From contig JAUWJS010000005.1 of NCBI GenBank assembly GCA_030607575.1, forward strand, positions 1-52,301: a stretch of 52,301 nt of DNA, read 5' to 3'. The position numbers were made by a program, and so were the translations under genes. Shown piece by piece: positions 1 to 52,301 of this stretch (positions are counted from its first letter, which is position 1; every line of letters starts with the position of its first letter). The notes beneath the pieces are model-generated. The model was not told where the DNA came from, did no database searches, and saw only the letters and a list, made by a program, of their open reading frames with translations. This DNA is from Candidatus Heimdallarchaeota archaeon (GTDB taxonomy: Archaea > Asgardarchaeota > Heimdallarchaeia > Heimdallarchaeales > Heimdallarchaeaceae).

Positions 1-13
1 GTAAATTATGAGC

Positions 14-712
14 TTACATCAAATTAAGGGTGCTTTGAAAAGCTCTAACTATATCTATATTTTCAATTACTGATGATTTTGCTACTATTTCAGGAAGTTG
101 AAGATTAATCCAGTTCATAGCATCTTCCATTTTTTTCCGCATACTTGGATCTGTTTTTCGAAATATATCAACAAGTGTATCAAAATTAACATTAGAGTTA
201 GTTTCGAGTGCTTCTAACCAATTTCGTAGTGTAACAATTCTTTGAGAGGGTAGAATGAACTCAACACTGTTATTGATTCGATTTGTTACTACAACTCCTT
301 TGATTTTTACGGGCATAAGTGATATAAATTGACCCCCTAATTGTGATCGAAAAAGTAAGGAAAGTATCTTTGTTTTGTCATTTATTCGCAATCTAGAGTA
401 TAAATGTTCATAATCAACCAGTGTTGTACCAAAGAAGATTTTGGTATCTTCATGTTCAATATTCAAAACTGATTTCGATTCTAGTATCGTATTGAGATCA
501 TTTGTTTTGAATCTAACTGAAATGATTCGTGGTAAATCTTGAGTTAATTTCTCTAGAACTTTGTCGATGTCACCCTCGATAACTAGATCGTCACCTGATC
601 TTGAGAAACGAGGATCAAACAAGCGTTTTATTGTTACGAGTTCTTCTTCAAGAGCCGAATATAAATCATTCAGGCTATCTATGTTGAGAGATTTTTGTGA
701 TATTCTAATCAT
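14..712 (-). CDS. Hypothetical protein downstream of DNA polymerase B
   Basis: I do not recognise this family. The protein is about 232 residues, soluble, with alternating charged and aliphatic stretches and no signal peptide, membrane span or cysteine cluster. It lies about 30 bases downstream of the DNA polymerase stop on the same strand, so the two are probably co-transcribed and a replication or repair accessory role is possible, but that is inference from position only. I chose the ATG at 712 (MIRISQ...). An in-frame GTG at 736 would add eight residues and sits just after a GGGGTG run, so the longer form cannot be excluded. The gene ends close to the left edge but is complete. Confidence 0.6.
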   Translation of the reverse strand: MIRISQKSLNIDSLNDLYSALEEELVTIKRLFDPRFSRSGDDLVIEGDIDKVLEKLTQDLPRIISVRFKTNDLNTILESKSVLNIEHEDTKIFFGTTLVDYEHLYSRLRINDKTKILSLLFRSQLGGQFISLMPVKIKGVVVTNRINNSVEFILPSQRIVTLRNWLEALETNSNVNFDTLVDIFRKTDPSMRKKMEDAMNWINLQLPEIVAKSSVIENIDIVRAFQSTLNLM

Positions 713-741
713 TGTAGCTTCAGGCAGCAAAAACACCCCAT

Positions 742-3576
742 TTAACTAAACCAAGAATCAAGAGATTTTTGTCCTTCAATTGATTCTCCCCAGGAAATAC
801 CTATGGCATCCAACAGTTGTATTAATGTAGATTTAAGTAGTTCTTTAACTTTAGGGATATCCACATCTGATTTTTCAGCTAGTTGAATTGGTTTTACAGA
901 ACATTCATTACTTCTACTAATTTTATCAGAAAGCTTAATGGATTGGGCTTGAATCTTAAATGGTTTAGTTTTGATAAAACTAATCAAAGATCCTACAGTT
1001 GGCTTTTCACCATCAGGAAATGCTATTATAAGTTGAACTGCAGCTTGTAAAGGTTGAGTCCAACTATCATATTGCTCAATCTTCTTAGATAGAGTTACAA
1101 GAATTGCTAAATCTTCAAGTTCAAAATTCCTTTTAGATATCTTTTGGTTAACATCTTTTATTATTCTTATTATCTTATTCTTAGTTTCTTCTAATTCTTC
1201 CGGGTTTTGAACCCCTGCTAAAATTTCTAAAGCTTTTTCAAATGGTCTTTTTGCTAAAATTGGAGTATTTTTCTTCTTGCCCATCAAACCCTTTACTATA
1301 GGATATCCTTTAGTTGTGATTCCAAAGTAGTTTTTCTTTCTACCTGAAAGTCCACAATAACGGAATACATAATCTGTCCCTAATTCTATCTGAAAGGTTT
1401 CCATGCTCCATTTTTCCAAATCCTCGATATTTTCAGGGGTTGGTTTGTGTATGAAAATACTATCTGTATCTCCATACAGAACTTGCAGTCCTAATTTCTC
1501 TTCGCTATATTTTTTTGTTTTAGAAATTGCTTCTCGAGCAAAAGCCGCAGTTGACTCTGCCACAGGAGGACAATACAAAGCAAAATTATCTGAACCAAAA
1601 ACACCATAGGAGGCATTAAGTAGTACTTTTAGAGAAGATTGTATAACATCACTAAGTTTTCTTTCTTCTTCGTTTAACGATGGATCTTTTGCTCTATCTT
1701 TGAACCAGTAAACCCTGATATCCCTTATGAATCCAATTAGCATGGAACTCATACCCACGTGCTTTTCACATACCCAGTGACTGGTTTCTGGTATTTTGTT
1801 TTTTTTGCACTCAATATGATTACAATTCAAAGTTTCATACGATAAATTTCTAGTTTTTATGATGGAAGGATAGAGACTAGCGAAATCCATCACATGAACA
1901 TCCCACCATACACCAACTTGTGGATCTATTACAATGGCTCCTTGATACTTCTTTCCTTTAATGATGGCTTCAGTTGATGTACCTCCCTTTAATCGAAGAA
2001 TATCCTCTCTCCTTGGAATTAAATAATTTCTGAGTCTGTGTTCAAAGTACATCCAATTCTGGATCCATATGCTAATACTTGCTCGAGTAAAATCATCTAT
2101 TGGCATTTTTGTAATTCGAGAAAGCATTACTATTAGGTTAATTACTTGATCATTATTGAAACTGGTTAATTCAAAGGTTATTTCAGAATCTCTTCCATTG
2201 TATTTGATAAGTTCCTCTAAATCCAAGTCCCAAATATCTTCTTCAAGCTTAAGTTTCTCCTTGCCTAGAATTGTTTTTCCAAGTTCATCAAGAGTTACTC
2301 TGTCGTAAACACCTCCAAAAGCATAAATTCGAATGGCAGGCTGTCTAAAAAATCTATATAAATCAAGATGTATAGAGTGGGAAAGGTAAACATCTTGAGA
2401 TCTTGTTCGTACAAATGGATTCAATTCTTCATCAATTTCAAGTTTCTTCGCTCTATTATCTAAATACAAAAAATCAAAACTATCCCCATTAAATGTAATA
2501 ACAATAGGATATTTGCTCATTTCATCAAAAACTGCTAGAAGTAACTCTTTCTCATTATCAAACTCTTTAAACTTGATTGAAATCTTACTTTGATCTATTT
2601 GTTTTCTTTCTTCATTAAGCACAAAAACAGTGGTTTCTCTTTCTTCATTTGTTATGCCTATTGAGATTACTTTCTGTATAGCAGCATGAGGATCGGGGAT
2701 TTTGTTTTTTTCACTCTCAACTTCTATATCCACTGAACACCTGCTTATTTTAGGAATGGGAGCAAAGAATATTGGAAGATACTGCTCAACTAATTGCAAA
2801 ATTTCATGAGATTGTCCTTTAAAGATATCAAGTAAGTTGTCTTTAACTTCATTAGATATTTTAGGTTCCACTCTTTTTAGTTTGTTGTTTTTAACTTCAT
2901 AGAACAATCCTGGAACAAGTCCATTGTCATAAATATAATTCAAATGATATCTAATGTTAGCCTCAAAAGAGGGGGTGATTTTTTCCCTATAACTATTATT
3001 TCTCCCCCCAATTACTAGCGGATTTGTTGCAATTACCTTTGTTAGAGTTAATTCTTTTTCATTAAGTAGACTGTATTTCTTAACAACCTCACATCCAATA
3101 AACTCTTTTTCATTTGCAAGTTTTTTTTCTACTTCAGCTTTACTTACTGTAGTGAGCAAATATGGCAGGTGGTTTGTTGTATCATACCATCTGAAAACTT
3201 TACCTTCTTCTGGGTTGAACAGTTTAACATATGCTTTTTCTTTTTTACCATCATATTTTACATCAATAAGATATGAAGTAGATAGATTTTCGGGAGCAAG
3301 ATGAACATAACTGCTTCCCTTTTCTCCAAAGGATTCCCCCTTCGAGTTATTAGCTGGTTTTTTATTTGTGTTCAGAGAAGCTCCTTTAGTTGAAGTTGAT
3401 TCTTTATTGTCATTTATATTAATCTGTGAACTCGAATTTTCTTCTTTCTCGCTATCAGAATTTGCTTTGTTTGAATCTTGAATAAAACTCATTAGATTAT
3501 TATGAGAATTATTATTATCATTTTTCACGATAGATCTACCCACTCTTCCATTTTGACGCTCATCTCTAAATTGCAC
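742..3576 (-). CDS. polB: Family B DNA polymerase with proofreading exonuclease and C-terminal PIP box
   Basis: Replicative-type family B DNA polymerase of 944 residues. All landmark motifs are readable: Exo I with D283-I-E285, Exo II with N363-G-D365, Exo III around Y459-D463, motif A DFASLYPSII at 564, motif B K650-x3-N-x2-YG, and motif C YGDTDS with D703 and D705. Both the polymerase and 3'-5' exonuclease sites therefore look intact. The last nine residues (QKSLDSWFS, 936-944) form a PCNA-interacting PIP box. Cys585, His587, Cys590, Cys603 and His606 cluster just after motif A and could bind a metal. The first ~90 residues are an Asn/Ser/Lys-rich low-complexity extension; an internal ATG at residue 29 is an alternative start. 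No intein interrupts the motifs. Confidence 0.95.
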   Translation of the reverse strand: MQFRDERQNGRVGRSIVKNDNNNSHNNLMSFIQDSNKANSDSEKEENSSSQININDNKESTSTKGASLNTNKKPANNSKGESFGEKGSSYVHLAPENLSTSYLIDVKYDGKKEKAYVKLFNPEEGKVFRWYDTTNHLPYLLTTVSKAEVEKKLANEKEFIGCEVVKKYSLLNEKELTLTKVIATNPLVIGGRNNSYREKITPSFEANIRYHLNYIYDNGLVPGLFYEVKNNKLKRVEPKISNEVKDNLLDIFKGQSHEILQLVEQYLPIFFAPIPKISRCSVDIEVESEKNKIPDPHAAIQKVISIGITNEERETTVFVLNEERKQIDQSKISIKFKEFDNEKELLLAVFDEMSKYPIVITFNGDSFDFLYLDNRAKKLEIDEELNPFVRTRSQDVYLSHSIHLDLYRFFRQPAIRIYAFGGVYDRVTLDELGKTILGKEKLKLEEDIWDLDLEELIKYNGRDSEITFELTSFNNDQVINLIVMLSRITKMPIDDFTRASISIWIQNWMYFEHRLRNYLIPRREDILRLKGGTSTEAIIKGKKYQGAIVIDPQVGVWWDVHVMDFASLYPSIIKTRNLSYETLNCNHIECKKNKIPETSHWVCEKHVGMSSMLIGFIRDIRVYWFKDRAKDPSLNEEERKLSDVIQSSLKVLLNASYGVFGSDNFALYCPPVAESTAAFAREAISKTKKYSEEKLGLQVLYGDTDSIFIHKPTPENIEDLEKWSMETFQIELGTDYVFRYCGLSGRKKNYFGITTKGYPIVKGLMGKKKNTPILAKRPFEKALEILAGVQNPEELEETKNKIIRIIKDVNQKISKRNFELEDLAILVTLSKKIEQYDSWTQPLQAAVQLIIAFPDGEKPTVGSLISFIKTKPFKIQAQSIKLSDKISRSNECSVKPIQLAEKSDVDIPKVKELLKSTLIQLLDAIGISWGESIEGQKSLDSWFS

Positions 3577-3695
3577 ACGCTAGCTTTATTGCTAGTTAAA
3601 GATATCAAATATATATTTTGACTACTATTGGTATTAAAACCAATTTACATATTCCAATTTATAAATATGATTTTGCCCTCTAATATTTTATTGGG

Positions 3696-3705
3696 TTTAA
3701 ATATA
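3696..3705 (+). promoter_or_regulatory. TATA-like box upstream of the RNA candidate
   Basis: The sequence TTTAAATATA lies in an AT-rich stretch. An archaeal start site is expected about 25 bases downstream, near 3720-3730, where base composition changes abruptly. Assigned by pattern only. Confidence 0.35.
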
Positions 3706-3710
3706 AAAAT

Positions 3711-3980
3711 CAAGTGCAACTTGTGGGAAGAAAGTTGATAGCTCATGTAGACTTCAGGACCACCTCCCAACATGGACTATGGTCAAGATACAAGAGCCTA
3801 GGAATCCATCCCTATATCCAATCTATAAAAGGGAAAGAACTAGCGATCCGAAAGCACTCTCTGAGTGTGAACGGGGTAGGAGGATATGTGATTTATCCAT
3901 TAGAACTAGTAAGAGCTGGAAACAAGTCATCTTTCAGTTCTTATAATGATCTCTATGAAAGCACCTTAAAATGACTTAAG
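3711..3980 (+). ncRNA. Candidate structured non-coding RNA, class unknown
   Basis: This ~270-base locus is visibly richer in G and C than its surroundings and has an upstream TATA-like box. Several complementary pairs can be read: CAAGU/ACUUG at 3711-3723; GACCA 3758-3762 with UGGUC 3780-3784; GCACUC 3854-3859 with GAGUGU 3863-3868; GGAUA 3882-3886 with UAUCC 3894-3898. A long-range pair joins 3730-3739 (GAAAGUUGAU) to 3926-3935 (GUCAUCUUUC) with one U-U mismatch. An 86-codon open frame (3714-3974) covers it, but its product is Ser/Gly/Tyr-rich and unlike its neighbours. The GGGAAGAAAGUU string faintly recalls RNase P RNA region CR-I, but no matching CR-V was found. SRP RNA helix 8 signatures are absent. 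Strand is inferred from the promoter. Confidence 0.4.
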
Positions 3981-4053
3981 ATACTAAAAATCATTTCCAT
4001 TAAAGGCACTTTCTTCACACTAATTTTATTTAATACTAATTTTTGATTATCTT

Positions 4054-4488
4054 ATGAAGTCAACAATTGATAAATTGAAAAGGGTACACTATCTTAAGCT
4101 TGAGAAAGGTGATGATATACTAGAAAGCATAGTTTCCTACTGTAAAGATAACGCAGTGTCGTCGGGCGCAGTCCTTGGAATAGGAGCTGTATGTAATCCC
4201 TCTTTAGGTTATTTTGACTTAGATAAAAAAATCTATCTTCAAAATGATTATGATTTTAATGCAGAGATACTTAATTGCAGCGGTAACATTGCTAAAAACG
4301 CTGAAACTGGGGATTACATGGCACATTTACACATGTTGGTTGGTGATCAAAAAGGAAACACCTTTGGTGGACATCTATTACCTGGTAACAAGATTACTGT
4401 TACAGGAGAATTTGTAATTTTTGAGACAGAAACAACACTTACTAGAGCGCTAGATGATGAGTTTAAATTATTGCTACTCAATATGTGA
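4054..4488 (+). CDS. PPC/DUF296-domain DNA-binding protein
   Basis: A 144-residue single-domain protein of the PPC (plants and prokaryotes conserved, DUF296) family. Visible family features are the N-terminal LEKGDDILESI segment, the SGAVLGIGAV core strand, the HLHM motif with its putative metal-binding histidines, and the GGHLLPGN turn. Bacterial and archaeal members form trimers and are usually annotated as DNA-binding or nucleoid-associated; the function of this one is not known. A TATA-like element about 25 bases upstream of the ATG suggests a nearly leaderless transcript, independent of the next gene. Confidence 0.85.
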   Translation: MKSTIDKLKRVHYLKLEKGDDILESIVSYCKDNAVSSGAVLGIGAVCNPSLGYFDLDKKIYLQNDYDFNAEILNCSGNIAKNAETGDYMAHLHMLVGDQKGNTFGGHLLPGNKITVTGEFVIFETETTLTRALDDEFKLLLLNM

Positions 4489-4637
4489 TCATGACTTATT
4501 ATTCTCTTAGTAATTTTGAATTCCATGAAATTGCTTATTTTTCTTCTTCTCTACCAATTCTTCCATGAGTCAAAAAGATAATCCTCTAACAAACTTTTAA
4601 TAAGGCGAAATGAGTTTATCTTATTAAAAATAACATC

Positions 4638-5651
4638 GTGATTATAGTGTCAGATATACTTCAGGAAATACTAAAGAGCGGAGCGATATTGGTTATTGAT
4701 CCAACAGTCATTCAGACAAATCCAGATGATTTTTTGGATCATTATGGACATATGGTGGATGCCATATCATTAGTTGCAAAAGGAAGATCTGGTTTTACTT
4801 TTTACCAAAGCAATAGTGCTCCAAAAGATAAAACAAACGGTGTCTTCTTTCATTCATTTTGTACGATTGCAGACAATATGGGCATAAAAGTGGATGCGGT
4901 TACTTATGTCCATGGAGATAATTTCCTTTCTCAAAACACTGATTTTCAACTAAGTAGCAGTGATGGGGCTACCATTGCTTCATATTCTTGTCCAAGCCAA
5001 GAAAATATGGAAAAATATTCAGCTGCTATAGCATCAGAAATAGCTCATTATCCAATAGAAAGTTTGGTATTAGACGATTTGATGTTAGCAAGCAAAAGAA
5101 CTTGTTTCTGTGATAGATGTAGGAGATTATTTGCGAGCAAGTGGAATATTGAAAGAGATTTCAGTTTTGAATATCTTGAATCCAGAGACTTGATGGAAAA
5201 TTGGAATGATGAAAGATCTACCTACATTAATCGAACATTAAGAGAAATTACAGATACTGTGAAAAACCTAAAGAACATCGATATTTCTTTTGTATTAAAA
5301 GCTGATAAAGAAACTGGTTTTATTACTGGAGCTAATGAGTTCTTTGGTCAAAATATCACGGAATTAGCAAAGATTACAAACAATATAATCATCCATGTAA
5401 ATCCATGGAGTGAATCTTTTCCTGCTAAAAACAGTCCTGAGTATCAACATCTGGTAAGTTCATTTTCTATATTAAGTGAGTATTCTCGATCAGGGATAAA
5501 GCCATCTCTATATTTCTGGAACGTTGATTCGAAAGAAAAACTTGATGTTGCTATTCAGCTGAAAGATGATTTAAAAGTTGAAAAAATCTATTTAGAGCCT
5601 TCATTACCTCATGATTTCACTAAACGAAGAACAATTAATTTAGGGTTTTAA
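4638..5651 (+). CDS. Hypothetical TIM-barrel-like protein with a Cys cluster
   Basis: A 337-residue cytosolic protein starting with GTG. The fold hints are beta/alpha-like: a hydrophobic strand ILVIDP near the start, SLVLDD (D146-D147), then T-C156-F-C158-D-R-C161, and later strands IIIHVNPW and PSLYFWNV. The short CFCDRC-type cluster after a beta strand, followed by a helix, is common in poorly characterised TIM-barrel proteins related to glycoside hydrolases (recalled, not searched). It is the first gene of a tight trio: its stop is followed after 2 bases by the next start. I do not assign a reaction. Confidence 0.6.
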   Translation: MIIVSDILQEILKSGAILVIDPTVIQTNPDDFLDHYGHMVDAISLVAKGRSGFTFYQSNSAPKDKTNGVFFHSFCTIADNMGIKVDAVTYVHGDNFLSQNTDFQLSSSDGATIASYSCPSQENMEKYSAAIASEIAHYPIESLVLDDLMLASKRTCFCDRCRRLFASKWNIERDFSFEYLESRDLMENWNDERSTYINRTLREITDTVKNLKNIDISFVLKADKETGFITGANEFFGQNITELAKITNNIIIHVNPWSESFPAKNSPEYQHLVSSFSILSEYSRSGIKPSLYFWNVDSKEKLDVAIQLKDDLKVEKIYLEPSLPHDFTKRRTINLGF

Positions 5652-5653
5652 AA

Positions 5654-7060
5654 ATGAGCCTTGAGAAAGCAATTGAAGAAATTAAAACGATGTTTTGGGG
5701 TGTTCTAAAAGGTAAGTTCAACCCAGAAGAAGAGGAGGATGTTAAAACACATCTTATAACAAATCTGGCCACTCTTTCCTCATATGTTAAAACTTGTTTA
5801 CCTCCAGAGCAACAAAAAGAGTACGAAAAACATTTTTCAACAGCTAAAGATATTCTTCTGAAGTTCGACAGTGCTGGACCTTGGTTTAGAGAATTACCTG
5901 AAATGATTGATACAGTTTACAATGTAATCACATATGCAAATATGTTACAAATAGAATATCATAGATTCAGTGGTACTGAAAATGATACATTACAGTTCAT
6001 TAATGCAAAACTTGAAACATTAGAGCTTAACATCAATTCTATTCGTGAAGAGACAAAAAAACTGAAACAACAAACAGCAGCCTTGTTACAGCTCCAAAGA
6101 GGTAATATCCAAATTACAGAAATTGAACCATCAAAGCAGATTCCTATAAAGCTAAACGAGGAAAAAAACCAAGACGATTCTGGTGTTCAAATTTTTGAAG
6201 AACTGATTGAAGCTGAAACAGAAAAGCCTGAAGTCGAGGAAATTAAAGAACAAGAAATTATTGAGGAAGTTGAATTGGATTCTGTACCTGTGGATTCTGA
6301 TCCTTTGGATGATATTTCAGAGACAACTAAACAACCTGAAAAGGATTTGATTGATGATGCTAAAGACCTGATTGAAGGTATTGAACTTGCTTCCCAATAT
6401 GAATTTGAGCAAGAACCCTTTATGCAAAATATAGAAACAGAACAAGAAGCTTTGAAAGAGTTAGCAGGTTTGTTAACTGCTTTGGATCCAGGAGATGACT
6501 CTGTTATTTCTCCATTAACAGAAAAATTAATAGCAATTAGTGATGAAGAAGGAGAAACAAAGCTTCAGAGCACCCCCTCTATTGAAAAAAGCATGATAAG
6601 TGAAGAAGGATTAAGTAAGAAAGAAATTGCCGAAGTCCATGAATTTCGTTCTTCTATATCTAGATTAAACAAAGTTTTGTCGTCACCCCAGCAGAAAGAA
6701 ACAGCTGCTGATTTTGTATCTTCGATAAAGGAAACAATAGCACATGTTTCCAAGGAAAACGATTTCGAAACAGAAGAGAAATCTGCATTAACTAAAATTA
6801 TTGAGGCAGAAGCTGGAGAAACAGATAAAACGCCTATTCAATTCGAAGATATTGAGAATGTTATCAAACACCTCGGAACCCGAAGACAAAAGGCCATAGA
6901 GAGAATCCAACAATTAGAACATGCTCTAAATTCGGAGAAAATCGATGAAGAGGAATGGCAAGAACTACGAATTAAAGCAGAAAGGCATATGTTGAGAGTT
7001 GAAGACACTCTAGATGGATACAAGCGATACTTGGCAAAATTACAAAGTCAATCTAATTAG
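5654..7060 (+). CDS. Acidic coiled-coil protein, unknown function
   Basis: A 468-residue protein with no recognisable catalytic domain. Residues ~1-110 form a compact, mostly helical N-terminal region containing aromatic residues. Residues ~110-145 look like a coiled coil, ~160-310 are extremely rich in Glu and Asp and probably disordered, and the last ~70 residues return to a heptad-like, charged helix. There is no signal peptide or membrane segment. The gene sits between the TIM-barrel-like protein and the CobA-like protein with gaps of 2 and 7 bases, so the three are very probably one transcript. A scaffold role is a guess. Confidence 0.6.
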   Translation: MSLEKAIEEIKTMFWGVLKGKFNPEEEEDVKTHLITNLATLSSYVKTCLPPEQQKEYEKHFSTAKDILLKFDSAGPWFRELPEMIDTVYNVITYANMLQIEYHRFSGTENDTLQFINAKLETLELNINSIREETKKLKQQTAALLQLQRGNIQITEIEPSKQIPIKLNEEKNQDDSGVQIFEELIEAETEKPEVEEIKEQEIIEEVELDSVPVDSDPLDDISETTKQPEKDLIDDAKDLIEGIELASQYEFEQEPFMQNIETEQEALKELAGLLTALDPGDDSVISPLTEKLIAISDEEGETKLQSTPSIEKSMISEEGLSKKEIAEVHEFRSSISRLNKVLSSPQQKETAADFVSSIKETIAHVSKENDFETEEKSALTKIIEAEAGETDKTPIQFEDIENVIKHLGTRRQKAIERIQQLEHALNSEKIDEEEWQELRIKAERHMLRVEDTLDGYKRYLAKLQSQSN

Positions 7061-7067
7061 TAAGTAG

Positions 7068-7502
7068 ATGTTTATGACTAATCTTTATTTAACCCATTAC
7101 TATTTTGGTGCGAGAGAAGGAGCTTTTCATACTGGATTAGGGTCAATTTTAAGAGCAAAAGGGCACTCAAAACCTGTATCAGTAATCATTATTGATAATT
7201 CTTTTACTTGGATTCCAGATTTAGAGCTAGAAGACTCTATCCCATGTGTAATAATTGAGTCTAACGAGACAGTGAATTATGTTAGAAACACTTTATTTAA
7301 TACATTAAGTGTTTTGAAAAATGCTGTCTGTTTAATTGCTAATTTCGATTTACTAATTACTAATGGAATTTTATCTCTTCAGGATCTCATGCAAATTGTT
7401 CGAGATATTAATAACTCAAATGAATATATCTTTACATCAGAAGATTATTTCAAGGAACTTGAGGAACACGCAGATTATGTTAGTTCTATTCAAGAGCTTT
7501 GA
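7068..7502 (+). CDS. Degenerate CobA-like P-loop protein
   Basis: A 144-residue protein whose order of elements resembles ATP:corrinoid adenosyltransferase (CobA/BtuR). An N-terminal strand is followed by a loop and a helix ending LRAKGH, as in CobA proteins, then a strand SVIII. The C-terminal segment IFTSEDYFKELEEHADYVSSI matches the family's 'LTGR..P..L...ADLV' pattern. The P-loop itself is lost: GDGKGKT is replaced by FGAREGAFHTG, so ATP binding or adenosylation is doubtful. It may be a regulatory or structural paralogue. It is the last gene of the 4638-7502 cluster and its end overlaps the end of the convergent methyltransferase by 17 bases. Confidence 0.55.
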   Translation: MFMTNLYLTHYYFGAREGAFHTGLGSILRAKGHSKPVSVIIIDNSFTWIPDLELEDSIPCVIIESNETVNYVRNTLFNTLSVLKNAVCLIANFDLLITNGILSLQDLMQIVRDINNSNEYIFTSEDYFKELEEHADYVSSIQEL

Positions 7503-8289
7503 AACTTAAATCTACTGCAATATGCGCTATTTTTGGACCTAACCATCTAATTAATCTCATCTCTGTAATTGTATAACTCATAGAGAAATTGTGCGAATGG
7601 GGGACGCTATTGATTCTGTCAATAATTATTTCTTCCCTTATCTCTTTCGAGCTTATTCTTTCTGTAATTTGCCAATGTATAACTCCTCTTCCGTCTTTCA
7701 AAGTTTGATAAGCTATTGGGAGGGCATTGTCTGAATCTAGAGGTAAAGGAAGCAAAACTCTATTTACACTGTTGATGAACATTTTCGGAACAATCTCAAA
7801 AGCATCTCCGAAATAAGGAATAACTTTTTCCTGGCATTTGTTTAGTTTAATATTTTTGAGAAGATAATCATATGCTATTTTGTTTATTTCAATACTATGA
7901 ACAACACATGAATTGCATTTTGATGCCAAAGCTATACTAAACGGACCAACTCCTGAAAAGAAATTTAAAATTATCTCATTTTCCTCAATCAAATTAGTAA
8001 TTCGTTGTCTTTCGTAACTCAAGCGAGGAGAGAAAAATACTTCAGATAGATCTACTAAGAATGAATTACCGTGCTCTTTGTGAATTGTTTCTGATTTGTT
8101 TTTTCCCATAACATACCTGAGATTTCTTTTTCGCTCTTGTCCGTGGATTTTGGTGGTTTGAAGTAATACTGTTTTAATAAAAGAGTGTTTTTGGATTTTT
8201 TCTTCTGCAAAGCTTTTCAAAGAATTTTCATCAGAATCATTTCTGATGATCAATATATCTCCAATTATCTCAAATGCTAGATCCTTCAT
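7486..8289 (-). CDS. Trm5/Tyw2-type tRNA methyltransferase-like protein
   Basis: A class I SAM-dependent methyltransferase of about 267 residues resembling archaeal Trm5/Taw2 (tRNA G37 N1-methylation or wyosine side-chain transfer). Visible features are FSPRLSYERQRI before motif I, the SAM-binding NFFSGVGPFSIALA, the acidic post-I segment HSIEINKIAYDY, and LLPLPLDS at the position where Trm5 proteins carry an N-L-P catalytic motif. The N-terminal part is shorter than in full Trm5. The ATG at 8289 overlaps the upstream ATP-citrate lyase stop as ATGA, with a GGAG Shine-Dalgarno; a TTG at 8301 would give a longer form. It is the last gene of the citrate operon, and a metabolic link is not obvious. 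Confidence 0.75.
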   Translation of the reverse strand: MKDLAFEIIGDILIIRNDSDENSLKSFAEEKIQKHSFIKTVLLQTTKIHGQERKRNLRYVMGKNKSETIHKEHGNSFLVDLSEVFFSPRLSYERQRITNLIEENEIILNFFSGVGPFSIALASKCNSCVVHSIEINKIAYDYLLKNIKLNKCQEKVIPYFGDAFEIVPKMFINSVNRVLLPLPLDSDNALPIAYQTLKDGRGVIHWQITERISSKEIREEIIIDRINSVPHSHNFSMSYTITEMRLIRWLGPKIAHIAVDLSFKALE

Positions 8290-10451
8290 TCTTTTCTCCA
8301 ATCAACATCCTTTTTAATTTCTCTAATTGATGGTCCTTTGTAAGTAGCTTTATCAAACGAGATTCTTCTCATCTGAGGTTGAGTGTTAATTTCCTCAAAA
8401 TAATGTGCTGCCAGTCCTGCAGTTCTTCCAAATACAAAAATGACTTTTGCAAGTTTTGGGTCTAATCCCATGTCAGCTGTAATAGCCGCAATAACCCCAT
8501 CTACGTTAATTGGGAGGTTCATTCCTCGCACACGCTGGAAGGTACTACTAATCATTTTTGAAACATCAACACAACTTCTTGCATATCCTGCATCTTCTGC
8601 AAGTTCCCATAACACATCTCTTCTAGGATCTTGTGTATGAATACGGTGACCTAACCCTTCAATTCTTTTACCAGTTTTGATTGTTTCACGTATTAAATTG
8701 AAGGTAGATTCATCGAGATCCAACTTTTCTTTTTCAGCTTTTTCAACAACTGATAAGAAGAATTTAGCTGCTTTTTGTCCTGCACCGCCATGAACATCTG
8801 TAATTGCTTGTAAACCACCAGCTACAGCTACTTCATAATTAGCTCTAGTCGACGCTAAGATTCTTGTCGCTTGAGCTGATGGTGGTGTGATCCCGTGATC
8901 TACACAAGCTGTAATCATTGCTTCTAACAGTTTAACTTTAAGTTTGCCAGGGTTTTTTTCTTTGACCAATCCTAGATACATCATTTCTGAGAATGATGTT
9001 TCAGAAACTGAAGAAGATTCAAGATGATCTAAATTGCCTAAAATATACGCAAAATACTTCAAGACTCGTCCCAATGTATAAGCTGCAATTTTTGTTTCTT
9101 CAGAATTCAGTCTTACAAAATCTGCAAGCTTACTATCGACCAACATCAATGTTCCAAGGGTTTTAGATATGTCTGAACTTATGGTAATCGATTTAAGTTC
9201 TGCAAATTCTTGTTCTATTGCTTTTTTTGCAGTATCCTCAAGCTCTTTAAGTTGAGCTTCTTCAGGGAAATCTCCTTTAATGAGTAAATATGACGTTTCT
9301 AGAAAGCCTTTCTTTGCTATAATTTCTTGTAGAGGATATCCTCGAATTATCAGATTATTTGGCATTACATTAGTTACTAATGTTCCCCAAGTCTTCACTG
9401 GTGGTCTAGCATCCCATTTTTTACGCATTTTTGAGTAATATTCATCAATATCAAAATATGTTCGTTTTAATTTTGAGCTTACGGCATCTATTAAATCTCT
9501 TTGATGATTCACCACTATTACTCCTACTTTTTCCAAGGATTCCTTTTTTGATTGATAAGTACCATAACTTTGACCAGGAGAAATTACAGCTCCTGCATGC
9601 CCCATGGTTTTTCCCTCAGGAGCATTGGCTCCTGATATCAATGCTACTAGAGGTTTTGGATATTTTTCTGGATTTGCTTCCATATCTTGAGCTAGCAATT
9701 CTTCCTGTATCCCACCAATTTCACCAGCGATAACAATTAAATCTGTGTGCTCATATTGCATTATTCTTGATACAAGGTCTACAAAACGAGAACCAATAGC
9801 TCCATCTCCTCCTACCCCCAATACTCCATTTTGAGCAATTCCTGCACTTGCTAGTGCGTCAGATAAATGATATAGAATAGCTCCACTTCGTGATAAAATT
9901 GTCACACCTTTGGGGCCAATTTTGTTATCAGTTTTCTGCGCTTGGAATATATCTGGAAGCATACCCACTTTTATTCCTTCGGGAGGAAATATTATTCCTG
10001 GTGTGTTACCACCAAATAAGATTGTTTTATGTTTTCTAGCTTCAACTAGAATGTCTCTTACATCCTTAAGTGGAATAAATTCTGAAATTAGAACAACAAT
10101 AGGAATTCCAGATTTAATAACTTCAATTGTTGCATCTTTGGCAGAAGAATAATGTTTCCATATACTTGCTATAGCAATATCTGGGTGTTTTTGCATTGCT
10201 ACCTCAGCAGATTCATAAACAGGCATAGTTTCATGAACAAATGTACCGCCTTTGCCTGGTGCTACTCCACATGTAACGTTGGTTCCATATTCCATCATAA
10301 GTTGTGCGTGTCGAGTTCCCTGCCTTCCTAATCCAACAATCATTGTTTCGATTGTTTTCTTTTCTGATATTTTCTGAGCGAGTTCAGGACGAATGTGTTT
10401 GATTAGATAATAAAGAAGTCCTTGATTCACAGCTAAATTGTCAGTTGTCAT
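8286..10451 (-). CDS. aclA: ATP-citrate lyase large subunit (CoA-ligase domain fused to citryl-CoA lyase domain)
   Basis: A 721-residue fusion. Residues ~35-340 are the CoA-binding and ligase half of the succinyl-CoA-synthetase alpha family, with VGLGRQG at 39-45 and the phosphohistidine loop KTMGHAG (His285). Residues ~400-721 are a citrate-synthase-fold domain with the catalytic set visible: His554 in HGGAG, His602 in GLGHR, and Asp651 in NVDG. The fusion matches ATP-citrate lyase, which converts citrate, CoA and ATP to acetyl-CoA, oxaloacetate, ADP and phosphate. The ligase half looks closer to succinyl-CoA synthetase than to animal ACLY, so it may be a divergent ('type II') form. It overlaps the ATP-grasp subunit gene by 4 bases. 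A related acyl-CoA ligase/lyase specificity cannot be excluded. Confidence 0.85.
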   Translation of the reverse strand: MTTDNLAVNQGLLYYLIKHIRPELAQKISEKKTIETMIVGLGRQGTRHAQLMMEYGTNVTCGVAPGKGGTFVHETMPVYESAEVAMQKHPDIAIASIWKHYSSAKDATIEVIKSGIPIVVLISEFIPLKDVRDILVEARKHKTILFGGNTPGIIFPPEGIKVGMLPDIFQAQKTDNKIGPKGVTILSRSGAILYHLSDALASAGIAQNGVLGVGGDGAIGSRFVDLVSRIMQYEHTDLIVIAGEIGGIQEELLAQDMEANPEKYPKPLVALISGANAPEGKTMGHAGAVISPGQSYGTYQSKKESLEKVGVIVVNHQRDLIDAVSSKLKRTYFDIDEYYSKMRKKWDARPPVKTWGTLVTNVMPNNLIIRGYPLQEIIAKKGFLETSYLLIKGDFPEEAQLKELEDTAKKAIEQEFAELKSITISSDISKTLGTLMLVDSKLADFVRLNSEETKIAAYTLGRVLKYFAYILGNLDHLESSSVSETSFSEMMYLGLVKEKNPGKLKVKLLEAMITACVDHGITPPSAQATRILASTRANYEVAVAGGLQAITDVHGGAGQKAAKFFLSVVEKAEKEKLDLDESTFNLIRETIKTGKRIEGLGHRIHTQDPRRDVLWELAEDAGYARSCVDVSKMISSTFQRVRGMNLPINVDGVIAAITADMGLDPKLAKVIFVFGRTAGLAAHYFEEINTQPQMRRISFDKATYKGPSIREIKKDVDWRKE

Positions 10452-11764
10452 ATAATACCCTCCATGTTCTCACTTTGTTTTTTCACTTTAAACCCATATT
10501 CAATTCCATCTTTAATGACGTCTGCCATTATCTTTTGATTTCCAACAACAATGTGTAGATCTATTAATGGTTCTGGAGTTTCTAGCTTAGCTTTCTCAAG
10601 AAAAGCTTTTGCAGCTGCTAAATCAGTTCCCACCATTCGACCAAAAATCGTTACCATTCTTTTCTTAGCAATGAATCTATCTCTTAATGACATAATCAAT
10701 CCTTGAATGAAGACATCACAACTAGATATCCCTCCAAAGCGACTAGTTATTATCAGATCTGTTGCGGGATGATCCATTAAAAGGTGGAACATATCTGCAA
10801 CCTTGCTTATTGAAGGACCGCCACCACTATCCATGAAATTTATAGGTATAGCTTTACCGTTGAAATATCGGTTTCCAACATTAACAATTTCATCTACAGA
10901 AAAAATTCCGTATCCTGCTCCTCCTGGAACAAGACCTACATACAGTTTCTCTTCATCTTTAACAAAATTCTCTGGATTCTCAAGCAAATCAATAAACGGA
11001 AAGCCGATTTGATATGCTTTTGCTTCAAAAGCTGTTTGCTCTGAAACATCATGCCTTTTACTTCCGGGATCTATTCCAATTGATTTTAGCAAAGGTGTTT
11101 GTCTGTACAAACTGTTATCATCAAGTACAAATTTAGCGTCAGCAGCAATTATATCTCCATTCTTTGTTACAATTAGAGGGTTTATTTCACAAATTTTTGC
11201 TTCAGCACCCTGAAAAGCCAAATAGAGAGATTCAATTGTTTGTTGAAGTTTTTCACTCACTAGTTGAAGATTTTGATTTTTATCTACTAGAAAATCAACA
11301 GCTTTTTTTCCTATTTCAGCATTCAAAGATTTATCATTGTTTCTTAGTACTTTCTTCCAAATTTCATCTGGTTTAGTTCGAGCAACTTCTTCAATATCAA
11401 CCCCACCACTTGCAGATGTCACCAATACTATATCAAAAGTTGCAGGATCAGTGGTTATGGACAAGTAGATTTCACTAGCAATATCAACAGCTTCCTCAAG
11501 TAAAATTTTCTTTATGGGATAACCATGAATTGTTAAGCCAAACATTTCCTTTATGATGTTCTCTGTTTCTTCAATAGTTTCAGCTTTCCTTATTCCTCCT
11601 GCTTTTCCCCTTCCTCCAATCAATACCATGGCCTTAGCCATAATTGGAAATTCTAAAGATATATCCACTAAATCTTCAACACTTTCTATTATTGCTATTT
11701 GTTTAGGAATTTTAAGGCTAAACTGCTCAAAAATCTGCTTTGCCTCATATTCGTATAATTTCAT
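10448..11764 (-). CDS. aclB: ATP-citrate lyase small (ATP-grasp) subunit
   Basis: A 438-residue ATP-grasp protein related to succinyl-CoA synthetase beta. Motifs include LYEYEAKQIF at the N-terminus, the nucleotide-binding GGRGKAGGI, the metal-ligand region EINPLIV followed by DAKFVLDDN, and the C-terminal FMDSGGGPS and RFGGISSCD segments of the phosphate/CoA-ligase domain. Taken alone it could be SucC; the 4-base overlap with the citryl-CoA-lyase fusion gene and the aconitase and IDH neighbours favour ATP-citrate lyase. A GAGGAA Shine-Dalgarno precedes the ATG. It is 10 bases downstream of the aconitase gene in the same run. Confidence 0.83.
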   Translation of the reverse strand: MKLYEYEAKQIFEQFSLKIPKQIAIIESVEDLVDISLEFPIMAKAMVLIGGRGKAGGIRKAETIEETENIIKEMFGLTIHGYPIKKILLEEAVDIASEIYLSITTDPATFDIVLVTSASGGVDIEEVARTKPDEIWKKVLRNNDKSLNAEIGKKAVDFLVDKNQNLQLVSEKLQQTIESLYLAFQGAEAKICEINPLIVTKNGDIIAADAKFVLDDNSLYRQTPLLKSIGIDPGSKRHDVSEQTAFEAKAYQIGFPFIDLLENPENFVKDEEKLYVGLVPGGAGYGIFSVDEIVNVGNRYFNGKAIPINFMDSGGGPSISKVADMFHLLMDHPATDLIITSRFGGISSCDVFIQGLIMSLRDRFIAKKRMVTIFGRMVGTDLAAAKAFLEKAKLETPEPLIDLHIVVGNQKIMADVIKDGIEYGFKVKKQSENMEGII

Positions 11765-11774
11765 TTTTATTCCT

Positions 11775-13625
11775 CTAGTTTGAATATTGTTTTTGATAAT
11801 ATTTGATAAGTCCTCCAGCTGTGAATATTTTTAGTAATTCACTTGGTAGTTTTGGGAAAGAATAAACTTGACTTCCATTTGTAATTTGGCCTTTTTCCAA
11901 GTCAATTATTGTTTGCTGTTTTTTATCAAATTTATCAATAAACTCTTGATGTACAATGATTGGTAATCCTTGGTTAATTGCAGATCTATAAAAGATTCGA
12001 GATACTGATTTTACAATAACAGCTTTCACACCTGCAGCCGCAAGTCCAACAGCTGGGTGTTCTCTTGACGAACCACACCCAAAATTTTCTCCCCCTATTA
12101 TAATATCTCCCCCCTTAACTCTATCTGCAAATGTTTCATCTAACCCTTTGAATAGATGAGGTACTATTTTATCTCCCTCTGAGGACTTAATATCGTAGGT
12201 AAGGCCTCCAGCAAACATCTGATCTGTATTGAAATCATCAATATCACTGTAATCCCATACATTCATGCTGAATCTATCGTCTTTTGAGTCTATTTCAAGG
12301 GTTTTAGTTTCTACATCTCTATATTGTAGCACTATTTCAGTTTCTTCTCTTAGGGCTCTAGATGATAGATATTTTCTGGGGTCTGTAATCTTTCCTTCAA
12401 TTGCAGAAGCTGTTATAGTAGCTGGAGATGCTAAAAATATACGCGCATTTTTATTTCCCATTCTTCCTAGAAAATTCCTATTTGCAGTAGATAAAACATT
12501 CCAATCGTCTGCTGGTATTCCTTGTCCTTTACCTAAGCAAGGACCACAACTGCATGAAAGTATTGTTGCACCTGCCTTAGCAAGCGTTTGAATAACCCCC
12601 TTCTCTAATGCTTCAAGATAGATTTTATTAGAAGCTGGAGCTACAAGAAATATTACACCATCCTTCACTTTTTTATCTTTGATTATTTCTGCAGCAATCT
12701 CTAAATCGTCTAATCGGGCATTTGTACAAGTCCCCAAAAAAGCTTGATGAATAGGGGTTTCTTCCAGTTTTTTGGCAAACTCTGTATTGTCTACTTGATG
12801 TGGAACTGCAACTAAAGGCTCCAATTTGCTTAAATCTAGAATGATTTCTCTGCTAAAAATTGCATCTTTGTCTGACCAGAATAGTTCTTCTTGTGGACTT
12901 CCAGATGAACTATGTTTTTCCTTTAACCAATTGATTAAAACTTTGTCAGGTGGGAAAATAGCTGTTTTAGCACCCATCTCTGAAGCTAGGTTTGCTAGTG
13001 TCATTCTTTCAGATATAGACAAAGTTTCTACACCCTTTCCATGAAACTCAATCGCATAATAGGTCGCTCCAGCGGCGCCTATTTTATTCATTAGCCATAA
13101 TGCAATATCCTTTGAATAAACACCCAAAGGCAATTCTCCATTTAGCACAATTTTAATTGTTTCAGGAACTCTAAACCAAGTCTTTCCTGTTAACCACAAT
13201 CCTGCTGTTTCTGTTCTATCAATTCCTGCTGCAAATGTGGCAAATGCACCGCTTGTGCATGTATGAGAATCTGACCCAACAATGAGCATACTAGGTGAAG
13301 TATGGTTGGACATCAATTGGTGGCAGATTCCCTTCCCCTCATCATAGAAATTAGTGATATTTTGCCTTTTAACTAATTCTCTTATACTTTTATGATCATT
13401 TGCTATTTTAGCACTCGTTGGAGGGGAATCATGATCCAAGACAATTATAAGACGTTCAGGGAATTTGATTTTTATTCCACCCATTTTTTGAAAAGTTTTT
13501 TCTATTGATGCTGAATTGTCGTGTGACAAAATTAAATCAGGTTCTGCATAAACAATATCACCAGCTTTCACGTCCATATTTGATTTAAACGAAAAAAGTT
13601 TTTCTGAAAATGTTTTCCTACTCAT
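11775..13625 (-). CDS. Single-chain aconitase (LeuC-LeuD fusion type)
   Basis: A 616-residue aconitase-superfamily enzyme. The N-terminal ~420 residues are the Fe-S dehydratase part, with GSDSHTCTSG, the first cluster cysteine in GTCTNAR, and CSCGPCLGKGQG supplying the other two ligands. The last ~170 residues are the mobile swivel domain, with ENFGCGSSREH. The one-chain arrangement resembles the short 'Aquifex-type' aconitases rather than the ~900-residue AcnA/AcnB. It should interconvert citrate and isocitrate, which fits its place between IDH and ATP-citrate lyase. An in-frame GTG at 13634 is an alternative start; the ATG at 13625 has a GTGGGA upstream. The LeuD-like gene ends 12 bases upstream. 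Confidence 0.82.
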   Translation of the reverse strand: MSRKTFSEKLFSFKSNMDVKAGDIVYAEPDLILSHDNSASIEKTFQKMGGIKIKFPERLIIVLDHDSPPTSAKIANDHKSIRELVKRQNITNFYDEGKGICHQLMSNHTSPSMLIVGSDSHTCTSGAFATFAAGIDRTETAGLWLTGKTWFRVPETIKIVLNGELPLGVYSKDIALWLMNKIGAAGATYYAIEFHGKGVETLSISERMTLANLASEMGAKTAIFPPDKVLINWLKEKHSSSGSPQEELFWSDKDAIFSREIILDLSKLEPLVAVPHQVDNTEFAKKLEETPIHQAFLGTCTNARLDDLEIAAEIIKDKKVKDGVIFLVAPASNKIYLEALEKGVIQTLAKAGATILSCSCGPCLGKGQGIPADDWNVLSTANRNFLGRMGNKNARIFLASPATITASAIEGKITDPRKYLSSRALREETEIVLQYRDVETKTLEIDSKDDRFSMNVWDYSDIDDFNTDQMFAGGLTYDIKSSEGDKIVPHLFKGLDETFADRVKGGDIIIGGENFGCGSSREHPAVGLAAAGVKAVIVKSVSRIFYRSAINQGLPIIVHQEFIDKFDKKQQTIIDLEKGQITNGSQVYSFPKLPSELLKIFTAGGLIKYYQKQYSN

Positions 13626-13637
13626 ATTTCCCACTTT

Positions 13638-14144
13638 TTACATTATTTCTCCTAGTTTTAGAAGGCCACCAGCTTCTATTATATCCAATACTGGTTGAGG
13701 TATTTTAGCACATTTAATGCTCTCACCATTATCCTGGTTGATAATTACTGATTGAATTATGTCTATTTCTAGATTATCATCATCTTTAACCTTAAATTCA
13801 GATATTCCAGGTGCTTCAACAAGGAGTAAACCTGAATTTACAGCATTACTGTAATAAATTGGTCCAAAAGATTCACCAATTATTGCTTTGATTCCATGAG
13901 CTAGAAATCCTGTTACAGCTTGTTGTCTTGTGGATCCTTTACCGAAATTTTTACCAACCAATAGTATTTTTCCAACATTGTCTTCCTTTCCAAAACTCTT
14001 ATACCCTTCAAGATTTCCAAAAATATGAGGTTTTATTTCATTGGGGTCATGAATTGTTAATAAGGATTGATGGAATATTTGGTCGGTATCAACGTCATCA
14101 ACTATGACTAGCTTTGCTTTAGCTTTAAGTGTTTCTTTACTCAT
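13638..14144 (-). CDS. LeuD-type small subunit of an aconitase-family hydro-lyase
   Basis: A 168-residue swivel-domain protein of the 3-isopropylmalate dehydratase small subunit/homoaconitase beta family. It shows DDVDTDQIF near the N-terminus, then GKNFGKGSTRQQAV, which corresponds to the substrate-loop region GxNFGxGSSREHA of LeuD, with Arg-Gln in place of the usual Arg-Glu-His. The altered loop suggests a substrate different from isopropylmalate, though this is inference. It overlaps the LeuC-like gene by 4 bases (ATGA), so the two should form one heterodimer. Confidence 0.8.
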   Translation of the reverse strand: MSKETLKAKAKLVIVDDVDTDQIFHQSLLTIHDPNEIKPHIFGNLEGYKSFGKEDNVGKILLVGKNFGKGSTRQQAVTGFLAHGIKAIIGESFGPIYYSNAVNSGLLLVEAPGISEFKVKDDDNLEIDIIQSVIINQDNGESIKCAKIPQPVLDIIEAGGLLKLGEIM

Positions 14145-15427
14145 CTCTTAACCACCTCTTTAGGAACAGCAATCTTTCCTTCAATTGCTGTAGCTGCTGC
14201 AACAACAGGACTAGCTAAATAAACATCTGCGGGACCAATTTTGCCTTGAGTGTTTCTGTTTCCTGTTGTTAGAGTTACAGCTGTTTCACCCCCAGTTAAA
14301 CCATATTGTCCCTTCGCGCAGGTTGAACAGCCTGCACCAAAAAAGTTTCCACCAGATTCTAAAATTATTGCCATATCACCATTTAAATTGATTGAAACGA
14401 AATCCTCTCTAGTAGCAGGAACTATTCCAAATCTCACATTTGGATTGATTTTGTGTCCTTCTAGTATCTTTGCAGCATCATGAATATCTGCTGAACTTCC
14501 ATTTGTACAAGAACCAATAACAATAGAATTTATAGGAGTACCAATTACTTCCTCAATTTTTTTGACATTATGTGGATGGGGGGGGCATGCAATGTATTGG
14601 CCTAAATCTTGAATATCTAAGACTAATTCTGTGACATATTTTGCATCTTCATCAGCAGATAATATTTCTATCTCGATTCCAATCTTGGAGTAATAATCAG
14701 CTGTAATTTTATCATCAGGTACAAATCCAATAACACCTGAAGCTTCTGTTATTAGAGAACACAAGGTCACTCTTTCTTCAATTGTTAACTTATCAATAAT
14801 TTTCCCATAGAATTCTACAGCTTTTCCTGTAATTCCAAAGTCATGAAGTTCTTTGAGAACATAAAGAGCTAAATCCTTTGCTGTAGTTGGCCAGTTATAA
14901 TCTCCCTTTAAGATAACCTTTACAGTTTCTGGAATCTTAATCCATGATTTTCCTGTTTTCATAGCAAAAGCAAGCATAACGTCCCCCGCTCCTTGTCCCA
15001 AGATTCCTAAAGCTCCTAGAATATTATAGTGGCTATCAGCTCCAATGACTATATCTCCTGATTTTGAGAAACCTCTTCGAAACAGTAGATGAGAACCTAT
15101 TCCTGACCCAAGATCAGTAAGTTTGATGTCATGTTTTTTAGCAAATACACGAATTTTTTCTTGATCTTTTGCATGCTTTGGATCATTGCCATAAGGATAA
15201 CAGTCTGGAGTAAAGATAATTTTTTCATTGTTGAATGTTTTAGAACCAGTATAATTTTTTTGAAATAGATCTATGACTTGAGGTCCTGCATAATCTCTTG
15301 CCGTAACCAAATCAAGATTAACCCATACTATGTTGTTTGGATAGATCTCACTATCTGAAACATCTGCACGATTTCTAATGATTTTTTCAATAAGTGTGAA
15401 GCTAGTCATATCACTCAGTTTCACCAA
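14141..15427 (-). CDS. LeuC-type large subunit of an aconitase-family hydro-lyase
   Basis: A 428-residue Fe-S hydro-lyase catalytic subunit. Cluster ligands are visible in GSCTNGSS and GAGCSTCAKG. The conserved GADSH loop is followed by YNILGALG, where most relatives have Thr and Thr/Ser near this position. Family members act on citrate, homocitrate, isopropylmalate, methylmalate or dimethylmalate. Because a full aconitase lies two genes downstream, this pair probably has another substrate (isopropylmalate or homocitrate being the commonest) or serves as a second aconitase. The gap to the upstream IDH gene holds a TATA-like box, so it may start its own transcript. Confidence 0.8.
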   Translation of the reverse strand: MVKLSDMTSFTLIEKIIRNRADVSDSEIYPNNIVWVNLDLVTARDYAGPQVIDLFQKNYTGSKTFNNEKIIFTPDCYPYGNDPKHAKDQEKIRVFAKKHDIKLTDLGSGIGSHLLFRRGFSKSGDIVIGADSHYNILGALGILGQGAGDVMLAFAMKTGKSWIKIPETVKVILKGDYNWPTTAKDLALYVLKELHDFGITGKAVEFYGKIIDKLTIEERVTLCSLITEASGVIGFVPDDKITADYYSKIGIEIEILSADEDAKYVTELVLDIQDLGQYIACPPHPHNVKKIEEVIGTPINSIVIGSCTNGSSADIHDAAKILEGHKINPNVRFGIVPATREDFVSINLNGDMAIILESGGNFFGAGCSTCAKGQYGLTGGETAVTLTTGNRNTQGKIGPADVYLASPVVAAATAIEGKIAVPKEVVKR

Positions 15428-15484
15428 TTAATAAAGAAGTAATAAGATTATCCTTATGTATTTATGGAGTGTTGATTTTCATAG

Positions 15485-15494
15485 AAAATATATA
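15485..15494 (-). promoter_or_regulatory. TATA-like box upstream of the LeuC-type gene
   Basis: On the minus strand this reads TATATATTTT, about 60 bases before the LeuC-like start. It sits in a 92-base gap that interrupts an otherwise tightly packed operon, so a secondary promoter for the aconitase/citrate-lyase part is plausible. Confidence 0.4.
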
Positions 15495-15519
15495 AGAAAA
15501 AAATGAAGGAAAAAATAAG

Positions 15520-16653
15520 TTAAATGGCATTTATTTTCTCACAAATAGCATCTGCCATTTCAGAAGTTGTTGTATTTCCACCCATATCATAAGTGCGATA
15601 TTTTCTTTCAACAATTACTGCTGCCACAGCATCTTCAATCTTTATGGCCATGTCTTTTTCACCTAGCCAATCCAACATCATTTTTGCAGCAAGAATTTGT
15701 GCAATTGGGTTTACTTTATTCATCCCCACATACTTGGGAGCAGAACCATGGGTTGGCTCAAAAACAGCAAAATTTTCTCCTATATTTCCTGAACAAGCAA
15801 ACCCTAGCCCACCTATTAACTGAGCTGCTAAGTCTGAAATAATATCTCCAAACATGTTAGATGATACTAAAACACCATAATTCTGAGGATTTTTTACAAG
15901 CCACATAGCCATTGCATCAATATTGGTTTCCCATAATTCCATATTGCTATAATCTTGTATTAGTTTTCTTGCTTCTCGTACCATCAAACCACTTGTTTCT
16001 CTGATAACATTTGGTTTTTCTACAACAGTTACAGTAGGATAGCTAAACTCCTTCGCATAATCCATACTAGCCTTGAGAATACGTTGAACTCCTTTTCGAG
16101 TGAATATTCTGGTAGATATAGCTACATCATTAAGATTTGCTTTTTCAAATCGTTTTGCTTTGGGATGGTTTCCAATAATTGTTTTCATTACTGCTTCAGG
16201 GACAGGATGCCATTCTATTCCAACATAAAGTCCTTCAGTATTTTCACGAAAAACAACCAAATCAATATCATCTCTGTAATTAAGAGGATTGCCTGGGTAA
16301 GCTTTACAAGGACGTAAGTTGACATAAAGGTCAAACAGTTGTCGTAATCTCACAATAGGGCTAAAGTAAACTAATCCTTTACCTTGCAATTCTGGAACTA
16401 ATTCCTTGTCAGCTTCTTCCTTAGGTTTTGATGTGATAGCTGAAAACAAAGAACAGTCTGAATTCTTGAGAAGTTCAATTGTTCTATCTGGTAAAGGATT
16501 TCCTTCCTTACACCAAAATTCCCAACCTATATCTCCATATATATATTCTGCTTTTTCTCCGAATCCAACAGCATCCAGAACTTTCATTGCTGCTTCTGTT
16601 ACGTCAACACCAACACCATCACCTGGTAAAACTGCAATTTTGTATTTCTTCAT
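15520..16653 (-). CDS. Isocitrate/isopropylmalate dehydrogenase family enzyme, NADP-type signature
   Basis: A 377-residue beta-decarboxylating dehydrogenase. It starts MKKYKIAVLPGDG, carries the substrate helix SPIVRLRQ followed by LYVNLRPC, and FRENTEGLYVGIEW. The metal/substrate region SSNMFGDIISD precedes the coenzyme loop HGSAPKYVGMNKV. Lys-Tyr after the AP and the later Val match the NADP-binding determinants of E. coli isocitrate dehydrogenase; NAD enzymes have Asp-Ile. Isocitrate is the likely substrate given the aconitase and citrate lyase genes, but the SPIV helix lacks the Asn of E. coli IDH, so homoisocitrate or isopropylmalate remain possible. I chose the ATG at 16653, preceded by AAGGTG, over one at 16674 that overlaps the HD gene. 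Confidence 0.85.
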   Translation of the reverse strand: MKKYKIAVLPGDGVGVDVTEAAMKVLDAVGFGEKAEYIYGDIGWEFWCKEGNPLPDRTIELLKNSDCSLFSAITSKPKEEADKELVPELQGKGLVYFSPIVRLRQLFDLYVNLRPCKAYPGNPLNYRDDIDLVVFRENTEGLYVGIEWHPVPEAVMKTIIGNHPKAKRFEKANLNDVAISTRIFTRKGVQRILKASMDYAKEFSYPTVTVVEKPNVIRETSGLMVREARKLIQDYSNMELWETNIDAMAMWLVKNPQNYGVLVSSNMFGDIISDLAAQLIGGLGFACSGNIGENFAVFEPTHGSAPKYVGMNKVNPIAQILAAKMMLDWLGEKDMAIKIEDAVAAVIVERKYRTYDMGGNTTTSEMADAICEKINAI

Positions 16654-16670
16654 TTCAAAAACACCTTTCC

Positions 16671-17237
16671 TCATTTATTTTCTTCAAATATTTGTTTTAT
16701 TGGAGCAAAACAAAGAAAATCACAGCGATGGATAATTTCTACTTCTTTTAACCTAGGAATTTTATCTCCTTCTTTACTATGAAAAACAATAGCTTGTCTA
16801 ACGATTAGTGGTAAATCATACTCATAGACTAATTCAAGACCCATCGCTGGATGACGAATGTATTTTCCTTCCGCTGTCTGAATTATGTGTCCAGTTTCGT
16901 CTTTTTCATACTCGATGAATTTTCCTATGTCATGCAATAATCCACCCGCGATTAGCTCATCTCTATTCAATTTGTCACCAAGACCAAGCATCTCATATCT
17001 TTCATAAGTGGCTAAACACATCTGTGTTACAGCTCGAATATGATCTATAATTGATATTTTCACTGTAAGATCTTCATTGACTAAATCGGGAATTAACAGT
17101 GTGAAAGGAATTTTATGAAGGTCTTGTGTGCTCCATCCACCTTGTTGAATTGCTTTTTCAAGAGATTTTGCAACCTTATTCAGTAAATCGATATTCTTGA
17201 TTTCTTTAATTTCCGGAAATAAACTTTCGATTTCCAT
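16671..17237 (-). CDS. HD-domain metal-dependent phosphohydrolase
   Basis: A 188-residue protein with an HD domain: H66 in DHIRAV, the defining H102-D103 with K106 (LLHDIGKF), then H129, H153 and the trailing D173. These are the metal ligands expected of an active phosphohydrolase. Substrates of small archaeal HD proteins are mostly unknown (nucleotides, phosphodiesters or RNA). It heads the citrate-metabolism operon, lying just before the IDH gene, so a regulatory or nucleotide-clearing role there is possible but unproven. Confidence 0.8.
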   Translation of the reverse strand: MEIESLFPEIKEIKNIDLLNKVAKSLEKAIQQGGWSTQDLHKIPFTLLIPDLVNEDLTVKISIIDHIRAVTQMCLATYERYEMLGLGDKLNRDELIAGGLLHDIGKFIEYEKDETGHIIQTAEGKYIRHPAMGLELVYEYDLPLIVRQAIVFHSKEGDKIPRLKEVEIIHRCDFLCFAPIKQIFEENK

Positions 17238-17378
17238 TCAAATAACCTCATATAGCTGTGATAATTTTTATCTCAATCTTAATCCAATATTTGCTTTCAA
17301 ATAAGGATTGAAAAACACAATAACACAATCTAATTAAAATTTGTGATTAATACCGTGCTAAAATTTAGTTTCACTTTC

Positions 17379-17765
17379 CTAGATATCACCGAACAAAGAA
17401 AGTTTATTCTTCCCACGTAAAGAAATAACTACAATCCCCTTCTCCCGTAGTCTCTTACGTAACTCAGTATCATTTGTGGCAACAATTGCTTCTTTTTCTA
17501 ATGCCAATCGTAATATTTCTTCATCAGCGTGGCAATTAGTGTTTGATTCTATTTTTACAAACCTGTTAGCTAATTCTAATGCTAATTTTGCCTTTTGCTT
17601 AATAGACTGACTTTCTTTTTCTGATAATCTCCTTAATTCATCCAAAACAATTTGTGGTACAACAATTTCAAAACTTATTTGCACCAGTCGTTCTATCTCA
17701 TAAGATAAATTAATCTTTTTTTCAAGAGGAAGCATTAACATGCTAGAATCTATAATAATTAACAT
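17379..17765 (-). CDS. PIN-domain protein of the aIF2-gamma operon (Fcf1/Utp24-like)
   Basis: A 128-residue PIN nuclease-fold protein. Acidic active-site candidates are all present: Asp in IIIDSSML, Glu in VLDELRRL, Asp/Glu in HADEEIL, and Asp in VATNDTEL. The gene follows aIF2-gamma with a 6-base gap. That pairing is conserved in many archaea, and the family resembles eukaryotic Fcf1/Utp24, an endonuclease for small-subunit rRNA maturation. It is therefore more likely an rRNA-processing enzyme than a VapC toxin; no antitoxin gene is adjacent. Confidence 0.82.
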   Translation of the reverse strand: MLIIIDSSMLMLPLEKKINLSYEIERLVQISFEIVVPQIVLDELRRLSEKESQSIKQKAKLALELANRFVKIESNTNCHADEEILRLALEKEAIVATNDTELRKRLREKGIVVISLRGKNKLSLFGDI

Positions 17766-17771
17766 GTGATT

Positions 17772-19088
17772 TCACTGATTAAGTACTTCACCAACTCCTA
17801 TTAGACGGAATCTACCGGATATCCTTCTTGAGATAGCTACTTTGCTTTGTTCTCTTGCAGCTACTTCACGATTAAGTTTTATGGAAGCTTCTTTTCCTTT
17901 AATTTCAGATATTACTCCTGCAGTTTTTGCAGTTCCAACATTTAACATCAAAGTCTCACCTTGGGCTAATGGTTGAACCTTTGTTATTTCTTCTGAGCCA
18001 ACTACAAATTCCATTAACTGAAATTTCAATTTTAGTTCTGAAAGGATTTCAGGAGCATGACCAGGAGCGGTAATAATATTACCTGCCATTTTATCTGCCT
18101 TAACAAACGAGGGGTCTAATTCTGTTCCAATGGCAACAAGACCACCAGAATGGGCACTTTCAACAAGACCCTGCTCTCCTATTGCTATACTAATAATTTT
18201 GGTTCTAATTGGTGTGTAAATTATTTTATTTGCCTTTTTGACTGGTAAACCAGGTACAATTTCTATTTCTTCATTTACTTTGATTTGTCCTTTGATAATT
18301 GTTCCCCCAAGAGCTCCTCCCTTAATTTTTTCGATTTTTGTTCCAGGTCTATTTATATCAAAAGATCTAGCAACATGCATTTCCAGAGGGCTGTCAATGT
18401 CTAAATCTGGTGTAGGAATATTCTTTTCAATTTCACAAATTAAAACATCTAAATTTGCTTTATGTATTGCACTCATTGGTATTATTGGAGCGTTTTCAGC
18501 AATTGTTCCTTTAATAAAGTCTTGAATTTCTCTATAATTTCTTTCAGCCTCCTCTTCACTTACAAGTTCAATTTTATTCTGAACAACGACTATATTTGGT
18601 ATTTTAAGAATCTCCATCGCTGCAAGATGTTCTCTTGTTTGTGGTTGTGGGCATCGTGAGTTTGCAGCTATCAGAAGGATTGCTCCATTCATTAACGTTG
18701 CTCCAGATAACAATGTTGCCATTAGAACCTCGTGTCCAGGACAATCAACAAAAGAGACTCTTCGTAAAAATTCAGAAGGTTTTCCACAGTTTGGGCAAGT
18801 TTTTTCAATAGTGTAAGCTTCAGGCTCAGGACACTTGGGGCACTTGCGAAATTCTGTATCAGCGTATCCTAATCTTATTGATATCCCTCTTTTGAGCTCC
18901 TCTGAATGATCATCAGGGAATTTACCTGTTAATGCTTGGACTAAAGTTGATTTACCATTGTCTACATGTCCTATAGTCCCAATATTAACTACTGGCTGTC
19001 TGATGACTTTTTTTTCCTTTTTAACTGCTTCATTTTTTGAAGCTGTGGTGGTACTTTCTTGCTTTTCTGGGGAACCTTCTTCGCTCAT
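17772..19088 (-). CDS. eif2g: Translation initiation factor aIF2 subunit gamma
   Basis: The GTPase subunit of aIF2, which delivers initiator tRNA to the small ribosomal subunit. Motifs: G1 GHVDNGKS, G3 DCPGHE, G4 NKIE, and a Zn knuckle of the form CPKC...CPNC between switch I and G3. C-terminal beta-barrel domains complete the ~438 residues. The G1 motif has Asn where most archaeal proteins have His (GHVDHGK). I prefer the ATG at 19088, eight bases after GAGG, over the upstream in-frame TTG at 19121. It is divergent from rpo7, splitting a cluster that is often co-directional in archaea. Confidence 0.95.
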   Translation of the reverse strand: MSEEGSPEKQESTTTASKNEAVKKEKKVIRQPVVNIGTIGHVDNGKSTLVQALTGKFPDDHSEELKRGISIRLGYADTEFRKCPKCPEPEAYTIEKTCPNCGKPSEFLRRVSFVDCPGHEVLMATLLSGATLMNGAILLIAANSRCPQPQTREHLAAMEILKIPNIVVVQNKIELVSEEEAERNYREIQDFIKGTIAENAPIIPMSAIHKANLDVLICEIEKNIPTPDLDIDSPLEMHVARSFDINRPGTKIEKIKGGALGGTIIKGQIKVNEEIEIVPGLPVKKANKIIYTPIRTKIISIAIGEQGLVESAHSGGLVAIGTELDPSFVKADKMAGNIITAPGHAPEILSELKLKFQLMEFVVGSEEITKVQPLAQGETLMLNVGTAKTAGVISEIKGKEASIKLNREVAAREQSKVAISRRISGRFRLIGVGEVLNQ

Positions 19089-19304
19089 TAATTTTTCCTC
19101 AATAGTTCTCTTAGTGCTCAAATGAAATTATTTTGCAGTTCTTAATGCTTATTTATTCAAGACTGTTACCCAAACAACACTAATACATCAAAAACTTTAC
19201 GTTCAGCTTACTTTTATTTCAGCTAACTTTGTAATAAACTCTAACTTAAAATATTTTTTCCCCAAAAACTCTTTAACTGTTTAGAAAAAAATACTTAATA
19301 TAAC

Positions 19305-19314
19305 TATATTTAAA
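19305..19314 (+). promoter_or_regulatory. TATA-like box for the rpo7 operon
   Basis: TATATTTAAA lies about 55 bases before the rpo7 start, implying transcription from around 19335-19340 with a short leader that carries a GAGATGATG stretch near the TTG start. Confidence 0.45.
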
Positions 19315-19363
19315 AACAATAGATAAGAACGAGCACAGTAGAAAAAAGAGAGATGATGTTGTT

Positions 19364-19939
19364 TTGTATTATAGTGTTAAAGTAAAAGATACACTTAGAG
19401 TACCTCCAAACAGATTCGATGAAGATCTTTCTCAAGTTTTAGTAGAAATCGCAAGAGAAAGCTTCGAAGGTAAAATCGACTCTGATGTGGGTTTTATTGT
19501 TGCAGTTACAGAGATTAATAAAATATATCAAGGTAAGCTGATTTCAGGAGATGGGGGAGCATATTATGAAACTGATTTCGGTTTATTATGTTATCTACCT
19601 GAAATTGGAGAAATTGTAACTGGAGAAGTAGTTGAATGTGTTGATTTTGGAGCCTTCATAAGAATAGGAACTATTGATGCTCTATGTCATGTTTCTCAAA
19701 TTGCAGATGATTATTTCCGTTATATTCCAAAGAATGCTGTTTTAAGAGGGGATAAATCTAAACGTGATTTATTAGTTAATACAAAAGTTCGATCAAGAAT
19801 AATTGCTGTAAGCATAGGCAAAACAGCAATTCGTGTTGGGTTAACTATGCGTCAAGATTCTCTTGGAGCAATTGATTGGGTAGAAGAATGGAAAAGAGAT
19901 TTGAAGAAACCTAAAAAGAATGCTGAGGAGGCTTCATAA
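19364..19939 (+). CDS. rpo7: RNA polymerase subunit Rpo7 (RpoE1)
   Basis: Archaeal counterpart of eukaryotic Rpb7, part of the stalk that binds nascent RNA. The 191-residue protein has the N-terminal tip domain (YYSVKVKDTLRVPP) and a C-terminal S1/OB fold (GEVVECVDFGAFIRIG). The only in-frame start that keeps the conserved YYSV beginning is TTG at 19364. The final ~20 residues are a charged tail. It begins the rpo7-spt4-dephospho-CoA kinase-eS24-eS31 operon typical of archaea. Confidence 0.95.
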   Translation: MYYSVKVKDTLRVPPNRFDEDLSQVLVEIARESFEGKIDSDVGFIVAVTEINKIYQGKLISGDGGAYYETDFGLLCYLPEIGEIVTGEVVECVDFGAFIRIGTIDALCHVSQIADDYFRYIPKNAVLRGDKSKRDLLVNTKVRSRIIAVSIGKTAIRVGLTMRQDSLGAIDWVEEWKRDLKKPKKNAEEAS

Positions 19940-19940
19940 T

Positions 19941-20129
19941 ATGTCAAAAGCATGTCGAGTATGTCACCATATTGCTGAGAAAACAGCCAATATCTGTCCA
20001 AGTTGTAAAACACAAGATCTCTCTTCTGAATACACCGGAGAAATTTTTATTTTAGATCCTGAAGATAGTGAAGTAGCTCAAAGAATGAAAATTAATAAGA
20101 AAGGACACTATGCACTAAGAGTTCGGTGA
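19941..20129 (+). CDS. spt4: Transcription elongation factor Spt4 (RpoE'')
   Basis: A 62-residue zinc-ribbon protein with CRVC and CPSC metal-binding pairs, followed by the GEIFILDPEDSEVA segment typical of archaeal Spt4. It pairs with Spt5 to promote RNA polymerase processivity. The ATG at 19941 lies after GAGGAGG, which is embedded in the end of rpo7. The stop overlaps the GTG start of the next gene. Confidence 0.93.
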   Translation: MSKACRVCHHIAEKTANICPSCKTQDLSSEYTGEIFILDPEDSEVAQRMKINKKGHYALRVR

Positions 20130-20677
20130 AACTAGTGGGTTCTTTCAATAAAGGCTACTACATTTTACCTGAAGATGAAAGAAACTATTTTAAAAAACCC
20201 TTAGATATTATTCTTAGTACAGACAAGGAAATTGAGGATTTTATTCACGTTCTAAAAGCAAGTCAAGAAGAGTGTAAAATTATTACAGTTGGAGATGTAA
20301 GTACTCAAACCATTTTGAACAGAGGACTTATACCCAATCTTGCGATTATTGATGAACGTGTTCAAAGAAATAGATCTGAAATAGTCGATATGTCAAAATT
20401 CACTGTGGTAGAAGTAACAAATCCTGCAGGAACTATTACTTCAGCAGCATGGAATATGATTCAAAAAATTCTAAAACAGGATGATATCAAAATCATTATA
20501 AAAATAAGTGGTGAAGAGGATTTACTTGTGCTTCCAGCGATATATGAAACGCCTTATAATTCAAAAGTCTTATATGGACAACCAAATGAAGGACTAGTAG
20601 TAGTTACAGTCACAGAAGAAATTAAGAAAAAAGTGAAGAACTTAATTCAGAAAATGGTGAAAATCAATGAAAATTAA
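20126..20677 (+). CDS. GTP-dependent dephospho-CoA kinase (DUF359)
   Basis: A 183-residue DUF359-family protein, characterised in Thermococcus as the archaeal enzyme for the last step of CoA biosynthesis. Family signatures are ITVGDVST near residue 55, followed by GLIPNLAIIDERVQR with the conserved acidic residue, VTNPAGTIT, and IKISGEEDLLVLPA. It starts with GTG at 20126, overlapping the spt4 stop by 4 bases, and overlaps eS24 by 11 bases. The placement among transcription and ribosome genes is common in archaea. Confidence 0.92.
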   Translation: MKLVGSFNKGYYILPEDERNYFKKPLDIILSTDKEIEDFIHVLKASQEECKIITVGDVSTQTILNRGLIPNLAIIDERVQRNRSEIVDMSKFTVVEVTNPAGTITSAAWNMIQKILKQDDIKIIIKISGEEDLLVLPAIYETPYNSKVLYGQPNEGLVVVTVTEEIKKKVKNLIQKMVKINEN

Positions 20678-20963
20678 AATCGTTAAGAAAACAGAAAATA
20701 AACTACTCGATAGGGTGGAACTTGATGTGGTGATAGAACATCAAGGAGAGCCTGTTCCTACAAGAGATGCTGTACTTAGTAGAGTTGCAGCTGAGGTTAA
20801 CAGAGAGAAAAACCAAGTTGTTCTTATTAAAATGCAAGCAAAATATGGAATTGGTATCAGTAACGCTATAATTCATGCTTATGATTCTCAAGAACGTGCT
20901 ATTGTAGTTGAAAGAGAATATTTACTAAAAAGATCTGGAATTAGAGAAGACAAAAAAGAATAG
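20667..20963 (+). CDS. rps24e: Ribosomal protein eS24
   Basis: A 98-residue archaeal eS24. The pattern PTRDAVLSRVAAEV and the later GIGISNAIIHAYDS-type segment are characteristic of this small-subunit protein, which is shared only by archaea and eukaryotes. It begins inside the end of the DUF359 gene and is followed after 9 bases by eS31. Confidence 0.94.
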   Translation: MKIKIVKKTENKLLDRVELDVVIEHQGEPVPTRDAVLSRVAAEVNREKNQVVLIKMQAKYGIGISNAIIHAYDSQERAIVVEREYLLKRSGIREDKKE

Positions 20964-20972
20964 GTGCAAACT

Positions 20973-21140
20973 ATGAGCGAAATACACAAAAGGTACAAAG
21001 CTGAAGGAGACAAGATAATTAGAACAAAAAAGATTTGCGAACGTTGTGGAGATGCAGTATATATGGCTGAACATCCAGATCGTCAAACTTGTGGAAAATG
21101 TGGTTTCACCCAGTATAAACGTGGTCGTAAAACCTCTTAA
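20973..21140 (+). CDS. rps27ae: Ribosomal protein eS31 (S27ae)
   Basis: A 55-residue zinc-ribbon protein beginning MSEIHKRYKAEGDKI, with Cys22/Cys25 (CERC) and Cys40/Cys43 (CGKC), and ending in a basic KRGRKTS tail. In eukaryotes this protein is made as a ubiquitin fusion; here it is free. It closes the rpo7 operon, directly after eS24. Confidence 0.93.
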   Translation: MSEIHKRYKAEGDKIIRTKKICERCGDAVYMAEHPDRQTCGKCGFTQYKRGRKTS

Positions 21141-21165
21141 TAAAGTTTTAAACTCTTACAGAAAA

Positions 21166-21290
21166 ATTTATACTCCATTTCATTCTTAATATAATTAGGC
21201 GAATGACTGATTGAGACGGCTTAGATGTGTTCTTCACACACATGATAGAAAGATAAAAGGACGCCATCATCAATACTTTTTTTCATTTCT
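21166..21290 (+). ncRNA. Possible small structured RNA after the ribosomal operon
   Basis: A TATA-like stretch (TTTATA, ~21168-21173) lies about 25 bases before GGCG at ~21197. GGCG can pair with CGCC ~65 bases later, enclosing an ATGTGT/ACACAT hairpin, and the region ends in a T-run at about 21280-21287. This could be a small RNA gene with promoter and terminator, or a structured 3' end of the operon. It does not fold as a tRNA, and the C/D-box match on either strand is incomplete. Confidence 0.3.
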
Positions 21291-21378
21291 TTCTATAGGC
21301 ATCAATACCTAGATAAAAAAGATTTAAAACGGAATGAAGAATATTTTAACGTTAATACATTTAATAGAGGTAAAACGA

Positions 21379-21888
21379 ATGAAATCTTTTGAAGTAAAAA
21401 TTCCTGAAAAACTGTATAAATATATAGAGAAACTCGTTAATGAGGAGAATTTTGAATCCATTGATTCTTTTGTTAATCATGCAATTTATTGGATAGTTGA
21501 ATTATACGGTTTTGGTGAACAATCTGAAGGGAAGAGTTTGAAAGACTTAATTGCTGATGTTGTGTTTTCTAAGGTTGGAACTGGAGTCAAGGAAACTCCA
21601 AAGGAAACTCCAAAGGAAACTCCAAAGGAAACTCCAAAGGTAAAGGCTGCAGTTAAGAAACTTGATATTCCAAATAAGGACATGATTCTTGAATCCTATG
21701 GTTCTTCTAAGTTCATGTTTGAAGATGCAATATTTGCTGCTTGTCAATTTGCTGCATTGAAGCAAGGAAATCCTCCAATTTCTAAGGAAGAATTTATCAA
21801 ATCCTTAGAACAGATGGCAGAAGCTGGAATCCTTACTCAGTTTCAACAGGGCGAAAAAACAATGTGGAAAAGAATAGTAGAGAATTGA
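21379..21888 (+). CDS. Ribbon-helix-helix-like protein with KETP repeat
   Basis: A 169-residue protein (ATG at 21379; an upstream in-frame ATG at 21334 is less likely). The start MKSFEVKIPEKLYKYIEKLV, followed by a short helix, looks like a CopG/ribbon-helix-helix DNA-binding unit. A linker of four KETP units (Lys-Glu-Thr-Pro) follows, and then a ~75-residue helical C-terminal domain. The repeat suggests a flexible hinge between the two domains. The target is unknown; the gene stands alone after the possible small RNA and converges on tpiA. Confidence 0.6.
   Translation: MKSFEVKIPEKLYKYIEKLVNEENFESIDSFVNHAIYWIVELYGFGEQSEGKSLKDLIADVVFSKVGTGVKETPKETPKETPKETPKVKAAVKKLDIPNKDMILESYGSSKFMFEDAIFAACQFAALKQGNPPISKEEFIKSLEQMAEAGILTQFQQGEKTMWKRIVEN
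21589..21636 (+). repeat. Four perfect 12-base tandem repeats inside a coding region
   Basis: The unit AAGGAAACTCCA is repeated four times without change and encodes K-E-T-P each time. Perfect identity at the DNA level suggests recent expansion by slippage, so copy number may vary between strains. Confidence 0.95.
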
Positions 21889-21919
21889 TTTCTCTTAAAT
21901 ATTTATTACTTACTGAAAT

Positions 21920-22597
21920 TTACAAAATTGCTTTTGCCATTTCTATTAATACTTCTTTTGGGTCTTTAGCTTTTACAAAACCTGAGGCTAAAAGAACTCC
22001 TTTTGCTCCTAATTGCAAAGCTTCAAAAACATCTTTATTGGTCGAAACTCCAGCTCCTACTAAGGGTTGAACTTTTGAATTAATGTCAGAAATAGCTTTG
22101 ATAGTGTCTTTAACCAAACTTGGTTGCGTAGTAACAGATACTCCACTGCCAATTAATTCAGGTGGCTCCATAGCACAAGCTACTGGATTAAGAGCGGCTA
22201 TTGCCTTGCTTGTTTGGAGATTATTTGAACACACACAAGTGAAGAAATCTAGAGTATTTGCTTTATCAACTATTTTTTCAATGTCAGATAACTTTAATCT
22301 GTGTTCAGAATGGTTAACGAGAGAGCCAATTGCCCCTGTTTCCATTACGGCTTGAATAAGATTATTTCCTGTATAACTTCCAGAGTCATTTGCATCTACA
22401 TGCTGTGCTAAAACTGGAATATCAACCTCTTCTACGATTTTCCATAAGTCAACAGTTTGAGGACAAACTGCAATTGATACACTTAATTCTCTAGCAACTT
22501 CTTCAGCAATCTTGGAAAGATATAGCCCCTTGTTCCCAATCGTTTGATCATAATTCTTAAAATTAAGTATAATCACGGGATATGATATCTTAATCAT
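21920..22597 (-). CDS. tpiA: Triosephosphate isomerase (archaeal short type)
   Basis: A 225-residue TIM barrel enzyme that interconverts dihydroxyacetone phosphate and glyceraldehyde 3-phosphate in glycolysis and gluconeogenesis. Catalytic residues are visible: Lys in NFKNY, His in NHSEHR, and Glu in EPPELIG. The phosphate loop GAGVS is near the end. The length matches the compact tetrameric archaeal form rather than the ~250-residue bacterial one. The ATG at 22597 starts MIKISYPVIILNFK; an extension from 22651 lacks homology to the family. Confidence 0.95.
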   Translation of the reverse strand: MIKISYPVIILNFKNYDQTIGNKGLYLSKIAEEVARELSVSIAVCPQTVDLWKIVEEVDIPVLAQHVDANDSGSYTGNNLIQAVMETGAIGSLVNHSEHRLKLSDIEKIVDKANTLDFFTCVCSNNLQTSKAIAALNPVACAMEPPELIGSGVSVTTQPSLVKDTIKAISDINSKVQPLVGAGVSTNKDVFEALQLGAKGVLLASGFVKAKDPKEVLIEMAKAIL

Positions 22598-22652
22598 GGA
22601 GCTAATTTTCACGACATGTTTAAAAACTTTTTTTAGTAAAAATATTAACACT

Positions 22653-22665
22653 ACATATAAATATA
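22653..22665 (+). promoter_or_regulatory. TATA-like element in the tpiA/Roadblock divergent region
   Basis: ACATATAAATATA lies between the divergent tpiA and Roadblock genes. It is spaced about 50 bases from the Roadblock start; the symmetric sequence could also serve tpiA. Confidence 0.4.
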
Positions 22666-22704
22666 TTAAACATCAATTAAACATTAAGAGATGTCGTAAA
22701 ATAC

Positions 22705-23229
22705 TTGGTGATTTGCTTGTATGGTGCTGACCAAATAAATACAATACTTCATGAAATTATAATAAGCGATGCTAATATCAATCACGTTATATTAGCTGAT
22801 AAGACAGGGTTAACATTGGCCTATTCTTCAAGATTCGCTTTTGATGAATTTGAAACAGAAGCTCTTGGAGCTATAGCAAGCGCAGTTTACTTAGCTAGTG
22901 AACAGCAAGGCACAAATGTTGGATTAGCAGTGCTAGATATAATTATCTCTGAATTTTCAGATGGTTTAATTTTAGTAGCAAGTTGTGGAAGTACTGTTGT
23001 GTGCTTGATTACAGATGCCGGTGTAGCTCTTGGAATGGTTAGAAGAACCATGAAAATGGCAGCAGAAAAAATCAGAAATATATTGGACGTTGAAGCAAAA
23101 CCCGTCCCAGCTCCAGAAGTTAAACCTGTAGCAGCTGCTCAACCTGTTGTTGTTGAAGAAGAGAAGAAAGTTCAAGATGAATTTATATCAGATTTAGAAC
23201 TTGCATTACGGGAGCTAGAGCAATTTTAG
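22705..23229 (+). CDS. Roadblock/LC7-domain protein
   Basis: A 174-residue protein. Residues ~8-120 have the Roadblock/LC7 pattern: a first helix, strand HVILADKTGLTLAYSS, a long helix rich in Ala (EALGAIASAVYLASEQ), strands VGLAVLDIIIS and GLILVASCGS, then a final helix. Such proteins bind small GTPases; MglB is a GAP for MglA, and Asgard genomes carry many. A Pro/Ala/Val-rich linker and a short acidic helix (FISDLELALRELEQF) end the protein. The start is TTG at 22705 or GTG at 22708; no ATG is available. It heads a three-gene operon that ends facing a small GTPase. Confidence 0.85.
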   Translation: MVICLYGADQINTILHEIIISDANINHVILADKTGLTLAYSSRFAFDEFETEALGAIASAVYLASEQQGTNVGLAVLDIIISEFSDGLILVASCGSTVVCLITDAGVALGMVRRTMKMAAEKIRNILDVEAKPVPAPEVKPVAAAQPVVVEEEKKVQDEFISDLELALRELEQF

Positions 23230-23251
23230 CTAACTATTTGAGGAATGTTCA

Positions 23252-24082
23252 ATGGATATGAACTCACCATCTGGAGGGACAGAACGTATAGGAAAGTCAA
23301 ACTCCTCAAAGGATGCAAGAGGTGATTTAATTCTAACAGGTATTAGATCTCTTGATCAAAAATTGGGGATGGAGATGTCCTCAAGAAAAGGATTACCTCA
23401 AGGATCTCTTATACTGGTAAGTTACCCTTCAGAAACAGTGATACCAACTTTATTTATACAAAGAATTCTTCTGAATTGGGCTCAAAAATCTAACAATGTG
23501 ATATTCTATGTTCATAGTAGTCGTCCGTATTCTCATATTTTGAATTCATTCAACGCTTATGAGTGGGATGTGAAACCTTTCGAAGGTAAAAACTGGTATT
23601 TTGAGAATATGTTTGATCTTTCCAGCTCTTCAATGGCTTCTTCTCTTAAACTAGGAAAGATTGAAGTAAAAAGAAAAACATATGTTAAGAAAATTATTGA
23701 TAGAATGATTCATGTAAAAGAAAATCAGAATAAACAATGTTTTAGTGTTTTTGATGATTTATTGTGGATGAAAGAAGATAGATTGGATGACGATTCAAAT
23801 GCTCTAATCACATTTCTAAAGGGAACAATAATGTCTTTAACTAAGATAGGTGGTGTGCATTTCTTTCTATTACCTCAAGATGTGCTAAATTCTGTAGCTG
23901 AAAGAATAATCATGAATGCTGCTCAGGGGATATTTTATTTTTCAAGAAGCACTGTCGGAAGCAGAATAAAAGATACTTTTGCAATTACAAAACTAATGGG
24001 AGTAGCCTATGTAAGTGAAAACTTCGATCTTACCCCCTCTGAAGCCGAAGGTTTCAAGATTGAATCAACAGCAAAAATATAG
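23252..24082 (+). CDS. KaiC/RecA-like protein with degenerate P-loop
   Basis: A 276-residue protein whose layout follows KaiC/RadA-like ATPases: TGIRSLDQKLG, then GLPQGSLILVSYP before a helix, then a strand and helix, and a Walker-B-like FSVFDDLLW. The Walker A motif is lost: where GPPGSGKT is expected the sequence is SYPSETVIPT, without the Lys-Thr. It is therefore probably a non-hydrolysing member that acts by binding. GAGGAA precedes the ATG. It is co-transcribed with the Roadblock gene (22-base gap) and abuts the coiled-coil/winged-helix gene. Confidence 0.7.
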   Translation: MDMNSPSGGTERIGKSNSSKDARGDLILTGIRSLDQKLGMEMSSRKGLPQGSLILVSYPSETVIPTLFIQRILLNWAQKSNNVIFYVHSSRPYSHILNSFNAYEWDVKPFEGKNWYFENMFDLSSSSMASSLKLGKIEVKRKTYVKKIIDRMIHVKENQNKQCFSVFDDLLWMKEDRLDDDSNALITFLKGTIMSLTKIGGVHFFLLPQDVLNSVAERIIMNAAQGIFYFSRSTVGSRIKDTFAITKLMGVAYVSENFDLTPSEAEGFKIESTAKI

Positions 24083-24886
24083 ATGATTTCGATGGAAAAC
24101 TATGATGAGGAAAAATCTGAGGATGATGATGAATTTCAAGAAATCGCTACAGAAATATCAAAACTTTCTGAAGAAGTTGAAGAATTAAAGGAAAATCTCA
24201 AATCACCAAGAAAAAAAGAAGCTAAAGCTGAAAAGGCCAAGAGAAAAAATCAAACTTCAACTCTAGAACTAGATCCCGCAATACAGTATGTTAGTGAGCT
24301 TCTGGAAAACTCTTCAGATGTAGTAATAGCTGAGATGAAATCAGAATTCTTCCGATTGTTTAATTTCTTATCAAGCATGTTCTCAGTATCTCCTTATCAA
24401 CAAGATAGAAGGATGATTCAAAGAAAATCTAACGGTGCTACTGAAAGTGGCGAGAATATGGACACGGGTGTTTTAGAGGAATTTCAAAGAGAAAAAGATA
24501 TGCTCAATCTACTTCTAGAAGAAAGAGAATCGTTAATTTATGAGTTATCAGATCAAGTTGTTGCGATTGAGGCAGAAAAAAAGAACTTAGAAGATGAGAT
24601 GGAGAAAATCAAAGAAGACATGGATAAATGGATGAAGCAAAAAAATATTCTAGAAAGAATAGTATCCACAGATCCAAGATTTAACATCATAAATCTTCTT
24701 AGAAGAATGGGAGTAATAGCTCCAATTCAGCTGTCTTTTGTACTTGGGGTTTCTCTTTCACAAACAAAGAAATATATTTCAGAGCTAGAACAGATGAAAA
24801 TTCTAAATATAAATGAAGATGGAACAGTTTCTCTTCATCCTGAATTTGATGAGGATACAATGAATATACAAACCAATAATCAGTAA
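24083..24886 (+). CDS. Coiled-coil protein with C-terminal winged helix
   Basis: A 267-residue protein. The N-terminal ~60 residues are acidic then basic and coiled-coil-like. Residues ~65-120 hold a helical segment, ~130-200 are a strong coiled coil rich in Glu/Lys/Leu, and ~205-260 form a winged-helix-like unit (NIINLLRRMGVIAPIQLS, then SLSQTKKYISELEQ). It begins directly after the stop of the KaiC-like gene. Known parallels are archaeal regulators that link a coiled coil to a DNA-binding wing; here it may be the output of the Roadblock/KaiC-like module. The ATG at 24092 is an alternative start. Confidence 0.65.
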   Translation: MISMENYDEEKSEDDDEFQEIATEISKLSEEVEELKENLKSPRKKEAKAEKAKRKNQTSTLELDPAIQYVSELLENSSDVVIAEMKSEFFRLFNFLSSMFSVSPYQQDRRMIQRKSNGATESGENMDTGVLEEFQREKDMLNLLLEERESLIYELSDQVVAIEAEKKNLEDEMEKIKEDMDKWMKQKNILERIVSTDPRFNIINLLRRMGVIAPIQLSFVLGVSLSQTKKYISELEQMKILNINEDGTVSLHPEFDEDTMNIQTNNQ

Positions 24887-24914
24887 CAAACAAAAGAAAA
24901 GGAAAGGAAATCCC

Positions 24915-25484
24915 TTATTGTTGAGCGTATAATTTTTCGTAAAATAAAACAATATTCTTTAACAGGGTCTTAAATGCTTCATCAACATTTTCACCAGTTT
25001 TGGCAGAAGTTTCGATATAAGGAACAGTAAAACCTGACCAAGCTGAAAGACTGCGTGCATATTCTTCAGATTGTTCTCGCATGATTGGATCCTTAGCTGT
25101 AGCTCGAAGATCGCTTTTGTTGCCTATGAGAACTATTGGTACAACTCTATTACTATTGTTCTTTAGAAGTTCTGCTATCCAAGAGGGAATGTTCTCAAAA
25201 CTTGAACGACGAGAAATATCAAAAACTAACAAACATCCAGATGTTCCGCGATAATAAACCTCTCTGACTGCTGAGAATCGCTGTTGTCCTGCGAGATCCC
25301 AAATCTGTGCAACAAAATCTTGGTCATCTATCCTTAATCGTTTAACAGCGAAGTCGGCACCTATAGTCATGGAATATCCGTCTTTAAAGCCCTCACCTAG
25401 ATAGGTTTTTCGAAGACTTGTCTTTCCAACAGCACCATCACCAAGCAAGGTAATTTTGAAGATTTTCCGTTGTCCTGCGCCCAT
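24915..25484 (-). CDS. Rab/Ras-like small GTPase
   Basis: A 189-residue small GTPase with every G motif: P-loop GDGAVGKTS at 15-23, switch I Thr40 in TIGADF, G3 WDLAGQQ with the catalytic-type Gln67, G4 NKSD, and G5 ETSAKTG. The TIGADF and WDLAGQQRF strings resemble Rab proteins, a hallmark expansion of Asgard archaea. The C-terminus (FYEKLYAQQ) has no cysteine, so no prenylation signal; there is no transmembrane anchor either. It converges, with a ~28-base gap, on the Roadblock/KaiC-like/coiled-coil operon, which encodes a candidate regulator. Confidence 0.95.
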   Translation of the reverse strand: MGAGQRKIFKITLLGDGAVGKTSLRKTYLGEGFKDGYSMTIGADFAVKRLRIDDQDFVAQIWDLAGQQRFSAVREVYYRGTSGCLLVFDISRRSSFENIPSWIAELLKNNSNRVVPIVLIGNKSDLRATAKDPIMREQSEEYARSLSAWSGFTVPYIETSAKTGENVDEAFKTLLKNIVLFYEKLYAQQ

Positions 25485-25814
25485 TCAATGTTCCCCTTTA
25501 TACAATTAATTTATAGTCTTGGATACTATTTAAACTATTTGATATTTCTTTGTGTATATGTTTCTTGGATATATCTAACACTATTTACAGCAATTTGTGG
25601 CTTAGTCAAGAAAAAGAAAAAAGAGAGTTATCTTTAATATTTAAGTAGTGAAAATACATCATTCCATGAATCTACGAATGAGAACCATATGAGATGATTA
25701 ATGCTATTTTTCTTTTCTTTTTTTAAAGTGTTGATTATTTTAAGAGTTATATTGTCGATTGTTAGTTTCTGTCTTTTAAAAACATATAAATTACATACCT
25801 CTTCTTCTTCTTTG
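25485..25814. other. Divergent intergenic region, GTPase / endonuclease III
   Basis: This 330-base gap separates the minus-strand GTPase from the plus-strand endonuclease III. A CATATAAA box at 25783-25790 is ~28 bases from the endonuclease ATG and implies a leaderless transcript. AT-rich stretches near 25500-25540 could hold the GTPase promoter. I see no convincing RNA gene or conserved small protein in it. Confidence 0.5.
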
Positions 25815-26465
25815 ATGAGCACTTCATTAAAGAAAAGAACTGTACTACTTTTAGAAAAACTAGAGGAACACTATCCTATGTTTAAGGGTGGGTTAACTAA
25901 TTATACTTCTCCTTATCAGCTATTAGTTGCTACTATTCTAAGTGCACAGAGTACAGATAAACAAGTTAATTCTGTTACTAATGAATTATTTTCCTCTTTT
26001 CCAGACCCCCAAGCTTTTGCAAGTGCTTCTATTATGGAAATTGAAGAAGCCATTTCTAAAGTTGGATTATATAAAAACAAAGCAAGATTCATTCATGAAA
26101 TGTCAAAAGAATTGATCAACAAACATGATTCAAAAATTCCAACTTCCTTGCAGGAATTAACCAAATTAACTGGTGTAGGACGGAAAACTGCTAATGTTCT
26201 TCTAAATGATTGGTTTGAAATTCATGAGGGGATTGCAGTTGATACCCACGTAAAACGTATATCCTTTAGATTGGATTTGACAAATAATACTTATCCTATC
26301 AAAATAGAAAAGGATCTGATGGAAATAATTCCACAGGAGAAATGGGGGAAAATTACTCATCTACTTATCTCACATGGCAGAGCTATCTGCAAAGCACAAA
26401 AACCCCAATGTATCGAATGTTTTTTGCAATCTTATTGTCCTAAAAATGGTGTGGAAACCGATTGA
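25815..26465 (+). CDS. nth: Endonuclease III (Nth) DNA glycosylase/AP lyase
   Basis: A 216-residue base-excision repair enzyme that removes oxidised pyrimidines. The helix-hairpin-helix is LTGVGRKTANVLL with the catalytic Lys, the catalytic Asp is in VDTHVKR, and the [4Fe-4S] cysteines follow the canonical C-x6-C-x2-C-x5-C spacing near the C-terminus. Translation could open further upstream (25701), but the conserved part begins after the ATG at 25815, which lies the right distance from a TATA-like box for a leaderless mRNA. Confidence 0.95.
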   Translation: MSTSLKKRTVLLLEKLEEHYPMFKGGLTNYTSPYQLLVATILSAQSTDKQVNSVTNELFSSFPDPQAFASASIMEIEEAISKVGLYKNKARFIHEMSKELINKHDSKIPTSLQELTKLTGVGRKTANVLLNDWFEIHEGIAVDTHVKRISFRLDLTNNTYPIKIEKDLMEIIPQEKWGKITHLLISHGRAICKAQKPQCIECFLQSYCPKNGVETD

Positions 26466-26587
26466 GCGATAAAAACGAGGTTGCCCTTTGTATATTCTTT
26501 TTAAGCAAGATAAATTATTTTTTCACTGCAATAAAATTTATGTAGTAAACTAAATCTAATTATTATAGTTAAAAAAAGGCTGATAAT

Positions 26588-28885
26588 ATGTCAAGAATCG
26601 AGATACTACCCCCACTATTAACTCGTATAGGTTTTAATGAAATAGATATAAAGGTGTATTCTGCTACACTTGGGTTAGGAAAAGTAACCATAGGTGAATT
26701 ACTAGTAGTAACAGGTTTAGATCCCCTTACGCTCATTCAATCAGTTAAGAATTTGGAAGAATTGGGTTTCTTGAAGAAAACACCAGGAAAAACTCCCCAG
26801 TACTTTGCTATGCTCCCTTTTCTTAAAGAATATATAATTATAGAAAAAGACGCCTTATACTCCTTAGATGGAGTAATAAATGCATTAAAGGGTGCAAAGG
26901 AAGAGTATAGAGAAAAGAAAACCAAATTCGGGGGAACTTTAGAATTAACTGGTGAAGGTTCTGTTTTTGACATCCACGTAGTTAGTGGTTTAATTAAACA
27001 AGTAGTCGAAGCGCTATTTCAACAATATATTGAACATAGCGAACAAACTGAAAACTCAGCTTCTGCTTTCATAACTGAGACTGAAAAAGAAGTAACTGGG
27101 TATCTAATCAAAGTGATGGATCAACCCTTCCTGTTTTCTACACAGTTGGAAACTTTTGTGCAAGAGCTTAATGCTTTTGTAAAACAGTTCCATCATACAG
27201 CAAAACATAATAGTGATGTTTTAGCCCAAACGACTGAAGAACAAATACAAAGTTCTTTTGAAAATCTAAAACAGATTATTAACAATGGTTTAGATTCGCA
27301 TACAGAGAATCATAAGGAATTTCTAGAAAAACTAGCTCCAGATTTAGATAATGCACTCAAAGACCTTGTTAATAATGTGACTGAAATTCAAGAATCCTTT
27401 CTCGAGAATTATAATAGAATTTGGCAAGAATCTTATAGTGCATGGAACTTAGAGTCGAAAAAAGTCGTCGACGAACTCTCTACTGAAATAAACAACACTT
27501 TCTCTGACCAAATTAAACAGACTCAAGAACTTAGAAGAAGTGTTGAACAAATCGACAGACAGACAAACTTTTTGTCTTCAAAAATTGCCGAAGCATTAAA
27601 TGGTCTAGAAGGTTCAACTATGATGAAACTGGGTAAAGGAAAAAAGCAAGTTGAGGCTCCTCTTCAAGATGCAAGAGACACTGTACGAAACTTAGCTAAT
27701 GATTTGAATGAGAGTGGATTGCAATTGATAGATCAACATGTTTTATCCTTAAATGAAGTTAGGGAAACGTTGCGTTCCAAATTGGACCATTTTCAGATAG
27801 CAGGAGAAACAACCATTCGAACAAAGAAGAATGAATTAACTGATACAACTATAGAAAAGATAGATTTGCTACCCAAAAATCTCTTGGAAACGCTTCAAAA
27901 TCAAACAGAAATGTTTGCAACCTCTTCCTATGATTCTTGTTCAGAGGTGACAGAAAAATTAAAACAAAACACTGTGGATCAGCTAACTACTACTAAAGAT
28001 CAAGTTCTAAAAGATTTTCAGTCTCATGATAACGAAAAAACTCAGATTATTAATAAAATTCAAAATGATACTATTAAAGAATTAAGCAAATCAAAACAAG
28101 ATTCAGAGAAAATGGCACTTGAATTAAAAGAAAAATTACAAGATTCTTTAAATAATTTTCAGCAGAAATCAGAAGAAAAACGAAATCAATTAGCTATGCA
28201 GCTAACTGAACTAAAACAGCATCTTAAGGATTATAAGGATGAACAAAAGGAACAAATTATAGAACAGATTTCAGAAGGCGAAGAAATCCAAATCAACACT
28301 CTAGTATCTCAAGTTGCGGCTGTAATAAAAGATGTTGATGAAATATTAGATTCTCAAATGAATTCTCTTTTGGAAAAAGCAATGACTTTCTATCAAGTTG
28401 TAAATACAAGAGAAGATGAATTAAGGCAAGTTGATGGTGCTGCATCATCATATTCATTTGATGGACAACATGATACATCTATTATTGTAGGAGAAGAAGC
28501 TATCAAAGCCAGTATTACAGACATTGCAATGAGGTCTAATTATGAACTCCTCCTTGTTACACCAGAAGTTGATGAAGAACTTATTAAAGAAATGATGCAA
28601 TACACAAAAGCTCAGCGAGTAACATTAGTTTCATATTTTGACAAAAGACATCAGTCTATCCTTAGACCGCTTTCAGAAAGGTTTACAGGATTGAAACTGA
28701 AACACTATGATAAGAAAGATGTCTACTGTGGAATTTTGGATGGCGATAACGAAGCTGTATTCGCTTTCTTAACTGCAGATTCAATACCTATAGCTGTGAG
28801 AACTTCAAATGAGTTACTTCTAGGTCTCTTTAAATCAGCAATTAATCGGGATGTCTTATTCCATTCGAGCGATGTAGAGGTATAA
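26588..28885 (+). CDS. Giant TrmB-like regulator with long coiled-coil insert
   Basis: A 765-residue protein. Residues ~1-85 are a TrmB-type winged helix (GFNEIDIKVYSATLGLGK, then VTIGELLVVTG). Residues ~95-620 are one very long predicted coiled coil rich in Gln, Glu, Lys and Asn. Residues ~625-765 resemble the TrmB effector/PLD-like C-terminal domain (ASITDIAMRSNYELLLVTP, then TLVSYFDKRH and AVFAFLTAD). Ordinary TrmB proteins are ~250-350 residues, so the ~500-residue insert is exceptional and could act as a spacer or chromosome-organising arm. There is no membrane span. The gene is monocistronic. Confidence 0.75.
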   Translation: MSRIEILPPLLTRIGFNEIDIKVYSATLGLGKVTIGELLVVTGLDPLTLIQSVKNLEELGFLKKTPGKTPQYFAMLPFLKEYIIIEKDALYSLDGVINALKGAKEEYREKKTKFGGTLELTGEGSVFDIHVVSGLIKQVVEALFQQYIEHSEQTENSASAFITETEKEVTGYLIKVMDQPFLFSTQLETFVQELNAFVKQFHHTAKHNSDVLAQTTEEQIQSSFENLKQIINNGLDSHTENHKEFLEKLAPDLDNALKDLVNNVTEIQESFLENYNRIWQESYSAWNLESKKVVDELSTEINNTFSDQIKQTQELRRSVEQIDRQTNFLSSKIAEALNGLEGSTMMKLGKGKKQVEAPLQDARDTVRNLANDLNESGLQLIDQHVLSLNEVRETLRSKLDHFQIAGETTIRTKKNELTDTTIEKIDLLPKNLLETLQNQTEMFATSSYDSCSEVTEKLKQNTVDQLTTTKDQVLKDFQSHDNEKTQIINKIQNDTIKELSKSKQDSEKMALELKEKLQDSLNNFQQKSEEKRNQLAMQLTELKQHLKDYKDEQKEQIIEQISEGEEIQINTLVSQVAAVIKDVDEILDSQMNSLLEKAMTFYQVVNTREDELRQVDGAASSYSFDGQHDTSIIVGEEAIKASITDIAMRSNYELLLVTPEVDEELIKEMMQYTKAQRVTLVSYFDKRHQSILRPLSERFTGLKLKHYDKKDVYCGILDGDNEAVFAFLTADSIPIAVRTSNELLLGLFKSAINRDVLFHSSDVEV

Positions 28886-28948
28886 AGTCCTCTTCTACCA
28901 TTTTTTAAAATAAATATGATTAAAGCAATTAGATGAATTATTCCTGCT

Positions 28949-29203
28949 TTAATCAACATAAAATTTACATGATCTCATGTCAAGTAAGTGAGGGAGTTTT
29001 TGAATTAAACCAGCTCTGACTAACAGCTTTAGTCCATGACGAACAGTTCTTGGAGCTAAACTGCATAAATCAACTATTTCACAACTAGTAATAGGCCCTT
29101 TGCCAATAACTATCTTATAAATTGTAACAGCGCTAGGAGGTAAACCTGTTAGAAGATTTTGACTTAAATTTGGATTTTCAAGAGCTACAGCCACATTAAC
29201 CAT
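28949..29203 (-). CDS. Small winged-helix transcription regulator
   Basis: An 84-residue one-domain HTH protein: an AVTIYKIVIGKGPITSCEIV helix pair, recognition helix LAPRTVRHGLKLLVRAG, then a short wing ending KFYVD. This is a MarR/TrmB-like winged helix with no effector domain. It converges on the giant TrmB-like gene and has a 505-base, largely empty region upstream that may contain its operator. Confidence 0.75.
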   Translation of the reverse strand: MVNVAVALENPNLSQNLLTGLPPSAVTIYKIVIGKGPITSCEIVDLCSLAPRTVRHGLKLLVRAGLIQKLPHLLDMRSCKFYVD

Positions 29204-29708
29204 TTCCTTGCTTGGTTAATCAACACTCGACAAGTTTCCTTTTTAAAGTTATTTAAAATGAATTCGGCAAAATTCAACCGAGTTGTTGAGTTAAAAGCCA
29301 TTTTCACATTTGTTTAACTCCACAAAGAAAAACTACAAAAAAACAAAAGGCATAAACTACAAGTTTAAAAAATTGCATAAATGCTTTTAAAATCAAAAAT
29401 CTTTCATTTTAAACCGTTTAAGTTTTTTTTCATTTTTTAGCCAATGTTTTTCATAGAACAAAGTAAATTTTGGGCACATATTATTCTTTCACACATAAAA
29501 TTAGTTCATTTTCTATCGATACTTGTAAATTTCAGTCTTTTGGGAGTTTTCCATAAATAAGTAACACAATAATGATAGTTAGCTTTCAAAATGTGAATTT
29601 TACGTATGTTTATTTTTTTGCCACAATTAGGAATTGAGATATAAAAAAACTTGAGGGGAGGAATTGAATTTGTGATATAAATTAAGAAAAGAACAGTTGA
29701 TCCTTCAA
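29204..29708. other. Long AT-rich intergenic region with an imperfect inverted repeat
   Basis: This 505-base gap lies between the 5' side of the small HTH gene and the 3' end of endonuclease V. No plausible small protein or RNA gene was recognised. CAACACTCG at 29221-29229 and CGAGTTGTTG at 29279-29288 form an imperfect inverted repeat. TCAACCGAGTTGTTGA at 29274-29289 is itself an imperfect palindrome. Both are close to the start of the HTH gene and could be its autoregulatory operators. Confidence 0.4.
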
Positions 29709-30371
29709 CTAAGTTAGATGTTCATTTCTAAATTTTGTAGCTAAATTGTGTGCTTTATGTAGTGGTGTTGGTAATTTGAAACGACTTCTGAAAAGATTCT
29801 GAATAGAAGTAAATGAGGATTTTACTGAAACCAAATTTCCTGGAGATACGAAAACAGGATTCCAATTTGTATTGGGTTGATATCTATATCCTACAAATTT
29901 CTCATTTAAAAAAACTTGTTTTAAATTCTCAACTTCAGATGATCTATATTCAAAGAATTTCAAGGGTTTCTTTGCAACACCGATTGAAGGGATGTTAGCT
30001 AATACTCCAAAAACTGTAGCTGAACCTGCGTTTTTTGGATGTGCAATACCATGACCATCAATTAATACTAAATCAGGTTTGATTGAAATCTTTGATAATA
30101 AGGAGATGAAGGAAGGAACTTCACGTAGAAATAAGAAGGTTGGGATGTATGGAAACTGAATTTTGCTTACAATAACTTCTTCCTCTAGGATTTCTTCAGT
30201 TGCATTGTCGATAATAATACCAGCCGTAAAAGCTTTGTCTTGTTTATAAGATACATCAAAAGCTCCTATCGTTGTAATTTCAGAAAACATATCTTCTAAA
30301 ATAACTTTATTTGCTATTTTCTTTTGAAAATCTTTAGCTTCTTGAATAGTTTGAGGAAAATATGAGTTCAT
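29709..30371 (-). CDS. nfi: Endonuclease V
   Basis: A 220-residue endonuclease V, which nicks DNA 3' of deoxyinosine (and in some lineages cuts inosine RNA). The signature blocks are GAFDVSYKQD with the catalytic Asp, YIPTFLFLRE, the core VLIDGHGIAHPKNAG, GVAKKPL, and VSPGNLVS. The start is one base after the stop of the radical SAM gene, so the two are co-transcribed. Confidence 0.93.
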   Translation of the reverse strand: MNSYFPQTIQEAKDFQKKIANKVILEDMFSEITTIGAFDVSYKQDKAFTAGIIIDNATEEILEEEVIVSKIQFPYIPTFLFLREVPSFISLLSKISIKPDLVLIDGHGIAHPKNAGSATVFGVLANIPSIGVAKKPLKFFEYRSSEVENLKQVFLNEKFVGYRYQPNTNWNPVFVSPGNLVSVKSSFTSIQNLFRSRFKLPTPLHKAHNLATKFRNEHLT

Positions 30372-30372
30372 C

Positions 30373-31986
30373 TCATTTGCAGTCCATAATCTCTAGATAT
30401 TTCTTATAAGAGGAAATAAGTGTTTTCTTTTCTAAAGTATGTGTAATGTGTTCCCAAGGAAGAGATTCATCTACATTGTACTTCCATTCAGCTTCTTTCT
30501 CAAGAGTACTGTCAATTTCTCTTAAAGCTATTTTCCAGCTACCTACTGTATTTCTTCCTTTTGCAATTTGATAAATGACAGGATAATACTCGTGATTTTG
30601 TAAGGACAAAACCCTTTGAATTATTGCCCATTCAGGCGCATAAAGAGATAAATCAATATTTTTGATTTGGTATAAATTGCTTTTGTACCACTTCTGTTCT
30701 TCTTTGGATTCCTTAACGCCTATCATGGAGGTATACTGAAAAGGAGTGTGTGCCTTTGTAATGAATTGATTCATAGAAATACCTATTCGACCTGTAGGGA
30801 AATATCTTTCTCTAATTGTACTCACAAAATCCTTTGTTGCAGCTTTTATTTCTTCTCCTTCACAAGGAAACCCATAAATCATGTATAATTTTAATTTCCT
30901 AAAACCTGCATCCCAAGCTAGTTTAAGAGCTGAAAAAATGGTTTCGTCGTTCATTCTTTTATTTAAAGCTAATCTAAGTTTTTCATCCCCTGTTTCAGGA
31001 GCAAGAGATATAGTTCGTTGTTTTCCTTTTTTGAGTGCTTTCAGTAATTTTTCAGTGAGATAATCTGCTCTAAATGATGAGCACGATACTTCATACCCCT
31101 TAGCTACAATATAGTCTATTAGATCATCAAGAATGCCAGATTGAGCAATCGCACTTCCGTAAAGTACAATTTTATCAAAATCGTTAACTTCATCAGCTTG
31201 GTCAATTATATCAATAAGACTGTCCAAACTTCTAGATGTTCTAGGAAATCTACAATGACCCACAAAACAGAATTTACATCTTTCAGAACATCCTCTATCT
31301 GTTTCTAGATAGTATGCTTTACCAAAAATTGGTTCATTCTTAGTACCCTTAACACCCTCAGGTATAATCTGTTTAATTGGGTAAAACGAATTAGAAATAT
31401 CTTTCAGCTTAACACTTCTTACATTGTCTCCTATCCATTCCCCTTTTTCTGAAAAATGATGAGCATAAGCTATGATTCCTGGAACCGAAGCTAACGCTTC
31501 TATTCTTTCTTTTTTATTACTATTCATTAAAGACGATATGAATACCTCACTAACTGGTTCTATATCTCCTAAGAAAAAAATATCTCCAACAAATAAGACT
31601 GGAAAAGGATTTGCTGTGACTGATGGTCCCCCAAGAATAATGAGTGGGTCTTCTTCTTTTCTTTGCCTAACATCTGGATTTATTCCCCCTCTTATCAACA
31701 GCTCAATTGCTTGGATATAATCCTGCTCAAATTGACACGAGATCGCTAGAATATCAAAATCCTCTAGTTTCTTTTGGCTTTCCAGAGAATAAGGGGCTAT
31801 TTTATAATCAAGGGGTTTGAAAATTCGTTCACAGATTATCTCATCTCTTTCGTTAAATAGGAAATATAGTAACTGAACACCCAAACTTGTCATAGCTACT
31901 CGATAAGTGTTTGGATAAATTAAACCGATTTTGACTTTCTCACGGGTCCAATTTTTCTTTATTGCATTCAGTTCTTTAATCTGCAT
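30373..31986 (-). CDS. Radical SAM protein with N-terminal B12-binding-like domain
   Basis: A 537-residue COG1032-type Fe-S oxidoreductase. Residues ~1-190 look like a cobalamin-binding-type alpha/beta domain (IGLIYPNTYRVAMTSLG, LIILGGPSVTANP). The radical SAM cluster is Cys233-x3-Cys237-x2-Cys240 in RGCSERCKFC, followed by a SAM-domain strand SLAPETG and KLYMIYGFP. A C-terminal ~120-residue domain is family-specific. Substrate and reaction are unknown. It overlaps the upstream GlmU-like gene by 11 bases and precedes endonuclease V by one base; that grouping does not reveal a function. Confidence 0.8.
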   Translation of the reverse strand: MQIKELNAIKKNWTREKVKIGLIYPNTYRVAMTSLGVQLLYFLFNERDEIICERIFKPLDYKIAPYSLESQKKLEDFDILAISCQFEQDYIQAIELLIRGGINPDVRQRKEEDPLIILGGPSVTANPFPVLFVGDIFFLGDIEPVSEVFISSLMNSNKKERIEALASVPGIIAYAHHFSEKGEWIGDNVRSVKLKDISNSFYPIKQIIPEGVKGTKNEPIFGKAYYLETDRGCSERCKFCFVGHCRFPRTSRSLDSLIDIIDQADEVNDFDKIVLYGSAIAQSGILDDLIDYIVAKGYEVSCSSFRADYLTEKLLKALKKGKQRTISLAPETGDEKLRLALNKRMNDETIFSALKLAWDAGFRKLKLYMIYGFPCEGEEIKAATKDFVSTIRERYFPTGRIGISMNQFITKAHTPFQYTSMIGVKESKEEQKWYKSNLYQIKNIDLSLYAPEWAIIQRVLSLQNHEYYPVIYQIAKGRNTVGSWKIALREIDSTLEKEAEWKYNVDESLPWEHITHTLEKKTLISSYKKYLEIMDCK

Positions 31987-33277
31987 CTTTTCTTTTCCTT
32001 TTTACAGTATAGTTTTGAGTACCAAAATAAATTGAATCTTGAGGAACATCCTCCTTTACTATTGTTCCCGCACCAATCCATGAGTTACTCCCAATTTTTA
32101 CTCCAGGCATTAGCAAAGCTCCAATACCTGTTTCCACTCTCTCACCAATTATTACACCTAATTTCCTCCTTCCGCTATCCTCTTTCTTTCCTTTAACAGT
32201 TACAGGAATGGATTTTTTATCTATGCGTAAATTTGCTGTAAGAGTTCCTGCTCCTAAATTGCAATTATCTTCAATGATTGAATCGCCTATGTAGGAAAGA
32301 TGAGCAGCGTGTGTATTATCGCCTATTACTGAATTTTTAACCTCACAACCATTTCCAATTCTGGATTTCTTACCAAAGAAAGAGGATTTTCGAATGTAAC
32401 AGTTTGGTCCAATGTCTGCGTTTTCATCAAAGAAAGCTGGACCTTCGATATAAGTCCCACTTCTTAGAATAGCTCCTTTTTTGAGAATGATATTACCTTT
32501 GATTTGCACGTTTTCCTCGATAGTCCCTTCACGTAAATCATGGATTTTTGATAAAAGAGATTCATTTGCTTTTAACAGAGACCAAGGACGACCTAAGTCA
32601 AACCAATAATCATCCTCATTGAGTTTAACTAAACTAGATGGAAACTTATTATTCGAAAGTAAGAAGTTTACAGCATCTGGAATCTCGTATTCTCCTCTAG
32701 AAGAAATTTCATTGTTTTTGTGTTGATTTTCAAGTATCTCGAATATATCTTTGTTTAAAGAATACAAACCAATGTTTGCATATCCTTCAGGAACATCCTC
32801 TTTTGTTGGTTTTTCAATAATTTTGATAGGCTTTTCTTTTTCATCTACTATTATGATTCCGAAATTCTCTGTTTCTTTGGTATGCTTCCCACCTAATGAG
32901 ACAAAACCATTCCTTGCAGCATTTACTGTCTGTTCCAGAAGGGATTCAGAATATATACAATCACCATTAACACCAATGAAAAAATCCTCTTTAATTTCAT
33001 TTTTAGCTAAAAGAAATGCGTTTCCTGTTCCCTTTATCTCTTCTTGATGAAGAAAAGTAAATTCTATAGTCGGAAATTCCTTTGCTAAATAATCCTTGAT
33101 TTTTTCTTCCATAAAGTGGGTGACAATTACAAATGAATTGATTCCAAATTTAAGAAACCCATTAATTGATCTCTTTAAGATTGGTTCTCCTAAAACCTTA
33201 AGCAATGGTTTTGGATTTGAATCGGTTAAAGGTTTTAATCTAATACCTTCACCCGCTGCTAATATAACAACCTTCAT
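31976..33277 (-). CDS. Bifunctional sugar-1-phosphate nucleotidylyltransferase/acetyltransferase (GlmU-like)
   Basis: A 433-residue two-domain enzyme. The N-terminal ~235 residues are a nucleotidyltransferase: AAGEGIRLKPLTDSNPKPLL, the metal-binding GVNGDC, and EKPTKEDVPEGY. The C-terminal ~190 residues are a left-handed beta-helix of hexapeptide repeats (IGPNCYI, IGDNTHA, LGAGTLTANLR, GVKIGSNSWIGAGTIV) like archaeal GlmU-type proteins such as Sulfolobus ST0452. It probably makes UDP-GlcNAc or a dTDP/UDP-hexose for surface glycans or N-glycosylation. Confidence 0.85.
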   Translation of the reverse strand: MKVVILAAGEGIRLKPLTDSNPKPLLKVLGEPILKRSINGFLKFGINSFVIVTHFMEEKIKDYLAKEFPTIEFTFLHQEEIKGTGNAFLLAKNEIKEDFFIGVNGDCIYSESLLEQTVNAARNGFVSLGGKHTKETENFGIIIVDEKEKPIKIIEKPTKEDVPEGYANIGLYSLNKDIFEILENQHKNNEISSRGEYEIPDAVNFLLSNNKFPSSLVKLNEDDYWFDLGRPWSLLKANESLLSKIHDLREGTIEENVQIKGNIILKKGAILRSGTYIEGPAFFDENADIGPNCYIRKSSFFGKKSRIGNGCEVKNSVIGDNTHAAHLSYIGDSIIEDNCNLGAGTLTANLRIDKKSIPVTVKGKKEDSGRRKLGVIIGERVETGIGALLMPGVKIGSNSWIGAGTIVKEDVPQDSIYFGTQNYTVKRKRKDAD

Positions 33278-33304
33278 CCTTTATTGTCACCTTTAATGAA
33301 GTGG

Positions 33305-33637
33305 TTAAACTTCGAAAACTTCTCCTTCTGCTTCTTCAGGAGTTGCTGCTCTTGGAGCTCGTAAATTGTTAATACTTTGAATAAGATCAAAAGCTTTAGG
33401 ATTAGAAAAAATTTCTTTAAACGCTTCCCATTGTTCAAGTGATGTAACAAATAATCCTTTACGCTTGAGTTGAGTTCCATCTTCTTTGACAGGAATAATT
33501 TCTAAACCAAAGTTAGTATCATCACCTTTTGTAGGCAGTTTAACTATAGTTACTCCAGAGACACTTGTCTTCTTTTTATCCCAGTCTTTCATTTCTTTAC
33601 TAAATTCTTTTAGTCTATCTGTTAGATCTGTTGTCAT
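33305..33637 (-). CDS. Small conserved-looking hypothetical protein
   Basis: A ~110-residue soluble protein that I do not recognise. An N-terminal amphipathic helix (LTDRLKEFSKEMKDWDKKK) precedes strands (GVTIVKLP, NFGLEIIPVK, GLFVTSLEQ) and a helix. This pattern resembles a small single-domain alpha/beta protein. It sits 27 bases upstream of the GlmU-like gene on the same strand, which suggests co-transcription. The ATG at 33637 is preferred over an in-frame GTG at 33646. Confidence 0.65.
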   Translation of the reverse strand: MTTDLTDRLKEFSKEMKDWDKKKTSVSGVTIVKLPTKGDDTNFGLEIIPVKEDGTQLKRKGLFVTSLEQWEAFKEIFSNPKAFDLIQSINNLRAPRAATPEEAEGEVFEV

Positions 33638-33753
33638 AATATTCACTGAGGGTAAACAGATAATTTAATTTTTAAATCCTCCTCTCTTTGAGGTTTGGAA
33701 AGCTACATACGGATGAATCAGTTTAAAAATTCCTTTGAAAGAAGAAAATTAAG

Positions 33754-34968
33754 ATGAATTACGCAATTGTTAGTGGTAAGATTTATACCGTAAATAAAGA
33801 TGAAAAAATCATAGAAAAAGGTACTATTTTAATCAAAGATGGTAAAATAGAGAGCATTTTAGAAGGAGATACTTCTATACCTGAAGGCTATGAAATAATT
33901 GATGCAGAAGGAAAACATGTTTTCCCAGGATTCATAGATACTCATACTCATCAAGGTTTGTTTGATGGTAGTATTGGTTGGGCAGGATTTGATGGTAATG
34001 AAATGACAGACCCAAACACAGCCCATGTTAGAGCACTAGACGCAATTAATCCTGAAGATCCTGGTTTAGAAGAAGCCAGAATTGGTGGAGTTACAACAAT
34101 TCAAACAGGACCTGGAAGTGGTAATGTTATTGGTGGAACTGATACGATAATCAAAACATACTGTAAGAGTAAGATAGTAGATGATATGATAGTTAAAACA
34201 CCATCTTCTATGAAAGCAGCTCTAGGAGAGAATCCAAAAAGAGTTTATGGAACAGATAAGAAACTACCTTCAACAAGGATGGGGACAGCTGCTGTGTTCA
34301 GGAAAGCCTTTGTAGATGCTCAGAACTACGGAAAGAAATGGGAAGAGTACAAACTAAAGAAAAAGCAATCAGAAGAAAAAGAGGAATTAGATAAGATACC
34401 TTCAGAACCAGATAGAGATTTAAACAATGAAATGCTCCTAAAGGTTTTAAAAAAGGAAATACCCTTGAATTTTCACTGTCATACCAGCCACGATATAATC
34501 TCGGCCATCCGTTTAACTGAGGAATTTGATATTGATCTTATGCTTGTTCATGCAACAGAAGGTCATAAAATTGCTGACTACATTGCTAAAAAGGGAATTC
34601 CTGTTTCTGTAGGACCTTCTCTTGTTGGTTTTGAAAAAGTTGAACTTCGTAATATTAGCTTTGAAACTCCAGCTAAATTGTGGAAAGCTGGTGTCAAAAT
34701 CTCAATCCAAAGTGATTCCTTTACTCGCCTTAAGCACTTCCAAGTACTCCCATGCATGGCAGTTAAGGAAGGATTACCAATAAATGAAGCGCTTAAAGCT
34801 GTTACAATTAATGCTGCTGAAATGATAGGTGTAGGTGACCGTTTAGGTAGTCTTGATATTGGTAAAGATGCTGATATCGTTGTTTGGACTGATCACCCAA
34901 TTGAAGACTTCTACGCTGAAAATAAACTCGTATTAATAGATGGAGAAATCGTTTATAAGAAAGAATAA
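33754..34968 (+). CDS. Amidohydrolase of the imidazolonepropionase-like group
   Basis: A 404-residue metal-dependent amidohydrolase. Metal ligands are visible: DTHTH after FPGFI, FHCHTSHD in the middle, HATEGHK, and the late Asp in SIQSDS. The N- and C-terminal strands form the usual composite beta-sandwich (GKIYTVNKDEKI; LGSLDIGKDADIVVW). It resembles imidazolonepropionase-related hydrolases of unknown substrate in archaea and bacteria. It stands alone, on the strand opposite its neighbours. Confidence 0.88.
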   Translation: MNYAIVSGKIYTVNKDEKIIEKGTILIKDGKIESILEGDTSIPEGYEIIDAEGKHVFPGFIDTHTHQGLFDGSIGWAGFDGNEMTDPNTAHVRALDAINPEDPGLEEARIGGVTTIQTGPGSGNVIGGTDTIIKTYCKSKIVDDMIVKTPSSMKAALGENPKRVYGTDKKLPSTRMGTAAVFRKAFVDAQNYGKKWEEYKLKKKQSEEKEELDKIPSEPDRDLNNEMLLKVLKKEIPLNFHCHTSHDIISAIRLTEEFDIDLMLVHATEGHKIADYIAKKGIPVSVGPSLVGFEKVELRNISFETPAKLWKAGVKISIQSDSFTRLKHFQVLPCMAVKEGLPINEALKAVTINAAEMIGVGDRLGSLDIGKDADIVVWTDHPIEDFYAENKLVLIDGEIVYKKE

Positions 34969-34986
34969 TCTCCTTCTCTCTTTTTT

Positions 34987-35340
34987 TCAAACTCTATCAT
35001 AATAACCTGGTTTTCGATGTTCACCAAAAAACTCTAAACCTTTTTCTTTTAATTGCTTTTTTAACTCCTTTGCATGGCTTTCTGAAATATCGCCTTTCTT
35101 AACCATGTATTCTATAATTTCTAAAGCTTCTTCTTCAGTGGAACAACGACATATAAAATCTAGTACACCAGGTGTGTGGCTTTTGAATTTTCTTACTTTT
35201 TTGGATCCAGCAGGTGTTCTTATTTCCTCTTCTTGAATTTTGTCCTCTCCTTCCATTATCTCTCTATATAGAACTGGAAAGTGACTTTGGAAATCTTCTT
35301 TATCGTCTCCATCATCTCTGGATCCTTTTCTTTCAGACAT
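34987..35340 (-). CDS. DUF2095-like archaeal protein
   Basis: A 117-residue acidic protein. The segment HTPGVLDFICRCSTEEEALEI, followed by EYMVKKGDIS and FGEHRKPGYYDRV, matches what I recall of archaeal DUF2095. The family is archaea-specific and has no known function. It converges on the amidohydrolase gene and its 5' end lies near the divergent YchF-like GTPase gene. Confidence 0.7.
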   Translation of the reverse strand: MSERKGSRDDGDDKEDFQSHFPVLYREIMEGEDKIQEEEIRTPAGSKKVRKFKSHTPGVLDFICRCSTEEEALEIIEYMVKKGDISESHAKELKKQLKEKGLEFFGEHRKPGYYDRV

Positions 35341-35457
35341 AATTCACTGAACTTTGGTACCCTAAAAAAGATTGAGATTATGTATTATATTGCCGGTTCA
35401 TTCAAAAAATGCTTCTTATACAAAAAGTCTTTATTTTTAGAAGTAACTGAAATAATA

Positions 35458-36657
35458 ATGTTAGTTGGAATAGTTGGTAAACCTAGTTGTGGAAAAAGTA
35501 CATTTCTTAATGCCCTTACAATGGTTAATGCGAAAGTAGGGGATTATCCATTTACAACTGTAGATCCAAATAGAGCAATAGCTTATGTAAGAAGTCCTTG
35601 TGTCTGTAAAGATTTGGGTGTTGAAGATAATCCAAAAAACTCTCTATGTAAAGGTGGAATTAGATATCTCCCCGTTCAGTTTTTAGATGTAGCAGGGCTA
35701 GTTCCTGGAGCTTCTGAAGGAAAGGGTTTAGGTAACAAGTTTTTAGATGAATTAAGACAAGCTGATGTCCTTCTTCATGTAGTTGATACAAGTGGCTCTT
35801 TGGATGCTGAAGGAAATCAAGTGGACAAAGGATCTTGGAACCCATTAGATGATGTAAAATTCTTGGAGGAGGAAATTGATGCTTGGATAAAAGCTATTGT
35901 TAATAGAGATTATGTGACAATGAAAAAGAAGGCTTCCGCTGAGAAAATAAACTTTTCATTTTTATTACATGAAAAACTAACGGGGCTAGCTATAAAGAAA
36001 CATACGATTGAAGCGGCTATTAGAGAAGTTGGCTTAATTGACGATGATGCTAATACTTGGGATAGCAAACTAGATGACCTAATTACGACTATAAGGAGAA
36101 AATCCAAACCAATTGTAATTGTTGCAAACAAAATTGATCAACCTACATCCAGTAAAAATTTCCTTAAGATGAAGGAAGAACTAGATGTGGATATTTTTCC
36201 AGCTTCAGCACTTGCAGAGGTTTTTCTGCGAACTGAGCAGGAAAATGCAACCATTTCTTATTCTCCTGGTGATCCTGGTTTTAAAATCCTGAATCAAGAA
36301 AAACTGGGAGAGAAAAAGGTACAGCTTCTTGAAAGAATTAATACTGATTTGCTTCAGAAATATGGTTCTTCTGGGATACAAGAGATACTGTCTCACGTTG
36401 TTTTCAACTTGTTTAACATGATTGTGGTTTTTCCTGTTGAAGATATTTCCAAATTTACCGATAAATCAGGAAACATACTTCCTGATGCTTATCTTGTCCC
36501 TCAAGGTACAACTGCTAAAGAGTTTGCTGGAAAAGTACATACGGACTTTGCAAAGAACTTCATTCATGGCACGTTAGCACCATCTGGTAGGCGAGTAGGA
36601 GCTGATTACGAGTTACAAAATAATGACATAATAAAGATTGTATCAGCAGTAAAATAG
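35458..36657 (+). CDS. ychF: YchF/Obg-type GTPase with TGS domain
   Basis: A 399-residue translation-associated GTPase of the archaeal YchF-like branch (COG0012). Motifs: G1 GKPSCGKST, switch DYPFTTVDPN, G3 LDVAGLVPGAS, and G4 ANKIDQP. A helical insertion (~residues 130-230) and a C-terminal TGS domain (AYLVPQGTTAKEFAGKVH) complete it. The ATG at 35458 starts directly at MLVGIVGK; the open frame extends upstream to 35281 but overlaps the opposite-strand DUF2095 gene and has no homology-like content. Confidence 0.9.
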   Translation: MLVGIVGKPSCGKSTFLNALTMVNAKVGDYPFTTVDPNRAIAYVRSPCVCKDLGVEDNPKNSLCKGGIRYLPVQFLDVAGLVPGASEGKGLGNKFLDELRQADVLLHVVDTSGSLDAEGNQVDKGSWNPLDDVKFLEEEIDAWIKAIVNRDYVTMKKKASAEKINFSFLLHEKLTGLAIKKHTIEAAIREVGLIDDDANTWDSKLDDLITTIRRKSKPIVIVANKIDQPTSSKNFLKMKEELDVDIFPASALAEVFLRTEQENATISYSPGDPGFKILNQEKLGEKKVQLLERINTDLLQKYGSSGIQEILSHVVFNLFNMIVVFPVEDISKFTDKSGNILPDAYLVPQGTTAKEFAGKVHTDFAKNFIHGTLAPSGRRVGADYELQNNDIIKIVSAVK

Positions 36658-36697
36658 AGTTAAATTAAAAATAAAAAGAAGTGGATGAATAAATCTT

Positions 36698-37357
36698 CTA
36701 AGCTGTCACAGTAGTTTCAACGGCTTGTTGAGTTGATGCAGTGGTACCCGGTAGCAATAATACTTTGCTTTTTCTGATATCCACCATAACTATTGGGTAT
36801 ATTTTTCCAACGATTTTTTTCATCTCTCCAGCAATTGTTCCATTTATCATGTTTTGAGTGAATTCTACAAATATCTGGGCTCTAGCTGTTGTTTTTATTA
36901 AATCTTCAATTGCTTTTCTAACAACTTTTTGTGTGCTTGCTCCACATCTAATAGGTGTGATAACAATAGATGAAACTCTTAATCTTGCTTTATCTTTTGT
37001 AACAACATTTTGTATTGCTTCAACCTTAGAACGATTTCTTCGTATTTGAGATCTGATTTGTTCTTTAGCAATTTCATGGCCATCAAATTCTGTTGTGCAA
37101 ATATTGCCTTCAACACTTGTAATTCGAAATCTGATCTTTAGATTTATATCGTAATAGATATCCTCAGCAACTCCAAGTCTAGCCATTTCAATCACTCTAT
37201 CAATTAGTTTTTCAGGCTCACTTGCAGGAGTTTCTCCTAAGGATTTATCAACAATATAACTTGCAGCTTTTACTTCGTACCAAGATTTTTCTTTCCATTT
37301 GTCTACTACTTTTATTTTTCCTTTAGTTTTTCGTGTTGGTCTTTGAGATGATGACAA
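36698..37357 (-). CDS. rps3ae: Ribosomal protein eS1 (S3Ae)
   Basis: A 219-residue eS1 small-subunit protein shared by archaea and eukaryotes. The basic N-terminus, KWKEKSWYEVKAASY and the central VEGNICTTEFDGHEIAKEQ-type region identify it. It ends the uS15 - RecJ/Cdc45-like - Pcc1 - eS1 gene order that recurs in archaea, with ~110 bases of its own upstream sequence including a likely promoter. Confidence 0.93.
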   Translation of the reverse strand: MSSSQRPTRKTKGKIKVVDKWKEKSWYEVKAASYIVDKSLGETPASEPEKLIDRVIEMARLGVAEDIYYDINLKIRFRITSVEGNICTTEFDGHEIAKEQIRSQIRRNRSKVEAIQNVVTKDKARLRVSSIVITPIRCGASTQKVVRKAIEDLIKTTARAQIFVEFTQNMINGTIAGEMKKIVGKIYPIVMVDIRKSKVLLLPGTTASTQQAVETTVTA

Positions 37358-37469
37358 TGGTTTAACCTCTACTCTGTTGTTTTTCTTCTTCTTTAATTGA
37401 GTTTTAAATATTATGTTTGAATATAAACTTTAAAACTAGAGAAAATAGGTCTATAGAATTAGCTTAATA

Positions 37470-37727
37470 TCAGCTTTTCACGCTCTTGTAAACTGATTCA
37501 ATAGTACTTATTGTGCTAATTATGTCATCCGCTGTATTTCTTAAAGTTGAAATCGGAGATGAGGATTTAAGCTTTAGAATTAATTTATTGTCATCAATTT
37601 CCATAATTATCTTTGTCTTGTCATCCACTTGCTTATTTTCAGGTTCCAAACTTTTAGCAATAATATTTGCCATTTCATTATTCTTGCATTCAATAACCAT
37701 CGTAAAGTTAGATTCATGTGAAATCAT
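37470..37727 (-). CDS. pcc1: KEOPS complex subunit Pcc1
   Basis: An 85-residue protein matching Pcc1/CTAG-like subunits: a beta strand, then NEMANIIAKSLEPEN, three strands, and a long helix beginning TLRNTADDIISTI. In KEOPS, Pcc1 dimerises and binds tRNA for t6A37 synthesis. Its ATG overlaps the stop of the RecJ/Cdc45-like gene as ATGA. Confidence 0.88.
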   Translation of the reverse strand: MISHESNFTMVIECKNNEMANIIAKSLEPENKQVDDKTKIIMEIDDNKLILKLKSSSPISTLRNTADDIISTISTIESVYKSVKS

Positions 37728-39214
37728 TTATCGTCTTCCTTCTCTTTTGAATTAGTTTCTACTTTTGTGCCTTCATGATGTTTCTTAAGAGCTTTTTCAA
37801 ACTCTTCAAGAACGACAGGATACACCTCATCAGAGAGTGCTAATCTGAAAAACTCATTTTTTCCTTTGAAGCATGATTCAGCAATAATCTTTTCTTTTAC
37901 TAAATCCTTAAAGAAGTGATATATTCGGAATCCTTTTTGAATCTGAGTTGGTGAATCATGCATATACAAATAGTTCATGTTTGCCTCTTTTAGTTGAAGA
38001 AGAAGCGGTATTTCTATTGTTATGATATTACTCTCAACAAGGGCTTTTATTACAAGAGGGGCTGATTCTAAATCAAAAATATCTTGATTTTTTATAATCC
38101 TATAATACTCTTTGTTTTCAACAATTCTTGAGTCTAGAGTGATTTTTTCAATTATTTGTGCTGCTTTTCCGTGATAATTTTCCATTTTTCGCTTAAGCTC
38201 ATCATATAAATTGGTTCTATCTCCTAAAATAACTGCAAGAGCTAAGCCATATTTCTTTATTTGACATGCTCCTTCTAACAGCCATAAATATTCTTCTGCA
38301 TCTCTTGTTTGGCTTTTACTTGTTTCTGTAAGAATAATATAGTTGGTGCCGAACAACAATTCTACCCTGAATTGGGGGTTTCTTTCTACCAGAAGAATAG
38401 TCAATTTTTCAAGCAATATCTGAGTTTCATCTTTTGCAAGCGATGAAAATGTTCTCCAATTACCATCTTTTTTCATTGGAATCTTCAGTTTAGACACAAA
38501 GGATGTACATTCTTCCTCATTTCCAGTTAACCCTGGAAAATATGGATTGATTGAATATTTCAAAGCTAAATGGATGGGAAGACTCTCTCTACCTGATATT
38601 CTTGTTCCCTTTGATTCTTCAAGTATCTCTTCTTCCTTCCCTTCATCTAGAATAAATCTGTTTATGCCAATCAACTCTTGGCTCTTTGAGTCAACTTGCT
38701 TGTTTGCTAAACCACCTACTACAGCTAATCCTGAGAATTTTGGATAATCTTCTGTAAAACCTTTTGCAATGAAGTATGCTAATCCTGCATTTGATAAGGC
38801 CATAATTGGAATTTCTAATTCCTTTAATGAAAGTGTTAAGATAGTATCCCAAGGTAGCTTTAACCTCTTATCAATTGTGAATTTATTGTCTATTATAATA
38901 ATATTCTTTGCTTCATCTTTGAGAAGTTTACTAGGTAATTCTTTTACCTGAAAACCAATAAATATGTATGTTAAATAGTTGATTTTCTTAATTCGTTCAT
39001 CCAAATCTGAGTTGTTATCAATAAAGATTATGTGACATCCCAAACCTATTTCTCTTAAACAGGAGACCAGAATACCAGATGCACACAAATTGTCAGGGTT
39101 AACCTTGCATATTATTACAAGATTTTCTTCCAAACCTTTAAGCAACTCAGAAATTTTGCCTGCCTCATCCTTCAGGTCTTGAATTTTTTCATAGGGAACT
39201 TCTATAGATGACAT
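37724..39214 (-). CDS. RecJ/Cdc45-like DHH-family protein, predicted catalytically inactive
   Basis: A 496-residue protein in the position occupied by the GINS-associated nuclease/RecJ1 gene (between uS15 and pcc1). The DHH fold is recognisable, but the metal ligands are gone: motif I reads N39-P-D-N (DADG expected), motif II IFIGFQ at 84-89 lacks its Asp, the DHH motif is D109-N-K, and motif IV reads GGLANKQ with N171 instead of Asp. The SNAGLAYFIAKG helix typical of the archaeal family is kept. This is the pattern of Cdc45, the inactive RecJ relative in the eukaryotic CMG helicase. A structural role with MCM and GINS is inferred. Confidence 0.78.
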   Translation of the reverse strand: MSSIEVPYEKIQDLKDEAGKISELLKGLEENLVIICKVNPDNLCASGILVSCLREIGLGCHIIFIDNNSDLDERIKKINYLTYIFIGFQVKELPSKLLKDEAKNIIIIDNKFTIDKRLKLPWDTILTLSLKELEIPIMALSNAGLAYFIAKGFTEDYPKFSGLAVVGGLANKQVDSKSQELIGINRFILDEGKEEEILEESKGTRISGRESLPIHLALKYSINPYFPGLTGNEEECTSFVSKLKIPMKKDGNWRTFSSLAKDETQILLEKLTILLVERNPQFRVELLFGTNYIILTETSKSQTRDAEEYLWLLEGACQIKKYGLALAVILGDRTNLYDELKRKMENYHGKAAQIIEKITLDSRIVENKEYYRIIKNQDIFDLESAPLVIKALVESNIITIEIPLLLQLKEANMNYLYMHDSPTQIQKGFRIYHFFKDLVKEKIIAESCFKGKNEFFRLALSDEVYPVVLEEFEKALKKHHEGTKVETNSKEKEDDK

Positions 39215-39272
39215 TAGTTACCAATATCCTACAAAATAAAATAAAGATAAAAAGATAAAAGAATATCGTATC

Positions 39273-39725
39273 TTAGAGTAAAAGACCAGCTGTTTTTGGA
39301 TCATATTTCCATTTTGTTGGAAAAATACCCTGCTTCTTATAGAATTTAACTAACCTTCGAATCTTTGATTCAATTAATTGTAATCCCCTTTTACTGTGAA
39401 GATCCTTCTTATTTTCTTCTAAATGTTTTCTTAGATGAGAAGCTTTTCTAACAAGATTAACTAAATCTTCAGGATATTTTGACTTTAAATTCAATTCTTC
39501 TACAATTTTGCTCATTTTTGTGCCAAAAACTTCCTTTACATTGGGAATTCCATATTGGTCCCGAAGGATTATTCCAATCATTGCCGAAGATTGACCTTGT
39601 CTTCTAAGTTCTTCAACTTTCTTAATTACAAAATCCTTATCGTGAGGCATCCATTCTGGGGGTTGATTCCTATAAGGTCGAGTTGAACTCGCTTGTCCTC
39701 TTCTTCTTGCGTGCATTCTTGCCAT
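39273..39725 (-). CDS. rps15: Ribosomal protein uS15
   Basis: A 150-residue archaeal/eukaryotic-type uS15: MARMHARRRGQASSTRPYR at the start, PEWMPHDKDFVIKKVEEL, GLILRD-like GIILRDQYG, and the conserved LRKHLEENKKDLHSKRGL helix. I chose the ATG at 39725, preceded by GGTGA; a GTG at 39734 is in frame. It is followed by the RecJ/Cdc45-like gene and preceded by ITPase with only a few bases between. Confidence 0.93.
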   Translation of the reverse strand: MARMHARRRGQASSTRPYRNQPPEWMPHDKDFVIKKVEELRRQGQSSAMIGIILRDQYGIPNVKEVFGTKMSKIVEELNLKSKYPEDLVNLVRKASHLRKHLEENKKDLHSKRGLQLIESKIRRLVKFYKKQGIFPTKWKYDPKTAGLLL

Positions 39726-39738
39726 TAATTTCACCGGT

Positions 39739-40311
39739 TCATTGCTTTGCGAAGGTGGTTAAGGAGGTGAATAATATTCGAAGTGACTTTTGGCGGTGAG
39801 AATATAAATTCTTGGTTGCTAGTGTCATTTCAGCAAAAGTTTGTTCATTGTTTTCTGGTTGAAAAATTGGATCAAATCCAAACCCTTTATCGCCGATAGT
39901 AGAGAGAATTATTGAACCCTTTGTTATTCCTGTAAAGGTCTCTATAGACTTTCCATTGTAAAATGCTATCACTGATTTAAAATATGCTCTTCTATTTTCT
40001 TTACCGTCCATTAACTTTAGTATTCCTTCATTACTTATAGTTTTGAACGCATATGCGGAATATGGCCCAGGAAAACCATTCAGAGCCTCTATGAACAACC
40101 CCGCGTCTTCAAGAAAGAAATTAAGTGTTTCAAGTTCAGGTTTCTCTTGAATTACTCTAGAACAGCTTTTTCGTGCAATAATTTCAAGGGAATCTTCTTG
40201 AGGTTCTTCGTATTCCTGATTATACCATTTAACTAACAAGTTGTACTCTTTAGCAATACTCGAAGCTTCTTCGTATTTTGAAGAATTGTGAGTTACAAAA
40301 TGAATTTCCAT
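39739..40311 (-). CDS. XTP/dITP pyrophosphatase (RdgB/HAM1 family)
   Basis: A 190-residue house-cleaning enzyme that hydrolyses ITP, dITP and XTP. The N-terminal THNSSKYEEA is the family's T-x-N-x-x-K substrate loop. FFLEDAGLFIEALNGFPGPYS and GDKGFGFDPIFQP are the catalytic and base-recognition blocks, ending with SHR. It is immediately upstream of uS15 (13 bases to the chosen start), a common archaeal neighbour. Confidence 0.93.
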   Translation of the reverse strand: MEIHFVTHNSSKYEEASSIAKEYNLLVKWYNQEYEEPQEDSLEIIARKSCSRVIQEKPELETLNFFLEDAGLFIEALNGFPGPYSAYAFKTISNEGILKLMDGKENRRAYFKSVIAFYNGKSIETFTGITKGSIILSTIGDKGFGFDPIFQPENNEQTFAEMTLATKNLYSHRQKSLRILFTSLTTFAKQ

Positions 40312-40433
40312 TAATATAGCTTTTCTAGGTTTTTATTACTTTTTCTATGAAAGAGTTTAAATGCAAAAACTATTGATTTATATATGGTAGAAGGATAGAA
40401 AGTTATCTAAAAACTATAACCTGGTGAAACTAT

Positions 40434-40847
40434 ATGGAAGAATTAACCCATTCAACAATTTACAATTCTGCGGAGGATGTAACGATTGAAAAGGAAATTT
40501 TAGGTACTCTCTCAGAAGTCTCAGAGACAAATAACATTCTAAGCATTTATTCTATGAATGCCCGTGCAATTTACTTCTTTCCAGTAGCTTCTGATGTCTT
40601 TAGACTGAGTATTCAAATCTTTCCGCTGACTCCTGAAATTGTTGCAAAAATTATGAATAACATTTCAAAAATATCTACAAAGGTAGTTTATAGTACCGGG
40701 TTATGTCTAGTTGAAAACAGGTGTTTCTGGGAAGGCTTTTTGCAAGAAAAGGACTTAACTGTAGATGTAGATGAAATAGAAACTAGTTTAAGTTCAATTG
40801 CTGAAGTAACTAGTATCACAATTGAAAAAGTGATTAAAACAGGTTAG
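40434..40847 (+). CDS. Hypothetical small protein
   Basis: A 137-residue protein without a motif I know. It has an acidic N-terminus, two strand-helix units (NILSIYSMNARAIYFFPV; FRLSIQIFPLTPEIVAKIM) and a C-terminal strand-helix, as in small ferredoxin-like or ACT-like folds. It overlaps the convergent TFB gene by 4 bases at the stops. A TATA-like run near 40378-40386 suggests its own promoter. Confidence 0.6.
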   Translation: MEELTHSTIYNSAEDVTIEKEILGTLSEVSETNNILSIYSMNARAIYFFPVASDVFRLSIQIFPLTPEIVAKIMNNISKISTKVVYSTGLCLVENRCFWEGFLQEKDLTVDVDEIETSLSSIAEVTSITIEKVIKTG

Positions 40848-41791
40848 TTTAAACTAACCTTCAGATTAAGCACTCGAATAAATTCTTTGTATCTATTTCT
40901 CAATGTCACTTCAGTAATTTGACATGTCTTAGCAATTTCATTCTGAGGACACTTTGTTTTATTTTGCAATGCAGCTATATATAATGCAGCTGCAGCAAGA
41001 GAATTAGGATTTTTTCCAGCTGTAATTTTAGCAGCTTTCGCTTTAATGAGAATTATTTGAGCATCATTAAGTATTTTAGTTGAGAAATTAAGAACTGATG
41101 CGGACTTAGCGATACTACTTTCAGGACTTGCTAGAGGCATTTTCAAGTCTAAATGCTTTAAAAGAAGTCGGAAGTTCTTTGCTAGCTTTTTCTTACTTAA
41201 TCTAGTTTTATCTGCAACATCTTCCAATGTCTCAGGTTGTTTATGTAGTCTGCAAGAAAGATATAGTGCTGCTGATACAAGAGCTTCAGTAGATCTCCCT
41301 CTAACTAAACCAGTTTTCAGAATCTTTCTATAAATCATTGCTGCTGTTTCTCGGACCTTAACTGTTAGATTTAGTTGACTGCTTATTCGTTTAATTTCGT
41401 TCAAGGCTCTAAGCAGATTTCTTTCAGTTCCATATTGCAAAACTGCCCTACGTTGTAGAGTACGTAATCTAAACATCTGGCTAGCTTTTTCAGGAGATAT
41501 TGAATTTCCAAAAATATCTTTGTTTGAATAATCTATCAGTGTTCCATAATGATCATAAGTAAGAAGATTTTTTGGAGTTCCTGTTCTAGCTCTTTTGACA
41601 TGTTGTTCTTTGGAATAAGCTCTCCATTCTGCAGTTTGATCAATATAAGAATCTTCTACTACTAAACCACAGCTACCACAGCTCACCTCGCCTCTAGTGG
41701 CATCGAATGTAAGTTTCAATGAGTTGCAGTCAGGACACCTTGGAAGCGAAGCTTCGGTACTAGTTGTAATGTTAATAGATTTCGGAGCCAT
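40844..41791 (-). CDS. tfb: Transcription initiation factor TFB
   Basis: A 315-residue archaeal TFIIB homologue that bridges TBP at the TATA box and RNA polymerase. The N-terminal Zn ribbon has CPDC (~19-22) and CGSC (~38-41). A B-reader-like segment EWRAYSKEQHVKRAR follows, then two cyclin-like repeats, the second with GKNPNSLAAAALYIAA. The C-terminal HTH is TCQITEVTLRNRYKEF. It is divergent from eS6. Confidence 0.95.
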   Translation of the reverse strand: MAPKSINITTSTEASLPRCPDCNSLKLTFDATRGEVSCGSCGLVVEDSYIDQTAEWRAYSKEQHVKRARTGTPKNLLTYDHYGTLIDYSNKDIFGNSISPEKASQMFRLRTLQRRAVLQYGTERNLLRALNEIKRISSQLNLTVKVRETAAMIYRKILKTGLVRGRSTEALVSAALYLSCRLHKQPETLEDVADKTRLSKKKLAKNFRLLLKHLDLKMPLASPESSIAKSASVLNFSTKILNDAQIILIKAKAAKITAGKNPNSLAAAALYIAALQNKTKCPQNEIAKTCQITEVTLRNRYKEFIRVLNLKVSLN

Positions 41792-42028
41792 AATAACACC
41801 CTAGGGCAGTCTGGATATATCTTAACTATTGAGTATTTAAATTTGGCTGAACTTTCCTACTCATTTTTTGGTAACTCAAAGTAGCAAAAAATGTGAGAAA
41901 TTCGAATGAAAATTCCTTTCAATAGAACATAAATAAATAAGTTAATGATGAAAACTGTTAAAAACATCACATTTGGCTAATAATTTAGTAATAAGATACA
42001 ACAGTCCCTTAATCATGGAGTGCAAAAA

Positions 42029-42436
42029 ATGTCACAAAAAGCAGGACAACTTGAGTTTAAATTAAATATAGGAGATCAAAAAGGTAAATGCCACACCAAA
42101 ATCGTTAGAGATGCTCAGGCACATTCCCTAATTGGCTTAAAGCTTGGAGCTAAAGTTGAAGGGAATTTAATTGGTTTGCCTTCTTGGGAATTTACAATCA
42201 CTGGTGGGAGCGATAGAGATGGATTTCCCCACAGAGCAAGTATTGATGGTGCTGGTAGAAGAAAATACCTATTAAAGGGCGGTGTCGGATATAAAGTTCC
42301 ACGCAAAGGTAAGCGTGTAAGAAAAGCAGTCCGTGGGAATACTATTTCTGAAGCATCATATCAAATTAACATGAAAGTTTTAAAAGCTGGTTCTAAGGCT
42401 TTAGAAGAATTAATCTCTGAAGTTAGTTCTAGTTAA
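42029..42436 (+). CDS. rps6e: Ribosomal protein eS6
   Basis: A 135-residue archaeal eS6. The core IGLKLGAKVEGNLIGLP is followed by ITGGSDRDGFPHRASIDG and the basic GYKVPRKGKRVRKAVRGN. It lacks the long phosphorylated C-terminal helix of eukaryotic S6. I prefer the ATG at 42029, seven bases after GGAGTG, over the GTG at 42020. Confidence 0.94.
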   Translation: MSQKAGQLEFKLNIGDQKGKCHTKIVRDAQAHSLIGLKLGAKVEGNLIGLPSWEFTITGGSDRDGFPHRASIDGAGRRKYLLKGGVGYKVPRKGKRVRKAVRGNTISEASYQINMKVLKAGSKALEELISEVSSS

Positions 42437-42464
42437 TAAAATGAAGGGAAAATTTATCCCTTAA

Positions 42465-42944
42465 CTACTTCTTTTTCTCTTCTTCATCAGGAGATTCTGT
42501 GAAGAAAATATATACAATTGAGAGAATGATTGTCAAAATGAGCATTCCAAAAATGGTCCATTGCATTGCTGTGGTGTAATTGGTTTCTTGAGCTAACCCT
42601 GGTTTAATTGAAGTAATTATCCAAGTAATCAATATGGCAATTACAGAAGAACTAACGAATGAACCCCAAGACGGTAAACTAGCTCTGATTTCCTTAAGAG
42701 TTGCTAGAGCTAACATTAGGAAGAAGTAGAAAATTGAAACAAGAATACCAACTATAATAGTCAAACCAACGTTGTATGTGTCTGTTGGATCTTCTAAATA
42801 TAACCCCTTTAACCAGCTTGGAGCGCTATTTAGATTCCAACCTGAGAAAATAAAAGCTAATATTACAACTGCTAATGTAATTATTGAACCAATGAGAAGT
42901 GTTCTGTTTTTTTCATCTTTCCAAATTCTTTCATACAAACCCAT
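42465..42944 (-). CDS. Four-helix membrane protein, unknown function
   Basis: A 159-residue integral membrane protein with four hydrophobic segments: ~17-35, ~60-82, ~93-112 and ~128-148. It has a basic cytosolic-looking N-terminus and a charged C-terminal tail (SPDEEEKKK). No family is recognised. It converges on eS6 and is divergent from the RNase P genes. Confidence 0.7.
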   Translation of the reverse strand: MGLYERIWKDEKNRTLLIGSIITLAVVILAFIFSGWNLNSAPSWLKGLYLEDPTDTYNVGLTIIVGILVSIFYFFLMLALATLKEIRASLPSWGSFVSSSVIAILITWIITSIKPGLAQETNYTTAMQWTIFGMLILTIILSIVYIFFTESPDEEEKKK

Positions 42945-43132
42945 TTGAATTTGACTCCTATTCTGTTTTCTCCATTTTAGCAGGTTGTGTATAATGAAGC
43001 TTTATGACGAGGTTTCATAACCCAAGCAGTTTATTAACTTTTGGCTTTCTGATTTTATTGCTACATAAAATCTTTTTTATGAGATAAATATTAGAGTATT
43101 TTTTCCCTTATAAATTCTATCTATTGAAGCAT

Positions 43133-43165
43133 AGTTAGTAAGTTTATGAGCTGTGAGAACTAACT
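43133..43165 (+). other. 7-bp inverted repeat upstream of rpp30
   Basis: AGTTAGT at 43133-43139 and ACTAACT at 43159-43165 are perfectly complementary with a 19-base loop. The structure lies ~25 bases after a TTATAAATT stretch, so it would form at the very 5' end of the rpp30-pop5 transcript or act as an operator on DNA. Confidence 0.45.

Positions 43166-52301: not shown

Follow-up and report, generated by a model that had tools for sequence, protein, structure and literature searches.

The window that we analysed, a stretch of 52,301 nucleotides from a Candidatus Heimdallarchaeota archaeon (assembly GCA_030607575.1, contig JAUWJS010000005.1, positions 1 to 52,301 of the forward strand), carries a tight same-strand cluster of genes in the order Ham1-S15-RecJ-Pcc1-S3Ae (Table 1). 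The order is kept in relatives, and it is the neighbourhood where archaea carry GAN/RecJ1 (Makarova 2012, PMC3307487); in Thermococcus, a GAN whose binding to GINS has been shown experimentally is encoded at this same locus (PMC3307487). An earlier note, made from the letters of the window, had placed the RecJ-like gene at the GAN/RecJ1 locus of an Asgard archaeon, and both statements were borne out, the first by the S15, Pcc1 and S3Ae neighbours and the second by the host, which is a Heimdallarchaeote. Outside the cluster, between Ham1 and TFB, lies an ORF of 137 aa without a Pfam match (40434-40847, plus strand), which has an STGLCF...EGY pattern in common with a 166-aa protein (L196); the two perhaps belong to a small paralogue family.

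Table 1. Genes of the cluster and features of the RecJ-like protein, with positions in the window
Feature	Positions	Strand	Remarks
Ham1-type NTP pyrophosphatase	39739..40311	-	first gene of the cluster
Ribosomal protein S15	39273..39734	-	upstream of the RecJ-like gene, same cluster
Motif-less GAN/RecJ-type (Cdc45-type) protein	37724..39214	-	496 aa; one uninterrupted ORF
Motif I	39089..39100	-	NPDN (N39-P40-D41-N42) replaces DxDG (DADG)
Motif II	38954..38956	-	Gly87 replaces Asp; reads IG
Motif III	38882..38890	-	DNK (D109-N110-K111) replaces DHH
Motif IV	38702..38704	-	Asn171 replaces Asp; A170-N171 for GD
CMG-interaction domain region	38360..38608	-	residues 203-285; 28/83 positions invariant in the family
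DHHA1-type C-terminal domain	37769..38104	-	residues 371-482
GGGH position of DHHA1	37859..37867	-	K450-G451-K452 replaces Gly-Gly-His of GGGH
Pcc1 (KEOPS subunit)	37470..37727	-	4-base overlap with the RecJ-like gene
Ribosomal protein S3Ae	36698..37357	-	

By its sequence the protein is clearly homologous to RecJ/GAN, though its match to the NCBIfam family RecJ_archaeal (NF053576; E 8e-54) reached 183 bits and thus lies below the 360-bit equivalog cut-off that confers the name of the active enzyme. In Pfam, the 496-aa protein matched DHH_CID (PF21763; 61 bits, residues 208-279) and gave no match to DHH (PF01368). We obtained an AF2 model of the whole protein (pLDDT 90.8, pTM 0.88), and the model and structure comparison show that the domain order DHH - CID - helical stem - DHHA1 is present. 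The top match of the model in the PDB was Pyrococcus RecJ (PfuRecJ; Z 37.2, rmsd 4.8, 458 residues), and together they confirm the earlier claim that the RecJ fold is kept. GAN in the ternary complex (7e15) gave Z 35.1 and Methanothermobacter RecJ-Cdc45 (7bhi) Z 34 over about 440 residues. Far below the archaeal structures, at Z 22, come bacterial RecJ and eukaryotic Cdc45, the values for human Cdc45 (5dgo) being Z 22.4, rmsd 4.4 and 12% identity over 433 residues. With GAN/RecJ1 (Thermococcus kodakarensis, 5ghr/7e15; Pyrococcus furiosus RecJ, 5x4h-k; arCOG00427) the protein shares the S15-Pcc1-S3Ae locus as well as the DHH-CID-DHHA1 order (hmmsearch E 6e-37). Methanothermobacter RecJ-Cdc45 is similar in fold, but its sequence match is 68.6 bits versus 130 for GAN.

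We read the metal motifs from an alignment to Pyrococcus RecJ and to intact Asgard orthologues. GAN/RecJ1, an active ssDNA exonuclease, has four metal motifs and a GGGH motif, and all of them are broken in the protein of the window. The same analysis was extended to the 21 members of the family to which it belongs, which we call f1. The Asp of motif II, the Asp of motif IV and the second His of DHH are kept in 0/21 members, with Gly as the substitute at motif II and Lys, Asn, Arg or Glu at motif IV. The remaining positions vary: the first Asp of motif I is kept in two of the 21, the Asp of DHH in three and the first His in 13, and the second Asp of motif I (D41) is found in every one. The family therefore shows a graded erosion of the motifs on top of a core loss common to all 21 members. 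The earlier note had reported that the Asp of motifs I, II and IV is replaced and that DNK stands for DHH, and all these substitutions were seen; its summary that all metal-binding motifs are lost is slightly too strong, D41 being invariant and the DHH Asp being kept in this species. Beyond that note, the GGGH of DHHA1 proved to be lost as well. A mere shift of otherwise intact motifs can be dismissed: aligned as profiles, the family and its intact orthologues run collinear over 471 columns (hhalign 100%, E 3e-58). A sequencing error or frameshift is ruled out by the identical core loss in 21 sequences. Judging from these residues, the f1 protein is very probably nuclease-dead.

The best conserved part of the protein across the whole f1 family is the CMG-interaction domain (CID). 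Among the 21 members, 28 of its 83 positions are invariant versus 35 of the 413 positions elsewhere (Fisher p 2e-8), and the sequence NPFxPGLTGN of this domain is still recognisable in the motif-less family f3. In human Cdc45 the CID makes all the contacts with MCM and part of those with GINS (PMC4873980). For several pairs among the closest relatives of the species, dN/dS in the CID was raised, reaching 0.95 at most, with few changes behind the ratios.

As for the partners, the genome of the species encodes MCM in one frame of 1864 codons, interrupted by apparent inteins, and two GINS-domain genes that score above the cut-off of the family, one of which does so only when the frame takes in its neighbours. 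One GINS-similar gene sits a few kilobases from MCM on the same contig. The MCM frame (L192-L194, G000:C7:53786-57958) apparently holds three inteins, with one gene for GINS and one for CTP synthase nearby. A RecJ with intact motifs elsewhere in the genome, for which the earlier note had proposed to look, was not detected in the 87.6% complete assembly: the profile of intact Asgard GANs revealed no second GAN/RecJ and matched only the f1 gene and a COG1107-type DHH protein. The same profile had the same outcome, with no second GAN/RecJ, in the single-contig genome of Heimdallarchaeum endolithica PR6 (G022). From a reading of their sequences, the other DHH proteins of the species' own genome were assigned as follows: L001 is NrnA-like, L002 is of the COG1107 type, its N-terminal regions being zinc-finger-like and OB-like, and L003 is a short DHH/DHHA1 protein.

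The protein is most likely a dead descendant of GAN/RecJ1 that serves as a Cdc45-type, non-catalytic structural subunit of the archaeal CMG helicase, and we hold this reading with considerable confidence. Its CID and DHH body would dock on the MCM ring and GINS; so docked, the subunit would hold the helicase or activate it, and would not cut DNA. We infer that the f1 protein binds GINS and MCM and stimulates MCM, and that it is devoid of nuclease activity. According to PMC13201583, which cites Xu et al. 2016, archaeal orthologues of Cdc45 and GINS form a stable complex, and MCM is stimulated by it. With a dead DHH domain at the GAN locus, a conserved CID, and MCM and GINS in the genome, the f1 protein fits the inactivated archaeal RecJ/Cdc45 proteins (arCOG00432 of Desulfurococcales, arCOG00428 of Halobacteria and arCOG05692 of Thermoproteales; Makarova 2012, PMC3307487), in which a dead DHH domain likewise stands in the same gene neighbourhood and which have been proposed to be dedicated structural parts of CMG (PMC3307487). 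Those proteins belong to other lineages, whereas f1 is an Asgard family, from Heimdall, with what is most probably an inactivation of its own. Sulfolobus RecJdbh/Cdc45 (SSO0295 family, NF053566), a non-catalytic partner of GINS, is a weak match (33 bits, residues 188-285) and has a deteriorated DHH domain (PMC3307487), whereas the f1 protein keeps the complete fold.

The neighbours of the gene lend themselves to another explanation. S15, Pcc1 and S3Ae lie on the same strand, and a link to translation was left open by Makarova 2012 (PMC3307487), so that the protein could be an ssDNA- or RNA-binding factor of translation or KEOPS and not of replication. We consider this unlikely: the same locus holds the GINS-bound GAN of Thermococcus, the domain that has been conserved is the one for interaction with CMG, and GGGH, the motif for binding nucleic acid, is lost. 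Among the points against the main reading are the raised dN/dS of the CID in close relatives and the incompleteness of the assembly. A further one is that D41 is invariant even in members otherwise without motifs, so that the old site keeps some ligand or structural role. Taken further, D41 and other residues, such as the first His that more than half of the members keep, could form an altered metal site with a weak or different activity, making the protein a residual or remodelled hydrolase. Such an enzyme is very unlikely, given that the Asp of motif II, the second His and the Asp of motif IV are missing throughout the family, that motif II is now Gly and motif IV a residue of the kinds listed above, and that the DHHA1 motif has gone too.

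Among Asgard archaea, homologues were found in 136 of the 146 genomes searched. Proteins 75-93% identical to that of the window occur in 'Candidatus Heimdallarchaeota' genomes, including AB_125 (75%), and a 35% identical protein of Candidatus Heimdallarchaeum endolithica PR6 belongs to the same family f1. The family f1 shares its order with f3 and f4, which are motif-less like it, and with f2, which is intact; in the wider class, the motifs are intact in f5 and f6 and missing from f7. The f7 protein (genome G055, L261:1397-2917, minus strand) is a very divergent motif-less RecJ encoded beside Ham1 near S15, a weak match (34 bits) but at the right locus. In f9, whose named relatives include Lokiarchaeota and Thorarchaeota, the copy at the S15-Pcc1 locus is motif-less and another, lying elsewhere, is intact, which looks like a division of the nuclease and CMG roles between the two. 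The f9 copy at the locus is strongly degenerate (L199-L214, L091 and L112 versus L065, L074 and L078-L083). For f8 and f23, the genomes that we examined (L264, L267, L268 and L270) have S3Ae directly after S15, no RecJ or Pcc1 was detected between the two, and an intact RecJ, moved out of the ancestral cluster, is found elsewhere. Finally, the f25 protein (G143, L073:1992-3452, plus strand) has kept the Asp of motifs II and IV, with the first Asp of motif I changed to Glu, DHH changed to DND and GGGH lost; it is a possible intermediate.

In a tree of the RecJ sequences, the f1, f3, f4 and f9 copies stand apart on long branches, and f1, f3 and f4 as one clade was not rejected (AU p 0.30). The RpoB tree strongly supports f1,(f2,(f3,f4)) and has f7 as the sister of the intact f5. 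A single origin of the loss in f1, f3 and f4, which that AU result would allow, has the RpoB tree against it. Since the intact f2 is nested among motif-less families in the RpoB tree, the inactivations would be separate unless intact genes were re-acquired, and most simply the loss in f1 was a separate and later event. Under vertical inheritance of the gene, the motif losses of f1 and of f3/f4 are separate events, with f7 as a third loss and f9 as a fourth. The alternative is that f2 or f5 re-acquired an intact gene; for f5 a transfer is possible, because in the RecJ tree f5 groups with the f8 and f23 copies rather than with f6.

The earlier note had gone further and seen in the protein a candidate for an already Cdc45-like state, in which case the eukaryotic lineage would have inherited that state and Cdc45 would descend from this inactive form. 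The f1 protein does have the superfamily fold, the CID and an inactive DHH domain in common with human Cdc45 (5dgo), its host is an Asgard archaeon of the Heimdall group, the Asp of motif II is lost in both (INCG in human Cdc45, IGFQ here), and PDNLCA resembles DVDALCA, with an hhalign probability of only 5.6% from a template that is a single human sequence. We nevertheless regard descent as highly improbable. Motifs are intact in the families f5 and f6, from the same class, and in f2, from the same order, which lies inside the motif-less families of the RpoB tree. The profile comparison that the note had proposed gave 130 bits for GAN and 11 bits for Cdc45 with the f1 profile, and the best Cdc45 chain scored 11.3 bits with this profile versus 12.2 bits with the intact-GAN profile. 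Human Cdc45 keeps both Asp of motif I (SDVDALCA), whereas the f1 protein has the second only. Further, two features described for Cdc45 are the helix-6 insert and the F542 loop, which stands where the last DHHA1 strand would be and closes the DNA groove (PMC4873980); our model has a regular last strand at 455-461, and the helix-6 insert is missing from both alignment and model. With a profile that comes no nearer to Cdc45 than that of intact GANs, and without the loop and the insert, the Cdc45-like state as a stage on the way to eukaryotes is not supported. We also considered a Cdc45-like phenylalanine tether and rejected it: F456 is conserved in 20/21 members, but the strand that holds it is regular, and pairwise comparison with Cdc45 scored no better than shuffles did.

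From the distribution of intact motifs we infer that the motif loss in f1 was separate from that in eukaryotic Cdc45, and since the losses within Asgard archaea are most probably separate, the f1 form would not be a direct step towards Cdc45. By analogy there is good reason to think that the protein works like Cdc45; that it is Cdc45 or its direct forerunner is without support. The lost catalytic motifs and the long branch might also suggest a decaying pseudogene without function, which can be set aside because the gene is under purifying selection, with a whole-gene pairwise dN/dS of 0.08-0.25, the ORF is intact down to 35% identity among relatives, some 60 positions are invariant and the gene order is kept.

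A dead RecJ/Cdc45 at the GAN locus has been known since 2012 from Crenarchaeota and Halobacteria (PMC3307487), in a paper that predates Asgard genomes. In the open-access literature we found no paper on RecJ/Cdc45 inactivation in Asgard archaea, and its repetition within this group may be new. A question raised in the field is whether an active nuclease was part of the ancestor of the eukaryotic CMG, and what purpose it had (PMC5484177). From the mere presence of a dead version nothing follows about the descent of Cdc45. We think it rather probable that the CMG-bound nuclease of Asgard archaea was switched off repeatedly (in f1, f3/f4, f7 and f9) while the CID was kept, so that losing the nuclease would be a trend that recurred near the origin of eukaryotes, one instance being Cdc45, rather than something that happened once. 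Sister families near the eukaryotes hold active and dead forms of one subunit side by side, and what the loss of the nuclease costs can be tested in them.
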